A DNA stretch of 64,000 nucleotides, from contig NZ_JAUHLN010000001.1 of assembly GCF_030412265.1 (NCBI RefSeq), positions 1 to 64,000 of the forward strand. Direction: 5' to 3'. The notes beneath the pieces are model-generated. The model saw only the letters and a list, made by a program, of their open reading frames with translations. It searched no databases and was not told the DNA's origin. This document shows, piece by piece, positions 1 to 64,000 of this stretch. The stretch's first letter is position 1; each line of letters begins with the position of its first letter. The DNA is from Fictibacillus terranigra. Lineage in GTDB: Bacteria > Bacillota > Bacilli > Bacillales > Fictibacillaceae. The position numbers and the translations under genes were made by a program.

Positions 1-53
1 GTTTGGTTTTCAAAGAACATTTTTGTTTTGCCGCTCGTTTTGGCGACTTTATT

Positions 54-83
54 AGAATACCATACTAGTATCTATTAAGTCAA
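54..83 (-). promoter_or_regulatory. rRNA operon promoter P2 (leftward)
   Basis: On the minus strand a -35 TTGACT (78-83) and a -10 TATTCT (54-59) are separated by 18 bp. The bases beyond, reading out of the window, include TTCTTTGAAAAC, typical of the leader just before a Bacillus 16S rRNA gene. The rRNA gene itself would lie outside the window, so this is inferred from the promoter and leader. It fits the known Bacillus order in which an rRNA operon follows gyrA. Confidence 0.7.
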
Positions 84-148
84 CCATTTTCCTGAAAAAG
101 TTTTTTCAGGAGTTTGCCGATAAAACAGGCGAAACAAGAAGCTAAATA

Positions 149-177
149 AATATACCATTATAATATTTGTTTTGCAA
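149..177 (-). promoter_or_regulatory. rRNA operon promoter P1 (leftward)
   Basis: Minus strand: -35 TTGCAA (172-177), 17-bp spacer, -10 TATATT (149-154). It lies about 95 bp upstream of the second promoter in the same direction, the tandem P1/P2 arrangement usual for Bacillus rRNA operons. Confidence 0.55.
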
Positions 178-206
178 GTATTTTTTTGATAAAAAAGTGT
201 AAACAT

Positions 207-233
207 AAAAAAAGACCTTCTGCCCTCGCAGAA
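207..233 (-). terminator. Terminator after the HD-GYP gene
   Basis: Minus strand: stem TTCTGC/GCAGAA around a 4-nt loop, then GGTC and a run of T residues, 15 bp after the stop of the HD-GYP gene. Confidence 0.65.
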
Positions 234-248
234 TGCCCTTGTATTCCT

Positions 249-1355
249 TTAATAATAAAGCGTTTCTTCAATATAAAGATCCTTACGTTCCATTAAGGAG
301 ATAATATCCTCCGATTGATGAAGCTGAACGATTGGTCTTGTAGGATATGAATCCTCCTTAAAAACGATTAATCCAATCTGGCCGTTCGACAGTCTTACTT
401 TGCTGCCGGCTGAAAATATAGTGAGTCCATCAGTAATCACCCGAATAATACCAGGATCAAACTGGCCGAATTGGTCTTTCATCATTAATTCGATAACTTT
501 GAATGGGCTTAGTTTTGTCCGATATGATCTTTCCGAGGTCATGGCAAGATAGACATCCGCCACGGCAAGGATGCGGCTGTAGGGATGAAGCTTGCTACCT
601 GGGACCTTGAGCGGATAGCCGCTACCGTCCTCACGTTCATGATGCTGCAGGACCCCGAGAAGAACACCTTCTTTTATCGCAGGCAATTTTTTAAGCAAGT
701 TATAACCATGAATGGAATGCTGCTTCATTTCTTTAAGCTCTTGAGGATTTAATGGACCTTTTTTCTTTAAGATCGCCGGTGATATTCTGGACATGCCGCA
801 GTCGCACAGCGCACCGGCCATACCGATCTGGAGGCATTCTCCCCTTGGATATCCAAGTCTTCTGGCGATGAAAGCACTGAGTACAGCCAAAGACACAGCA
901 TGATACGCCAGGTAATCGTCTCTGTTTGTTATTTGCTGCATGTTCGATATTTCTCCCGGGTGATCCATCCCTTTTTCCACAACGTGGACGATAGCTTTCC
1001 TTAAAGAAAGCGCATCGATTGGAGCGCCGGCTTCCCAATTGGTAAACAGTACTTTATACTGCTTTACAGCTTCCTTATACAGCGTTAGAAAATGGCTGTG
1101 CATCTTTGATGGGTTATCTGGTGTTAACTGGCTTTTTTGAGAATTTGGATCGGCTGCCTGTTTTTTATCGGATGTGTCAGAGAGAATTTCGATCTCTTTG
1201 ATCATGAATAAAGATAAAATGTCCAGGTGCTCAGCAGTCAGGACGGTGTTCTTTCTAATCATAGGATGATTGGTGCGGCCGAATAGATCGGCAGCCAGGA
1301 CTTGGCCGGCTCGAGCCGCCGAAGTATGAATGATCATCATGGTTCCCCACTTCAT
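249..1355 (-). CDS. Divergent HD-GYP domain protein (HD replaced by CD)
   Basis: The N-terminal 60 residues resemble the region that precedes HD-GYP domains, and a C-terminal HD-GYP domain spans about residues 130-310. HD-GYP proteins usually hydrolyse cyclic di-GMP using metal ligands from an HDxGK motif and an HHExxDGSGYP segment. Here the second segment is present (HHEREDGSGYP), but the HDxGK position reads CDCGM, so the metal-binding His is lost. I infer a weak or regulatory role rather than a normal phosphodiesterase. The annotated start is the longest one; an internal ATG at 1340, preceded by GTGGGG, is at least as likely. It lies between gyrA and the rRNA promoters and has its own terminator. 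Confidence 0.8.
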   Translation of the reverse strand: MKWGTMMIIHTSAARAGQVLAADLFGRTNHPMIRKNTVLTAEHLDILSLFMIKEIEILSDTSDKKQAADPNSQKSQLTPDNPSKMHSHFLTLYKEAVKQYKVLFTNWEAGAPIDALSLRKAIVHVVEKGMDHPGEISNMQQITNRDDYLAYHAVSLAVLSAFIARRLGYPRGECLQIGMAGALCDCGMSRISPAILKKKGPLNPQELKEMKQHSIHGYNLLKKLPAIKEGVLLGVLQHHEREDGSGYPLKVPGSKLHPYSRILAVADVYLAMTSERSYRTKLSPFKVIELMMKDQFGQFDPGIIRVITDGLTIFSAGSKVRLSNGQIGLIVFKEDSYPTRPIVQLHQSEDIISLMERKDLYIEETLYY

Positions 1356-1385
1356 TTAAACTGAAATCCCTTTCATTTTACATAT

Positions 1386-1422
1386 AAAAAAGAGGAAAAT
1401 ATATGATTATTTTCCTCTTTTT
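1386..1422 (-). terminator. Terminator after gyrA
   Basis: Near-perfect inverted repeat AAAAAGAGGAAAATA / TATTTTCCTCTTTTT directly after the gyrA stop. It is A/T-flanked on both sides, so it can act in both directions. Confidence 0.8.
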
Positions 1423-1429
1423 ATCAAAC

Positions 1430-3955
1430 CTATTCTTCTGTGTCGTTTTCATTTGAAGATTCTTCAGGTGCCTCAGTGGCTTCCGGGGCATCTGTTTCAT
1501 CTTCTGAACCCTCTTCCAGATCTTCTTCGATCTCTTTTTCTACAACGGCTACCGTGGCTACATGGTTGCCTTCATGCATAGAGATTAATTTCACACCTTG
1601 AGTATTTCTTCCCATGGATGATATTCCGGACACGTTCATACGGATCAAGATACCGTCCGCGGTAATAATCATGAGATCTTCCTCATCCGTTACCGTTTTA
1701 AGAGCGATGATCGCACCGTTCCGGTCGGTGATGTTACATGTCTTGATTCCTTTACCGCCGCGTGACTGCAGTCGGTATTCTTCCATTGGAGTACGCTTGC
1801 CGTACCCTTTTTTCGTAACAATCAGTACATCCTGTGTTTCATCAAGCACTTCCATACCGACGACATAATCATCTTCGCCGAGAGTTACCGCTTTTACCCC
1901 TGCAGCTGTACGGCCCATGGACCGTACATCGTCCTCTTTATAGCGAATCGCCATTCCCTGACTCGTTCCGACGATAATATCCTTGCTGCCGTCTGTCAGT
2001 TTAACGCCCATCAGCTCATCATCTTCACGCAACGTGATGGCAAACAGTCCGCCTTTTCGGATATTCGCAAACTGAGAAAGCGGGGAACGCTTAGTGATCC
2101 CATGTCTTGTCATAAAGTTGAGGTACCATGTATCCTCGAATTCTTCCACAGGAATGACAGCAGAAATCGTCTCTTCACGTTCAACTTGAAGCATATTGAC
2201 AATTGGAATTCCTTTCGCCGTTCTGCTCATCTCAGGAATCTCATAACCTTTCAGACGGTATACCTTCCCTTTATTCGTAAAGAAGAGGATCGTGTTATGA
2301 GAGTTTGTCGTAAAGAGATGTTCCACGAAATCATCTTCACCTGTTCCCATCCCTTGTATCCCGCGGCCACCGCGCCGCTGTGAACGATAGGTAGAGATAG
2401 GAAGCCGCTTGATGTATCCTTTGTTCGTCAAAGTAATGACGACGTTTGTTCTTGGAATGAGGTCTTCATCCTCGATCATGTCAAAGCCGACCGTAATGTT
2501 CGTACGGCGTTCATCGCTGAAGCGATCTTTAATCTCGATGAGCTCTTCACGAATGATTTCGAGAATCTTTTCCTCATCTGCCAAGATGGCTTTCAGCTCG
2601 GCGATAAGAGCGACGAGTTCTTTATACTCATTTTCAATCTTGTCCCGCTCCAGGCCGGTCAAACGCTGCAGTCTCATTTCCAGGATCGCTTGAGCCTGCT
2701 CGTAGCTTAGAGAGAATTTCTCCATCAAGCCGTCTCTCGCAATTTCTGTTGTTCTTGAAGAACGGATAAGGGCGATGACTTCATCAAGATGATCCAGCGC
2801 AATTCTTAGTCCTTCGAGGATGTGAGCACGGGCTTCTGCCTTGCGAAGATCGAACTCGGTTCTTCTGCGGATGATGACCTGCTGATGTTTCAAGTAATAA
2901 TGCAGACATTCTTTAAGGTTCAACACTTTCGGCTGGCCGTCCACCAATGCCAGCATATTTATACCAAAGCTGGTTTGCAGTGCGGTCTGTTTATATAAGT
3001 TATTTAAAAGAACATTGGCATTCGCATCACGGCGCACTTCGATTACAATACGCATTCCGTTGCGGTCTGACTCGTCGCGCAGATCGGTAATGCCGTCGAT
3101 CTTTTTATCTCTGACTAATTCCGCGATCTTTTCAATCAGGCGGGCTTTATTGACCTGATATGGGATCTCATTAACAATGATGGTGCTTTTTCCGTTTGGT
3201 TGTTCTTCAATTTCTGCTTTAGCACGGATAATAATGGAGCCTCTGCCTGTCTGATAAGCTTTTCGAATCCCTTCACGCCCTAAAATTTCACCAGCAGTCG
3301 GGAAATCCGGACCTGGAATGAATTCCATAAGCTCAGGAATAGTGATGTCAGGATTGCGGCTGAGTTCAAGAATACCATCGATGACTTCACCGAGATGATG
3401 AGGAGGGATATTGGTTGCCATCCCTACAGCAATTCCGGATGTACCGTTTACCAGCAGGTTCGGGAAACGGGAAGGCATAACGACGGGTTCACGCTCGGAG
3501 CCGTCGTAGTTATCCTTATAATCGATTGTATCTTTGTTGATATCACGAACGAGTTCCATCGCTATTTTTGACATTCTGGCTTCGGTATAACGCATAGCCG
3601 CAGCGGCATCCCCATCCACGGATCCAAAGTTTCCGTGGCCGTCGATCAGCATGTGCCGATAGTTGAAATCCTGCGCCATTCGAACCATTGTTTCATAAAC
3701 GGCAGAGTCACCGTGCGGATGATACTTACCGATAACCTCTCCTACGATACGTGCTGACTTTTTGTACGCTTTATCAGCGGTCATGCCCAGATCGTTCATC
3801 GCATAAAGAATCCGTCTATGAACAGGCTTCAGCCCGTCACGGACATCGGGAAGAGCACGGCTGACAATAACGCTCATGGCATAATCCATAAATGATGTAC
3901 GCATTTCCGAGCTGATATTTATTTCCTTCACCCGGGATTGATCTGCTTCAGACAT
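1430..3955 (-). CDS. gyrA: DNA gyrase subunit A
   Basis: 841 residues, usual length for GyrA. This subunit makes the double-strand break in DNA and passes another duplex through, giving negative supercoils with GyrB. The catalytic Tyr is residue 123 (context MRYTEARM) and the GyrA box QRRGGRG needed for DNA wrapping is present near residue 540. The quinolone-determining positions Ser84 and Glu88 are the susceptible-type residues. The C-terminus is a long acidic tail rich in Glu and Asp. The ATG at 3955 is chosen because GGAGG lies 9 nt before it and the protein then begins MSEADQ; the frame stays open upstream for 18 codons. Downstream of gyrB, 123 bp apart. Confidence 0.97.
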
Positions 3956-4047
3956 TAGTTCTAACCTCCATTTACTGCATGATCCATAAGAAATTCTTTT
4001 AAGGTGCACTCATTTCTTTAAAAATAATATCTATAAAAACGGTAAGA

Positions 4048-4070
4048 GAAACAGGGGTGCGCCCTGTTTC
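4048..4070 (-). other. Stem-loop in the gyrB-gyrA gap
   Basis: Perfect 8-bp inverted repeat GAAACAGG / CCTGTTTC around a 7-nt loop, 9 bp after the gyrB stop. There is no U-run after it in the minus direction, so it is more likely an RNA-stability or attenuation element than a full terminator. Confidence 0.5.
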
Positions 4071-4078
4071 CACTGTTG

Positions 4079-6037
<1,959 letters not shown>

Positions 6038-6053
6038 TCAAAAATAAAGCCTG

Positions 6054-6323
6054 TTACTTTAAATACCAGCTATGGGCAAAATCAATACGTTCTCCTGCCC
6101 GTTTTTTCAGTGTAACCGAGGATAAAGGGGAGAGATAAACATGTTCCTTTGTGATGATGACGGATTTTGGGTTTGTGTCGCATAGATTGACCATGCTTTT
6201 CTTTTCTTTGTGATGCCTTAAAAAGGCGTTCATTAATTCCGAGCTTTCAAGTGCATGGTAATCCAGAATCGCTACAATCTCGCTTTGCTGGATCACCGCT
6301 TCTTCGCCAATATGAAGTAACAT
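6054..6323 (-). CDS. remB: DUF370 / RemB-like regulatory protein
   Basis: 89 residues, matching the YaaB/RemB family that sits between recF and gyrB in Bacillus. RemA and RemB of Bacillus subtilis promote expression of biofilm matrix genes, and DUF370 proteins bind DNA as ring-like oligomers. The N-terminal MLLHIGEEAVIQ and the internal SVIITKEHVYLSPLSS are typical of the family. It is 8 bp downstream of recF, implying co-transcription. Identity is supported by both sequence and position; the matrix role in this organism is only inferred. Confidence 0.88.
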   Translation of the reverse strand: MLLHIGEEAVIQQSEIVAILDYHALESSELMNAFLRHHKEKKSMVNLCDTNPKSVIITKEHVYLSPLSSVTLKKRAGERIDFAHSWYLK

Positions 6324-6331
6324 GTTTCACC

Positions 6332-7453
6332 TCACCTTATCCGTTCAATCGCACCTTGTTCGACATGGTACGTTGCCGCCTTTTCCAGCGTTTCATGATG
6401 AATACCTTCCACACTCGTAGTTGTTACAAACGTCTGTACTTTGCCTTGAATCGTGTTCAGCAGATGAGACTGCCGGTAATCATCGAGCTCTGATAAAACG
6501 TCATCCAGCAGGAGCAGCGGATATTCGCCGACTTCTGAATGAATAAGATCGATCTCTGCAAGTTTAATCGAAAGCGCAGTCGTCCTCTGCTGGCCCTGTG
6601 AACCGAACGTCTGTACATCTTTTCCGTTCACATGGAAAAGCAGGTCGTCACGGTGCGGCCCGAAAAGAGAGGTCCCTCGCTCTATTTCTCTATCTTTTAT
6701 TTTAACAAACTTTTGTTCATAAGCTTCTATCATTTTCGACAAATCTTGCTCTTCACATACGTCAATGGTCGGTTTATATAAAACTTCCAGCTTTTCAAGC
6801 CCGCGGCTGATCCCGTGATGGATCGGATCCGCCCAGCTTTGCAGCAGTTTCATATAGCTCATGCGTTTTTCCGTTACCCTTGCAGCCGACTGAATCATTT
6901 GTTCAGTCAGAATGTCCAGCATGACTCCGTTTTCCTTTGAACGGCTTCGCTGCATATCCCGAAGCAGCGAGTTGCGCTGAGCGAGGACTTTTTGATACTG
7001 GGTCAGATAATGGAGGTAAACAGGGTTGACCTGCCCAATCTCCATATCAATAAAACGACGTCGCACCTGGGGACTCCCTTTTACAAGATTCAGATCCTCA
7101 GGTGCAAACATGACGACATTTAATGCCCCTATATAATCGGTCAGCCTCCGCTGTTCAAGTCCATTGACTTTTGCCTTTTTTCCTTTTTGCGAAATGACCA
7201 GGCTTAAACTGAATGGTCCGGTCCTTTTTTGAACCCGTCCTTCTATTTTAGCATATTCTTCGTCCCAATAGATTAATTCTTTATCACGGGGAGTTCTGTG
7301 GGATTTTGCCATTGCCAGCACGTAGATGGCCTCCATCACATTCGTTTTCCCCTGTGCGTTTTCACCAAGAAACACGTTTACCTTATTTTCAAAGTTAATC
7401 TCCTGGGACGAATAATTTCGGTAGTTCCTAACGTTTAATTGTTCAATATACAA
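6332..7453 (-). CDS. recF: DNA replication and repair protein RecF
   Basis: 373 residues, usual RecF length. RecF is an SMC-like ATPase that loads RecA at single-strand gaps with RecO and RecR. The Walker A motif GENAQGKTN lies at about residues 30-38, and the ABC-type signature (FGSQGQQRT) and Walker B ([12 protein letters not shown]) are present near the C-terminus. The start codon is TTG at 7453, preceded by a GGGGG ribosome site. It is 14 bp after yaaA and 8 bp before remB. Confidence 0.96.
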
Positions 7454-7467
7454 CGGGATACCCCCAT

Positions 7468-7680
7468 CTATCTCGCTACAGTGAATTCTCCTAAGTCGGG
7501 AACCGTGACCGCATCGCCTTCATAAAGCTTTCTTCCCCGTCGGTTTTCAGGTTCTCCATTCACCAGCACTTCATTCTCTGCTAAATACCATTTTACCATT
7601 CCACCGCTGGAGATGGCATCTACGTGTTTTAAAAGCTGCTGCAAAGTTATATATTCGGTTGTTATTTTTACAGTCTCCAT
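7468..7680 (-). CDS. yaaA: S4-domain protein YaaA
   Basis: 70 residues. It is a small S4-like RNA-binding protein whose Bacillus homologue (YaaA/RlbA) is linked to ribosome assembly. The S4 signature is in the segment [20 protein letters not shown] followed by [10 protein letters not shown]. The ATG at 7680 is chosen because GGGGTG lies 6 nt upstream and it gives the family length of about 71 residues; a longer frame opening at 7737 lacks such support. It lies between dnaN and recF as in related genomes. Confidence 0.92.
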
Positions 7681-7737
7681 CTTAACACCCCTTTTTTCAC
7701 TAGTATTTTCAATTTCAACCTCTTTATGAAAAGGCAT

Positions 7738-7770
7738 AAAAGCTGCCGGATCAAAACCAGCAGCTTTTTT
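7738..7770 (-). terminator. Stem-loop after dnaN
   Basis: Inverted repeat AAAAGCTGCCGG / CCAGCAGCTTTT, 19 bp beyond the dnaN stop. In the minus direction the T-run after the stem is short, so termination may be partial, allowing read-through into yaaA-recF. Confidence 0.6.
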
Positions 7771-7788
7771 TATTCGTTATTTTAGTTC

Positions 7789-8931
7789 TTAATACGTTCT
7801 GACAGGAAGGATGAGCTGTTTAACCGTTTCGTTTTCTACCGGTGTGATCAGGAACGGCCGCATCGCCCCGGTAAACAATACTTTAATCTCTGTACAGTCC
7901 ATCGCTTTAAGGGCGTCGATCATATATTTCGCGTTGAACGAAATTTTAAGCTCTTCTCCCTCCATAGATTCGGTGATGACGTTCTCGTAAACCTTACCGA
8001 TTTCCGGCGAGTTGGAAGAGATCTCGACCGTCTGGTTATCCAGGGTGGCGAGCTTGACTACATTGTTTCTTCCTTCTCTCGCCAAAAGAGAAGCACGGTC
8101 GATCGCTTGAAGAAACTCTTTTGTGGATAATCCCAGTGTAGTTTTGCTCTCACTAGGAAGAAGCTTGCTTGTATCCGGATAATTGCCGTCAAGCAGACGG
8201 GAGAAGAACAATGTATTCTTCGTTTTAAATAGGACTTGATTATCTGTCACAACGATTTGAACGAGCTCACTGGATTCTTCGACGATCTTAGAAAGTTCAT
8301 TGAGGCTTTTCCCTGGAATGACTACATTCTGGAACGATAACTCTTCCGTGTTGCTCTCAATTTTTGCTGTGCGTTGTGCAAGGCGGTGGCTGTCTGTTGC
8401 CACGCAGGTCAGAACACCATCCTCCAGTTTGATGTTCACCCCGGTTAATATAGGACGTGTTTCTGACGTGGACACCGCAAAGACAGTTTGACGGATAATT
8501 TGGCGAAGCAGATCTCCTTGAATACTGAATACATTTTGTTCTTCGATCTGAGGTAGGCGCGGATATTCTTCAGGATCCAGGCCGACCAGGCTGAACTCGG
8601 ATGCTCCTGAACGAAGTTTTGTTTCAAAACGTTCTCCCACTTCAATCTCGACCGTATCGTTCGGCAGTTTTTTAACGATTTCAGAGAAGTATCTCGCCTG
8701 CAGCACGATACTTCCAGGTTTTTGTACTTCTAGATTCACTTCACCGTTCTCTTCCATAGGAATCAATCGTTCAATGGAAATATCGGAATCACTGCCGGTT
8801 AATGTCATTCCTTCACTATGTACGACCATTTTAATCCCTGTCAAAATTGGAATCGTAGTTCGTGAAGAAACGGCCTTCATTACGTCTTGAACACCTTCAA
8901 TAAGCTGGCTTCGGTTAATTTGAAATCTCAT
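7789..8931 (-). CDS. dnaN: DNA polymerase III beta subunit (sliding clamp)
   Basis: 380 residues, close to the usual 378. The clamp encircles DNA and tethers polymerase and repair enzymes. Three repeated clamp domains can be followed; SSRTTIPILTGIK in the first and TRPILTGVNIKL in the second are family hallmarks, and the C-terminus ends ILPVRTY. The ATG at 8931 is preceded by AGGGGGATGATC and yields the family N-terminus MRFQIN; the frame is open six codons further. It is the second gene of the dnaA-dnaN pair. Confidence 0.97.
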   Translation of the reverse strand: MRFQINRSQLIEGVQDVMKAVSSRTTIPILTGIKMVVHSEGMTLTGSDSDISIERLIPMEENGEVNLEVQKPGSIVLQARYFSEIVKKLPNDTVEIEVGERFETKLRSGASEFSLVGLDPEEYPRLPQIEEQNVFSIQGDLLRQIIRQTVFAVSTSETRPILTGVNIKLEDGVLTCVATDSHRLAQRTAKIESNTEELSFQNVVIPGKSLNELSKIVEESSELVQIVVTDNQVLFKTKNTLFFSRLLDGNYPDTSKLLPSESKTTLGLSTKEFLQAIDRASLLAREGRNNVVKLATLDNQTVEISSNSPEIGKVYENVITESMEGEELKISFNAKYMIDALKAMDCTEIKVLFTGAMRPFLITPVENETVKQLILPVRTY

Positions 8932-8966
8932 GATCATCCCCCTGAACATTTAATTTTTTGGAATTG

Positions 8967-9120
8967 AGTCATATTATTTATTTTTTTAAATAAAAAATCG
9001 TCGTAGTAATAGTAGGGCCTGTGAATTTGTGGATAACTGCGAAAAGTTAAAGGAATAACAGCCTATCCACATGTGGACAGACTGTGTATAAGCAAGTACC
9101 GGTTATTCACAGGATTCACA
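8967..9120 (-). other. oriC: oriC unwinding module between dnaA and dnaN (AT-rich DUE, DnaA-trios, DnaA boxes)
   Basis: Reading from dnaA: DnaA boxes TTATTCACA-type at 9103-9111, TGTGTATAA at 9083-9091, a CTATCCACA/TGTGGACAG pair at 9063-9080 and a perfect TGTGGATAA at 9028-9036. A short GC-rich patch (9014-9020) follows. Read 3' to 5' on the plus strand, the next bases are GAT GAT AAT GAT GCT GCT (about 8998-9015), a run of DnaA-trios, and then a purely A/T stretch (about 8967-8998). This is the box / trio / DUE order described for the Bacillus subtilis origin, in the same intergenic region. Confidence 0.88.
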
Positions 9121-9135
9121 GCGCGAGAAGCTGTA

Positions 9136-10488
9136 CTACGATTTTAACTGATCGTGAATTTCCTTGATATTCTTTTGAAGCTGCTGGTCAGAAACCATTA
9201 AGTTCGAAATTTTCTCATGGGCATGCAGGACCGTTGTATGGTCTCTTCCACCAAATTCTTCGCCGATCTTGGGCAGCGAATTGTCGGTAAGCTCCCTGGC
9301 TAGATACATGGCGATCTGACGAGGAAAGGCAACAGATTTCGTCCGCTTTTTGGCTGTGAAATCTTCGAGTTTTACATTGTAATGCCTGCCTACAATCTCT
9401 TGGATGTGATGGATGGTGATCATCCGCGGTTTAGAGGAAGGAATGATGTCCTTCAATGCTTCTGCCGCCAGGTCGGCATTCATATCCTGATTTATGAGAG
9501 AAGAATAGGCGACCACGCGGATCAAAGCACCTTCCAGCTCACGAATGTTGGTGTCAATCTGGTTGGCGATATAAAGCATGACCTCGTTTGGAATGTCCAA
9601 TCCTTCAGCCTTCGCTTTTTTACGCAGAATCGCAATCCTCGTTTCAAGATCCGGCGGGGTAATATCGGTAATCAGCCCCCATTCGAAACGGGAACGAAGC
9701 CTGTCCTCTAATGTCGGAATCTCTTTTGGAGGACGGTCACTGGAAATCACAATTTGCTTGCTTTCCTCATGTAGAGCATTGAACGTATGGAAAAATTCTT
9801 CCTGCGTCTGTTCTTTTCCCGCCAAAAATTGAATATCATCAATCAATAGAACGTCAACACTCCTGAATTTATTTCTAAATTCGACAGTTTTATTGTCACG
9901 GATCGAGTTAATGAATTCATTTGTAAACTTTTCGGATGATAAATAAGCCACTTTGGCATTTGGTTTATGGTCGATCACATAATGTCCGATCGCATGCATC
10001 AAGTGGGTTTTTCCCAAACCGACGCCTCCATAGATGAATAGTGGATTATAGGCTTTGGCAGGCGCTTCGGCTACTGCAAGAGAAGCGGCATGAGCAAATC
10101 TGTTCCCAGATCCGATAACGAATCGGTCAAATGTATACTTTGGGTTCAGCATGCTTTGTGCTACTTCTTCGTGCTGGTCCACGTTTACTTTTTGTGTTTT
10201 CTTTAACACTTTTTCAAAGTCAACTTCTTCTTCCATCTGATTTTGAGGAATAATGAATTTGACATCCAGGGCAGCACCGGTTACGTCCTGAAGAGTTTCC
10301 GAGATCAGGGTAGAATAACGGGATTCCAGCCAGTCACGGGCAAACTCGTTCGGCGCAGTAATGACAAGCGTATCATTTTGCAGTGCATGTGCCGCTGTGG
10401 ATTTCAACCATGTCTCAAAGCTGGGCTTGCTGACCTTCTTTTCCATGGCAGCTAGTGCTTTGTTCCATAGGTCATTAATATTCTCCAC
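9136..10488 (-). CDS. dnaA: Chromosomal replication initiator DnaA
   Basis: 450 residues. It binds DnaA boxes and opens the origin. Domain I occupies the first 80 residues. The AAA+ core shows Walker [11 protein letters not shown] and Walker [10 protein letters not shown], and the C-terminal domain IV helix-turn-helix ends with [15 protein letters not shown], the box-recognition signature. Two tandem start candidates exist, TTG at 10491 and GTG at 10488; the GTG gives MENINDLW, the family N-terminus, with GGAGG 8 nt upstream. The gene is flanked on both sides by DnaA-box clusters, consistent with autoregulation. Confidence 0.97.
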
Positions 10489-10815
10489 CAACTGTCCCTC
10501 CTAAGTAAATTTATATAAACGAAGCTCCTTCTTCCTTGCTTACTTCCTGCTTGCATCTTAAAGACAGCGCGAAAGAAAACCTCAAGATAATCGAAAGCAA
10601 TTTTCATGAATCAAATCGGAATGGATGTTCGAATCATAAAATGGCCGTCGAGGATAAGGTTCATCTTGAGGCTGATAGGTGTACTTTTTACAAATCGCTC
10701 GATGCTGTTTAAGGCTTGTACAGCGATATGTATATAATCGAATAAATATACTATTCACAGCAAAAGCACACAATCTATTAATATAGTAGAAAATCAGTAT
10801 AAGGTAAGTCATGCA
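10489..10815. other. dnaA upstream region without a supported gene
   Basis: Leader and promoter region of dnaA on the minus strand. It carries a GGAGGGACAG ribosome site next to dnaA. I see no convincing open frame or RNA gene here. Confidence 0.5.
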
Positions 10816-11084
10816 GAGGATGTGGACAACCTTATAAACATCAATTTTAAACTGTCCACAACTTTATCCACACGCTGTGGATAAAAACATTGTCACATGA
10901 AGTTATCAACGAGTTAAAACACAACAATCATAACAAATAAATCCCATGATTGCAATGTGTTTTTCGTACTTATCCACAACCCCTACAACTTGTGTATCAA
11001 CGTTGTCCACAGCACTAGATTTTGTGTAAAACTTGTCGATAAAGGGTGTGGATAATGAAAATCGTGTCGAAAAAAGTATCCACA
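10816..11084. other. oriC: oriC DnaA-box cluster upstream of dnaA
   Basis: Perfect DnaA boxes lie at 10864-10872 and 10970-10978 (TTATCCACA) and at 10876-10884 and 11047-11055 (TGTGGATAA). Near-consensus boxes lie at 10821-10829 (TGTGGACAA), 11003-11011 (TTGTCCACA) and 11076-11084 (GTATCCACA). The density and the position between dnaA and rpmH match the incAB half of the bipartite Bacillus origin. Confidence 0.88.
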
Positions 11085-11253
11085 AGGGGGAAGAAAACGA
11101 AAATTGCGGTTCGGATCAGAGGAAGTGTTTCATTTTGCCGATCTGGTGTTTTTTTAAATAAATTTGATGAAGACTTGACAAATCAAGGTAAGCGTCCTTA
11201 TACTTACTTAGACTGTCTTTTTTAGAGATATCCTCAGGGAGGTGTAATATATT

Positions 11254-11388
11254 ATGAAACCAACGTTCCAACCAAATAACCGTAAACGTAAGAAAGTACA
11301 TGGTTTTCGTGCGCGTATGGCAACTAAGAACGGCCGTAAAGTTCTTGCTCGCCGCCGCCAAAAAGGAAGAAAAGTATTATCTGCATAG
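11254..11388 (+). CDS. rpmH: 50S ribosomal protein L34
   Basis: 44 residues, too short for most ORF filters. The frame reads [20 protein letters not shown] and ends RKGRKVLSA, the strongly basic and highly conserved L34 sequence. The ATG has GGGAGGTG 7 nt upstream. It is the first rightward gene from the origin and is followed by its own terminator before rnpA, as in other Bacillus genomes. Confidence 0.97.
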
Positions 11389-11413
11389 GCCACTGACATC
11401 AGTGGTCTTTTTT
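11389..11413 (+). terminator. Terminator after rpmH
   Basis: Stem CCACTGA / TCAGTGG with a 2-nt loop, then TCTTTTTT. It begins immediately after the rpmH stop codon. Confidence 0.8.
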
Positions 11414-11528
11414 CTGATATAGGAATAGCAGAAATCGGTTTAGATTAGAATAAGTAACTCATACTGTTATAGTTAAACGTTTTAAAAAAATAAATTAGTC
11501 GTATCAGATCCAGGTGGAGTGTTGCCGG

Positions 11529-11888
11529 ATGGAAAAGAAAAAGCGCATTAAGAAAAACGAAGAATTTCAAGAAGTATTTAAAAGAGGAAAATCGTCTGCC
11601 AATCGCCAATTTGTTATATATGCGCTGGAAAAAAGCGATCAGTCCCATTTGCGGCTTGGATTATCTGTCAGCAAGCGGGTCGGTAATGCGGTGACCCGGA
11701 ACAGGATAAAACGTGTGGTCAAGGAGATCTTCATGAAACATGAAGGAGAGATCCTATCCGGAAGGGATTACATCATTATTGCCAGAAATCCAACAGCAGA
11801 CATGGATTTTTCTGAGATGGAAAAAAGCCTTCTGCACGTATTGCAGCGAGCCGGTTCAATCAGACAGTCTAAGGGCAGGCGTAAATGA
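11529..11888 (+). CDS. rnpA: Ribonuclease P protein component
   Basis: 119 residues. It is the protein cofactor that helps the RNase P RNA cut 5' leaders from tRNA precursors. The RNR signature is present as [11 protein letters not shown], with [13 protein letters not shown] near the N-terminus. The ATG at 11529 is chosen; GGTGGAG lies 9 nt upstream. A GTG five codons earlier is part of that ribosome site. The stop overlaps the yidD start by 4 nt, so the two are translationally coupled. Confidence 0.95.
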
Positions 11889-12115
11889 AACGGCTCTTCG
11901 TTTTGATCATCCGTTTTTACCAGCGATTTATTTCCCCAATGACGCCGCCTGCTTGCCGGTTTTACCCCACATGTTCGACTTATGGAATTGAAGCAATTCA
12001 GCGATTTGGTGCAATTAAAGGAACCTGGCTGACTTTTAAACGTATATTAAAATGCCATCCTTTCCATCCAGGCGGAATTGACCCTGTGCCTGAAAGAAAG
12101 AATCGCCGAAAATAA
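11885..12115 (+). CDS. yidD: Membrane insertion efficiency factor YidD
   Basis: 76 residues with the family core [23 protein letters not shown] and CHPFHPGG. YidD is a small membrane-associated protein that assists YidC-dependent insertion. It overlaps rnpA by 4 nt and precedes yidC by 28 bp, the standard order near oriC. Confidence 0.94.
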
Positions 12116-12143
12116 AGAAACAACGCTTTAAGGAGGATGAGGA

Positions 12144-12917
12144 GTGCGAAAGAAATTAGGAATTACGTTTGCCCTGGTCAGTTTAATGGTATTGTTAGCT
12201 GGCTGTAGCTCGACAAATACGCCAATTACCTCAAAAAGTACGGGATTTTGGGACGAGTACTTTGTTTATCCGCTGTCATGGGTGATCACAACCTTCGCTG
12301 AGATGATGGGTAACAATTATGGACTGTCCATTGTCGTTGTAACGATTCTTATTCGATTGGCTTTACTGCCGTTAATGATTCAGCAGACAAGAAGTTCAAA
12401 AGCGATGCAAGCGATCCAGCCGGAGCTTCAAAAATTGCGCGAGAAGTATAGCTCCAAGGATGCAAACACACAGCAAAAACTTCAGCAGGAAACCATGCAG
12501 CTGTTCCAATCCCAGGGAGTGAATCCGCTGGCAGGCTGTCTTCCATTGCTGATCCAGATGCCGATCCTGCTTGGTTTCTACCATGCGATCATGCGTACTC
12601 AGGAAATTAAGAATCACAGCTTCCTATGGTTCGATCTGGGAGTGCACGATCCTTTTTATATCTTGCCTGTTGTAGCGGGTATTACAACGTTCCTTCAGCA
12701 AAAGATTATGATGGGCGGCACAGATAACCCGAACCCGCAAATGAAAATGCTTCTTTATATCATGCCGGTCATGATTGTTGTATTTGCGATCAATTTCCCT
12801 GCAGCGTTATCTCTGTATTGGGTAATTGGTAACTTATTTATGATTGTACAGACTTATTTTATTACAGCCCCGAACAAGAATAAGAAAAAAGAAATTGATA
12901 GGGGAGCTAAAAAGTGA
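12144..12917 (+). CDS. yidC: Membrane protein insertase YidC (SpoIIIJ type)
   Basis: 257 residues. It begins with a lipoprotein signal peptide ending LLAGC, then the YidC/Oxa1 fold with about five membrane segments (for example [20 protein letters not shown] and the [16 protein letters not shown] segment that precedes the second conserved helix). It inserts and folds membrane proteins and, in spore formers, the SpoIIIJ copy supports forespore development. The start is GTG at 12144 after AAGGAGGATGAGGA. It overlaps jag by 4 nt. Gram-positive species often carry a second copy, which is not visible here. Confidence 0.95.
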
Positions 12918-13534
12918 AACAGATTAAGGTAACGGGAAAAACAGTAGAAGAAGCAGTTTCAACAGCATTGGCCGAGCTTCAGGCTTCTAAAGAACAGGTT
13001 GAGGTAAAAGTTCTTGAAGAATCTAAAAAAGGATTTTTAGGTTTTGGCGGAAAACCGGCTTTAGTAGAAGTTTCTCTTAAACCAGATCCGGTAAAGCTGG
13101 CTGTTGCTTTTTTACAGGAAGTCACCGAGAAAATGGGTGTGCCTGTTACCATTTCACTGAAAGAAACGCGGGAAGAAATCATCCTGGAATTATCGGGCGA
13201 AAAGATTGCCATTTTGATCGGAAAAAGGGGACAGACCCTCAACTCTCTTCAATATTTGACTAATCTAGTAGCCAACAACCATTCGAGCCGCTATCTTCGT
13301 ATCATTATTGATGCCGAAAATTACAGAGAACGCCGCCGGGAATCTCTCGAACGCCTGGCTCTCCATACGGCCCAGAAAGTGGCGGCGACAGGGAAAGGCG
13401 TAGCACTCGAACCAATGCCTTCCAACGAAAGAAAGGCCATACATATGGCACTTCGAAATAATAAAAAAATAGAAACCACTTCTGAAGGGGCAGAGCCGTT
13501 CCGCAAGGTCATCATCCGCCCCGCCAAGAAGTAA
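12914..13534 (+). CDS. khpB: RNA-binding protein Jag / KhpB
   Basis: 206 residues in three parts: an N-terminal Jag domain ([10 protein letters not shown], then [12 protein letters not shown]), a KH domain with [13 protein letters not shown], and a C-terminal R3H domain with [14 protein letters not shown] and [13 protein letters not shown]. The family (Jag, KhpB, EloR) binds RNA and influences cell elongation and sporulation-linked membrane insertion. It is translationally coupled to yidC by a 4-nt overlap. Confidence 0.94.
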
Positions 13535-13541
13535 ATGAATG

Positions 13542-13567
13542 CTCCGGGCTGCTGCCCGGGGTTTTTT
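13542..13567 (+). terminator. Terminator after jag
   Basis: GC-rich stem CCGGGC / GCCCGG with TGCT loop, followed by GGTTTTTT. Confidence 0.8.
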
Positions 13568-13899
13568 AGTTGGAAAAGCTGAAATGACCGTTTAGAGCCG
13601 ACAAGCGTTGGAGGCTTTAAGCATAAAACGTACTTGTTTTCTGCTCGAAGGCGAAACAGCCCCGAGGCTCTGGTAGCTGGATCCCGGGTTAAACAGGAAA
13701 AACACCACGCAAATTTAACAATGACCCCCGGCTTTTTTCATTGCCTTTTATATCCCAGCTGGGTTAAACTAAAAGGTATTGTGGATAATTATGCCTGTTA
13801 TTTCAGAAGAGTTATCCACTGTGGATATGTTAGAAACGAAAATAAAGGAAATAATACTATAGATACAATATGTTTTGGTTTCAAAGAGAGGTGAGAAGG
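13568..13899. promoter_or_regulatory. jag-mnmE gap with DnaA boxes
   Basis: A gap of about 330 bp with no supported gene. It holds a perfect DnaA box TGTGGATAA at 13780-13788, and two near-consensus boxes back to back, TTATCCACT at 13812-13820 and TGTGGATAT at 13820-13828. From memory, the thdF-jag gap of Bacillus subtilis is one of the oriC-proximal DnaA-binding regions, so this looks conserved. The mnmE ribosome site GAGGTGAGAAGG closes the gap. Confidence 0.65.
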
Positions 13900-15276
13900 A
13901 TGGAATACGATACAATCACGGCGATTTCCACACCAATGGGTGAAGGAGCGATCGCTATTGTGCGATTGAGCGGCAGTGAGGCAATTCAGATTGCCGATTC
14001 CATTTATATAGGGAAAAAGAGTCTCAAGGAAGTGGAGTCACATACGATTCATTACGGCAAGCTGATCGAACCAAAGACGGGAGAAGCTGTCGAGGAAGTG
14101 ATGGTGTCAATCATGAAAGGTCCCCGGACGTTTACGAGGGAAGATGTGGTTGAAATTAACTGCCACGGGGGGATCGTCTCCGTAAACCGTGTACTTCAGC
14201 TCGTGCTTAACAATGGAGCGAGATTGGCTGAACCCGGCGAATTTACAAAGCGCGCTTTTTTAAACGGCAGGATCGACCTGTCACAGGCAGAAGCGGTAAT
14301 GGATTTAATCCGTGCAAAAACAGATCGGGCGATGAACGTGGCGCTTAATCAAATGGAAGGGCGCTTGTCCAAGCTGGTCGGCAAGCTCAGACAGACGCTG
14401 CTTGAGACCATTGCACATGTGGAAGTGAACATTGACTATCCCGAATATGATGCAGAGGAAATGACTCATTCCCTTCTGAACGAAAAATTGACGTATGTCA
14501 AACGGGAAGTAGATAAGATACTGACTACGGCGCAGCAAGGGAAAATTTTGCGTGAAGGCCTTTCTACCGCGATTATCGGGCGGCCCAATGTTGGAAAATC
14601 GTCACTGATGAATGCGCTCGTTCATGAAAACAAAGCGATCGTGACTGATGTTGCAGGAACGACCCGTGATGTCATAGAGGAATACGTCAATGTAAGAGGA
14701 GTTCCCCTTCGACTCGTTGATACCGCAGGAATTCGTGAAACAGAAGATATCGTCGAACGAATCGGTGTTGAAAAATCACGCAAAGTCCTTAAGGAATCAG
14801 ATCTTATTTTACTTGTTGTCAACCATAACGAACCTTTGTCTCAGGAAGATGAGAATCTGTTTGAAGCCGTTAAAGGGCTAGATGTGATTGTGATCGTCAA
14901 CAAAACAGACCTTGAACAAGAAATAGATATGAACCGCGTGAAAGAATTGGCAGGACGGCACCCTGTGATCACCACGTCTCTTCTTCACGAAGAAGGGATC
15001 GATTTGCTTGAAGAAGGCATCGCTCAATTGTTCTTCCAAGGGGGCATAGAGTCACAGGATATAACATACGTGTCCAATTCAAGGCACATCGCCCTGCTGC
15101 AGCAAACCATACACCATATAGATGAAGCGTTAAACGGAATTGAACTTAACCTGCCGGTCGATATGGTTCAGATTGATATTACACGGGCTTGGGAGATTCT
15201 CGGTGAGATCATCGGAGATACGGTCTCCGAAAGTTTAATTGACCAATTGTTCTCCCAGTTCTGTTTAGGGAAATAA
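13900..15276 (+). CDS. mnmE: tRNA modification GTPase MnmE
   Basis: 458 residues. With MnmG it installs the 5-carboxymethylaminomethyl group on wobble uridine 34. The N-terminal formyl-THF-binding domain begins [21 protein letters not shown] helical domain encloses the G domain with G1 [11 protein letters not shown]2 [11 protein letters not shown]3 DTAG and G4 NKTD. The C-terminus carries the catalytic motif FCLGK. The ATG at 13900 is used because GAGGTGAGAAGG is immediately upstream; the frame opens ten codons earlier. mnmG follows after 13 bp. Confidence 0.96.
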
Positions 15277-15289
15277 AGGAGGAAGAAAA

Positions 15290-17176
15290 ATGGGATATGA
15301 TGCAGGCCGATTCGATGTCATTGTTGTCGGAGCAGGCCACGCAGGAGTGGAAGCCGCACTTGCTTCAGCAAGGATGGGGGCAGAAACTCTTTGTTTAACC
15401 CTTAACTTAGACACCATTGCCTATATGCCATGCAATCCTTCAGTCGGCGGACCTGCCAAAGGGATCGTCGTCCGTGAGCTCGATGCTCTTGGCGGAGAAA
15501 TGGCCAGAAATATTGATAAAACACACATTCAAATGAGGATGCTGAATACAGGCAAAGGCCCGGCTGTCCGTGCTTTGCGCGCGCAGGCAGACAAATTCAT
15601 GTATCAGAATGAAATGAAAAAAACGATGGAAAACACGGAGAATCTTACTTTAAGGCAAGGTATGGTGGAACGCCTTTTGATCGAGGACGGCGTTTGCAAG
15701 GGAGTCGTTACGAAAACCGGAGCAGAATATCATGCTTCTGCTGTTGTTCTGACTACTGGAACCTACTTAAGAGGAAAGATTATTATCGGTGAGTTGTCCT
15801 ATGAGAGCGGACCGAATAACATGCAGCCATCGGTTAATCTGTCTTACCATCTTCAAGAGCTCGGTTTTCAAATGGTGAGATTCAAAACGGGGACTCCTCC
15901 GCGTGTGAACAGCAAAACCATCGATTATTCCGTGACGGAAATTCAACCTGGTGATGAAGTACCCCGTGCTTTTTCTTATGAGACAACGAAGTATATTACA
16001 GACCAGCTTCCGTGCTGGCTGACCTATACAAGTCCAGAGACACATGAGCTCATCAATGGCAACCTTCATCGGTCTCCGATGTATTCAGGGATGATTGAAG
16101 GTACCGGACCTCGCTATTGTCCGTCTATTGAAGATAAGATCGTGCGCTTTAATGACAAGCCGCGCCATCAGATCTTTTTAGAGCCTGAGGGAAGAAATAC
16201 GGAAGAAGTGTATGTACAGGGGCTTTCTACAAGCTTGCCTGAAGATGTTCAGCGCAAAATTCTTTCCACCATTCCAGGATTGGAAAAAGCCGAATTAATG
16301 CGTGCAGGCTATGCGATTGAATATGATGCCATCGTACCGACTCAGCTGTGGCCAACACTGGAAACAAAGAACGTCGAAGGGCTTTTCACTGCCGGTCAGC
16401 TAAACGGAACGAGCGGCTATGAAGAAGCTGCCGGGCAAGGTGTTATGGCAGGGATCAATGCTGCTCTAAAAGTGCAAAACAAAGAACCGCTTGTTCTTGA
16501 TCGATCCGAAGCTTACATCGGTGTACTCATTGATGACCTGATCACTAAAGGGACGAACGAGCCTTACCGTCTCCTTACCTCACGTGCTGAATACCGTTTG
16601 CTTCTCCGTCATGATAATGCGGATTTAAGATTGACGGAAAAAGGATATGAGATTGGATTAATTCCTCAAGAGCGTTATGACCGTTTTGCAGAAAAGAAAG
16701 AAAAGATCAAACAGGAAATTGAGCGTTTGGAGCATGTCACAGTCAAACCGTCTCCTGAAGTTCAGGATATTCTTCAAGGAGCAAAAAGTTCCCCTCTTAA
16801 AGAACCGATGACTGCAGCGACTCTCCTTAAAAGACCGGAGATTACGTATGATGTCATTGCTCAAATCCATCCATCTGAAACTCCTGTAGATGAAGTGATC
16901 GCGGAGCAGGTAGAAATCCAGGTAAAATATGCTGGCTATATCGATAAACAGCTTGCACAGGTTGACCGAATGAGGAAGATGGAGAATAAAAAGCTGCCGG
17001 CTGACCTTGATTACGGAGCAATCAACGGATTGGCAACCGAAGCCAAACAAAAGCTGCTGGAAGTCCGTCCCCTCTCTGTAGGACAGGCATCAAGGGTGTC
17101 AGGAGTAAACCCTGCGGATATTTCGATCTTGCTTGTTTACCTGGAGCAAGGAAAACTAGCTAAGCTTGCACGTTAA
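15290..17176 (+). CDS. mnmG: tRNA uridine modification FAD enzyme MnmG
   Basis: 628 residues, family length. It is the FAD/NADH partner of MnmE. The Rossmann FAD motif [19 protein letters not shown] is at residues 13-31, and the family signatures [11 protein letters not shown] and [17 protein letters not shown] are present. The C-terminal helical domain that contacts tRNA and MnmE ends with [19 protein letters not shown]. Ribosome site AAAGGAGG; it forms an operon with mnmE and rsmG. Confidence 0.96.
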
Positions 17177-17191
17177 GTTTTGGAGGAAGAA

Positions 17192-17908
17192 ATGAATATT
17201 ACAACCTTTCAAGAGAAGCTGGCAGAGAAGGGAATCAACCTTTCCCCCCGCCAGCTCCAGCAGTTTGAAGATTATTTTCGCATCCTGGTCGAATGGAATG
17301 AAAAAATGAACTTAACGGCCATTACGGAAAAGGATGAAGTATACTTAAAGCACTTTTATGATTCGTTATCAGCCGCTTTCTATTTCGATTTTAATCAGGA
17401 AATCTCTGTATGTGATGTCGGTGCCGGAGCTGGTTTCCCGGGTATTCCGCTAAAAATCTGTTTCCCTCAGATCAAGCTTTCTATCTGCGATTCATTGCAA
17501 AAGAGAATCACATTCTTAGAGCATCTTTCAACAAAATTGGAGTTAACGGACGTTTCACTCTATCATGACCGTGCAGAGACGTTCGGACACCGTCCTGAGA
17601 CAAGAGAGGTCTATGATCTTGTTATGGCCCGTGCGGTAGCCAGGATGTCGGTCCTCAGTGAGTTATGCCTTCCTCTTGTTAAAAAGGGCGGCCATTTCTT
17701 AGCCATGAAAGGCTCACAGCTGCCGGATGAAATGAAGGACAGCAAAAAAGCTGTTCAAATGCTCGGAGGAAGCGTAAAGGATGTTTATTCCTTTAAGCTC
17801 CCTGAAGAGAACAGTGACCGATACATCGTGCTTGTTGATAAACAAAAGAACACTCCCAAAAAATATCCGAGGAAGCCTGGGACGCCAAATAAGAATCCTC
17901 TTTCCTGA
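17192..17908 (+). CDS. rsmG: 16S rRNA m7G527 methyltransferase RsmG
   Basis: 238 residues. It methylates N7 of G527 in 16S rRNA using SAM. The SAM-binding glycine loop [15 protein letters not shown] lies near residue 75, and N-terminal MNLTAIT is characteristic. The ATG at 17192 has GGAGG upstream; the TTG four codons earlier is part of the same ribosome site. Loss of RsmG gives low-level streptomycin resistance in other bacteria. It follows mnmG by 15 bp; a parS site lies 12 bp downstream. Confidence 0.95.
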
Positions 17909-17920
17909 ACATGAGCCAAA

Positions 17921-17936
17921 TGTTTCACGTGAAACA
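17921..17936. promoter_or_regulatory. parS: parS site (perfect)
   Basis: TGTTTCACGTGAAACA, an exact 16-bp palindrome matching the ParB-binding consensus of Bacillus, in the rsmG-noc gap. Confidence 0.95.
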
Positions 17937-18042
17937 TCTGGCCTACATATGCCGGCGAGGCAAAGAAATTTCAAAATCTGGCAGGAATACTGATGGACAG
18001 AGCGAAAATCTAAGATAGATAACAAAAGGTGGTGTCATTCAT

Positions 18043-18897
18043 ATGAAACATCCTTTTTCACGCTTATTCGGCATCGGTGAAAAAAATCAGACAGCTGAAG
18101 CTGAAGAGAAAAACGAAAATGAAGAAATACTGCAACTCCAGGTAAAAGATATCCATCCGAATCAATTTCAGCCTCGTACCGTTTTCATAGATGAAAGAAT
18201 TGAAGAGTTATCACAAACTATTGAGACCCATGGAATCATCCAGCCGATTGTTGTCCGGCCATCGGGGGAACGATCCTATGAAATCATCGCCGGAGAGCGG
18301 CGGTGGAGAGCAGTACAAAAACTGGGCTGGGAGACCATTCCGGCTATTATAAAGGAATTTGATGACTCGCAGACAGCCTCGGTCGCACTGATCGAGAATC
18401 TACAGAGAGAAGAGCTTACCGCTATTGAGGAAGCTATGGCCTATGCGAAGCTTCTTGAGATCCATGGCCTTACCCAGGAGAGCCTTGCTCAAAAACTTGG
18501 AAAAGGGCAATCTACGGTCGCCAACAAGCTCCGTCTGCTTAAACTTCCCCAGCCAATCCAGGATGCATTATTGCTGAAGCAGATCACAGAGAGACATGCA
18601 CGAGCTCTCATCATTCTAAAATCTCCAGATAAACAGGAAGCAATTCTTCAGGAAATCATAGAAAAGCATCTGAACGTCAAACAAACAGAAGAACGTGTTA
18701 AACGGATGATTGAAGGAGAAATGGCCGAGAAGAAACCTGCTGCAAAGAGGAAATCATTCAGTAAGGATACTCGGCTTGCCATTAATACCGTCCGTCAATC
18801 GGTAGACATGGTTCTAAAGAGCGGACTCACGATCAACACAGAAGAAGAGGATCATGAGGAATTTTATCAATTCACGATTCGGATTCCGAAAAAATAG
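18043..18897 (+). CDS. noc: Nucleoid occlusion protein Noc
   Basis: 284 residues, a ParB paralogue. Noc binds its own DNA sites and the membrane and keeps the division septum away from the nucleoid. The N-terminus carries a basic amphipathic stretch ([12 protein letters not shown]) like the membrane-targeting helix of Noc. The CTPase region shows AGERRWRA and [12 protein letters not shown], followed by the helix-turn-helix around [20 protein letters not shown]. Position upstream of parA and the divergent HTH separate it from ParB. No clear Noc-binding site (ATTTCCCGGGAAAT type) was seen in the window. Confidence 0.92.
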
Positions 18898-18900
18898 CAT

Positions 18901-18940
18901 AAAAAGCCCTTTTCCATCATGTGAGAAGGGCTTTTTATTA
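18901..18940 (+). terminator. Terminator after noc
   Basis: Stem AAAAAGCCCTT / AAGGGCTTTTT, symmetrical, directly after the noc stop. Confidence 0.8.
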
Positions 18941-19056
18941 TGTTCTCTATGAAAAATCTTTTCTGTCATTTTTCATAGATTTCCGTAAGAAAAAGAAGAA
19001 TTTCATGATATGATAAAGGAAATGAACTCTCGTAAAGAATTGAGGTAGGTGTCATC

Positions 19057-19830
19057 GTGGCTAAAACCATTGCAATTGCCAATCAAAAGGGTGGTGTTGG
19101 AAAAACAACTACATCCGTGAACCTCGGAGCATGTCTGGCTTATTTCGGCAAAAAGGTTTTACTTGTTGATATAGACCCGCAGGGAAATGCTACGAGCGGT
19201 GTGGGAGTTGACAAAGGCGATATTGATCAATGTATTTATAACGTGCTTGTTGACGATGCAGAAGTGAAGGACATCATTTTAGAAACGATTTGTGAAGGAT
19301 TACATATATTACCCTCTACGATACAGCTGGCCGGTGCAGAAATTGAGCTGGTGCCTACGATATCAAGGGAAGTAAGACTGAAAAGAGCTCTTTCTTCGGT
19401 CAGCAGCCAATATGATTTCATCATCATCGACTGTCCTCCCTCATTGGGATTGCTGACGATTAACTCACTTACAGCAGCGGATGCAGTGCTCATCCCAGTG
19501 CAATGTGAATACTATGCACTGGAAGGTCTGAGCCAGCTGTTAAACACCGTCCGGCTTGTGCAGAAGCATTTGAACACGGACCTTACGATTGACGGTGTGC
19601 TTTTGACGATGCTTGATGCCAGAACTAATTTAGGAATCCAGGTTATTGAAGAAGTGAAAAAATACTTTCAGGATAAAGTCTATACCACCATTATCCCAAG
19701 GAACGTTCGTCTTTCTGAAGCGCCAAGCCATGGAAAACCGATTATTATTTACGACCCTAAATCCAGAGGTGCAGAGGTTTATTTAGAATTAGCGAAGGAA
19801 GTGATTGGCAGTGGCGAAAGGGTTAGGTAA
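19057..19830 (+). CDS. parA: Chromosome partition ATPase ParA (Soj)
   Basis: 257 residues. A deviant Walker A motif KGGVGKTTTS lies at residues 10-19, and Walker motifs LLVDIDPQGNAT and IIIDCPPSLGLL follow, the ParA/MinD signature. It binds DNA nonspecifically when ATP-bound and works with ParB and parS in origin segregation; Soj also controls DnaA activity in Bacillus. Starts with GTG at 19057. parB overlaps its end by 20 nt, so the pair is coupled. Confidence 0.96.
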   Translation: MAKTIAIANQKGGVGKTTTSVNLGACLAYFGKKVLLVDIDPQGNATSGVGVDKGDIDQCIYNVLVDDAEVKDIILETICEGLHILPSTIQLAGAEIELVPTISREVRLKRALSSVSSQYDFIIIDCPPSLGLLTINSLTAADAVLIPVQCEYYALEGLSQLLNTVRLVQKHLNTDLTIDGVLLTMLDARTNLGIQVIEEVKKYFQDKVYTTIIPRNVRLSEAPSHGKPIIIYDPKSRGAEVYLELAKEVIGSGERVR

Positions 19831-20656
19831 AGGAATTAATGCATTCTTTCCGGGTACAGAACTTGATAAAGAGGATGCTGTTACTGAAATTAACGTAAAG
19901 GATTTACGCCCCAACCCCTATCAACCGAGGAAAGTGTTTAATGAATCTGCCATTGCAGAATTGAGGGACTCTATTAAGGAGCACGGAGTTCTTCAGCCTA
20001 TAATCGCAAGAAAAAGCATAAAAGGCTATGAGATTGTAGTAGGTGAACGCCGTTTCAGGGCAGCGAAAGAAGCAGGGCTGAAAACAATGCCTGTCATCAT
20101 CCGTGATTTTACGGAACAAAAGATGATGGAGATCGCCCTCATCGAGAATCTGCAGCGCGAAGATCTGAATCCGATCGAAGAAGCGCAGGCTTATCAAAAA
20201 CTGATGGAGCACCTTAAGCTTACACAGGAAGAACTGGCTGGCAGGGTAGGAAAAAGCAGGCCTCATATTGCCAACTTTGTCCGTTTGCTGCAGCTTCCGG
20301 AGCCCGTTCAGGAAATGCTGTCCAAAGGCGCTTTATCCATGGGCCATGGAAGAGCATTGCTTGGATTGAAAAAGAAAGCAAAAATGCAGGCTGTCGTTGA
20401 AAAATGTGTGAATGACAAGTTGAACGTCCGACAGCTTGAGAAACTGATCCAGCAGGTCAATCAGAATGTTTCACGTGAAACAACGAAAAAAGGCCAGGAA
20501 AAAAACATCTTCCTGATTGAAAAAGAATCGACCCTCCGGGATCATTTTGGAACTTCCGTTTCCATTAAACGAACAAAGCGGAAGGGCAAGATAGAAATTG
20601 AGTTTTTCTCCGATGAAGATTTAGAACGGATACTGGATCTGATTGGAAAGCAGTAA
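19811..20656 (+). CDS. parB: Chromosome partition protein ParB (Spo0J)
   Basis: 281 residues. N-terminal MAKGLGKGINAFF, CTP-binding GERRFRAAKEAG and ENLQREDLNPIEEA, then the helix-turn-helix LTQEELAGRVGKSRPHIANFVR. It loads at parS and slides as a CTP clamp, recruiting SMC. The GTG at 19811 is chosen because the family N-terminus begins there and GAAGGAAG lies upstream; the frame opens two codons earlier with TTG. A perfect parS site lies inside the coding region at 20467-20482, as in Bacillus subtilis. Confidence 0.96.
   Translation: MAKGLGKGINAFFPGTELDKEDAVTEINVKDLRPNPYQPRKVFNESAIAELRDSIKEHGVLQPIIARKSIKGYEIVVGERRFRAAKEAGLKTMPVIIRDFTEQKMMEIALIENLQREDLNPIEEAQAYQKLMEHLKLTQEELAGRVGKSRPHIANFVRLLQLPEPVQEMLSKGALSMGHGRALLGLKKKAKMQAVVEKCVNDKLNVRQLEKLIQQVNQNVSRETTKKGQEKNIFLIEKESTLRDHFGTSVSIKRTKRKGKIEIEFFSDEDLERILDLIGKQ
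20467..20482. promoter_or_regulatory. parS: parS site inside parB (perfect)
   Basis: TGTTTCACGTGAAACA, exact consensus palindrome, within the parB reading frame where it encodes part of NVSRETT. Confidence 0.95.
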
Positions 20657-20687
20657 AACCATCGAATCGGTGGTTTTACTTTTTTTT
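20653..20687 (+). terminator. Terminator after parB
   Basis: Stem GTAAAACCA / TGGTTTTAC followed by a run of eight T; it overlaps the parB stop codon. Confidence 0.8.
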
Positions 20688-20727
20688 AGATCTTTTAGGT
20701 ATATCAGATGAAAAGGCGGGAAAGACA

Positions 20728-21462
20728 TTGGCATTATTAGGAACATTGGTGAACGGCCTTGCAATTGTAATCGGAAGTCTGCTTGGCTTGTTCTGGCGGA
20801 ATATCCCCGAGAAAACAAAAACAACCATCATGCAGGCGATGGGACTTGCAGTTATGATTCTTGGAATCGGCATGGGACTCAAAAGCAAACAGTTTTTAAT
20901 CGTCATTGCCAGTCTGGCCATTGGAGGAGTTCTTGGTGAAAGGCTGGATCTGGAAGGCAAGCTTTCCCAGCTCGGCTTCTTCCTTGAAAAAAAGCTGGGA
21001 GGAAAGGAAAAAGGCGGGATCGCCAATGCTTTTGTTACGGCAACCCTTGTCTTTGTCATTGGAGCGATGTCTATAGTTGGTGCGCTGGACAGCGGCTTAA
21101 GGCATGATCATGCTGTGCTTTATACAAAAGCCTTAATTGACGGGTTCTGCGCGATCTTTTTCACATCAGCTTTAGGAGTAGGGGTGATCTTTTCAGCTGT
21201 TCCCGTTCTATTGTATCAAGGAGTGATCGCCTTGTTTGCCACCCAGATTGACCGCGTCGTGCCAGCGGATCTTATGAAGCAGATGATCGTCGAAATTACA
21301 GGTACAGGCGGAATCATGATTCTTGCGATCGGGTTAAATATTCTGGGGATAACGAAAATACGGGTAGCCAACCTCCTCCCCGCGCTTCTTTTTACGATCA
21401 TCATCGTGTGTATCGTCTATTATTGGGACAGGCTGTCCGGCTTTGCCGGGAGTTTAATCTAA
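20728..21462 (+). CDS. DUF554 membrane protein
   Basis: 244 residues with about seven hydrophobic segments (for example LGTLVNGLAIVIGSLLGLFW and IMILAIGLNILGITKI). It matches the DUF554 family of inner-membrane proteins of unknown function; the glycine-rich motifs ALLGTLVNG and GALDSGL are typical. The start codon is TTG at 20728 after AAGGCGGGAAAG. It is convergent with yyaC and shares a terminator with it. Some family members are annotated as transporters, without strong evidence. Confidence 0.85.
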   Translation: MALLGTLVNGLAIVIGSLLGLFWRNIPEKTKTTIMQAMGLAVMILGIGMGLKSKQFLIVIASLAIGGVLGERLDLEGKLSQLGFFLEKKLGGKEKGGIANAFVTATLVFVIGAMSIVGALDSGLRHDHAVLYTKALIDGFCAIFFTSALGVGVIFSAVPVLLYQGVIALFATQIDRVVPADLMKQMIVEITGTGGIMILAIGLNILGITKIRVANLLPALLFTIIIVCIVYYWDRLSGFAGSLI

Positions 21463-21497
21463 AAAAAGCTGTTCAGGATTTCCTGAACAGCTTTTTT
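21461..21497. terminator. Shared bidirectional terminator
   Basis: AAAAAAGCTGTTCAGGA / TCCTGAACAGCTTTTTT with a 2-nt loop between two convergent genes; works for both strands. Confidence 0.85.
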
Positions 21498-22123
21498 CAT
21501 TGAATATTATACAAATCGTCTATTTGCAGCGGAAGAGGTGTAATATTCTTCTTCACACGCTGGCTCATGGAGGCGAAATAAAGGGAGTCTGCAATGAGTT
21601 CAGCCATTTTCATAACAACGCTCAGACGGGTGTTCTGCAGAACGAAATATTCCATAAATCCACTGACATTGACAATTCCCGTCATATGCATATCTCCTAC
21701 CGGAGGAAGTTCTTTATTAACGCCGGCCCCCGGCTTTACCGGTCCATCGCCAATGGAAATCATTCCAACATGATTCAGCTTTCCGAGGCAGGCATCAATG
21801 CCGATAATAAATGCGTTAGGATGTTTTTTTTCAATCATTTTAAGTTTTTCCGAGAGATTTACAGCATGAACAGGTTCATCCAGGGTTCCATATACATGAA
21901 AAGGAAAGGCTTTGATCGCATGAAGTTTTGTTCCGACAAGAGGGCCCAATGCATCGCCGGTGGATCGATCTGTCCCAATGCAAACCACCACAACGGGTGT
22001 CGTTTGCGTGTTAGGAAGAAGGTTCCCAATGTTTTCTGTGATGACCATGCATGCATCTTTTTCCTCGTGGTGCATTTTGTATTGAAAAGGCTTGTCGGGA
22101 ACGCGCTTCCTTTTAAGGAACAT
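21497..22123 (-). CDS. yyaC: YyaC-type spore protein (putative protease)
   Basis: 208 residues matching the YyaC family, related to the germination protease GPR and made in the forespore of Bacillus. VVVCIGTDRSTGDALGPLVG and FIIGIDACLG are the conserved core. Its substrate is unknown. The ATG at 22123 is used (AAAGGAG 8 nt upstream); a GTG three codons earlier overlaps the ribosome site. The minus strand upstream has TGTATA, an 18-bp spacer and TATACTG, compatible with a forespore sigma-F/G promoter. Confidence 0.9.
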   Translation of the reverse strand: MFLKRKRVPDKPFQYKMHHEEKDACMVITENIGNLLPNTQTTPVVVVCIGTDRSTGDALGPLVGTKLHAIKAFPFHVYGTLDEPVHAVNLSEKLKMIEKKHPNAFIIGIDACLGKLNHVGMISIGDGPVKPGAGVNKELPPVGDMHMTGIVNVSGFMEYFVLQNTRLSVVMKMAELIADSLYFASMSQRVKKNITPLPLQIDDLYNIQ

Positions 22124-22438
22124 AGAATCCACTCCTTTAAAATGTTACTACCAGTATACGGACTAAATGGCAATACTATACATTGTGAAGCGGTATACAG
22201 GAGGCTTTTTATGAAAACAGCAAGGCCGGGCAGCTGTTTTTTTAGTAAAAATGCAGGAAGGACAAGCTGAAGATTCATGGCCGCTTGTTCACTTATTTCG
22301 GGGTTAAGGGTTTTATACCCCCTTCGCTTCCTTTTTAACCAAAGCCAGCAAGAAAGATTTCGTTTTTATTCGTTGAAAGTTCAACCGAAATTGGGTACAT
22401 TAATCCATAGTTAATTATTTTATGGAGGTTGGAAACGA
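22124..22438. other. yyaC-mscS divergent gap
   Basis: Divergent regulatory region of about 315 bp. It carries the likely forespore promoter of yyaC. On the plus strand there is a 19-codon frame at 22211-22270 with a perfect AGGAGG at 22199-22204, six bases before its ATG. I see no longer gene and no RNA gene. Confidence 0.5.
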
Positions 22439-23314
22439 GTGGAGTTACTCAGTGTGATCCAGCAGGCAGATGAAATCTATAAGCAGGTAGGGAATGGGGA
22501 ACTATGGATTAATCTAGGCATGAAAGTGCTGAAGATTGCGGCCATTATTTTCGGTTCGGTGATTGTCGTTAAAATCGTTCGGGCTGCTATAGCCAATATC
22601 TTTAAGATACGGATGAAAAGCCCGCTGCGAATGTCTGAGCGTCGAGAAAACACGCTTATTCGGCTATTGGACAACGTTGCTGCCTATCTTATTTATTTTA
22701 TTGCTTTGCTTATGATCCTCAGTGAATTCAGTATTGATGTGAAGGCTTTATTGGCTGGTGCCGGGGTGGTTGGGCTGGCCATCGGTTTTGGCGCGCAGAA
22801 CCTGGTGAAAGACGTCATTACAGGATTCTTTATCATTTTTGAACAGCAGTTCGCAGTAGGCGATTTTGTAAGGATCAATAATTTTGAAGGAACGGTGGAG
22901 GAAATTGGGCTCCGCACCACCAAATTAAAACAATGGACAGGAGAGCTGCACATTCTCCCAAACTCGTCGATAACCGAAGTGACCAACTTTTCCATCCATA
23001 ACAGTATTGCTGTCGTTGATGTAAGTATTGCTTATGAAGAGGATATCGACAGGGCGCAGGCGATCATTGAAGAAGTCGTAAGAGAAGAGACCCCGAAATA
23101 TCCCGAGATGGTCGCAGAGCCAGAAGTTCTTGGCATCCAGGCTGTCGCTGCTGCCGAGATCGTGATCAGGGTAACAGCGGAAGTGCTTCCGATGACACAT
23201 TTTAAAGTGGCCAGGGAGCTCAAGAAAGCCATAAAAATCAGATTGGATGAAGAAGGCATCGAACTGCCTTACCAGAAGCTGATTTCTTACCATAAAACCG
23301 TTTCCGAGAGCTGA
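22439..23314 (+). CDS. mscS: Small-conductance mechanosensitive channel (MscS family)
   Basis: 291 residues with three N-terminal membrane helices. The pore helix includes VKALLAGAGVVGLAIGFGAQ with the alanine/glycine pattern of MscS, followed by the beta domain starting DFVRINNFEGTVEEIGLRTT. It releases solutes on osmotic downshock. The start is GTG at 22439 after GGAGGTTGG. It precedes yyzM and ychF as in Bacillus subtilis, where a MscS-like gene is also near the origin. Confidence 0.93.
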   Translation: MELLSVIQQADEIYKQVGNGELWINLGMKVLKIAAIIFGSVIVVKIVRAAIANIFKIRMKSPLRMSERRENTLIRLLDNVAAYLIYFIALLMILSEFSIDVKALLAGAGVVGLAIGFGAQNLVKDVITGFFIIFEQQFAVGDFVRINNFEGTVEEIGLRTTKLKQWTGELHILPNSSITEVTNFSIHNSIAVVDVSIAYEEDIDRAQAIIEEVVREETPKYPEMVAEPEVLGIQAVAAAEIVIRVTAEVLPMTHFKVARELKKAIKIRLDEEGIELPYQKLISYHKTVSES

Positions 23315-23390
23315 TGGATAAAATCCGTTGTCTCCCGGCGAGTTTCTTTATAGAATAGAAAAAAAGCGAATGATCGGGGGAGTGGAAGAC

Positions 23391-23588
23391 TTGGAAGGTA
23401 AAGAATTCTTTTTAAACGATGAAGTAGAAATGAAAAAACCTCATCCATGCGGAACGAACCGCTGGAAGGTCATCCGTATGGGTGCTGATATCCGAATCAA
23501 ATGTACCGGATGCCAGCACAGTGTTTTAATCCCCAGAAAAGATTTTGTTAAAAAGCTGAAAAAAGTGCTCGTTTCACACCAAGAGTAA
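23391..23588 (+). CDS. yyzM: DUF951 protein YyzM
   Basis: 65 residues. A small conserved protein with KPHPCGTNRWKVIRMGADIR and CTGCQHSVLIPR; the three Cys suggest a metal-binding site. Function unknown. The TTG at 23391 is chosen because GGGGGAG lies 8 nt upstream and gives the family N-terminus (EGKEFFLNDEVEMKKP); a longer frame open from 23328 has no support. The position between mscS and ychF is conserved in Bacillaceae. Confidence 0.88.
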   Translation: MEGKEFFLNDEVEMKKPHPCGTNRWKVIRMGADIRIKCTGCQHSVLIPRKDFVKKLKKVLVSHQE

Positions 23589-23601
23589 GAGACGGACATA
23601 G

Positions 23602-23617
23602 CGTTCCACGTGGAACA
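23602..23617. promoter_or_regulatory. parS: parS-like site (one mismatch)
   Basis: CGTTCCACGTGGAACA. The inner 14 bp GTTCCACGTGGAAC are perfectly palindromic and the outermost base differs from consensus TGTTNCACGTGNAACA. It sits in the yyzM-ychF gap. Confidence 0.8.
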
Positions 23618-23629
23618 TAAAGAATGAGG

Positions 23630-23665
23630 AGAACAGAGCCTGGCTTTTCGGGTTCTGTTTTTTAA
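23630..23665 (+). terminator. Terminator after yyzM
   Basis: Stem AACAGAGCC / GGGTTCTGTT with a loop of about 8 nt, then TTTTTT. Confidence 0.6.
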
Positions 23666-23817
23666 ATGGAATTTACGTCATCATGAACCTTTTTTACTTT
23701 AGCCGGTTCGGCTTGTCTTTTGGCTGCTGAAACCCTATAATTATGAAAGATGTGCAAACAAGTATGGAACGATAAAATATATAATCAAAATGATGAGATT
23801 AATGAGGAGTGGAATAT

Positions 23818-24915
23818 ATGGCTTTAACAACTGGGATAGTCGGTCTTCCCAACGTAGGGAAATCGACGCTTTTTAATGCCATCACGCAAGCCGGGGCTGA
23901 ATCGGCCAACTATCCGTTTTGTACGATTGACCCGAACGTAGGAATTGTTGAGGTGCCGGATGAGCGCCTTCACAAGCTGACTGAAATGGTTCAGCCGAAA
24001 AAAGTAGTGCCGACAGCCTTTGAATTTACGGATATTGCAGGGATTGTGAAAGGTGCCAGTAAAGGAGAAGGGCTTGGAAACAAGTTCTTGTCACATATCC
24101 GCCAGGTGGACGCGATTCTTCAGGTTGTCCGCTGTTTTGAGGATGAAAACATCACCCACGTTTCCGGAAAAGTTGATCCGATCGATGACATTGAAGTGAT
24201 CAACCTGGAATTGATTTTTGCCGACATGGAGACGGTTGAGAAGCGGATTGCCCGAGTGGAGAAGCTGGCCAAGTCGAAAGATAAAGATGCAGTAGCTGAG
24301 TTCAGCGTTCTTGTGAAAGTTAAGGAGGCATTATTGAATGAATTGCCTGCAAGAAGTGTTGAACTGACTCCGGAAGAGAAAAAGATTGTTTATGGTTTGC
24401 ACCTTCTGACCATGAAACCGATTCTTTATGCGGCGAATGTAAGTGAAGAAGATTTGCTTGAGGGCGGAAATGAGCATGTTGTGAAGGTAAGAGAATATGC
24501 GGCACGTGAACATGCGGAAGTTATTGTAATCTGTGCAAAGATTGAAGAAGAAATTGCAGAGCTTGACGGCGATGAGAAAAAAGCGTTCCTGGAAGAGCTC
24601 GGCATTCAGGAAGCAGGTCTTGATCAGCTCATCCGTGCTTCTTACTCTCTACTTGGACTGGCTACGTACTTTACAGCGGGTGTTCAAGAAGTTCGTGCAT
24701 GGACGTTCCGAAAGGGCATGAAAGCTCCGCAATGTGCGGGAATCATCCATACAGACTTTGAACGCGGATTTATCCGTGCGGAAGTCGTCGCTTATGATGA
24801 TCTGATGGCTGCGGGAAATATGACAGCAGCAAAGGAAAAAGGAAAAGTAAGGCTGGAAGGAAAAGAGTACGAAATGAAAGACGGAGATGTTGTTCACTTC
24901 CGCTTTAACGTTTAA
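23818..24915 (+). CDS. ychF: Redox-regulated ATPase YchF
   Basis: 365 residues. An Obg-related P-loop ATPase that binds ribosomes. G1 GLPNVGKSTL, G3 DIAGIVKGASKGEGLGNKFL and the C-terminal TGS-like domain ending GDVVHFRFNV. The altered G4 motif (NVSE in place of NKxD) explains ATP preference. The ATG at 23818 has GAGGAG upstream. It stands alone between mscS-yyzM and rpsF. Confidence 0.95.
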   Translation: MALTTGIVGLPNVGKSTLFNAITQAGAESANYPFCTIDPNVGIVEVPDERLHKLTEMVQPKKVVPTAFEFTDIAGIVKGASKGEGLGNKFLSHIRQVDAILQVVRCFEDENITHVSGKVDPIDDIEVINLELIFADMETVEKRIARVEKLAKSKDKDAVAEFSVLVKVKEALLNELPARSVELTPEEKKIVYGLHLLTMKPILYAANVSEEDLLEGGNEHVVKVREYAAREHAEVIVICAKIEEEIAELDGDEKKAFLEELGIQEAGLDQLIRASYSLLGLATYFTAGVQEVRAWTFRKGMKAPQCAGIIHTDFERGFIRAEVVAYDDLMAAGNMTAAKEKGKVRLEGKEYEMKDGDVVHFRFNV

Positions 24916-24928
24916 TAGACAGGATCAA

Positions 24929-24964
24929 ACAGGGAAAAAGCAGACCTGCTTTTTCCCTGTTTTT
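24929..24964 (+). terminator. Terminator after ychF
   Basis: Stem ACAGGGAAAAAGCAG / CTGCTTTTTCCCTGT with T-run. Confidence 0.8.
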
Positions 24965-25070
24965 ATTCCTTGTCCGATAGGCCTTGTGTTTAGCTATAGT
25001 TTTTGCTATAATTCTTTATTGTGAGTAATTATCGATTTTTTATGAATTATTGATAGTTTACTCCTTGCCC

Positions 25071-25093
25071 TATTGTTGGGCCGTTTAGACCAA
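25071..25093 (+). promoter_or_regulatory. Candidate S6:S18 autoregulatory leader of rpsF
   Basis: Just before the rpsF ribosome site the mRNA forms TTGG / CCAA around GCCGTTTAGA. A hairpin exposing CCG close to the start is the described S6:S18-binding motif in many bacteria. The motif is short, so this is plausible but not certain. Confidence 0.5.
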
Positions 25094-25108
25094 AAGGAGG
25101 TGACCGGA

Positions 25109-25396
25109 ATGAAAAAGTACGAAATCATGTACATCGTCCGTCCAAATCTTGAAGAGGATGCTCTTGCAGCTGTTAAAGAAAGAGCGAAGACTATCCTTAC
25201 TGATAATGGTGCGGAAATCGCTAATGAGAAAGAAATGGGTAAAAAGCGTCTAGCATATGAAATCAACGACTTCCGTGATGGATATTACACGCTATTGAAC
25301 GTTAATGCTCCTGTAGAAGCGATCAATGAATTCGACCGTCTTATGAAGATCAATGAAAATGTTCTTCGTTTCATGACTATTGCAGACGAGAGATAA
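25109..25396 (+). CDS. rpsF: 30S ribosomal protein S6
   Basis: 95 residues, [16 protein letters not shown] at the start and [20 protein letters not shown] in the middle, both S6 hallmarks. It pairs with S18 on the small subunit. The ATG at 25109 has AAAAGGAGGTG upstream; the frame opens 12 codons earlier. First gene of the rpsF-ssb-rpsR operon. Confidence 0.97.
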
Positions 25397-25421
25397 TTTT
25401 TAACTTTGAGGAGAGGTTCTA

Positions 25422-25919
25422 ATGCTAAATCGTGTAATCCTTGTTGGACGTTTAACGAAGGACCCGGAATTACGCTATACTCCAAGCGGTGTGGCGGTTG
25501 CAAACTTTACTTTGGCAGTAAATCGTACATTTACCAATCAGCAGGGTGAACGTGAAGCAGATTTCATTAACTGTGTCATCTGGCGCAAACCGGCTGAGAA
25601 TGTGGCGAACTTCTTAAAAAAGGGGTCGCTTGCCGGAGTAGACGGGCGCATCCAGACACGCTCTTACGATAATAATCAAGGTCAGCGTGTATACGTGACT
25701 GAAGTAATGGCAGAGAGTGTTCAGTTCTTGGAGCCAAGGAATGCGAACGCAGGCGGCGGACAGCAGTACCAAAGCCAGAGCGGAAACAACTTTGGCGGGC
25801 CATCAGGTGACCGCGGTTATGGACAGCAGCAGAACCAGAAGCGCAGTAACTTTAATGATGATCCATTTGCCAACGACGGCACTCCGATCGACATCTCTGA
25901 TGACGATTTGCCATTCTAG
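25422..25919 (+). CDS. ssb: Single-stranded DNA-binding protein
   Basis: 165 residues. OB fold over the first 105 residues ([20 protein letters not shown]), then a Gly/Gln/Asn-rich flexible linker, then the acidic tip DISDDDLPF that recruits partner proteins. It lies 25 bp after rpsF and 57 bp before rpsR, the standard Bacillus operon. Confidence 0.97.
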
Positions 25920-25976
25920 GACCCACATATGTGATCGGCTAAATATAAAATTCCAAAAAGAAGGAGGGAAATAACC

Positions 25977-26210
25977 ATGGCTGGACGTCGCGGTGGACGC
26001 CAAAAGCGTCGTAAGGTTTGTTTCTTCACTGTAAACAAAATCACTTACATCGACTACAAAGATGTAGATCTTCTTAAGCGTTTCGTATCTGAACGCGGAA
26101 AGATTCTTCCTCGTCGTGTGACAGGAACATCTGCGAAATACCAACGTCAATTGACTCGTGCAATCAAACGTGCTCGTTTCATGGCGCTATTACCATACGT
26201 AACTGAATAG
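25977..26210 (+). CDS. rpsR: 30S ribosomal protein S18
   Basis: 77 residues, basic, with [20 protein letters not shown] and the C-terminal [17 protein letters not shown] motif of S18. The N-terminus is [20 protein letters not shown]. Ribosome site AAGGAGGG. Last gene of its operon. Confidence 0.97.
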
Positions 26211-26224
26211 TATTCAGTCTTAAA

Positions 26225-26259
26225 AGCACGGTAAAGATTACTCTTTGCTGTGTTTTTTT
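26225..26259 (+). terminator. Terminator after rpsR
   Basis: Imperfect stem GCACGGTAAAGA / TCTTTGCTGTG with TTTTTTT. Confidence 0.65.
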
Positions 26260-26276
26260 GGTTTCAGAAACCTATC

Positions 26277-26317
26277 AAAAAAGCGGCCAAATCGAAGGAT
26301 TTAGCCGCTTTTGATTT
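26277..26317. terminator. Bidirectional terminator before ytoQ
   Basis: AAAAGCGGCCAAATC / GATTTAGCCGCTTTT with a GAAG loop, A-rich on one side and T-rich on the other; serves ytoQ on the minus strand. Confidence 0.75.
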
Positions 26318-26322
26318 TACTT

Positions 26323-26766
26323 TTAACTCTCAAAGATATAGGAAAGTGCCTGCAGTGCCTGCATCGGGGTCTCTACCACAAGGCTGGCTTTGTTGGAAAG
26401 TTCTTTTAAAGGATGGTGAAGGGTTTCGGGCCGGATCAAAATCAGCGGCTTATTTAGGGCTGCTGCTCTGGCGGCATCCATGGCTGTGTTCCATTGCTTG
26501 TATTTTTCACCGAACAGAGCGACCACCACATCCGCCTTATTGATCAAGATATCGGTGCGCAGGTTATTGATGCTTGATGCTGCTTCATCTTTAAAAATCG
26601 CGTTCGGCTGTTTTCCGAGAATCTCTTCCCCTATGTTGTCCGATCGTTCATGGTCTTCCATCGGACCAACAAATGATAAAGGAAGGTTCATTTCTTTTGC
26701 CTGTGATTCGATCTGTTCACGCCAATCATCGTGAATCTGTCCTGCCAAGTAAACTGTCAATTCCAT
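26323..26766 (-). CDS. ytoQ: YtoQ family protein (nucleoside deoxyribosyltransferase-like)
   Basis: 147 residues, matching YtoQ in length. The fold resembles nucleoside 2-deoxyribosyltransferases: MELTVYLAGQIHDDWR, an internal NNLRTDILINKADVVVALFG and AMDAARAAALNKPLILIRPE. Enzymatic activity has not been established for the family. The ATG at 26766 follows GGAGGAGATAGC; the frame is open upstream but without a ribosome site. It interrupts the conserved rpsR-yybS order on the opposite strand. Confidence 0.85.
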   Translation of the reverse strand: MELTVYLAGQIHDDWREQIESQAKEMNLPLSFVGPMEDHERSDNIGEEILGKQPNAIFKDEAASSINNLRTDILINKADVVVALFGEKYKQWNTAMDAARAAALNKPLILIRPETLHHPLKELSNKASLVVETPMQALQALSYIFES

Positions 26767-26969
26767 GCTATCTCCTCCTCTATTACTACCGTATTGCTTC
26801 TGCGTGTAATCGAGTACGCTGGTTCCATTATAACGTCCAACATGATAAGGTAGATACTGTTGTCCATGTTTTATTTGGCACGATGGGGTTAAGCTAATGA
26901 ATATCATTGGATTTAAAGCGCATAATTTACTACAATAAAGACCGTAGGCAATAAAGCCAGAGGTGAACC

Positions 26970-27914
26970 ATGCGTAAAACATCAACAATTGTAGACGGAG
27001 CGGTCATGTCCGGCATCTACATTATTTTAATGCTTATCAATTTAAACGTGCCGTTGATCGGCACATTTACTTTCTTTTTGCTGCCATTGCCCATTATTCT
27101 GTTCATCATCAGACACGGGTGGAGACCAGGGCTGCTTGTTTGGGCAGTGACTTTCGTATTGTCCGGAGTAATCGGGGGGATGAGCGGCATCATCTACGCA
27201 TTTCTTTCAGGATTTGCGGGTATCGTGATGGGGGAACTCTACAAGCGAAAATCATCCGCCTTTGGTGTTTTGCTTGGCGGAAGCCTTGTTGGAATCTTAA
27301 ATCTCCTAATATTGCTTGTCTTTGCTAAGTATTTGCTTCATTTTAATCTCGTAAAAGAGACGGAGAGCCGATTTAACCAAATGATTGATCAGGCGGCAAA
27401 GTTCTATAAAGAGGGCGGTCCGGAAGCAGCGCGTCTGGATCTCTTGCGTGAGCAGGTAGCGATGATTCCCTACATGCTTCCCATGTCTATCATTATAGGA
27501 GCCGTGCTCTCAAGCCTTTTGACGCAGTGGCTGGTTGGCCTCGTATTAAAAAGAATGAGGATGGAATACAGGACGTTTCCGCCATTTAGGGACTGGTCGT
27601 TTCCAAAATCATTTTTGTGGTATTATATTTTAGCCCTTATTTTGACCTTCACAGGGCCGGAACAGGGGTCTGGACTCTACATTCTTACCATTAATCTATA
27701 TATCATTCTGTCCCTCGTACTTGTTGTACAAGGGCTTACCGTTATCTTTAGTTATGCCGAGAAAAGGCAATGGCCCAAAGCCCTTCCCATTTTTATAGCT
27801 GTTCTAGTAATATTTACTTCCTCCTTTCTGCCAATTCTTCTGGAAGTCGTTAAATTCTTAGGTATAATTGATTTAGGGTTCGAATTAAAGAAACGGATAA
27901 ATACCAGACAGTAG
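26970..27914 (+). CDS. yybS: YybS family membrane protein (DUF2232)
   Basis: 314 residues with about eight hydrophobic segments. DUF2232, widespread upstream of gdpP in Bacillota; function unknown, with a fold suggestive of an ECF-type S component. MRKTSTIVDGAVMSGIYIIL is the N-terminal family pattern. It ends 11 bp before gdpP, implying co-transcription. Confidence 0.88.
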   Translation: MRKTSTIVDGAVMSGIYIILMLINLNVPLIGTFTFFLLPLPIILFIIRHGWRPGLLVWAVTFVLSGVIGGMSGIIYAFLSGFAGIVMGELYKRKSSAFGVLLGGSLVGILNLLILLVFAKYLLHFNLVKETESRFNQMIDQAAKFYKEGGPEAARLDLLREQVAMIPYMLPMSIIIGAVLSSLLTQWLVGLVLKRMRMEYRTFPPFRDWSFPKSFLWYYILALILTFTGPEQGSGLYILTINLYIILSLVLVVQGLTVIFSYAEKRQWPKALPIFIAVLVIFTSSFLPILLEVVKFLGIIDLGFELKKRINTRQ

Positions 27915-27925
27915 GAGCTGAAAGT

Positions 27926-29899
27926 ATGCCTAAGTTTTTATTAAAACGGTGGCATGGTTATCCCGTGATAGCCTTGTTCGTCATATCGGTCCTGTTTGTA
28001 AGCATCATTACGTACTACCAATGGGTAATTGGAGCAGTTGGCTTTCTTTTATTAGGGCTGCTCTTCTATTTCGTAATGCGGGCTGAAACCTCTTTCCAGG
28101 AAGACTTGGGTGATTATATCTCCACCCTCTCCCACCGCATCAAAAAGGTCGGAGAAGAAGCGCTGATGGAAATGCCGATCGGGATCATCCTATATGACGA
28201 GGATTATAAGATTGAATGGGCGAATCCCTATATGGGGGCTTGGGTTGAAGAGGAGGCTTTTATCGGCCACTCACTTAATCTCGTTTCCGAGGATTTGGTG
28301 CCATTCATAAAAAGCGACGCGCGTGAGGAAATCGTAATTTTAAAATCAAGGAAATTTGAAGTGCATTTTAAAAAAGAGGAGCGCCTTCTTTATTTCTTTG
28401 ATGTAACCGAGCAGATTGAAGTCGAGCGGCTGTATGAAGAAGAACAAACGTGCATCGGAATCATTTACCTCGATAACTATGAAGAGGTCACACAGGGACT
28501 GGATGATCAGTTCCGTTCAAGCATCAACTCCAAAGTCACTTCCATTTTGAACAAATGGGCCAATGACAATGGAATCTTCTTAAAACGCACTTCCTCCGAG
28601 CGGTTTTTGGCTGTTTTCAATCAGAGGATCTTAGGCGAGCTTGAAAAAAACCGCTTTTCTGTGCTGGATGAGGTCAGGGATTCGACGACAAAAGAAAATG
28701 TTCCGCTTACCTTAAGTGTCGGTGTTGCCTCGGGGCCGTCATCCTTGCCAGAACTGGGACAGCTGGCGCAATCAAGCCTGGATCTGGCACTCGGACGCGG
28801 AGGAGACCAGGTTGCGATCAAACAGCAGAATGGAAAAGTCCGCTTTTACGGCGGAAAGACCAATCCTGTAGAAAAAAGAACGAGAGTGCGTGCACGCGTT
28901 ATTTCCCATGCATTAAGCGAGCTCGTTCTCGACAGCGATAAAGTGATCATCATGGGTCATAAAAGCCCTGACATGGATTCCATGGGATCTGCGATGGGAA
29001 TATTGAAAGTGGCTCAGGTCAATGGAAAAGATGGTTATATTGTGCTCGATACGTCTGACCTCGATACCGGTGTCCAGCGTTTGATGAACGAAATCAAAGG
29101 CACAGATTCGCTTTGGAAGCATTTCATCACGCCGGAGGAAGCGCTCGAGATTTCAACGGCCGGCACGCTGCTTGTAGTAGTGGATACTCATAAACCTTCC
29201 ATGGTGATGGAAGAGCGTCTCCTTTCCAAGCTTGACCATGTGGTCGTGATCGATCATCACCGCCGTGCAGAGGAATTTATAGGAGATCCGGTTCTCGTTT
29301 ACATGGAGCCCTACGCGTCGTCTACGGCAGAACTGGTGACCGAGCTTCTGGAATATCAGCCGAAACGGCTTAAAATGCGCATGCTTGAGGCCACAGCCCT
29401 GCTTGCGGGGATCATTGTGGATACGAAGAGCTTTACGCTTCGCACAGGTTCACGTACATTTGACGCAGCCTCCTATTTAAGGGCCCATGGAGCGGACACC
29501 ATTCTTGTCCAGAAGTTCTTGAAAGAAGATCTTGAAACGTACAACCGGCGGTCAAAACTGATTGAAAATGCGAAGGCCTATAAAAATGGGATTGTCATAT
29601 CCAAAGCTGAGCCAAGTGAAGAATGCGGCCAGGTGCTGATCGCACAGGCTGCCGATATTTTGCTTTCCATGAACGATGTGAGCGCGTCCTTTGTCATTGC
29701 CAAAAGACATGATCAAAAGATCAGTATCAGCGGGCGGTCGCTCGGTGATGTGAACGTGCAGATGATCATGGAAGCACTGGGAGGCGGGGGGCACTTAACC
29801 AACGCAGCCTGCCAGCTTGAGAACGAGACTTTGGATGGCGCCGAGAGAAGACTGAAAGCTGTAATAGACGAGTATTTCGAAGGGGGAGAAGAAGAATGA
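27926..29899 (+). CDS. gdpP: Cyclic-di-AMP phosphodiesterase GdpP
   Basis: 657 residues, family length. Two N-terminal membrane helices (residues about 10-55), a PAS-like heme/signal domain, a degenerate GGDEF domain (no GGDEF motif seen, TLSVGVASG remains), and a C-terminal DHH/DHHA1 phosphodiesterase. The DHH site shows [22 protein letters not shown] and VVIDHHRR; the DHHA1 end has [11 protein letters not shown]. It hydrolyses c-di-AMP and so influences potassium and cell-wall homeostasis. It overlaps rplI by 4 nt. Confidence 0.95.
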
Positions 29900-30339
29900 A
29901 GGTAGTTTTTCTTCAGGATGTTAAAGGTAAAGGAAAAAAAGGGGAAGTAAAAAATGTTTCAGAGGGCTATGCCCGCAACTATTTATTGCCCAACAAACTG
30001 GCGACAGAAGCGACAAAAGGGGCATTATCTGTCGTAGAAGGCCAAAAGAAAAGCGAAGAGAAAAAAGCTGCTGCTGTTTTAGAAGAAGCGAAACAGTTAA
30101 AAGAGAAACTTAGTAAAATGGAAGTTGAGATCAAAACCAAGTCAGGAGAAGGCGGCCGTGTCTTCGGATCCGTCACAAGCAAGCAAATCGCGGATGGCTT
30201 AAAGAAAATGAATGTTACGATCGATAAACGAAAAATTGATTTAACGAATCCGATCCGATCTTTAGGATATACAAATGTGCCTGTTAAACTTCACCCTGAA
30301 GTGACGGGTACGATCAAAGTACATGTAGTTGAAGAATAA
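29896..30339 (+). CDS. rplI: 50S ribosomal protein L9
   Basis: 147 residues. [20 protein letters not shown] and [16 protein letters not shown] are the L9 N-terminal domain; a long charged helix links to the C-terminal domain [16 protein letters not shown]. Translationally coupled to gdpP by a 4-nt overlap. The frame is intact. Confidence 0.97.
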
Positions 30340-30435
30340 GCAGACTGACTGGGACCGGGATTAACCGGTCTCATCTGCTGTAAACAGGATATTCCCTGCT
30401 GAACGAAAGCAGGCTATCATTCAGGAGGAAGTCAT

Positions 30436-31800
30436 ATGAGTGATCTTTTTGTTGATCGCATTCCACCACAGAATATAGAGGCAGAGCAAGCCGTTCTGGG
30501 AGCCATTTTCCTTGAGCCGGAGGCATTGGTCACCGCTTCGGAAATCTTGATTCCAGAGGACTTCTACCGCGCCTCACATCAGCGCATCTATCAGGTGATG
30601 CTTGACCTGTCAGAAAAAGGAGAGCCTGTTGATCTTGTAACCGTCACATCCGATCTCGCAGACCGGAAGCTGCTCGACGAAATCGGCGGCGTCTCCTATT
30701 TAAGTGATCTGGCAAACAGCTCGCCGACCGCGGCCAATATTGATTACTACAGCAAGATTGTGGAAGAAAAATCTTTGCTCCGCAGGCTTATTCGTGCTGC
30801 CACGGAAATCGCGGCTAACGGTTATGCACGCGAAGAAGAGGTAGAAGCGGTTTTGAATGAAGCGGAAAAGGCCATTCTTGAAGTGGCGAACCGTAAAAAC
30901 GGAGGAGCCTTCATCTCCATCAAAGATGTGCTTGTTGCTGCCTATGACAACATCGAACAGCTTCACAACCGCAAAGGTGACATCACCGGGATCCCGACCG
31001 GATTTGCTGATTTGGACCGCATGACCGCCGGCTTCCAGCGAAACGATCTGATCATTGTGGCGGCGCGTCCTTCCGTTGGTAAAACAGCATTTGCACTGAA
31101 CATTGCGCAGAACGTGGCAACGAAAACCGATGAAAATGTGGCCATCTTCTCTCTGGAGATGGGTGCTGAGCAGCTTGTCATGCGTATGCTTTGTGCGGAG
31201 GGGAACATAGACGCACAGAGGCTGCGTACAGGTTCTCTGATCCCTGAAGACTGGCAAAAGCTGACGATGGCAATGGGGAGCCTTTCTGCAGCCGGTATTT
31301 ATATTGATGATACACCGGGTGTGCGTATCGGTGATATCCGCTCTAAATGCCGTCGCCTTAAACAGGAAAAAGGCCTTGGAATGATCCTGATCGACTACTT
31401 GCAGCTTATTCAGGGGAACGGGCGAGCAGGCGAGAACAGGCAGCAGGAAGTTTCTGAAATTTCCCGTTCACTCAAGGCCCTTGCCCGTGAGCTTCAAGTT
31501 CCGGTCATCGCGCTCTCCCAGCTCTCCCGTGGCGTAGAATCCCGTCAGGACAAGCGCCCGATGATGTCCGACATTCGTGAATCCGGAAGTATCGAGCAGG
31601 ATGCCGATATCGTAGCCTTCCTTTATCGTGATGATTACTATGATAAAGAATCAGAAAGCAAGAACATCATCGAAATCATCATAGCCAAGCAGCGTAACGG
31701 CCCAACCGGCACGGTCGAACTTGCCTTCGTCAAAGAATACAACAAATTCGTAAACCTCGACCGGAGACATGACGAAAACAGCATTCCATCCGGCGCATAA
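30436..31800 (+). CDS. dnaB: Replicative DNA helicase
   Basis: 454 residues. DnaB-type hexameric 5'-3' helicase; the same gene is called dnaC in Bacillus subtilis. N-terminal domain PPQNIEAEQAVLGAIFLEP, and RecA-like core with Walker A ARPSVGKTAFALN, then LIDYLQLIQG and SQLSRGVE. ATG with CAGGAGGAAG upstream. It lies 96 bp after rplI and ends at a terminator. Confidence 0.96.
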   Translation: MSDLFVDRIPPQNIEAEQAVLGAIFLEPEALVTASEILIPEDFYRASHQRIYQVMLDLSEKGEPVDLVTVTSDLADRKLLDEIGGVSYLSDLANSSPTAANIDYYSKIVEEKSLLRRLIRAATEIAANGYAREEEVEAVLNEAEKAILEVANRKNGGAFISIKDVLVAAYDNIEQLHNRKGDITGIPTGFADLDRMTAGFQRNDLIIVAARPSVGKTAFALNIAQNVATKTDENVAIFSLEMGAEQLVMRMLCAEGNIDAQRLRTGSLIPEDWQKLTMAMGSLSAAGIYIDDTPGVRIGDIRSKCRRLKQEKGLGMILIDYLQLIQGNGRAGENRQQEVSEISRSLKALARELQVPVIALSQLSRGVESRQDKRPMMSDIRESGSIEQDADIVAFLYRDDYYDKESESKNIIEIIIAKQRNGPTGTVELAFVKEYNKFVNLDRRHDENSIPSGA

Positions 31801-31809
31801 AATAGACCC

Positions 31810-31847
31810 AAAACAGGCATTCTCTAACGTGAGGATGCCTGTTTTTT
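31810..31847 (+). terminator. Terminator after dnaB
   Basis: Stem AAAACAGGCAT / ATGCCTGTTTT with T-run, 10 bp after the stop. Confidence 0.8.
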
Positions 31848-33412
<1,565 letters not shown>

Positions 33413-33436
33413 TATCAATAAAGTATGGGTTGAGAG

Positions 33437-33472
33437 ACGGCTCTGTTAGCTTTGGCGCAGAGCCGTTTTTTT
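33437..33472 (+). terminator. Terminator after purA
   Basis: Stem ACGGCTCTG / CAGAGCCGT followed by TTTTTTT. Confidence 0.85.
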
Positions 33473-33535
33473 ATTGATGAACATGGATGAAAATCCAAGA
33501 AAAAACGTTTTTCTACAATTTTTTTAAAAAACTGC

Positions 33536-33565
33536 TTGCCAAAATTGCCACAACGATGGTATGAT
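33536..33565 (+). promoter_or_regulatory. Promoter of the tRNA cluster
   Basis: -35 TTGCCA (33536-33541), 18-bp spacer, -10 TATGAT (33560-33565). It lies about 35 bp before the first tRNA-start repeat, so transcripts would include the repeat unit. Confidence 0.6.
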
Positions 33566-33600
33566 AACTCTTGTCGTGTTAAAACGACTTTTCACAGTAA

Positions 33601-33726
33601 GAGCCATTAGCCCAGTCACGAGCAGCACATCGTGAGCGAGCGGCGAGTTGTCTCGACGGATCTCCATCGTCAGCTTCACATGCAGAGGAAGAGACAGTGA
33701 CCGACGGACGATAATTTCACAAGTAA
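33601..33726 (+). repeat. tRNA-start repeat unit A (before tRNA-Lys)
   Basis: It begins with 16 nt nearly identical to the first 16 nt of the following tRNA-Lys (one mismatch, C for T in GCCCAGT), and the upstream TTTCACA-GTAA flank is duplicated too. A 91-nt element follows (33617-33707) starting with the hairpin CACGA / TCGTG and ending CCGACGG. The flank and the full tRNA then resume, giving a period of 126 bp. Confidence 0.85.
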
Positions 33727-33802
33727 GAGCCATTAGCTCAGTTGGTAGAGCATCTGACTTTTAATCAGAGGGTCGAAGGTTCGAGTCCTTCATGGCTCAC
33801 CA
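33727..33802 (+). tRNA. tRNA-Lys (TTT anticodon)
   Basis: 76 nt with encoded CCA. Acceptor arms GAGCCAT / ATGGCTC, anticodon loop CTTTTAA and T loop TTCGAGTC. Position after purA matches the trnY-type cluster of Bacillus subtilis. Confidence 0.97.
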
Positions 33803-33817
33803 TTCTTCTTATAAAGT

Positions 33818-33892
33818 GGCCCGTTGGTCAAGCGGTTAAGACACCGCCCTTTCACGGCGGTAACACGGGTTCGAATCCCGTACGGGTCACCA
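33818..33892 (+). tRNA. tRNA-Glu (TTC anticodon)
   Basis: 75 nt with encoded CCA. Acceptor arms GGCCCGT / ACGGGTC (one G-T pair), anticodon loop CTTTCAC and T loop TTCGAATC. Confidence 0.97.
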
Positions 33893-33909
33893 TTTTCATA
33901 GTTGTTTTT

Positions 33910-33985
33910 GGACTCGTGGTGTAGTGGTTAACATGCCTGCCTGTCACGCAGGAGATCGCCGGTTCGACCCCGGTCGGGTCCGCCA
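33910..33985 (+). tRNA. tRNA-Asp (GTC anticodon)
   Basis: 76 nt with encoded CCA. Acceptor arms GGACTCG / CGGGTCC (one T-G pair), anticodon loop CTGTCAC and T loop TTCGACC. Confidence 0.97.
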
Positions 33986-34013
33986 TTCTTTTATTGCTTT
34001 TACAGAAACACTT

Positions 34014-34140
34014 GGCTCGACAGCTCAGTCACGAGCAGCACATCGTGAACAGGCAGCGAGTTGTCTCGACGGATACCCATCGTCAGTCTTCACATGCAGA
34101 GGAAGAGACAGGGACCGACGGGCAGAAAATACTAAATCTT
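34014..34140 (+). repeat. tRNA-start repeat unit B (before tRNA-Phe)
   Basis: It begins with 16 nt matching the tRNA-Phe start except one base (GGCTCGACAG for GGCTCGATAG), then a 92-nt element (34030-34121) closely similar to units A and C, then the tRNA-Phe upstream flank ending ATACTAAATCTT. Period 127 bp to the next unit. Confidence 0.85.
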
Positions 34141-34267
34141 GGCTCGATAGCTCAGTCACGAGCAGCACATCGTGAACAGGCAGCGAGTTGTCTCGACGGA
34201 TACCCATCGTCAGTCTTCACATTTAGAGGAAGAGACAGGGACCGACGGACAGAAAATACTAAATCTT
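34141..34267 (+). repeat. tRNA-start repeat unit C (before tRNA-Phe)
   Basis: It begins with the exact first 16 nt of tRNA-Phe, then the 92-nt element (34157-34248), then AGAAAATACTAAATCTT directly before the intact tRNA-Phe. It differs from unit B at only a few positions (for example TTTAGAGG for GCAGAGG), so B and C look like a recent tandem duplication. Confidence 0.87.
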
Positions 34268-34343
<76 letters not shown>

Positions 34344-34382
34344 TTTTACTTACAATTACTATACCTGATCGATCATGACAAG

Positions 34383-34414
34383 AGGCATGCAGCTACCATT
34401 CTGCATGCCTTTTT
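34383..34414 (+). terminator. Terminator of the tRNA cluster
   Basis: Stem AGGCATGCAG / CTGCATGCCT with an 8-nt loop, then TTTTT. Confidence 0.85.
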
Positions 34415-34495
34415 AATACATTCTTAAACGTGGCACCAACTGCGGGCAGTGCCCATATAGTAAAAACAAACAAAGATATTGGAAGGAAGAAAGAT

Positions 34496-35077
34496 ATGGG
34501 CACAATTCAGCTGATTCTCTTTTTGATCGGGTGTTACTTCATCGGAAACATTATGACAGGATATCTTGTGGCCAAATGGTTGAAAGGCGTCGATCTTAGG
34601 CGTGAAGGGACTGGAAATATCGGCGCTAGAAATGCCGGGCGTGTGATCGGGTCCTGGGGATTCGTCCTGACGCTCGCAGGGGACCTGCTTAAGGGTGCGC
34701 TCGCTGTGCAGCTGGCAAAGTCTTATTTTGGCCTCTCTCCTTCATGGCAGCTGGCCGCCTTTATCATGGTCATAGCAGGACACTTATGGCCGGTCGCCCT
34801 TAAGTTTCATGGCGGTAAAGGAGTGGCATCCTTCATTGGGGGAATTCTTGTTTTTGAGTGGAGAATCGCTGCGGCGGCAGCTGTGTTGTTCCTGCTTCTT
34901 TTTGCCGTCAGGAAAAGCCTCACCGTTGCGGGCCTCATTACGTTCCTCACCGTACCGATCCTTCATTACGCTTTTTATCAGATGCTTCCGTCCGCCTTCC
35001 TCCTTCTTTTTATTTCTGCTCTTGTCGTATATGTTCAAATAGAGGACTTAGCGCTGCGGCTGAAAAGGAAATCATGA
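34496..35077 (+). CDS. PlsY-like glycerol-3-phosphate acyltransferase
   Basis: 193 residues with about five membrane segments. PlsY moves the acyl group from acyl-phosphate to glycerol-3-phosphate, the first step of phospholipid synthesis. Motif 1 is GTGNIGARNAGR and motif 2 is KFHGGKGVASF, both close to the family patterns. The ATG at 34496 has GGAAGGAAG upstream. Bacillus genomes usually carry the housekeeping plsY elsewhere, so this may be a second copy; that cannot be checked here. I leave the symbol blank for that reason. Confidence 0.82.
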   Translation: MGTIQLILFLIGCYFIGNIMTGYLVAKWLKGVDLRREGTGNIGARNAGRVIGSWGFVLTLAGDLLKGALAVQLAKSYFGLSPSWQLAAFIMVIAGHLWPVALKFHGGKGVASFIGGILVFEWRIAAAAAVLFLLLFAVRKSLTVAGLITFLTVPILHYAFYQMLPSAFLLLFISALVVYVQIEDLALRLKRKS

Positions 35078-35349
35078 ATAGCTGTTTTTTATCATTTTAA
35101 AAATTTTACATACACTTGATCGTTGAAAAGTAAACTTATGTTCATTGTTAGTTCGTCTTCACTCTTGCCTTTCAGCGCAACAGAAGGCGTGGCAGCGGTT
35201 GTCGAACTTTAGCGAGGCCGTTCCGCTTTTCTTATGTTATGGAGAATTTAGATATTGTGGTAAAATAAAGGGTAGACAAACTACTTCATTCAACTAATTC
35301 ATATAATAGAGACTTGAAATTACGGTTTCCAAAAAGGAGCGACTACCGG
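35078..35349. promoter_or_regulatory. Upstream region of the wal operon
   Basis: 272 bp without a gene. A possible extended -10, TGTGGTAAAAT (about 35255-35265), lies some 85 bp before walR. A hairpin-like GC segment lies at about 35185-35230. Nothing else is supported. Confidence 0.4.
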
Positions 35350-36054
35350 ATGGACAAAAAGATTCTTGTAGTAGATGATGAGAGGCCGATTGCGGATATT
35401 TTACAGTTCAATCTGGAGAAAGAAGGATTCCAGGTCACATGTGCCTATGACGGTGTATCGGCAATTGAAAAAATAGAAAACGAAAAACCGGACATGATCC
35501 TTTTGGATATCATGCTTCCAATGAAAGATGGAATGGAAGTTTGCCGTGAGGTCCGGAAAAAATACGATACTCCGATTATAATGCTTACAGCCAAAGATTC
35601 TGAGATTGATAAGGTCCTTGGCCTTGAGCTGGGTGCAGATGATTACGTTACGAAGCCTTTCAGCACCCGTGAACTGATCGCACGCGTAAAAGCGAATTTA
35701 CGCCGCCATCAGCAAGAAACGGATCGTGAAGATGATGAGAACAACGAAATCGTGATCGGCTCTTTAACCATCCATCCAGATGCTTATCTCGTAACGAAAC
35801 GCGGGGAGTCCATTGAGCTGACCCATCGGGAGTTTGAACTGTTGTATTATTTGGCCAAGCATATCGGCCAGGTGATGACACGCGAGCATTTGCTGCAGAC
35901 CGTATGGGGCTATGATTACTTTGGCGACGTCCGTACTGTTGACGTGACCGTCCGGCGTCTCCGCGAGAAAGTGGAAGACAATCCAAGCCATCCGCTCTGG
36001 ATCATCACCAGACGAGGAGTAGGCTACTATTTACGAAATCCTGATCAGGAGTAG
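35350..36054 (+). CDS. walR: Essential response regulator WalR
   Basis: 234 residues, OmpR type. Receiver domain with DDE acidic pocket, phospho-acceptor Asp53 (LLDIMLP) and [21 protein letters not shown]-terminal winged helix with [15 protein letters not shown] and [13 protein letters not shown]. It controls cell-wall hydrolase genes together with WalK. The ATG at 35350 has AAAAGGAG upstream; the frame opens 12 codons earlier. First gene of walRKHIJ. Confidence 0.97.
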
Positions 36055-36058
36055 ACAA

Positions 36059-37903
36059 ATGGATAAGGTAGGTTTTTTCAGATCAATACACGTTAAGTTT
36101 GTATTGATCTATGTTTTGCTCATTTTAATCGCCATGCAGGTCATCAGTGTGTATTTCATCAATAACCTGGAAGCCAATCTCCGGAACAACTATGACAACG
36201 CACTGAAAAATAATCTGGACTTCTTCGAGTTTAATGCTGAGCAGAAGATCCTGGACGCCCAGCAGATGAAGGAAGCAACAGAGGATAAGAACAGTACACT
36301 GAGAGATGACATTGCCCAGCTCATCAACGAAACGAAGGATCAGAACATCAAGGAGGTTCAAGTCCTTAACAAGGACGGTGTTGTTCTTGGCAGTGATAAA
36401 CGGAATCTGATCGGACAGATAAGCACGAACAGTAAGATCAAACTGGCTCTTAACGGCACGGAGGCCCAGACAGAAATGTATGATCCCGACTCAAAACAGC
36501 GGGTCATTGTCTTGGCGAAACCTATCATTGCCGGAAAGGACAAGCAGGCCGACAAGAACAAACAGATTCTCGGAGCGATTTATGTCGAATCTTCTATCGA
36601 GAGTGTGTACCAGCAAATCAGTGATATTAATAAAATTTTGACGACCGGTACGGTTATTGCCCTGGGAATAACAGCGATACTCGGTATTTTTCTTGCCCGT
36701 ACGATCACACGGCCGATGGCGGATATGCGTAAACAGGCACTCGTAATGGCAAGGGGCGATTTTTCCCGAAAAGTGCAGGTTTATGGGGATGATGAGATCG
36801 GCCAGCTGTCGATGACCTTCAATGATCTGACGCGAAAGCTGCAGGAAGCGACTGCCATTACCGAAAGCGAGAGAAGAAAGCTGCGCTCTGTCCTCACCTA
36901 TATGACGGACGGTGTAATCGCCACAGACCGGGATGGCTGCATTATTCTGATGAACGACAGGGCCGAAGAAATGCTCAATATCTCACGGCAGCATGCGCTC
37001 GGAAACTCTCTGCTTGAGCTCCTGAGGCTGAACGACCAGTATACGTGGGACGAGCTGTATAACGAGTATGAGAGCATGCTGCTCGATTTCAGTACAGACA
37101 AGGTGCATTACGTACTGCGGGCTAACTTTTCGATCATCCAAAAGGAAGGCGGCCCGGTTAACGGATTGATCGCCGTTCTGCATGACGTCACAGAGCAGGA
37201 GCAGATCGAGAATGAGCGGCGAGAGTTTGTATTTAACGTTTCCCATGAACTCAGAACACCGCTTACGACGATGCGAAGCTACCTGGAGGCGCTCGCTGAA
37301 GGAGCATGGCAGGATGAGAACATCGCTCCCCGCTTTTTGGAAGTCACACAGAATGAAACCGAGCGGATGATCCGCCTGGTGAACGATCTTCTTCAGCTCT
37401 CCAAAATGGACAGCAAAGACTACCGGTTTAACTTTATACAGACCGATCTTGTTCAATTTTTGCAGGATATCATCGACCGGTTCGAGATGCTGCAACATGA
37501 GCACCTTCGCTTTGTGCGCAATTTGCCTGACCGATCGATCATGGGACAGATTGATACCGACAAGATGACTCAGGTCGTGGATAACATTATATCGAATGCG
37601 ATTAAGTATTCTCCTGAGGGGGGAACGATTGCGGTTTCCGCTTCCCTTCACGGCAGAAAGATTAAAGTGAGCGTGTCTGACCAGGGTGTCGGTATCCCGA
37701 AAAACAACGTTTCAAAAATCTTCGACCGCTTCTTCCGGGTGGATCGTGCCCGTTCGAGGAACTTAGGCGGTACGGGGCTTGGATTAGCGATCACGAAAGA
37801 AATCGTGCTTGCCCATGGCGGAGATATATGGGCTGAAAGTGAATGGGGCCAGGGAACAACTATACATTTCACCCTTCCTTTAAAAAAAGTAAGGGGGGAG
37901 TAA
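36059..37903 (+). CDS. walK: Essential sensor histidine kinase WalK
   Basis: 614 residues. Membrane helix 1 at about residues 13-33, an extracytoplasmic domain, helix 2 at about 195-215, HAMP, PAS, HisKA with His396 in FNVSHELRTPL, and HATPase with DNIISNAIKYSPEGG, DQGVGIPK and GTGLGLAI. It senses cell-wall status at the division site in Bacillus and phosphorylates WalR. Four bp after walR. Confidence 0.97.
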   Translation: MDKVGFFRSIHVKFVLIYVLLILIAMQVISVYFINNLEANLRNNYDNALKNNLDFFEFNAEQKILDAQQMKEATEDKNSTLRDDIAQLINETKDQNIKEVQVLNKDGVVLGSDKRNLIGQISTNSKIKLALNGTEAQTEMYDPDSKQRVIVLAKPIIAGKDKQADKNKQILGAIYVESSIESVYQQISDINKILTTGTVIALGITAILGIFLARTITRPMADMRKQALVMARGDFSRKVQVYGDDEIGQLSMTFNDLTRKLQEATAITESERRKLRSVLTYMTDGVIATDRDGCIILMNDRAEEMLNISRQHALGNSLLELLRLNDQYTWDELYNEYESMLLDFSTDKVHYVLRANFSIIQKEGGPVNGLIAVLHDVTEQEQIENERREFVFNVSHELRTPLTTMRSYLEALAEGAWQDENIAPRFLEVTQNETERMIRLVNDLLQLSKMDSKDYRFNFIQTDLVQFLQDIIDRFEMLQHEHLRFVRNLPDRSIMGQIDTDKMTQVVDNIISNAIKYSPEGGTIAVSASLHGRKIKVSVSDQGVGIPKNNVSKIFDRFFRVDRARSRNLGGTGLGLAITKEIVLAHGGDIWAESEWGQGTTIHFTLPLKKVRGE

Positions 37904-37906
37904 CCG

Positions 37907-39298
37907 ATGACGTGGAGCAGAATTTACAGCATTCTTAAATTTATTGCGAAATCAGTGTACCGGAATTATGAGATGATCAAGTCTGTCTTCCTCATCTTTT
38001 TGATCATGCTGAGCCTTATTTTAACATGGAGCTTATGGACCCTTAAGCCGAACTACAGCAATTTGGAAGAGACAAGGACACTGAAAAAGGAAGAAGTAAA
38101 GGATTTAAAGAAAATCACGGATGTCATCCGGCCGAGCCAAATCATTTATTATGACAAGAATTCATACAGAGGCATGCCCGCCAACGAAAAACTTATCGAT
38201 CGGGTAAACCAGGTGCTTGCGAACACGAAGTTTTATGACAGCAAGAACCGCCCGTCAACAAACATCGATGAACAGCTGAAGAACAAGGAATACATCGAGG
38301 TCATCTATCCAACCGATATGACGGCGGACATTTACAGCCAGATCTTCAACCTGACTTCATCAGGCGGCACATTTACGATTCCGTCTGCTGACCGTGTTAT
38401 TTTTTATAAAAAAGATACAAACGAAGTGGAGGCCCATATTATCTCCTATACCCAGCGGAAGATGATTACAGCGAGCACCACCTTCCCGTTTGATTCTTTA
38501 AAGAACATTATCAATAACGCAAAAAGCGGCGTACTTCAATATGAACCATTTGATGTGGAGCGCGATACAGACCAGGGCGCGGAGGTTTCAAAACGCTTCT
38601 ATTTCCCGAAAGAACGATTCATGCTTAATTCTTACAGCTATCTTTCACGCACCATTAACGATGACACGATCGAACGTTATAAGAATGCGCTGTTCCGAGA
38701 TCCTGGAAACGTCAAGAGCGGCAATACGGGTGATTATTATACGGATGAAAGCTCAGCACTTGACGTAAACCGCAACTCGAACAGAATTAAATACACGAAT
38801 TTCACGCAAGGCCCAGATGAAGATACGACCGAGCAGACGAGAAGCCCTCTCTTTAACAGTGTGGACTTTATCAACAACCATGCGGGCTGGGGAAATCCGT
38901 ATTATTTTTATAACCTGGATCCTGCGAGCAGTACCGTTGAATTTCTGCTTTTTGTCAGAGGCTTGCCCGTCATCAAGAGTGATATGGAAATGAAACTCGG
39001 CTGGACGAACAATGAACTGAATGAATATCAGCGTTCGATGGTCGAGCTCGACATGGATGGGGATTATTCGTTTAAACCCAAAAAGGTAAAGCTTCAGTCT
39101 GCAGCTGAAGTAAAAGCTGCTCTTAAGGAATATGACTTGACCATGGTCAATAAACTGGCTGTCGGCTATGAGATGACTCATGCCAAGGGACAGGAAAACG
39201 TGTATAATCTCCAGCCGAGATGGTTTGTCAATTACGGGCCGAACCACGATTGGCAGCCGTTATTCCGAGACAGTCAAAGGCCTGGGGGAGAACTTTAA
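37907..39298 (+). CDS. walH: WalK regulator YycH (WalH)
   Basis: 463 residues. One N-terminal membrane helix (IKSVFLIFLIMLSLILTWSL, residues about 24-43) and a large extracytoplasmic domain. WalH and WalI restrain WalK through their membrane helices in Bacillus subtilis. Three bp after walK, and its stop overlaps the walI start by 1 nt. Start ATG with AGGGGGGAG; an internal Met just before the helix is an alternative. Confidence 0.92.
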   Translation: MTWSRIYSILKFIAKSVYRNYEMIKSVFLIFLIMLSLILTWSLWTLKPNYSNLEETRTLKKEEVKDLKKITDVIRPSQIIYYDKNSYRGMPANEKLIDRVNQVLANTKFYDSKNRPSTNIDEQLKNKEYIEVIYPTDMTADIYSQIFNLTSSGGTFTIPSADRVIFYKKDTNEVEAHIISYTQRKMITASTTFPFDSLKNIINNAKSGVLQYEPFDVERDTDQGAEVSKRFYFPKERFMLNSYSYLSRTINDDTIERYKNALFRDPGNVKSGNTGDYYTDESSALDVNRNSNRIKYTNFTQGPDEDTTEQTRSPLFNSVDFINNHAGWGNPYYFYNLDPASSTVEFLLFVRGLPVIKSDMEMKLGWTNNELNEYQRSMVELDMDGDYSFKPKKVKLQSAAEVKAALKEYDLTMVNKLAVGYEMTHAKGQENVYNLQPRWFVNYGPNHDWQPLFRDSQRPGGEL

Positions 39299-40101
39299 TG
39301 GACTGGAAAAAAACAAAGACAATTTTTATTCTGACGTTCCTGATTCTGAATATCTTCCTCGGCTACCAGCTCTCACAGAAAATGGACAAGAGCAAGCTTG
39401 AGGCGGTGGCCGACCAGCCGATCGAAAAAAGGCTGGCAGACAACAACATCGACTATAAAGATAAACTTCCGCAAAGCTATAACGACCGCCAAACGCTGAT
39501 CAGCGGCCAGCGGGCCCCTTTTTCGGCGGATGAAATCAAATCATCAAAAGCGAGCCGGCTGGACAGCAGCAGTACAGATACAACGCTCGTGTTTAACTTA
39601 AAGAAGCCTCAGGATCTGGATAAAGAAGATCTTGTGAAAGATGTGACTCAGTTTCTGAAAGATGAAGTCTACCGGGGCGATGAATATCGATTCTATAAAA
39701 AAGACACGAAGAGCCATAAGATCTGGTTCACACAAATCTATCAAGGACAGCCGCTTTTCTTTGATACGGATAATGGCATGAACCGGCCGAGCGGAATGGT
39801 CATGTTCGAATGGAATAACAAAGGGCAGCTCACCCGCTATACACAAACCTTTATCTCTGTCTACAGACAGGGTACGAAGCAGGAAATCATTTCACCTATG
39901 AAAGCTTTGGAAAAAATATTTACGACGAACCACCTATCAAGCGGTGACAAAATTAATAAAATTGTTCTCGGTTATTACAGTCTGGCAAACGTAGAGGATG
40001 TGCAGGTGTACGCACCGACATGGTCCATTGAAACAGAGGATGCCCATTTTCTCGTGAATGCCATTGACAGTTCCATACAGGAGATTGATAGAGAGCAATA
40101 G
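39298..40101 (+). CDS. walI: WalK regulator YycI (WalI)
   Basis: 267 residues. A single N-terminal membrane helix ([19 protein letters not shown]) and an extracytoplasmic domain structurally related to the C-terminal part of WalH. The ATG at 39298 overlaps the walH stop (TAATG). It works with WalH on WalK. Confidence 0.92.
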
Positions 40102-40114
40102 AGGGGATTGGAAT

Positions 40115-40912
40115 ATGAGTTTGCAATTCAGCGTGCTGGCGAGCGGCAGTACTGGAAACGCGATCTATGTGGAGACGGGCAATACCCGCCTGCTGGTCGA
40201 TGCCGGCCTGAGCGCAAAGCAGATGAAACTCTTATTTGAAAAAGCAAGCTGCTGTGAACTGGATCAGCTGGACGGAATTCTCGTCACCCATGAACACAGC
40301 GATCATATTAAAGGACTTGGCGTTTTGGCACGAAAATATAAACTCCCAGTCTATGCGAACGCTAAAACATGGAAAGCGATGAACGGGCTGATCGGTGAAG
40401 TGGATACGGAACAAAAGTTTGACTTTGAAATGGAGACCGTCCGTACGTTCGGTGACCTGGAGGTGGAATCCTTCGGTGTGTCCCATGATGCGGCCGAGCC
40501 GATGTTTTATGTGTTCCACCACGAGGGAAAGAAGCTGACACTCATGACCGACACCGGCTATGTCAGTGACAGGATGAAAGGAATCACGAAGCACAGTGAT
40601 GCGTTTGTGATCGAATCCAACCATGACATCAACATGCTGATGATGGGGCGCTATCCGTGGAACATCAAAAGGCGGATACTTGGGGATCATGGCCATATAT
40701 CCAATGAAGACTGCGGCTTTGCACTTGCCGATCTGATCGGTGACCAGACGAAGCGGATCTATCTCGCCCATCTGAGCAAAGATAACAATATGAAAGATAT
40801 TGCCCATCTTGCGGTGAAGCAGACGCTTGAAAACAAAGGCTTTGTGGTCGGCGAGGATCTGCAGCTGTACCATACGGACGCGGCAGAACCGACGGAATTG
40901 GTGCTTGTTTGA
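40115..40912 (+). CDS. walJ: Metallo-beta-lactamase-fold protein WalJ (YycJ)
   Basis: 265 residues. Metallo-hydrolase fold with the metal-binding [10 protein letters not shown] and MTDTGYVSD. The family is a 5'-3' double-strand exonuclease linked to mismatch repair in some Bacillota, and the gene belongs to the wal operon. The ATG at 40115 has GAGGGGATTG upstream; an earlier frame overlaps walI and has no ribosome site. Confidence 0.93.
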
Positions 40913-41073
40913 CGGCTCACTGTTTAACGGACACCGTTTAAGGAAATAACAATAAATGTGAAAAAGTGTGAAAAATAACCCATATTTTTTAAGTAGGGGG
41001 ATTGATTTTTTATAATAAATAAAAAATCATCACAGCATTTATTTTATTGTCGAAAGGAACGGTGAAGCAGGAA

Positions 41074-42282
41074 ATGGGCTATTATGATGACGATTATGAA
41101 TCTAGTCCAAGAAGGCAAAAAGGCAACCGCGGCGGATTTTTGCTGGCCGCTCTTGTAGGCGCTATATTAGGCGGCCTGCTTATATTATTTTCAATTCCTG
41201 CCCTCGGAGGCATGGGGCTTTTGCCTGACAACTACTCAAGCAACGAAGATAACGGCGGTGTTAATGAGGAAAACGGCATCAATAAAAACGTGAATGTGAA
41301 CGTTACAAGCAACGTCACGGATGCGGTAAGCAAGGTGCGCCCTGCCGTCGTGGAAGTGCTGAACATCCAGCAAGGCGAGTTCTGGAATCAGGGCCAGCAG
41401 GCAGCGGGATCGGGTTCAGGCGTCATCTATAAAAAAGAGGGCGGAAAAGCCTACATCGTGACGAACAACCACGTCGTCAAAGGGGCCAGCCGCCTTGAGA
41501 TTACGCTTAGCAACGGCACCAAGCTGAAAGGCACTCTTCGCGGAACGGACCCGCTCATGGACCTGGCAGTCGTTGAAGTGAATGGCAGCAAGGTGAAAAA
41601 GGTGGCTCAATTCGGATCCTCCAGTGCGTTGAAACCGGGTGAACCGGCGATCGCCATCGGTAACCCGCTTGGAACGTTCCCTGGTTCCGTAACCGAGGGT
41701 GTTGTATCAAGTGCTGACCGGACGATGCCGGTCGACAGCGATGAAGACGGCAATCCAGACTGGCAGGCCGAAGTTATCCAAACGGATGCGGCGATCAACC
41801 CTGGTAACAGCGGGGGCGCCCTTCTGAACATCGGCGGACAGGTCATCGGGATCAACTCCAGTAAGATCGCTCAGGAGGAAGTAGAAGGCATCGGATTTGC
41901 GATCCCTGCCGATACAGCGAGGCCCATTATCGCTGACCTTGAGCGCTATGGAGAAGTAAAACGCCCATTCCTGGGCGTCGGCCCTATTCCATTATCACAA
42001 GTCAGCAGCTATCACCGTCAAACGACGTTAAAGCTGCCGCCAAGTGTTAAATCAGGTGTGGTGGTTATGGATGTTGATCCGTTATCACCAGCGGACCGTG
42101 CAGGAATCAAGGAGATGGACGTTATCGTCGCACTTGATGGCAAGAAAATCGCTTCTCCGCTCGACCTTCGCAAACACTTATACTCTAAGAAACGAGTAAA
42201 CGATAAGATGGAGATTACGTATTACAGCAAGGGCAAAAAGAAAACAACGACCGTAAAACTCGGCCTTCAGAAGTCTTCATAA
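41074..42282 (+). CDS. htrA: HtrA-type trypsin-like serine protease (YycK)
   Basis: 402 residues. Cytoplasmic N-terminus MGYYDDDYESS, one membrane helix (FLLAALVGAILGGLLILFSI), then an external trypsin-like domain with catalytic His (VTNNHVVKG), Asp (DPLMDLAVVEV) and Ser (NPGNSGGAL), and a C-terminal PDZ domain (VDPLSPADRAGIKEMDVIV). It degrades misfolded secreted proteins. Start choice is uncertain: ATG 41074 gives the family N-terminus; GTG 41062 and TTG 41047 are in frame. It is 161 bp downstream of walJ. Confidence 0.92.
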   Translation: MGYYDDDYESSPRRQKGNRGGFLLAALVGAILGGLLILFSIPALGGMGLLPDNYSSNEDNGGVNEENGINKNVNVNVTSNVTDAVSKVRPAVVEVLNIQQGEFWNQGQQAAGSGSGVIYKKEGGKAYIVTNNHVVKGASRLEITLSNGTKLKGTLRGTDPLMDLAVVEVNGSKVKKVAQFGSSSALKPGEPAIAIGNPLGTFPGSVTEGVVSSADRTMPVDSDEDGNPDWQAEVIQTDAAINPGNSGGALLNIGGQVIGINSSKIAQEEVEGIGFAIPADTARPIIADLERYGEVKRPFLGVGPIPLSQVSSYHRQTTLKLPPSVKSGVVVMDVDPLSPADRAGIKEMDVIVALDGKKIASPLDLRKHLYSKKRVNDKMEITYYSKGKKKTTTVKLGLQKSS

Positions 42283-42285
42283 GAG

Positions 42286-42315
42286 AATCAGGAGAGAAAT
42301 CTCCTGATTTTTTTT
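42286..42315 (+). terminator. Terminator after htrA
   Basis: Stem AATCAGGAGA / TCTCCTGATT with GAAA loop and T-run. Confidence 0.85.
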
Positions 42316-42493
42316 GTTTGTCGGTGGCTGTATTGGGATTGAGGTGATGAAAATAATGTGTTCTGCAAGTAAATCATGTCGAACCGCAAGTAATTGAAGC
42401 TGTTTCGCAAGTAAAACGCCAAGCCACATAAGTAAAGGGCTGCAAGCAGAATAGTGTGACCTTGATTTGTGTTAAAATACGAAGAGATCATCA

Positions 42494-42749
42494 TGTGGAT
42501 AATAAAGGAGAATGTCTGTTGAAAAAATATTGCTGTGATGAACATGTGGATATCGGGATCGATGAGATCGTTGATGAATTGGAAATCTATCCGAATCTAG
42601 AGTTATTAACAGAATCAGAGAAGTTATCAACAACATGCACTTATTGCGAGAAAAAGCCCATATATAAAGTATCGAACGAGTGATCCTATACTAAATGTGG
42701 ATAGTTTCTGTGTATATGTGGATAACTTTTGTGAATAAGTTGTTTATAA
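42494..42749 (+). promoter_or_regulatory. DnaA-box cluster flanking the CxxH/CxxC gene, before rlmH
   Basis: Perfect DnaA boxes TGTGGATAA at 42494-42502 and 42717-42725. Close variants: TGTGGATAT 42545-42553, TGTGGATAG 42696-42704, TGTGTATAT 42709-42717, TGTGAATAA 42730-42738 and TGTTTATAA 42741-42749. All have the same orientation and the last five start 8-13 bp apart. From memory, Bacillus subtilis has an oriC-proximal DnaA-box cluster at yydA (rlmH); this would be its counterpart. Confidence 0.75.
42519..42683 (+). CDS. CxxH/CxxC mini-protein
   Basis: 54 residues. N-terminal KKYCCDEHVDIGIDEIVDEL and C-terminal TTCTYCEKKPIY supply a CxxH and a CxxC pair, a likely zinc site; the family of unknown function sits next to rlmH in many Bacillus. 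The TTG at 42519 is chosen because AAAGGAG lies 8 nt upstream. The frame opens 21 codons earlier without support. Confidence 0.82.
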   Translation: MKKYCCDEHVDIGIDEIVDELEIYPNLELLTESEKLSTTCTYCEKKPIYKVSNE

Positions 42750-42764
42750 AAGGAGTTTTCCCCT

Positions 42765-43244
42765 GTGAATATCTTGGTAGTAACTGTTGGCAAACTGAAA
42801 GAAAAGTATTTAAAAATGGGAATTGATGAATATGTAAAGCGGCTGGGGCCCTATGCAAAAATAGAAATCATTGAAGTAGCTGACGAAAAAGCGCCTGAAA
42901 ATTTGAGTGATCAGGAGATGCAGATGGTGAAAAAAGCAGAAGGCGATCGGATCCTTGCCAAAATTCCTCAGGACGCACATGTGGTTGCGATGGCAATTGA
43001 GGGGGAGCTGGTCTCATCAGAGGATCTTGCGAAGAACCTGGACGAGCTCGCGACCTACGGTAAAAGCAAAGTGGCCTTTGTCATTGGAGGGTCTTTGGGT
43101 CTGAGTGAAGAGGTCATGAAGCGGGCAAATAAAAAGATTTCGTTCGGCAGGATCACCTATCCGCACCAGCTGATGAAGCTTGTATTGGTGGAGCAGATCT
43201 ATCGGGCGTTTCGGATTAATCGCGGGGAACCGTACCACAAATAA
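42765..43244 (+). CDS. rlmH: 23S rRNA m3-pseudouridine-1915 methyltransferase RlmH
   Basis: 159 residues, SPOUT-fold methyltransferase. VAMAIEGE and [13 protein letters not shown] form the SAM knot and the C-terminus ends [11 protein letters not shown], the family signature. It methylates pseudouridine 1915 of 23S rRNA. GTG start at 42765 with AAAAGGAG. In staphylococci the same gene is the SCCmec attachment site; no inserted element is seen here. Confidence 0.96.
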
Positions 43245-43262
43245 GGAGATGGGAAAATTAAA

Positions 43263-43625
43263 ATGATAACCAATATAGGAACAATCGCTGTTTATGTTGA
43301 AGACCAGCAAAAAGCAAAGGAGTTCTGGACAAAAAAGGCTGGATTTGAAGTAGTTGCTGAACACCCAATGGGGCCAAACGCGTTTTGGCTTGAGGTGGCC
43401 CCCAGTAATAGTCAAACTCGTCTAGTGCTCTATCCCAAAGCTATGATGAAGGGTTCAGAAAGTATGAAAGCGTCCATTGTATTTGAATGTGATAATGTAA
43501 TGGAAACGTATAACATGATGAAGATTAATGGAGTTGAATTTAAAGAAGAGCCCAATGAAATGCAATGGGGTACATATGCTCAGTTTCATGACGAGGATGA
43601 TAATGAATTTATATTAAAAGGATAA
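43263..43625 (+). CDS. VOC (glyoxalase/bleomycin resistance) family protein
   Basis: 120 residues. A single VOC module: MITNIGTIAVYVEDQQKAKEF at the N-terminus, FWLEVAPSN in the middle and FHDEDDNEFILKG at the end, where the Glu is a usual metal ligand. Substrate unknown. It is 18 bp after rlmH and may be read from the same promoter; it shares a terminator with lrgB. Confidence 0.85.
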   Translation: MITNIGTIAVYVEDQQKAKEFWTKKAGFEVVAEHPMGPNAFWLEVAPSNSQTRLVLYPKAMMKGSESMKASIVFECDNVMETYNMMKINGVEFKEEPNEMQWGTYAQFHDEDDNEFILKG

Positions 43626-43648
43626 TTAAAGAGAGACAAAAGGGTATG

Positions 43649-43680
43649 AAAAAGCTCAGCAGAACACTGCTGAGCTTTTT
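43649..43680. terminator. Shared bidirectional terminator
   Basis: AAAAAGCTCAGCAG / CTGCTGAGCTTTTT with AACA loop between convergent genes. Confidence 0.88.
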
Positions 43681-43684
43681 GTGG

Positions 43685-44377
43685 CTACACTTGAAAAATC
43701 CATACGACAACCGGCCCGAAAACGGAGCCAAGCAGTGCACAGAGCGTCATGGATACCGAACTCATGGATACCGTTAATTCTCCATATTCGAACGCTTTAG
43801 AGGTGCCCAGAGCGTGAGAGGCGCTGCCAAAGGCGATACCTTTACCCAGATGGCTGCGGATACGAACCCATTTCATGATCCGAGGTCCGAGGATGACTCC
43901 TGAAAACCCTGCAATCATAACAAACACAACGGTCATTGATGGTACACCGCCCAGTCCTGCGGCAATTTGAATGGCGACGGGAGTGGTAATGGACTTTGGA
44001 AGAATGGAAAGGATCAGGTCCCGTTTGATCCCAAACACCTCTGCGAACAAAAGGCCGCTGATCATGCCTGTAAACAAGCCGGCGAAAACACCCCCGATGA
44101 TGGGAAAGCTGTATTTCATAATGATGTGGCGCTGGTTATAGAGCGGATAGGCTAAAGCTACGACAGCAGGCCCCAGCAGTGCATTGATCCATTTTCCCCC
44201 GACCATATAGTCTGAATAGGAAATATGAAATGCCAAAAGCCCCAGTATGACGATTACCGTAGTTGTCAGAACGGGGATTAAGATGGGATAAGTAAAACGC
44301 TGATATACCTTCACCATGGCTAAATAAGCGGCAATCGTAAGTAAAATTATAAGGATTGCGATAAATGGCTGTTGCAC
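43685..44377 (-). CDS. lrgB: LrgB/CidB family membrane protein
   Basis: 230 residues, at least six membrane helices. The family motifs PVAIQIAAGLGG and GSASHALGTSKA are present. LrgAB/CidAB modulate murein hydrolase activity or export metabolites such as pyruvate in Bacillus. The GTG at 44377 is chosen because AAAGGAG lies 8 nt upstream; the frame is open 14 codons earlier. It overlaps lrgA by 31 nt. Confidence 0.9.
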   Translation of the reverse strand: MQQPFIAILIILLTIAAYLAMVKVYQRFTYPILIPVLTTTVIVILGLLAFHISYSDYMVGGKWINALLGPAVVALAYPLYNQRHIIMKYSFPIIGGVFAGLFTGMISGLLFAEVFGIKRDLILSILPKSITTPVAIQIAAGLGGVPSMTVVFVMIAGFSGVILGPRIMKWVRIRSHLGKGIAFGSASHALGTSKAFEYGELTVSMSSVSMTLCALLGSVFGPVVVWIFQV

Positions 44378-44751
44378 TTCTTTTTCTCCTTTCGTTTTGC
44401 CGCTTTTTGCTCCAGCCACTGGCTGGCGATCCCTGCAGCCACCATCGTTACGATGGTGCTCAGGACCACAATCAGCATTAAAAGTGCCCCATTGCCAGAG
44501 AAAAGAGAGGGATAATTGATCACTCCTGCCATGGCGGGTATAAATAACAGCGGGAGAAACGATAACAAAAAACCGGCTCCGTCTTCGATCAATTTGACAG
44601 GAACCATTTTAAAGCTTAAACCGGTCAGCAGCAGAATTAAACCGATGATACTGCCTGGAATCGGCAGATGAAAAAAATGATGAACCGCTTCTCCAAGCAT
44701 TGAAAAAGCGGATAAAATAACAATTTGCAAAATAATCCGGATGGCTTTCAC
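44347..44751 (-). CDS. lrgA: LrgA/CidA family holin-like protein
   Basis: 134 residues with four hydrophobic segments. LPIPGSIIGLILLLTGL and FIPAMAGVINY are LrgA/CidA hallmarks. A long basic tail rich in Lys follows. GTG start at 44751 with AAGGGTGAAG. It is the first gene of lrgAB, whose promoter lies in the divergent gap with the MarR regulator. Confidence 0.9.
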   Translation of the reverse strand: MKAIRIILQIVILSAFSMLGEAVHHFFHLPIPGSIIGLILLLTGLSFKMVPVKLIEDGAGFLLSFLPLLFIPAMAGVINYPSLFSGNGALLMLIVVLSTIVTMVAAGIASQWLEQKAAKRKEKKKCNSHLSQSL

Positions 44752-44793
44752 AACTTCACCCTTCCTTGCTCTTTACATTGCGCACATTTACTT

Positions 44794-44806
44794 GTACGAT
44801 ACAACT
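44794..44806. promoter_or_regulatory. Operator palindrome 1 (lrgA / MarR divergent gap)
   Basis: TTGTACGATACAA: perfect TTGTA / TACAA arms around CGA. Its centre is 21 bp from a second copy, exactly two helical turns. Confidence 0.75.
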
Positions 44807-44814
44807 ATATATTT

Positions 44815-44827
44815 GTATTATACAAGC
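44815..44827. promoter_or_regulatory. Operator palindrome 2 (lrgA / MarR divergent gap)
   Basis: TTGTATTATACAA: same TTGTA / TACAA arms around TTA. The two copies also form a larger inverted repeat. This architecture is usual for MarR-family operators. Confidence 0.75.
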
Positions 44828-44883
44828 ATATTAAGGGATGTCAACCGATTGGAACTGATCCTTTGAGCGAGGAGTGATGGGTG

Positions 44884-45315
44884 ATGAAAAAGCAGGATGC
44901 CGTTGAACGGATTGAATATGAACTTACCACTTTTATCAGGCGAGCAGCTTATAAAGACAGCTCAGAAAATAAGATAGGGAACTTGGAAAGGGCTACTTAT
45001 TTATTATTAAGAGAACTGGATGAGTTTGGGCCAGCTCGTGTAAAAGCGTTGGCGGAGTCGTTTAAGCTAGACATTTCTACTCTCTCGAGGCAAGCGGCTG
45101 CTTTAGAAGAGAAAGGACTTATCGTCCGTTCCTCTGATCCCGCTGATGGCCGAGTAAGCCTTTTTTCCATTACAGAACTAGGGAAACAGAAATTAAAAAA
45201 GGATAAGAGGATGAGGCTTGAACGATATCAAAGCATGCTTAAAGAATGGACAGGCGAAGAAAAGGAGCTGTTTGGCACGCTTCTAAACCGTCTGAACGAG
45301 GCGTTTATCGATTAA
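44884..45315 (+). CDS. MarR-family transcriptional regulator
   Basis: 143 residues with a central winged helix (RVKALAESFKLDISTLSRQAAALEEKGL), wing SSDPADGRVSL and long dimerisation helices. It is divergent from lrgAB with two palindromes in between, so I infer it represses itself and lrgAB. The ligand is unknown. ATG at 44884 with GAGGAG; a GTG one codon earlier is also possible. Confidence 0.9.
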   Translation: MKKQDAVERIEYELTTFIRRAAYKDSSENKIGNLERATYLLLRELDEFGPARVKALAESFKLDISTLSRQAAALEEKGLIVRSSDPADGRVSLFSITELGKQKLKKDKRMRLERYQSMLKEWTGEEKELFGTLLNRLNEAFID

Positions 45316-45582
45316 CGAGAGAGCGGAACAAGAAAAGCGAGAGGCTTATAACATGGCCTCTCGCTTTCCATTGTTTGAAAGCCCTCCTAGCACGGTTCCT
45401 AATGTTAGGATACATAAAATTGGAAACACACGAATAACTCTCATTCCATTTTAAGATTAAGAAGGATAGTGGATGGTCAAAATGTTCCAAAGGACTTTTT
45501 ATGGTAAGATAACAGTTGATTATGAAAAAGTATACTGTCATGAGAGGCAGTTCAATATATGTGTTGAAAAGAGGGTAACAAA

Positions 45583-46650
45583 ATGGTTAAGGAATCCATT
45601 TATGGATTAACATTTGAACAGCTGGCTGCCTGGCTGTTGGAACGCGGCCATAGACCGTATCATGCCTCCCTTGTTTGGGAGTATCTATATAGAAAGCGCG
45701 TCACGTCTTTTTCCGAAATGACTGATGTTAAAAAAGAAATCATCAGTTTGCTGTCAGATCGCTTCGAGTTCCAGACGATGCAGCAGCACGTTAAACAAGA
45801 ATCAGAAGACGGCACTATCAAGTTCTTATTCAAGCTTCGGGATGGCAACCTGATCGAAACCGTCTTAATGAAGCATAAATACGGCTTGTCGGTTTGTGTA
45901 ACGACCCAAGTCGGATGCAATATCGGCTGCAGTTTCTGCGCGAGCGGTTTATTGGCAAAAAGCCGTGACTTGTCGAGCGGCGAGATTGTTGAGCAGATCA
46001 TGAACGTCCAGCTTCATCTGGATCAACGCCACCAGGATGAGAGAGTCAGCCACATCGTGGTCATGGGTATTGGTGAACCGTTCGATAACTTCGAGAACAT
46101 GATCGATTTCATTAAAGTGGTTACCGATCAAAAAGGCCTTGCGATCGGATCAAGGCGCATCACGGTTTCTACGAGCGGTTTGGCCAGCAAGATCCGTGAG
46201 TTTGCGGATACGGGCTTAAACGTCAACCTGGCGCTTTCACTTCATGCACCGAACAATGAACTTCGTACAAGAATCATGAAGATTAACAAGGCGGTTCCGC
46301 TTGAACCGTTGATGGAAGCGGTCGATTATTATGTGGAGACCACAAACCGCAGAATTACGATCGAATACATTCTGTTAAGGGATGTGAACGATCACACGGA
46401 AGAAGCAGAACAACTGGCCGATCTATTCCAGGATAAAAAGCAGAGGGTCTATGTCAACTTGATTCCGTATAATCCGGTGGACGAACATGCCCAGTACCAA
46501 AGAAGTGAGCAGGATTCCGTCCTGGCGTTTTATGACACGCTAAAAAAACGCGGCATCAACTGCAAAATTCGCCAGGAGCACGGTACAGACATTGACGCGG
46601 CATGCGGACAGCTTAGAAGCAAGCAGATTAAAAAAGAAAAAGCGCAATAA
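45583..46650 (+). CDS. RlmN-like radical-SAM RNA methyltransferase
   Basis: 355 residues. The radical-SAM cluster motif [12 protein letters not shown], a GIGEPFDNF motif and C-terminal [12 protein letters not shown] with the resolving Cys place it in the RlmN/Cfr family. GEP-type spacing (GIGEPFDN) is RlmN-like, not Cfr-like (GMGEALAN). RlmN methylates C2 of A2503 in 23S rRNA and A37 in some tRNAs. Bacillus subtilis has its rlmN elsewhere (yloN), so this may be a paralogue; symbol left blank. Start ATG at 45583 (AAAGAGGGTAAC). Confidence 0.88.
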
Positions 46651-46654
46651 CGAT

Positions 46655-46688
46655 AAAGGAGATCAGAAGCGTTCTGATCTCCTTTTTT
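46655..46688 (+). terminator. Terminator after the rlmN-like gene
   Basis: Stem AAAGGAGATCAGAA / TTCTGATCTCC with a short GCG loop and T-run. Confidence 0.85.
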
Positions 46689-46768
46689 ATTGGAACACAA
46701 TACTAGTTATTCATCATTTCATTTTGGGTATAATCTAAGCAAAGGTTAAAACATTAAAGGAGATAACC

Positions 46769-47248
46769 ATGATTCCTAAAACGATAGAAGAACTGGAAGC
46801 GATCCGTACGGAATGCAGGGCGTTGGTGAATAAGCGTGCTTCTGCTTCGGCAGCGGCCGCTGTCATTCCCATTCCCGGAATGGACGTGGGTGCGGACATC
46901 ACTATCATGATGGAGCTGCTGCCGACGATCAATGAAAAGTTCGGATTGGCACCCGGGCAGATTGAGAAGTTGGATGCGACGTTAAAAGGAAAAATCATCG
47001 TTCTTCTTACTTCAGCGGGCAGTCAGTTTGCGGGGAAAGTCGTAACGAAACGGATGATTTCTCTTTTATTAAAAAAAGCCGGTAAACGCATCGCCGTTAA
47101 ACAAGTCACGAAGTTTGTGCCGTTAGTGGGACAGGCTGTAGCGGCGGGAATCAGCTTCGCGGCGATGAAATACCTCGGCAACTCTCATATCGAGGAATGC
47201 TATCAAGTCTGTAAAAAGATGATAGAAGAGCAGGATCCCCAACAATAA
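46769..47248 (+). CDS. DUF697-like protein
   Basis: 159 residues. AAAAVIPIPGMDVGADITIMMELLPTINEKFGL is reminiscent of the DUF697 domain found in YcjF-type membrane proteins; only this core is convincing. A second hydrophobic stretch (FVPLVGQAVAAGISFAAMKYL) follows. ATG with AAAGGAGAT upstream. Monocistronic, ends at a strong terminator. Function unknown. Confidence 0.72.
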   Translation: MIPKTIEELEAIRTECRALVNKRASASAAAAVIPIPGMDVGADITIMMELLPTINEKFGLAPGQIEKLDATLKGKIIVLLTSAGSQFAGKVVTKRMISLLLKKAGKRIAVKQVTKFVPLVGQAVAAGISFAAMKYLGNSHIEECYQVCKKMIEEQDPQQ

Positions 47249-47255
47249 ACCTAAA

Positions 47256-47292
47256 GCCCCATCCCGCTTGCGGGGTGGGGCGTTCTTTTTTT
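47256..47292 (+). terminator. Terminator after the DUF697-like gene
   Basis: GC-rich stem GCCCCATCCCGC / GCGGGGTGGGGC with short TTG loop, then CGTTCTTTTTTT. Confidence 0.85.
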
Positions 47293-47344
47293 CAGATGCC
47301 AGACCCCGTGTTAGCAGGGTCCCGATGCCCTTTTGGCATGGTAT

Positions 47345-49006
47345 TTACGCCTGTTGCGTATTAGCGATAGAAATCGGAGTTTTATAGCCGAGTGAATGAA
47401 AATCTTCAATTTTAGCGTTCGACTGATCAACGACGAGTCCCTTGTTCCCCTTTTCGCACACCGCTTGAACATCACTGATTTTAATGGACTGTATATGAGG
47501 ACCGATATGAACCGCAGTTGGTGCAGAGTTTCGTATCTTTACCTTCCGGATTTCGACCGAGTCTGCTCCGTGAGGGCCGCCAAATACTTTAATATCCGCA
47601 CCGGCTGTTTTAAAATTCCTGATGTTCAGATCATGCAAAATAATGTTCCTCGATCGGTACTGGACGGCGATGATTGGCTCCCCCCGGTAATCATACTCAG
47701 GGTCGCCAATGACGGTAAAATGGTTGATGGCCACGTTTTTATAAGCAGAGATCACCATTGCCCGGGGTGTTGAGTCCTTGTATAAAGGAGTCCGGATAGG
47801 TGAAACCGCCACGATATGGCTCGCTTTAATATTAAAAGCTGTCTTCGATTCGGGGTCCGTTTCAATGTGATGGCCGATATGGCGAAAATTGTAGGCACGG
47901 TTGTCATTAATCGAGATATGCCCGACGATCTGAGTGTTGCTGGCGGCTGCAGAGTTATGGTGCGCTTTAATTTCAACACCGCCGAAGCACCGGGTAGTCG
48001 AATTGTTAAGAAGCATCACATTTCGGGAGCCATCGTCCACTTCGATGCCGTTGGAATTCGAGAATCCTTCCTTATGGGATCGTCCGCTTGGATCACACAG
48101 ATGGCAGTTTGAAATGAGAATATTAACGCTGTGATGAGTCGTGATTCCGTCATCACCAAACCCATAGCCGTTCAGCTGGTCGAGCCAGATGTAGCGGCTG
48201 CTCCTGCGGGCGCGGGTCGCATCCCCGAAATAAGTATATATGGCAGATGAAACATCAAAACAATGCAGACCGGGATTGATGCCTTCTACCTCTTTTACCC
48301 AGCCGAATGTAACATGAGCATACGTCAGACAGCTGGACTGGTTATTTCCTGATGCTGTCTTTTTGTAAGGATCCAAACGTTCGACATTCCAATCCAGGCT
48401 CATCCCCTGTACATAAATATGATGGTTGCCCCTCCAGTGGCTGGCGTTCGTTACGAGCTGCCGGCCTCTAGGTGCCTTATCATGCAGCTTGATAGTTGTT
48501 AGTCCTTTACCGGCACCGATCAACATCGTCCATGACGGCAGCCGAATCCCACGTGTGATATACACGCCTGCAGGAATAAGCACCTTTGCTCTGCCGTGCC
48601 CGATGGCCTTTCTGAAAGCTTCTGTATCATCAGTAATGCCGTCTCCAGCTGCTCCGAAATCCCGAACATTTACCTCTTGTTCGATCTCCTGCTCAAGGTG
48701 GATCAGTGCCTGATCGAGCTTCTTTTTCCAATCGGGATAAATGCCTCCCTCCTCATCTGTTTCTATTTGAGGCAGCGGGTCTTGATTTTTATGGGATGAA
48801 GTGGACAGCAGAAATTTAGGCAGGCCATGGAGCACGTTTTTTAATGAAAAAGAAGAAGTATGGGCCGGCTCAGGCAAAGGGTTCAGTTCCTGGAAAAGGG
48901 TATCTGTCTCGGCGAGCAGGTTTTGTAAACCATCCTTATACTCTGAAAATGAACCAATGAGCTCTTTGTTGGTTAGCGGATTATGATCCTTATTTAAACT
49001 AAGCAT
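47345..49006 (-). CDS. Right-handed beta-helix / pectate-lyase-like protein
   Basis: 553 residues. An N-terminal helical or coiled-coil region (to about residue 115) is followed by NVRDFGAAGDGITDDTEAFR, the start of a pectate_lyase_3-type beta helix, and then irregular parallel-strand repeats to the end. Such folds occur in polysaccharide lyases, spore-coat and phage tail-spike proteins. No signal peptide is visible, so secretion through Sec is not supported. ATG at 49006 (GGGGTG 9 nt upstream). Function not assignable. Confidence 0.78.
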   Translation of the reverse strand: MLSLNKDHNPLTNKELIGSFSEYKDGLQNLLAETDTLFQELNPLPEPAHTSSFSLKNVLHGLPKFLLSTSSHKNQDPLPQIETDEEGGIYPDWKKKLDQALIHLEQEIEQEVNVRDFGAAGDGITDDTEAFRKAIGHGRAKVLIPAGVYITRGIRLPSWTMLIGAGKGLTTIKLHDKAPRGRQLVTNASHWRGNHHIYVQGMSLDWNVERLDPYKKTASGNNQSSCLTYAHVTFGWVKEVEGINPGLHCFDVSSAIYTYFGDATRARRSSRYIWLDQLNGYGFGDDGITTHHSVNILISNCHLCDPSGRSHKEGFSNSNGIEVDDGSRNVMLLNNSTTRCFGGVEIKAHHNSAAASNTQIVGHISINDNRAYNFRHIGHHIETDPESKTAFNIKASHIVAVSPIRTPLYKDSTPRAMVISAYKNVAINHFTVIGDPEYDYRGEPIIAVQYRSRNIILHDLNIRNFKTAGADIKVFGGPHGADSVEIRKVKIRNSAPTAVHIGPHIQSIKISDVQAVCEKGNKGLVVDQSNAKIEDFHSLGYKTPISIANTQQA

Positions 49007-49110
49007 GCTGACAATCACCCCAAGCAAAGGTAAATAGTTTTTATTTCAACATTATGTACTATTCCCGTTCATATTCCCAGCTTAATCGTGTTTCTCTCTG
49101 ACAAAGAAAA

Positions 49111-49129
49111 TACCCCTGTAAAAGGGGCA
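49111..49129 (-). terminator. Terminator after sspH
   Basis: Stem GCCCCTTTTAC-AGGGGT type on the minus strand (CCCCT / AGGGG), followed by ATTTTC, immediately after the sspH stop. Confidence 0.55.
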
Positions 49130-49130
49130 T

Positions 49131-49310
49131 TTATTGTTCCACTAAACTGTTGAGAGAAACCTGCTGCTCATTTTCTGGCTGTCCGAGCGGATAGATCCTG
49201 GCCGTTTCTCCCTGCTCGTCGACATGCTGGATATAAATCGGAACGCCATCATATGTAACGTTGGCCATCACCGGGGATGATGCGATTTCCTGAGCACGTT
49301 GTTTGTTCAT
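49131..49310 (-). CDS. sspH: Small acid-soluble spore protein H
   Basis: 59 residues, below usual ORF cut-offs. The frame reads MNKQRAQEIASSPVMANVTY and continues with DGVPIYIQHVDEQGETARIY, a clear match to the SspH family of minor forespore proteins. ATG with AAAAGGAGG. A sigma-G type promoter (AGTATA 49359-49364, 18-bp spacer, CATATTA 49334-49340) lies upstream on the minus strand, fitting forespore expression. Confidence 0.92.
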   Translation of the reverse strand: MNKQRAQEIASSPVMANVTYDGVPIYIQHVDEQGETARIYPLGQPENEQQVSLNSLVEQ

Positions 49311-49333
49311 CGTAAAAACCTCCTTTTCGCCCT

Positions 49334-49364
49334 TAATATGAACGGGAACGCCGGGTTTTATACT
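49334..49364 (-). promoter_or_regulatory. Sigma-G-type promoter of sspH
   Basis: Minus strand -35 AGTATA and -10 CATATTA with an 18-bp spacer; the -10 matches the CATACTA consensus at 6 of 7 positions. Confidence 0.6.
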
Positions 49365-49417
49365 TTTAGCTTGCGAGTCTTGATAAAATTAAATGAATGT
49401 GTCAGATTTGGTCGAAT

Positions 49418-50705
49418 TCAGTGGAGTTTATCCAGTTCGATAATAAAATCGCGATTTTCGATAATATAAATGACCCGGCATGAATCTTTCACAAAGAATG
49501 CAAAAAGGAAGCTGCATTTAAACATTTTTAGCGTTAATACGAAAAAAAGCACCAGAGTTTTCCTCCGGTGCTTCCTTATTACGACGCCAAAAAGACGGGC
49601 AAATTTCATGATCGGGTAGGAGATGAATCCAAGGGCGATCCCGTTCGCGATACTTGAAGTGAGCGGCATGCTGACAATGACAAGAAACGCAGGGAAGGCT
49701 TCATCGAAGTCATTCTAGTCGATTTCCGATATACTTTTAATCATGAAGCTGCCGACGATGATCAAGCTTGGTGCTGTAATCGCTGGTACAGAGGATACGG
49801 CGCTCACGAGCGGGCTGAAGAATGCCGTAATCAAGAACAAGACGACAACGGTGACCCCTGTTAATCCGGTCTTCCCTCCAGAACCAACTACAGCGGATGA
49901 TTCAACGGAAGCTGCGGTCGGGCTTGTTCCAAACATGGCTCCAATCGTTGTTCCGATGGAATCCGCAAAAAGGCGCTGCCTGCACGATCCAGCTTTCCAT
50001 TCTTCAAAAGTCCTGCCTGGCGTACGATGCCAAGAAGAGCACCGGTTGTGTCAAAAAGCATAACAAGCAGGAAGGAGAACACAACGCTGTACAGTCCGAA
50101 ATGTATGACATCGGCGACCGATTGAACAGGGTTGCCGACAAGTACTCCTTCAGGAAGCTGAGGAACCGAAACGAAGCCTTTATCGAACTTTAATTTTCCT
50201 GTGAAGAAGGCGATGAATCCAGTGACGATCATGCCGATAAAAAGGGCGCCCTGAACATTGAGGGTCATCAATGTAATCGTGATGACGATCCCGATCAACG
50301 TAAGAGCCACTTTCGGGGAGCTAAAGTTACCAAGTGTCACCAGGTTCGTCGGGTGATCGGTGACAATGCCGGAGAGGCGCAGTCCGATAAATGTAATAAA
50401 AAGACCGATTCCGGCCGCTATCGCATGCTTTAAATTTGAAGGTATCGCGTTGATCAATTTTGTCCGAAACGACGTAAGGGATAAAATAAGGAAGATGATT
50501 CCCGTGAGAAATACGGCTGAAAAACCAACGGCATAAGGGATGTTGTGGCTGCTGATCACCGAGTAGGCAAAATAAGCATTCAATCCCATGGAAGGTCCGA
50601 TGATGATCGGATAGTTTGCGAAAAAAGCCATACATAATGTACCGATGACGGTCGCGATGATCGTAGTTACTTTACCATAAAACGGCCTCGGGCGGCTGCA
50701 GGAAG
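49418..50705 (-). pseudogene. Decayed adenine/guanine/hypoxanthine permease (AzgA/NCS2 type)
   Basis: Family patterns run through broken frames: NYPIIIGPSMGLNAYFAY, GIVTDHPTNLVTLG and GTSPTAASVESSAVVGSGG. Three lesions are visible. A 1-nt loss in a run of A (49967-49971 on the plus strand) shifts the frame after GSAF. An in-frame TAG at 49715-49717 replaces the Trp expected in EIDWNDF. The N-terminal ~70 residues are missing or scrambled beyond about 50640. The C-terminal frame then runs on past the expected end. Nearby sequence on the plus side belongs to the ParM-like gene, so the 5' loss may mark a rearrangement. Confidence 0.85.
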
Positions 50706-50960
50706 TTTTTCAAAAGGTTCAGTCTGGAGGAATTTCTTAAAAAAATAGGAGGTGTTATTCTAGAATTGTCAAATATTATTAAGCATAGGAGTGTCGGAAT
50801 CTACCAAAATCGTTCGAAGTTCTATATAGTAGAACTTCAGCCATGTATATTCCAGTGCCACTATTTTTCAGGAAATATCGATACATAAAGCAGTATATGG
50901 CTGAGTAATACCTTGTGCCACCAGGTAGTTTTAGATAAAATAATAGGAGGAATAGATACT
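50706..50960 (+). promoter_or_regulatory. Upstream region of the ParM-like gene with inverted repeats
   Basis: A 9-bp inverted repeat GAAGTTCTA / TAGAACTTC with a TATAG loop lies at 50816-50838. A second, wider one, CAGCCAT (50838-50844) and ATGGCTG (50897-50903), begins where the first ends. GTGCCAC occurs twice nearby. In ParMR systems the centromere and operator sit upstream of the first gene; these repeats are candidates, but no regular iteron array is visible. Confidence 0.5.
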
Positions 50961-52157
50961 ATGCAATATCAATTTTTAGTAGGCAATGATAACGGAAACA
51001 GTGAGCATGATATTTACATTGATGGCCGCTTGTTTCAGCAGCCGAACGTAAACTGTGCAGTGGACCAGCTGCCATGGAGTGAAGAACAGGCCCCTGAAGC
51101 GATTGTCCGTAATCTTCAGGATAACCTGATCGTAACCATCGATTCCCCGGCTGCACGTGCGGGTATGTATTATGTAGGAAAGTTTGCGCTTGAAAGCGGT
51201 GAGCTCATCGAAAACATTCAGGTCGGCGTAGATTACAAGTATGAAATTGATCTGCCGATCGTCAACACGCTCGCTCAAATCGCAGCAGTAGCGGTACAAA
51301 AAGGTTTTGCAGAAGAGAAAAAGCTTCCCGCATCCATTGAAGTCATGGTGGATATGGCGACCGCACTTCCCATCACACAGCATTCTGATGAATCCGCAGC
51401 AAAATTTGAGAAGCGTTTCATGAACGGCCCTCACCACGTGACGGTCCATGTTGGAAAACAGCGTGTTGCAGTAAAAGTAGAATTTGAATTTGTAAAAGTT
51501 ATTCCTGAAGCAACGCCAGTTACCTTCTCTCTTCAAAAGGATGAAGACGGAAACTGGAGAAAAGGCGATATTTTTGACCAATTTATTGAAGCATACGATA
51601 TGCCGAAGAACTTCAACGGCAGCTTCTTTAAAAACAAAAAAATCCTTCATACAGATATCGGTGACGGTTCTACTGAGTACCCGATCACAGAAGGAAACAA
51701 ATTTTTGCGCCAGTTCGTTCATGGATCCAACCATGGTGCAGGGTATGCGATCGAGGAAGCACTCAGTGAGTTCAACAGGCTGATTCACCTTCCTGACAGC
51801 CCGCGTCAATTTTTCAGTGACGTGATCAAGAACCCGAACCATAAATACCATGCGCGTGCGATGAAAACATTGAAAAGACCGCTTGAAGGGCAGGCTCGCC
51901 AAATTATTAACAACATCCGCAAGCAGCTTACTAAAGCGAGAAATGAAATCGATTTGATTTGTGTTTATGGAGGCGGAAGCATCTTAATGAACCCAATTCT
52001 TTCTCCAATGCTTAAGGAGCTTTGTGATGAGCGCGAGATTCAGCTTCTGTATATTCCTGCAAAATACGCAGTGACGATGAATGCAAACGGATTGAATGCA
52101 TTCGTACGCGGAAAAATCTACGGTGCGATCAAGGATCGTGCGAAACAGCCAGTTTAA
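50961..52157 (+). CDS. ParM/StbA-type actin-like ATPase (chromosomal)
   Basis: 398 residues. The phosphate-1 region is VGNDNGNSEHD, phosphate-2 is LHTDIGDGSTEYPI, and the adenosine motif is VYGGGSILMNP, in the order of the actin/ParM fold. Family members polymerise and push plasmid copies apart. ATG at 50961 with AGGAGG 10 nt upstream. It is followed after 32 bp by a small RHH-like acidic protein, the gene order of ParM-ParR. No plasmid genes are seen around it and it lies about 40 kb from oriC; a chromosomal role is inferred. Confidence 0.85.
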   Translation: MQYQFLVGNDNGNSEHDIYIDGRLFQQPNVNCAVDQLPWSEEQAPEAIVRNLQDNLIVTIDSPAARAGMYYVGKFALESGELIENIQVGVDYKYEIDLPIVNTLAQIAAVAVQKGFAEEKKLPASIEVMVDMATALPITQHSDESAAKFEKRFMNGPHHVTVHVGKQRVAVKVEFEFVKVIPEATPVTFSLQKDEDGNWRKGDIFDQFIEAYDMPKNFNGSFFKNKKILHTDIGDGSTEYPITEGNKFLRQFVHGSNHGAGYAIEEALSEFNRLIHLPDSPRQFFSDVIKNPNHKYHARAMKTLKRPLEGQARQIINNIRKQLTKARNEIDLICVYGGGSILMNPILSPMLKELCDEREIQLLYIPAKYAVTMNANGLNAFVRGKIYGAIKDRAKQPV

Positions 52158-52189
52158 GTCTCTCATTTAAATGGTAAGGGGGTGTGATG

Positions 52190-52504
52190 ATGAAGAAACA
52201 AAAAAAGCCAGGCGACAATATTTCGTTAAAGACGAAGAAGAATGAATCCCCCGCCATTATTGACTGGATCAACTCGCAAACGAACCTGATGGACTCGATC
52301 CGTTATTTGGTCGAGAACGAGATCAAAGCGAACGGAGTCCGTAATCTGCAGCAGCATGTTCCCGCCGACCGCGGATTCTCGTTAGAGGATGCTGCAGGCG
52401 GACAGGGCAACAGCTATCAGGAAGGACCGAAACATTCTCCAGAGTATGAAGATGTCATCGATGAAGAAGAGATCGATGAGGAGGATATCGAGTCCTGGAC
52501 ATAA
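52190..52504 (+). CDS. Small ParR-like adaptor candidate
   Basis: 104 residues. A basic N-terminus with NISLKTKK (a possible DNA-contact beta strand), two helices (SPAIIDWINSQ and MDSIRYLVENEIKANG), consistent with a ribbon-helix-helix fold, then a flexible region and a very acidic tail (VIDEEEIDEEDIESW). ParR proteins have an N-terminal RHH and a C-terminal ParM-binding tail, so the fit is good but the sequence alone is weak. Start: of GTG 52184, ATG 52187 and ATG 52190 the last is best spaced from AAGGGGG. Confidence 0.75.
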   Translation: MKKQKKPGDNISLKTKKNESPAIIDWINSQTNLMDSIRYLVENEIKANGVRNLQQHVPADRGFSLEDAAGGQGNSYQEGPKHSPEYEDVIDEEEIDEEDIESWT

Positions 52505-52527
52505 CCGATAATAGATTCCATATAAGA

Positions 52528-52565
52528 AAGCCGGTTTCAGAGATTTACTCTGAGCCGGCTTTTTT
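52528..52565 (+). terminator. Terminator after the ParM/ParR-like pair
   Basis: Stem AAGCCGG...CAGAG / CTCTG...CCGGCTT with T-run, so the two genes form a closed transcription unit. Confidence 0.8.
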
Positions 52566-52729
52566 GCGCTGGCTGCCTAGAAAAGTGGCCCCAACAGAAC
52601 AAATTGATGCCCGATCTCCCGCCTTCCTATTAAAATACGCCTCTGGTCGTAGTGGAAAATATAGCCGGGGTACATTATAGGAAAACAGGAACGCAGGTAA
52701 GCTAGAGATAAGAAAGGAGGTAACAACAA

Positions 52730-53068
52730 ATGAAGAAATTTGGTTTGTTTGTACTCGGAGGAATTGCAGCGGTCACCCTGCTGGCGAACATCGGTCCCAT
52801 GATTGGACTCGCGATCGGATTGGTGATTTTATATTTTGCGGTTAAGGGCTTTATGAAGGCCGAAACAACGTCCAAGAAAATGTTGTGGGGGGCTGTCGGC
52901 GTGATTGCAGCATGTGCAGCCATCTCCAATGTGCCTGCCCTTTTAGGTGTCCTCGCCCTCTATGTGCTGTACCTGGTGTATAAAGGATGGAACAAAAGTG
53001 AAACAGAGGCAACTGACGACCCATTCGTAAACTTCGAAAAACAATGGGCAGAAATGAACAGAAACTAA
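52730..53068 (+). CDS. liaI: LiaI-like membrane protein
   Basis: 112 residues with three or four hydrophobic segments and the soluble C-terminus DPFVNFEKQWAEMNRN. In Bacillus subtilis LiaI anchors LiaH at the membrane under envelope stress. ATG with AAAGGAGG. It heads the liaIHFSR operon. LiaI proteins are poorly conserved, so the name relies mainly on position. Confidence 0.78.
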   Translation: MKKFGLFVLGGIAAVTLLANIGPMIGLAIGLVILYFAVKGFMKAETTSKKMLWGAVGVIAACAAISNVPALLGVLALYVLYLVYKGWNKSETEATDDPFVNFEKQWAEMNRN

Positions 53069-53086
53069 TAAAAGGAGAGAATGAAC

Positions 53087-53731
53087 ATGAGTACACTTTT
53101 TACTAGAATCAAAAATTCCATAGCGGCTGATTTTCACGAGATGCTCGATCAGAAGGAGCAGAAGAATCCCCTCTCGCTGCTAAACCAATATTTGCGCCAA
53201 TGTGAACAAGAAACGGACCGTGTACGTAAACTGGTGGAACGCCAATTTATACTTACCGAAGAATTTACAAAAGAGTACAGAGAAGCGAAGGCGTATGCTG
53301 AGAAAAGAAAGAAGCAGGCGGATCTGGCTCTTCAGGCTGGAGAGAGCGACCTGCATGAGTTTGCAGTGAACGAACAGCAGCGGTATGATGAGCGTGCAGC
53401 CCGACTGCATGAAGCTAAATTAGAAGCGAAGCGTGAACTGGAAACACTGGAGCAAAAGTTTGAACAGATGAAGCATAAGCTGAAAGATATGTATGTAAAG
53501 CGTATGGAGCTGATGGGACGTGAAAATATCGCCCGTGCCCATCGAGGAATGAACAAAATTCTGGATGCGGGAACAGGTTCGAAGCCAGGCCTCAGATTCG
53601 ACGAGATGGAACGCTATTTAGAGCGGCTGGAGCATCAGGTGAATACGGATTATCACTTCAATACCATCGATGATCGGTTTGCCCAGCTTGAAAAACAATG
53701 GAAAAAAGAAGAAAAATCTACGATTTCATAA
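53087..53731 (+). CDS. liaH: PspA/IM30 family protein LiaH
   Basis: 214 residues. MSTLFTRIKNSIAADFHEML at the start and a long coiled coil through most of the protein, the PspA/LiaH fold that assembles into ring- or ESCRT-III-like scaffolds on stressed membranes. ATG at 53087 (AAAGGAG 9 nt upstream); an ATG two codons earlier lies too near the ribosome site. Second gene of the lia operon. Confidence 0.9.
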   Translation: MSTLFTRIKNSIAADFHEMLDQKEQKNPLSLLNQYLRQCEQETDRVRKLVERQFILTEEFTKEYREAKAYAEKRKKQADLALQAGESDLHEFAVNEQQRYDERAARLHEAKLEAKRELETLEQKFEQMKHKLKDMYVKRMELMGRENIARAHRGMNKILDAGTGSKPGLRFDEMERYLERLEHQVNTDYHFNTIDDRFAQLEKQWKKEEKSTIS

Positions 53732-53824
53732 TTTGAAAATGGTATTCTAAAAGGCGTAGGGCACTGCGCCTTTTAGGACGTGTACCATGAACAGTCAAAA
53801 TGAGAGAGATAGAAGGGGTGCGCC

Positions 53825-54559
53825 ATGTTTAACGGTAAAAAAACAGAAATGATCAGCTGGCTTGGTTTGATTGGTGTACTGCTTGTTCTGCTTGAACTTT
53901 CATTTCGTGGAGGCGAATTGATTTTCATCTTTGCTCTCATGGCTGGCTGCATCTATATTGGCAGAAAAAAAGTGCCTCGGACATTCGGGAAAGTGCTGTA
54001 TTGGGGCGGATGGTTTGGATTGATCATCACAGTGCTTAACATGATCGCCTTCAAGTTTGTTATGGTCGCGGTCCTTGTTTATCTGGTCATCCAGTTTTAT
54101 CAGTCTAAAAAAAGTCCGTCAGTCATTGAACCGGTGGTCCAAAAAGAGGAGGATTCCCGGCTGTCCGAGTCACTTTTAACGAAACAGCCGCTGTTTAAAA
54201 ATATACTTTACGGCAGGCAGCAAACCCCGGACCATGTGTACGAATGGAGTGATATCAACATTCAGTGCGGGATCGGAGACAGCATCATCGACCTGAGCAA
54301 TACTGTTTTGCCGGATGGAGAATCAGTCATTGCTATACGCAATGTTGCCGGAAACATTAAAATTCTTGTGCCTTATGAAGCAGCTGTAAGTGTTCATCAT
54401 TCTGTGCTGGCAGGCAGCACAACGGTTTTTCAGCTTCATGAATCAAAAATCTTCAATCAGCTCTTTCATTTTCAAACGGAGAACTACCATGAGGCCCAGC
54501 AAAGAATTAAGATTGTTACATCCATGGTGGTCGGAGATCTAGAGGTGAAGCGGACATGA
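53825..54559 (+). CDS. liaF: LiaF, negative regulator of LiaRS
   Basis: 244 residues. Four N-terminal membrane helices in the first 95 residues and a C-terminal soluble domain with IQCGIGDSIIDLSNT and VAGNIKILVPYEAAVSVHHS, typical of LiaF/VraT. It restrains LiaS in unstressed cells. It overlaps liaS by 4 nt. liaG, present between liaH and liaF in Bacillus subtilis, is absent. Confidence 0.9.
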   Translation: MFNGKKTEMISWLGLIGVLLVLLELSFRGGELIFIFALMAGCIYIGRKKVPRTFGKVLYWGGWFGLIITVLNMIAFKFVMVAVLVYLVIQFYQSKKSPSVIEPVVQKEEDSRLSESLLTKQPLFKNILYGRQQTPDHVYEWSDINIQCGIGDSIIDLSNTVLPDGESVIAIRNVAGNIKILVPYEAAVSVHHSVLAGSTTVFQLHESKIFNQLFHFQTENYHEAQQRIKIVTSMVVGDLEVKRT

Positions 54560-55602
54560 GTATCTTGTTGAGAAGTGTCCTCCTGTCCATCGCCGTATCT
54601 CTGTTGACCGCCATACTGGTTTTCATTGCTGTGTATAGGGTGAATCCTTTCCCGAATTGGGCTTACCTATGGGATCGGCAGCTGTTCGGTCTCCCATTTG
54701 TTCTGGTCGTGCCAGCTGCCAGTTTGGTTCTTGGGGTGTTTTTCGGTTTGCTGCATGGGTCTGCTGTCCGCAGGCAGCTCAAACAAGTGGAAGAAGCCCT
54801 GCGTGAGATGGAGAACGGCAGGTCCTTTCATCTTCCTCTGCAAGCACAGGGGACAGAAATGGATGCGCTGTGGAAAAGAATGAAAAATGTTCAGCGCCAG
54901 GTTACGGATCAGGCCAGAGCCTCACAAAAGCTGGCGAACGAAAAAGCTGAAGATCAGGAGAAAATCATTCAAGAGATAATCTCGAGGGAGAGGCATCGCT
55001 TAGCCCGTGAACTGCATGATTCGGTAAGCCAGCAGCTTTTTGCCGCGTCCATGCTGATGTCAGCCATAAACGAGCCAAGGGAATCTGAAGAAGTCCCTGA
55101 GAACAGACAGCTGAAACTGGTGGAACAAATGATCCACCAGTCACAGCTCGAGATGAGAGCCCTGCTGCTCCACCTCCGCCCTGCCGCTCTAAAAGGAAAG
55201 TCATTGCAGGAAGGAATTAAAGAACTGCTAGCGGAGCTCGTTCAAAAAGTGCCGATAGAGATTCATACAAAAATAGAAGAAATGCCGCTCGACAAGGGGG
55301 TGGAGGACCACCTGTTCAGAATTCTGCAGGAATCCGTTTCGAACACACTGAGGCATGCGAAAGCTACCTCTCTTGAAATCCTACTGATCGAACGTGAGGG
55401 ATTAATCATTCTTCGCGTGGCTGACAATGGGGTAGGATTTGCTTTGGATGAGGATAAAGCCGGGTCCTACGGGCTTCAAAACATGCAGGAAAGAGCGCTG
55501 GAGATCGGCGGCGCGATGAAAGTGGTAAGTCTGCCCGACAAAGGGACTCGGCTGGAAGTAAAAGTTCCAGTGATTTCGGTGGAGGATGGTAAAAATGATT
55601 AA
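54556..55602 (+). CDS. liaS: Sensor histidine kinase LiaS
   Basis: 348 residues. Two N-terminal membrane helices enclosing a very short external loop (intramembrane-sensing type), HAMP-like linker, and HisKA_3 with His154 in [15 protein letters not shown], then HATPase with [12 protein letters not shown] and [10 protein letters not shown]. It responds to lipid-II-interfering antibiotics in Bacillus. It overlaps liaF by 4 nt and liaR by 8 nt. Confidence 0.93.
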
Positions 55603-56227
55603 AGTATTGTTTGCGGACGATCATGAAATGGTAAGAATCGGTGTTTCATCCTATCTTTCAGCGCAGCCAGATCTTGAGGTGGTCGGTGAGGCCGAGAATG
55701 GGAAGAAAGCGGTTGAACAGGCATTGGAGCTCCGTCCTGATGTTATTTTAATGGACCTGGTCATGAATGAAATGGACGGAATAGAAGCGACGAAAAAAAT
55801 TATTGAGCAATGGCCGGAAGCGAAGATCATCATTGTGACCAGTTTCCTCGATGATGAAAAAGTGTACCCCGCGATTGAAGCAGGAGCAGTAAGCTATATG
55901 CTCAAGACTTCAAAAGCGAGTGAGATCGCTGAAGCGGTAAGAGCTACATATCACGGCCAGTCTGTTCTTGAACCCGAGGTGACAGGCAAGATGATGAACC
56001 GTATGCGCCAAAAAAATCATCAGAAGCCCCATGAAGAGCTCACGAGCCGCGAACTGGAGGTTCTCCTCTTAATGACAGAAGGAAAATCCAATCAGGAGAT
56101 TGCCGACCAGTTATTTATCGCACAAAAAACCGTTAAAGTACATGTGAGCAATATTTTAAACAAGCTTGATGTTCAGGATAGAACCCAGGCCGTTATCTAT
56201 GCCTTTAAGCATTCACTGGTCAAGTAG
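55595..56227 (+). CDS. liaR: Response regulator LiaR
   Basis: 210 residues, NarL/LuxR class. Receiver domain [17 protein letters not shown] with Asp54 (LMDLVM), C-terminal helix-turn-helix [20 protein letters not shown] and [14 protein letters not shown]. It activates liaIH in Bacillus subtilis. ATG at 55595, with GGAGG 9 nt upstream inside the end of liaS; an ATG three codons earlier is alternative. Confidence 0.94.
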
Positions 56228-56244
56228 CATCCCGAAACCGATGT

Positions 56245-56274
56245 GCCGCCCTCTCAATGACGGGCGGCTTTTTT
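56245..56274 (+). terminator. Terminator after liaR
   Basis: Stem GCCGCCC / GGGCGGC with T-run, 18 bp after the stop. Confidence 0.85.
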
Positions 56275-56488
56275 ATTTTAGAATGAAATCACTGTGAAAC
56301 GGGAAAGAAATACTAGACAGAGTAGTAAGAATTTTGTCCATATGATGTAAACAAATCAGAAATATGATAAAATATTTTTAGTGCTAGATACTTATTAACA
56401 TTGAATTATTTCTGAATTTTTGTGTTTTTTTCACGCGTACATTTGTTCAGACTCACATAACATTTTCAAAATTGAAAGGAGAGTTTGT

Positions 56489-57682
56489 ATGTCAAGTAAT
56501 GTACTGGATCGCTTTTTGCAAGAAAATTTGGGTGATTTAATAGAAAAAGGTCTGTATAACGTGATTGACCCGCTGCAAAGCGCGAACGGTCCGAAGATCA
56601 AAGTAAGCGGCAAGGAATTGATCAACCTTTCTTCCAACAACTATCTTGGTCTAGCAACAGATGAGCGCCTGAAGCAAGCTGCCAAACAGGCGATTGATGA
56701 ATATGGTGTTGGTGCAGGGGCTGTGCGTACCATAAACGGAACGCTTGACCTCCATGTAAGACTTGAAGAAAAATTAGCGGAGTTCAAACATACAGAGGCA
56801 GCAATCGCCTATCAATCTGGTTTTAACTGCAACATGGCTGCCATCTCGGCTGTCATGGATAAAAACGATGCGATTCTTTCGGATGAGCTGAACCATGCGT
56901 CCATCATTGACGGCTGCAGACTTTCCAAAGCGAAAATTATCCGTGTCAACCACTCTGACATGGAAGACCTTCGTGCAAAAGCGAAGGAAGCGAAGGAATC
57001 TGGACTTTATAACAAGATCATGGTCATCACAGATGGTGTTTTCTCCATGGACGGAGACATTGCCAAGCTTCCGGAGATCGTAGAAATCGCAGAAGAGTTC
57101 GACCTTATCACTTACGTTGACGATGCACACGGCTCTGGCGTACTCGGCAACGGTGCAGGAACTGTGAAGCATTTTGGTTTATCTGATAAAGTGGATTTCC
57201 AAATCGGTACGCTTTCTAAAGCGATTGGTGTGGTCGGCGGTTATGTGGCCGGCAAAAAAGACTTGATCGATTGGCTCAAAGTCAGAAGCCGTCCGTTCTT
57301 GTTCTCTACTTCACTGACTCCAGGAGATGTAGCGGCTTGTACGAAGGCCATTGAAATCTTAACATCAAGCACAGAGCTTCAGGAAAAACTATGGGACAAC
57401 AGCAAGTATTTGAAACAAGGCTTGGAGAAGCTGGGCTATGATATCGGAAACAGTGAAACACCAATTACACCTGTTATCGTAGGTGATGAAGTAAAAACCC
57501 AGGAGTTCAGCAAAAAGCTGAATGAAGAAGGCGTTTATGCAAAATCCATCGTCTTCCCAACGGTACCAAGAGGCACTGGCCGTGTGAGAAACATGCCGAC
57601 AGCGGCCCATACAAAGGAAATGCTTGATCAGGCTCTTGCCATCTACGAGAAGGTCGGCAAGGAAATGGGAATCATCTCTTAA
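56489..57682 (+). CDS. kbl: Glycine C-acetyltransferase (2-amino-3-ketobutyrate CoA ligase)
   Basis: 397 residues, fold-type I PLP enzyme. [15 protein letters not shown] and [12 protein letters not shown] are conserved, and the PLP Lys is in [15 protein letters not shown]. It splits 2-amino-3-ketobutyrate with CoA into glycine and acetyl-CoA. ATG at 56489 with AAAGGAG; the frame opens 23 codons earlier. Next gene is a threonine dehydrogenase, so the two form a threonine-to-glycine pathway. Confidence 0.94.
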
Positions 57683-57715
57683 TAATGGAGCCGGTATAGA
57701 TTTGGAGGATGTAGC

Positions 57716-58678
57716 ATGAAAAAGATATTAATTACTGGAGCGCTCGGGCAGATTGGTTCAGAGTTGGTCATGAAAGCCCGTGATATATATGGAGCGGATC
57801 ATGTCATTGCGACCGATATCCGTAAAACAGACAGCCCGGTCGTTCAATCAGGACCTTTTGAAATTCTTGATGTAACCGATGCGCAGTCGATGGCCGGCAT
57901 CGCCAAAAAATATAATGCGGATACGGTGATCCATCTTGCTGCCCTTCTTTCTGCAACCGCAGAAGCGAAGCCTTTATTGGCGTGGAATTTGAACATGGGT
58001 GGCCTCGTGAACGCGCTGGAGGTAGCAAGAGAGCTGAACTGCCAGTTCTTTACACCAAGTTCCATTGGAGCGTTCGGTCCTTCAACACCGAAAGACCAGA
58101 CTCCACAGGACACCATCCAGCGCCCAACGACCATGTACGGAGTCAACAAAGTGTCCGGTGAACTGCTTTGTGATTATTACTACCACAAATTTGGCGTGGA
58201 TACCCGCGGGCTGCGATTCCCTGGATTGATCTCTTATGTTGCTCCTCCTGGAGGAGGCACGACGGATTATGCGGTTGAGATTTATTACGAAGCTGTCCGT
58301 AAAGGCAGATACACTTCATTTATCGATGCGGGAACTTACATGGATATGATGTATATGCCGGATGCGTTAAATGCGATCATCAACTTGATGGAGGCCGATC
58401 CGACAAAACTGGTTCACCGCAACTCGTTCAACGTTTCTGCGATGAGCTTTGAGCCGGAACAAATTGCTGCTGCTATCAAAAAGCAGATGCCATCCTTTAC
58501 GATGGATTACGATGTGGACCTAGTTAGGCAGGCGATCGCAGACAGCTGGCCTAATGCTATCGATTCATCTGCAGCTGCAGCCGAATGGAGCTTTAAAGCA
58601 GACTATGATCTGGATAAAATGACGGAAGATATGCTATTAAGGCTGAATGATAAGCTGAACAACAAAGTAGCAAACTAA
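57716..58678 (+). CDS. SDR-type L-threonine 3-dehydrogenase
   Basis: 320 residues. Extended short-chain dehydrogenase: NAD motif [12 protein letters not shown], catalytic YGVNK (Tyr/Lys) and [20 protein letters not shown]. That last segment is typical of the SDR L-threonine dehydrogenases, which are not related to the zinc-type Tdh of Escherichia coli. It is 33 bp after kbl, which supports the role. Symbol left blank since tdh usually names the other family. Confidence 0.88.
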
Positions 58679-58685
58679 TAGGAAC

Positions 58686-58719
58686 AAAAAGGGAGCCTGT
58701 GAAAACGGCTCTCTTTTTT
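58686..58719 (+). terminator. Terminator after the threonine dehydrogenase
   Basis: Stem AAAAAGGGAGCC / GGCTCTCTTTTTT. Confidence 0.75.
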
Positions 58720-58820
58720 AAAAGATGCATGTAAACCAATTGGGAGAAAAAGATTCCAGGATCTCTCTCTGCATCAGTATGCGATGTTCACTAACAAAGG
58801 AAATGAAAGGAGGCTGGCTT

Positions 58821-60041
58821 ATGGGTGGATTTGATGCTTTACAGGTCGATCCTCTGCTTCGGAAAACGTTAGCGGAATATGGGATCACCCAGCCGACCGC
58901 CATTCAGGAGCAGGTGATTCCACTTCTGTTGGAAGGTAAAGATGTTATTGCTAAATCCCAGACAGGGACCGGGAAAACGATGGCCTTTGCCGTTCCGATG
59001 CTGCAGCGGATTGACCGCGGGAAAGGAGCGGTACAAGCGCTTATTGTCACGCCGACAAGGGAATTAGCCATCCAGGTGGCGGAGGAAGTGAGAAAGCTGA
59101 GCCGTGCGATTGGAATTGAAGTCCTGTCCGTTTATGGTGGCCAAGATGTCATTCAGCAGATGCACAAACTTGGAGGAAGAGTACAGGTTGTCATCGCGAC
59201 GCCCGGCCGTCTGTTGGATCATGTCAGACGTGGCACGCTTGATTTGTCACAGGTTAGAATGCTGGTTTTGGATGAAGCAGATCAGATGCTGCATATCGGT
59301 TTTTTGCAGGATGTGGAAGAGATTATCCATCAGACTCCAGAGAGCCGTCAGATGATGCTTTTTTCCGCGACTATGCCCCCGGAAATCGTAAAACTGGCCG
59401 GAAAGTACATCAAACATCCAGAACAGATCACGGTGAAGAAGACACTGATTACCTTAAAGGAAATAAGACAGCGGGTGATAGAGACGACGGACCGGTCGAA
59501 GCAGGAAGATTTGAAACTTTTGCTCGAGCTGCATCGTCCTTATCTTGCCATCATTTTTTGCCGTACGAAGAGGCGGGTAAGCAAGCTGAATGAGGCTTTA
59601 AAAGAAGCAGGCTTTCAGACAGATGAATTGCATGGCGACCTCACGCAGGCTAAAAGGGAAGCGGTGATGAACGCCTTTCGTAAAGGGGAGATCCGTTATC
59701 TCATCGCTACAGACGTTGCTGCACGCGGACTCGATGTGGAGGGTGTAACACATGTTATTAATTACGATATTCCTCAGGATACAGAAAGTTATATCCACCG
59801 GATCGGGCGAACAGGACGAGCCGGCAATAAAGGGCTTGCCGTGACCATGGTGGCGACAAAGGACAGTAGGCATTTGCAGCTTATCGAAAAAGGAATCAAG
59901 GAAAAAATCCAAAAGCTGAAGCTTGAAAAACCGCAAAGAAAAAAGGATGGGATTCATGCCGAACCGAATGATAAGCTGCGGAACCTCCGTACAGGGGCAG
60001 GAGGAACGGATCAGAAGAGCAGAAAACCGCGAAGGCGGTGA
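58821..60041 (+). CDS. DEAD-box RNA helicase
   Basis: 406 residues. Q motif (QPTAIQEQ), I (SQTGTGKT), Ia (PTRELA), II (DEAD), III (SAT), IV-VI including HRIGRTGRAG. A basic C-terminal tail ends SRKPRRR. It unwinds RNA duplexes, probably in ribosome assembly or cold growth. ATG at 58821 with AAAGGAGG; the frame opens 32 codons earlier without a ribosome site. I cannot separate CshB/YfmL/DbpA types by eye. Confidence 0.9.
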   Translation: MGGFDALQVDPLLRKTLAEYGITQPTAIQEQVIPLLLEGKDVIAKSQTGTGKTMAFAVPMLQRIDRGKGAVQALIVTPTRELAIQVAEEVRKLSRAIGIEVLSVYGGQDVIQQMHKLGGRVQVVIATPGRLLDHVRRGTLDLSQVRMLVLDEADQMLHIGFLQDVEEIIHQTPESRQMMLFSATMPPEIVKLAGKYIKHPEQITVKKTLITLKEIRQRVIETTDRSKQEDLKLLLELHRPYLAIIFCRTKRRVSKLNEALKEAGFQTDELHGDLTQAKREAVMNAFRKGEIRYLIATDVAARGLDVEGVTHVINYDIPQDTESYIHRIGRTGRAGNKGLAVTMVATKDSRHLQLIEKGIKEKIQKLKLEKPQRKKDGIHAEPNDKLRNLRTGAGGTDQKSRKPRRR

Positions 60042-60084
60042 CTGCTGTACAGGCAAGGGAAAATGTCGATTTATGAAGAATAAA

Positions 60085-60100
60085 CGTTCCATGTGAAACA
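60085..60100. promoter_or_regulatory. parS: Degenerate parS-like site
   Basis: CGTTCCATGTGAAACA: it differs from TGTTNCACGTGNAACA at two positions. Weaker than the other three sites. Confidence 0.4.
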
Positions 60101-60168
60101 TTTATTATTTTTTAATTCTTAACTGGGTTTAACCCGCCCATTTAAAGGAAATACAGAATTTAGAAAGC

Positions 60169-60199
60169 AAAAAAGAGTCGCCCGACAAGGCGGCTTTTT
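60169..60199 (+). terminator. Terminator upstream of qoxA
   Basis: Stem AAAAAGAGTCGCC / GGCGGCTTTTT with CGACAA loop. Confidence 0.7.
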
Positions 60200-60435
60200 C
60201 AATTCGTTATCCATAAAAATGTGATTGGCAGAGGATGAAGTATATTCCAAAAATATGAACATTCTTTGATAAATATGTGATAAAGTCGTGAAATTTACTT
60301 GAAGAACTTATGACAGTTCATAAAAGATGGTCTATTTTTCTGGGAAATTTGTTATTATTGTGAACGAAAGCACAAAGTTAAAAGTATGCAGTGAGAAATC
60401 TCACTTATATGTTTACAGGAAGGAAGGTGGGCCTA

Positions 60436-61386
60436 GTGTTTAAGCGGTTAAAACCGTTTTTTGCGTTAGGACTTATGCTGTCCGTATTTTTCTTGGGCGG
60501 TTGCAGCAATTATATAGTTCTAGATCCGAAAGGACCTGTTGGGGCTCAGCAGAAGGATCTTATTCTTTATTCTATAGGATTCATGGCACTTATTCTACTT
60601 GTAGTGTATATCTTGTTCACGGTGATCGTGGTTAAATACCGTGAAAACAGAAAAGATATGTCCAACTGGGAACCTGAACAAGAGGGAAGCAAAAAATTAG
60701 AAATACTCTGGACGGCTATCCCAATACTTATTACCATCGCTTTGTCTATTCCGACGATTAAGACCATTTATGATCTTGAGAAACCGCCGCAGGCTTCTGC
60801 GCATAAAGAACCTATCGTCATTACGGCGACGGCAGTTGACTGGAAATGGATTTTCACTTATCCGAAGCAAGGCATTGAAACCGTCAACTACGTTAATATC
60901 CCGGAAGACCGGACGGTGGAATTCAAGCTGACTTCAGCAGATTCCATGTCGTCATTCTGGATTCCTGAACTTGGTGGCCAAAAGTACGCGATGCCAGGTA
61001 TGGAAACAACGCTTTATCTGCAGGCGGATCATAAGGGCAAATTTGCCGGCCGAAACTCAAACTTTAATGGTGAAGGATTCACTCACCAGATTTTTGATGT
61101 GAATTCTGTTTCTCAAAGCGATTTTGACAAATGGGCAAAAGATACGAAGACCAAGGCGCCTGAGTTGACTAAAAAGCAGTATGATCAGTTAATGCTTCAA
61201 GGCGAAGCCAAGAAGATGACATTCTCATCCACACATTTAAAATGGGTAGATCACGCTAAAAATAGAGACTATGCAGTGAAGACCCGTGAACGCTTAGGAG
61301 TAGTTCCGCAAAACCCGCACGGTTCAAAAGCAAAAGATGCGAACAACCCGGAACAAGACTCTCATGGGGAATCTCATTCCCATTAA
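60436..61386 (+). CDS. qoxA: Quinol oxidase aa3 subunit II
   Basis: 316 residues. Lipoprotein signal with FFLGGC lipobox, two membrane helices, and an external cupredoxin-like domain with SADSMSSFWIPELGGQKYAM. The copper-A cysteines of cytochrome c oxidases are absent, so this takes electrons from menaquinol. The C-terminus is His-rich (HGESHSH). GTG at 60436 is chosen for GGAAGGAAGGTGGG and for the family N-terminus FKRLKPF; the frame opens 15 codons earlier. Confidence 0.94.
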   Translation: MFKRLKPFFALGLMLSVFFLGGCSNYIVLDPKGPVGAQQKDLILYSIGFMALILLVVYILFTVIVVKYRENRKDMSNWEPEQEGSKKLEILWTAIPILITIALSIPTIKTIYDLEKPPQASAHKEPIVITATAVDWKWIFTYPKQGIETVNYVNIPEDRTVEFKLTSADSMSSFWIPELGGQKYAMPGMETTLYLQADHKGKFAGRNSNFNGEGFTHQIFDVNSVSQSDFDKWAKDTKTKAPELTKKQYDQLMLQGEAKKMTFSSTHLKWVDHAKNRDYAVKTRERLGVVPQNPHGSKAKDANNPEQDSHGESHSH

Positions 61387-61404
61387 TAGAGGAGGCACTA
61401 AATT

Positions 61405-63348
61405 ATGAAATGGGATGAATTTTTTGTTACCGGTGACCCGCTGATTTACGGTGCGGACGTTTCCATCGGTTTAACAGTAATCGGACTTCTGTTTTATCTG
61501 ACATATTTTAAAAAATGGCAGTGGCTTTGGAAAGAATGGCTCACTACCGTTGACCATAAAAAATTAGGAATCATGTACATCGCTTCTGCGGTTCTTATGC
61601 TATTCCGCGGTGGTGTCGATGCATTGCTCATGCGTGCACAGCTTGCTGTACCGGATGCAAAATTCCTTGATGCCCAGCACTATAACGAAATCTTTACAAC
61701 ACACGGTACGATCATGATCATCTTCATGGCGATGCCGTTCTTGATTGGTTTGATCAACGTAGTTATCCCGCTTCAAATCGGAGCGCGTGACGTAGCGTTC
61801 CCTTATTTGAACGCCGTAAGTTTCTGGACGTTCTTTATCGGAGCAATGCTCTTTAACATCTCGTTCGTTATCGGTGGATCACCATCTGCCGGTTGGACAG
61901 CCTACATGCCGCTTGCCGGCAATGAGTTAAGTCCTGGTCCGGGTCAGAACTACTACTTGCTCGGTCTTCAGATATCCGGGATCGGTACCCTGTTGACGGG
62001 TATTAACTTCCTGGTAACGATTTTAAAAATGCGAGCACCAGGCATGACATTGTTCAGAATGCCAATGTTCACTTGGTCTGCGCTCATTACTATGGTCATC
62101 ATCGTGTTCGCGTTCCCTATTCTTACAGTAGCGCTTGCACTTATGACATTTGACCGTTTATTCGGAGCTCATTTCTTCACGCTTCAAGGAGCGGGGATGG
62201 ATATGCTATGGGCGAACTTGTTCTGGCTTTGGGGCCACCCGGAAGTATACATCGTTATCCTTCCTGCGTTCGGTATGTTCTCAGAAATTATCAGTACATT
62301 TGCCCGCAAGGTGCTTTTCGGTTACAAAGCGATGGTATGGGCGATGGTTCTTATCGCAGCATACAGCTTCCTGGTTTGGGTCCATCACTTCTTCACAATG
62401 GGCACAGGTGCAGCAGTTAACACTGCATTCTCGATCAGTACCATGCTGATCGGTATTCCGACCGGTATTAAGATCTTTAACTGGTTGTTTACGATGTACA
62501 AAGGTAAGATTTCATTTACGACACCAATGCTTTGGGCACTAGGATTTATCGTAAACTTTGTTGTCGGTGGGGTAACAGGTGTCATGCTTGCGATGGCTGC
62601 AGCTGACTACCAGTACCATAACACGTACTTCCTAGTTTCTCACTTCCACTATGTATTGATCGCAGGAACAGTCTTTGGGTGTTTCGCAGGACTTGTATTC
62701 TGGTATCCGAAAATGTTCGGCTACAAGCTGAATGAACGTATTGGTAAATGGGTATTCTGGTTGTTCATGATCGGGTTTAACGTATGTTTCTTCCCGCAGT
62801 ATTTCCTGGGCCTTGATGGAATGCCGCGCCGTGTTTACACGTACAGCGCAGCATCAGGCTGGGGAGATCTTAATATGGTCTCTACTGTAGGAGCGTTCGT
62901 GATGGGTATCGGATTCCTGGCCCTTGTTTATAACATCTACTACAGCTTCCGTTACTCAGAGCGTGAAAACACTGGTGACTCTTGGGGCCTTGGACGTACA
63001 CTTGAGTGGGCAACTACATCTGCCGTACCGCCGCACTATAACTTTGCGGTAACTCCAACTGTAGAAGGTTTGGATCCAGTTGTCGCGATCCGCAATGACA
63101 AGAAAGACGTAACACCGAAATTGGCTGATATTAAGCCGATTCACATGCCTGACAACTCAGGAGTACCGTTCGTTATGGCGTCCTTCTTCTTCGTTGCAGG
63201 TTTCGGATTAGTATTCGAATGGTACTGGATGGGCATCGTTGGATTGATCGGTGTATTCATTACCTTGATCATCCGCTCATTTGATAAGAATGAAGGTTAC
63301 TATGTAAGTGTTGATGAAATAAAAGAAACTGAACGGATTACCGTTTAA
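61405..63348 (+). CDS. qoxB: Quinol oxidase aa3 subunit I
   Basis: 647 residues, with about 14 membrane helices. It carries the haem-copper centre: [15 protein letters not shown], the VHHFFTMG Cu-B His pair and SHFHYVL with haem ligands. It reduces oxygen to water and pumps protons. 18 bp after qoxA. Confidence 0.96.
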
Positions 63349-63362
63349 AGGAGGCGTGAACA

Positions 63363-63983
63363 ATGGCACATGCAGAAGTACACGATCATAACACGCCTTT
63401 AGAATATCAATCAGAAACCGGGCGCTTGAATATCCTCGGTTTCTGGATATTCCTTGGGGCGGAAATTGCGTTGTTCTCTACGTTGTTTGCTACCTATCTC
63501 GTTCTGATGTACAGAACTGCAGATGGGCCTACACCTCATGAGCTGTTTGAACTTAAAGGTGTATTGATTGAAACATTCCTGCTGTTGACCAGCAGTTTCA
63601 CTTGCGGTATTGCGATTCACGAAATGCGCAAACGCAACAGAACAGGATTATTTGTCTGGATGATCATCACGCTCGCACTTGGAGCTGGGTTCCTGGGCTA
63701 TGAAATCTACGAGTTTGTTACTTACGTACATGAAGGCGCAGCACTAGGAACAAGCGCGTTCTGGTCTGGATTCTTCGTTATCGTAGGAACGCACGGACTT
63801 CACGTAACCATGGGTATTGCATGGATTATCTTAATCTTGATACAGGTGGCAAGGCGAGGATTAACGCCTCAGACGTCAGCGAAGGTCTTTATCTCAAGTT
63901 TATACTGGCACTTCCTTGATGTTGTGTGGATCTTCATCTTCACTGCCGTGTATTTGACAGGGATGGTGTTGCACAATGGCTAA
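63363..63983 (+). CDS. qoxC: Quinol oxidase aa3 subunit III
   Basis: 206 residues, five membrane helices. Subunit III pattern: TGRLNILGFWIFLGAEIALF, IVGTHGLHVTMGIAWI and YWHFLDVVWIFIFT. It stabilises subunit I. ATG with AAAGGAGGCG; 14 bp after qoxB; the stop overlaps the qoxD start. Confidence 0.95.
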   Translation: MAHAEVHDHNTPLEYQSETGRLNILGFWIFLGAEIALFSTLFATYLVLMYRTADGPTPHELFELKGVLIETFLLLTSSFTCGIAIHEMRKRNRTGLFVWMIITLALGAGFLGYEIYEFVTYVHEGAALGTSAFWSGFFVIVGTHGLHVTMGIAWIILILIQVARRGLTPQTSAKVFISSLYWHFLDVVWIFIFTAVYLTGMVLHNG

Positions 63984-64000
63984 TCCACAAAATCAAGCTG
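63976..64000 (+). CDS. qoxD: Quinol oxidase subunit IV (partial, cut by window end)
   Basis: Only the first eight codons are present (MANPQNQA). ATG overlaps the end of qoxC by 8 nt with GGGATGGTG upstream. Identity rests on position in qoxABCD. Confidence 0.6.

Follow-up and report, generated by a model that had tools for sequence, protein, structure and literature searches.

The window, a stretch of 64,000 nucleotides of Fictibacillus terranigra DNA, contained a two-gene cassette encoding an actin-like ParM protein and a small ParR-like protein (Table 1). This cassette, referred to as type A, was single-copy in the genome and shared its 1.56-Mb contig with dnaA; it was not carried by a plasmid that it segregates. 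The gene order past dnaA was mnmE, mnmG, noc, the ParA-family gene, parB, walR and walK, followed by a trypsin/PDZ protease gene, presumably yyxA, and by YycH, YycI, rlmH, the RlmN-family gene and the pectate-lyase-like gene on the minus strand. Then came a broken xanthine permease gene, the ParMR pair (50961-52504) and lia-type genes. The RlmN-family protein scored over the RlmN cut-off; Cfr models also matched, under their cut-off. The xanthine/uracil permease gene (49715-50635, minus strand) was split into pieces of 247 and 73 aa, and a 432-aa ORF occupied this position in the loci L035, L036 and L038. Immediately 3' of the cassette, positions 52730-56227 encoded an lmo0954-family protein, a LiaH-like protein, LiaF, a LiaS-like kinase and a response regulator. 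Family scans of the main ORFs from 34.4 to 63.3 kb found no replication, mobility or phage genes, and Rfam gave no match in 49000-53200. An earlier note, made from the DNA letters, had described a ParM-type actin and a ParR-like adaptor with a very acidic tail near oriC, 32 bp apart, closed by a terminator, accompanied by ParABS and free of replication or mobility genes. All of this was borne out: the pair by motifs, ParM/Alp folds, a partition PHROG and adjacency, and its setting by dnaA, the ParA-family gene, parB, the hairpin behind the cassette and the scan of the main ORFs. The compact repeat site upstream of the pair and the different ParMR of sister genera at the same locus were absent from that note.

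Table 1. Features of the window, with position, strand and basis of the assignment.
Feature	Position	Strand	Basis or remark
dnaA	9136-10491	-	Family scan of main ORFs
noc	18043-18897		Family scan
ParA-family gene	19057-19830		NCBIfam matches under cut-off
parB	19805-20656		Family scan
rlmH	42765-43244	+	Landmark between oriC and the cassette; synteny
RlmN-family gene	45583-46650	+	Landmark that recurs at some loci of both types
Pectate-lyase-like gene	47345-49027	-	Landmark common to four sister-genus type B loci
Palindrome GAAGTTCTATATAGTAGAACTTC, 9-bp arms	50816-50838	.	Alignment of Fictibacillus upstreams
Putative ParR site / compact parC	50895-50935	+	About four 10-bp repeats, TATGGCTGAG-TAATACCTTG-TGCCACCAGG-TAGTTTTAGA
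Possible -35/-10, TTGTGC-17-TAAAAT	50913-50941	+	Read from sequence
ParM/Alp-type actin-like protein, type A, 398 aa	50961-52157	+	Motifs, folds, partition PHROG
ParR-like adaptor, 104 aa	52190-52504	+	Alignment of 20; AlphaFold2 helices, low confidence; plasmid homologues
Intrinsic terminator closing the cassette	52527-52562	+	Hairpin -22 kcal/mol, z -6.8

ParM contained the motifs VGNDNGNSEHD (residues 7-17), DIGDGSTEYPI (232-242) and YGGGSIL (336-342), all three invariant across 20 aligned rows including the window. Pfam matches to ALP_N (5.5e-5) and MreB-like_C (2.5e-4) remained under the curated cut-offs, and a PHROG annotated as 'partition protein' matched at 2.5e-22. The Pfam family Alp7A_like_C (PF22128) gave no match to the type A ParM at E<=0.1, and a sequence search of the PDB returned nothing. 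The AlphaFold2 model was modest, with a mean pLDDT of 61. Its best PDB match in Foldseek was Alp7A (E 2.7e-10), which was also top-ranked by VIA-align (Z 16.6, rmsd 6.3, 318 aligned residues). Also among the nearest were ParM of B. thuringiensis (Z 14.1, rmsd 6.4, 302 aligned), the CorM filament of Anabaena (Z 13.9, rmsd 5.3, 282 aligned), pCBH ParM (Z 13.3, rmsd 5.5, 284 aligned) and Dh-cParM1 (8x1i; Z 13.3, rmsd 6.5, 306 aligned). Eukaryotic actins and MreB scored about 10-11, below the ParM/Alp folds. The motifs and the predicted model point to an actin fold with the ParM/Alp-type core of ParMRC (type II) partition systems. Compared with three other Fictibacillus, the dN/dS of ParM was 0.043 (G006), 0.023 (L034) and 0.022 (L035); for L038 synonymous sites were saturated. 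In the G006 comparison, yyxA reached 0.042, walK and parB 0.028 each, rlmH 0.024, parA 0.006 and ParR 0.110. These ratios indicate that ParM is subject to purifying selection.

The ParR gene most likely starts at the ATG at 52190, with a GTG at 52184 as a possible start. Its product combined a conserved N-terminal half holding the segment NISLKTKK, a variable-length linker and, at the C-terminus, a conserved acidic peptide, ..DEEEIDEEDIESWT. The final 29 residues included 13 D/E and one K/R, and the end followed the pattern (I/F)D(D/E)(D/E)DI(E/D/K)(S/A/T)W plus one residue, with DI[EDK][SAT]W as motif. NISLKTKK, a putative DNA-binding segment, was invariant in the 20 aligned ParR rows. Its alternating polar and hydrophobic residues fit the pattern expected of a DNA-contacting ribbon-helix-helix (RHH) strand, RHH being the putative fold of ParR. 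Helices were predicted at residues 21-28, 33-48 and 97-103 in a weak AlphaFold2 model (pLDDT 61, pTM 0.25). Foldseek and Pfam gave no match to ParR, and a PDB sequence search yielded one chance-level match only. The ParR gene adjoined ParM in 19 of 19 named loci and in 20 of 20 further regions; the named loci leave out L005, L006, L008 and L009, whose genomes are represented by other loci. Among 91 plasmid records with a ParM match, the ParR match lay directly downstream of parM in all seven records that matched ParR. Of nine tails from outside type A, a tryptophan stood near the end in L201, L010, L011 and L223 and F or Y instead in L202, L224, L225, L226 and L227.

Upstream of parM, the compact repeat site overlapped the possible promoter, for which similar sequence was seen in six aligned upstreams and which was missing from the list of a consensus scan. 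The palindrome was identical in five of six aligned Fictibacillus upstreams, window included; the sixth had one base changed and an altered end. A counterpart of the compact site was present in many Paenibacillaceae upstreams. With a hold-out matrix built from 17 non-Fictibacillus sites only and p values from 1000 letter shuffles, the window site scored 16.8, a value reached by 0 of 1000 shuffles. The same spot was found in five of seven Fictibacillus upstreams (p<=0.001), and the other two gave p values of 0.015 and 0.003 with a register displaced by 20 bp. Among 12 other held-out upstreams, two stood at 0 of 1000 shuffles, seven had p values of 0.005-0.037 and three (L041, L042, L043) had no type A site by this matrix. 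These three, L051 and L052 were the five upstreams with a site score below 8. The window contained one copy of the compact site, with 0 in 100 shuffles. Neither a long repeat array upstream of type A nor a cluster in the window that could be a remnant of the type B array described below was found. A strict 40-bp matrix was derived from Fictibacillus sites, that of G006 among them. It gave one strong match of 66.0 (next 4.3) in the 400 kb surrounding the G006 oriC and none, with a best score of 11.8, in the 400 kb at 2.0-2.4 Mb; the strict type A site thus occurred once in 800 kb of this genome. Since there was a single strict site and no long array, it is doubtful that one site could carry a full ParR cap. 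A looser matrix gave 24.1, 21.0, 15.8 and 13.8 near oriC of G006 and at best 14.1 in the control 400 kb. Looser matches were commoner around oriC than in the control, with the best ones in coding sequence: three of the top four lay inside ORFs, which we take to be metG and rpoC. The remaining one was intergenic (L155 at about 15898, about 104 kb left of oriC in G006). Dispersed centromere sites for type A were rejected on the single strong match of the strict matrix and the location of the looser ones mostly in ORFs. The compact site is an argument for retained DNA binding, with an operator as its minimal role.

Type A was present in all seven genomes of the genus, own included, with named Fictibacillus orthologues of ParM being 84-98% identical. 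Across the family, eight of 34 genomes carried it at 84-100% identity, namely the seven of the genus and G008. In addition, G006 and G026 held ParM relatives of 45% identity, whose contigs, 192 and 132 kb long, may be plasmids. In G006, a ParR relative of 39% identity adjoined this second ParM (C4, 141985-143169). In the class sample, four of 398 genomes matched at E<=1e-60, own included. One of them was G426, whose ParM was located on a 78,992-base contig, the putative plasmid pBbsI. The family of G417 (39 genomes) had two matches, one being this putative plasmid contig. In the group of G453, placed in Paenibacillaceae by its named loci, 74 of 394 genomes matched ParM at E<=1e-40, 65 of them full-length at 71-77%, one broken (G612) and eight at 31-44%. 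Type A was absent from 328 of the 394 genomes. In G612, the type A ParM lay in pieces at about 1852-3039 of contig C18. With ParR as query, 11 of 60 relatives matched, and the match in G031 was a 42% fragment with stops.

Phylogeny by maximum likelihood (68 ParM rows) united the 58 chromosomal rows of type A in a single clade (100/99), whose sister (94/87) was the ParM of the putative Brevibacillus plasmid in G426. Other plasmid ParMs fell outside on long branches; the tree was rooted at the midpoint, where long branches meet, and its deeper order is unsure. These sequences are best read as descending from a plasmid and having long resided on the chromosome, most simply after a single settlement there of a plasmid-borne pair. 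The plasmid type proposed by the earlier note would thereby hold for the ancestry of the pair. Inside the clade, Fictibacillus grouped with G417 and G248, which belong to two other families, so transfer between families is possible. Plasmid ancestry would also suit an integrated plasmid or phage that persists as an inert remnant; the earlier note had suggested a domesticated plasmid or phage remnant. An inert remnant was rejected and is very improbable: ParM showed a dN/dS of 0.022-0.043 and persisted across families, 65 of 66 clade members of the G453 group were uninterrupted, the scanned neighbours included no plasmid or phage gene, the chromosomal rows form a clade, no phage carried a ParM relative at E<=1e-4 and no viral contig was confirmed with six peptide patterns. 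A further explanation is a chromosomal incompatibility or helper device, in which ParM and ParR would act in trans to help or disturb incoming ParMR plasmids. The relatives on 91 plasmid records and the 45% relative on the 192-kb contig of G006 are in keeping with such a device, but only one of the 91 records exceeded 60% identity, so matching plasmids are rare in the collection and the explanation is improbable.

For type A, positions were mapped in 76 relatives and the own genome, 77 in all. In 47, dnaA and ParM shared a contig; in the remaining 30 the position was not readable. In all 47, ParM lay to the left of dnaA on the opposite strand, transcribed away from dnaA, at 28-359 kb (median 128 kb); these counts span related genomes, which are not independent, and of two DnaA matches over the cut-off in G773, G774, G794 and G810 the better-scoring one was taken. 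The earlier note had asked whether the pair is conserved at this position in relatives, which is the case, and whether it resides only on mobile elements there, which it does not, with type A on the dnaA contig in 46 of 76 relatives. The order parAB-walK-yyxA-rlmH-ParMR was shared by the window, G006, G248, G417, G775, G760 and G777, rlmH and ParMR being separated by about 0.3 to 56 kb. The ParMR of G476 and G487 was 28 kb from dnaA, with parAB between them and no match to walK, yyxA or rlmH in the interval. A third ParM-like family (29-31% identical to type B) was situated 0.84-1.16 Mb to the right of dnaA in G760, G773, G462 and G775, its position being computed in four of 13 genomes with such a match. 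Since this family also keeps its place, the constant position of type A may be inherited synteny, and position alone does not prove function. The cassette could be an autonomous system that sits in old origin-proximal synteny and uses the compact site as operator only; its function, for instance in sporulation or stress, would then require no tether to the origin. A single-copy site that overlaps a possible promoter would suit this explanation, as would the positional stability of the third family elsewhere. It is nonetheless rather unlikely, because neighbours vary in Paenibacillaceae while side and strand persist, and the arrangement in G476 demonstrates that the gene order is not always the same.

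Most other genomes of the family carried a different chromosomal ParMR, type B, which is Alp7A-like. Its ParM had 386-408 aa and matched Pfam Alp7A_like_C at 1.2e-34; in 20 of 20 regions it was followed by a partner of 186-208 aa. The N-terminus of the partner looks, by eye, like that of an RHH protein, and Pfam found nothing in it. Within the family (n=34), eight genomes held type A (at least 84%), 25 held type B, none held both and one held neither (Fisher p 5e-7 for exclusion). The split follows genera, so the mutual exclusion may be one event. G026 combined type B with the 45% type A relative. Type B at 76% identity or above occurred in none of the 54 type A genomes tested, 13 of which had a relative of 29-39%. 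Type B was considered in 56 genomes. In all 41 with dnaA on the type B contig it lay, like type A, to the left of dnaA and on the opposite strand, at 32-281 kb; 15 genomes were not readable, and five of the 56 type B assignments came from one search alone. Upstream of type B, strict counting yielded 1-9 TGTNNACA boxes per 400 bp at 20 loci, with at least two at 19 of them, and shuffles had a mean of about 0.1 and maxima of 2-3; relaxed counts count palindromes twice. From their sequence, the boxes are a parC-like, centromere-like array beside oriC. The type B loci L181-L200 each comprised the Alp7A-like ParM, the partner of 186-208 aa and TGTNNACA boxes, left of dnaA where readable.

In four sister-genus genomes (L183-L186), type B followed RlmN-like and pectate-lyase-like genes, just as type A does in Fictibacillus; in the window, these two landmarks stand on the oriC-facing side of type A. 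These landmarks were not found within 19 kb in L181, L182 and L187 of another sister genus. Shortly upstream, rlmH accompanied both type A (L122, L123) and type B (L190, L197, L198). The two ParMs were 24-30% identical in partial alignments and aligned at 96% in a profile comparison. Common ancestry of the two ParRs was rejected, with a profile comparison probability of 0.9% and no alignment. Because the ParMs are only 24-30% identical and the ParRs do not align, the best reading, as opposed to a proven event, is that one cassette replaced the other in place.

Chromosome-encoded ParMR (cParMR) systems have already been published as Dh-cParM1, Cb-cParM and Bt-cParM in PMC12270681, a 2025 paper whose main text leaves the function of chromosomal ParMRs open. 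Type A has the features described there, with adjacent ParM and ParR genes on the chromosome, conservation within lineages and ParA/ParB also present, and Dh-cParM1 was among the folds nearest to its ParM. The main text of that paper contains neither 'Paenibacillus' nor 'Fictibacillus', has 'oriC' only in a reference title and is not known to describe an exchange of two types at one locus such as that of types A and B. Among the open-licence papers listed as matches, none reported the type A system near oriC. Chromosomal ParMRs being known, what stands out here is the apparent cassette exchange beside oriC. Alp7A (PDB 5ec0) was the best structural match of the type A ParM, but the two were 19% identical over the aligned part, and the Pfam match to Alp7A_like_C was a property of type B and not of type A. 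The nearest Firmicute plasmid ParMR was pBbsI of Brevibacillus brevis, with 66.5% ParM identity and a ParR homologue downstream whose tail ends in SDSDIEAWA. It differs in being a 79-kb plasmid with the pair behind a MerR gene and a six-copy repeat family upstream of that gene.

A repurposed cytoskeleton is the main rival explanation. The plasmid-derived pair would shape the cell or its envelope, as FcmBC does in filamentous cyanobacteria; in PMC12645912, this chromosomal pair of plasmid partitioning ancestry has a ParM-like gene followed by a ParR-like one and affects cell shape at the membrane. CorM of Anabaena, ranking fourth among the folds, would also suit this explanation; as far as PDB entry 9rmi goes, the likeness of CorM/CorR to type A consists in the fold of CorM alone. 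The lia-type envelope-stress genes directly downstream would also fit, but among 39 type A loci they stood beside the cassette in Fictibacillus loci only. Unlike FcmBC, type A keeps signs of DNA binding. With NISLKTKK invariant and the promoter site found again across families, this capacity seems to have been kept. The type B cassette at the shared locus has, moreover, a centromere-like array. A role in cell shape is considered unlikely on this balance.

The preferred reading, with a probability of roughly 45%, is that type A is a domesticated chromosomal ParMR of plasmid ancestry, a DNA-tethered actin machine that would act on the origin-proximal chromosome. The compact 10-bp repeats of the parMR promoter would be the binding site of ParR dimers, providing autoregulation as well as a tether, and the acidic DIESW tail of ParR would engage the end of the ParM filament. 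Growth and shrinkage of the polymerised filament could then position or separate the oriC flank, with ParMR acting beside ParABS and not instead of it. A wider proposal is more tentative and well short of an even chance: Bacillales and relatives may possess a second actin-based origin machine to the left of oriC, alongside ParABS, whose engine was exchanged in place, with an array in type B and a compact site in type A. Two ParMR types that seemingly take each other's place at a single origin-proximal locus of spore-formers represent a natural experiment, and the apparent exchange beside oriC gives a testable prediction, a function in origin handling. A chromosomal ParMR beside oriC, at a spot occupied in close relatives by a different version, hints at an unrecognised role in the handling of the origin region.
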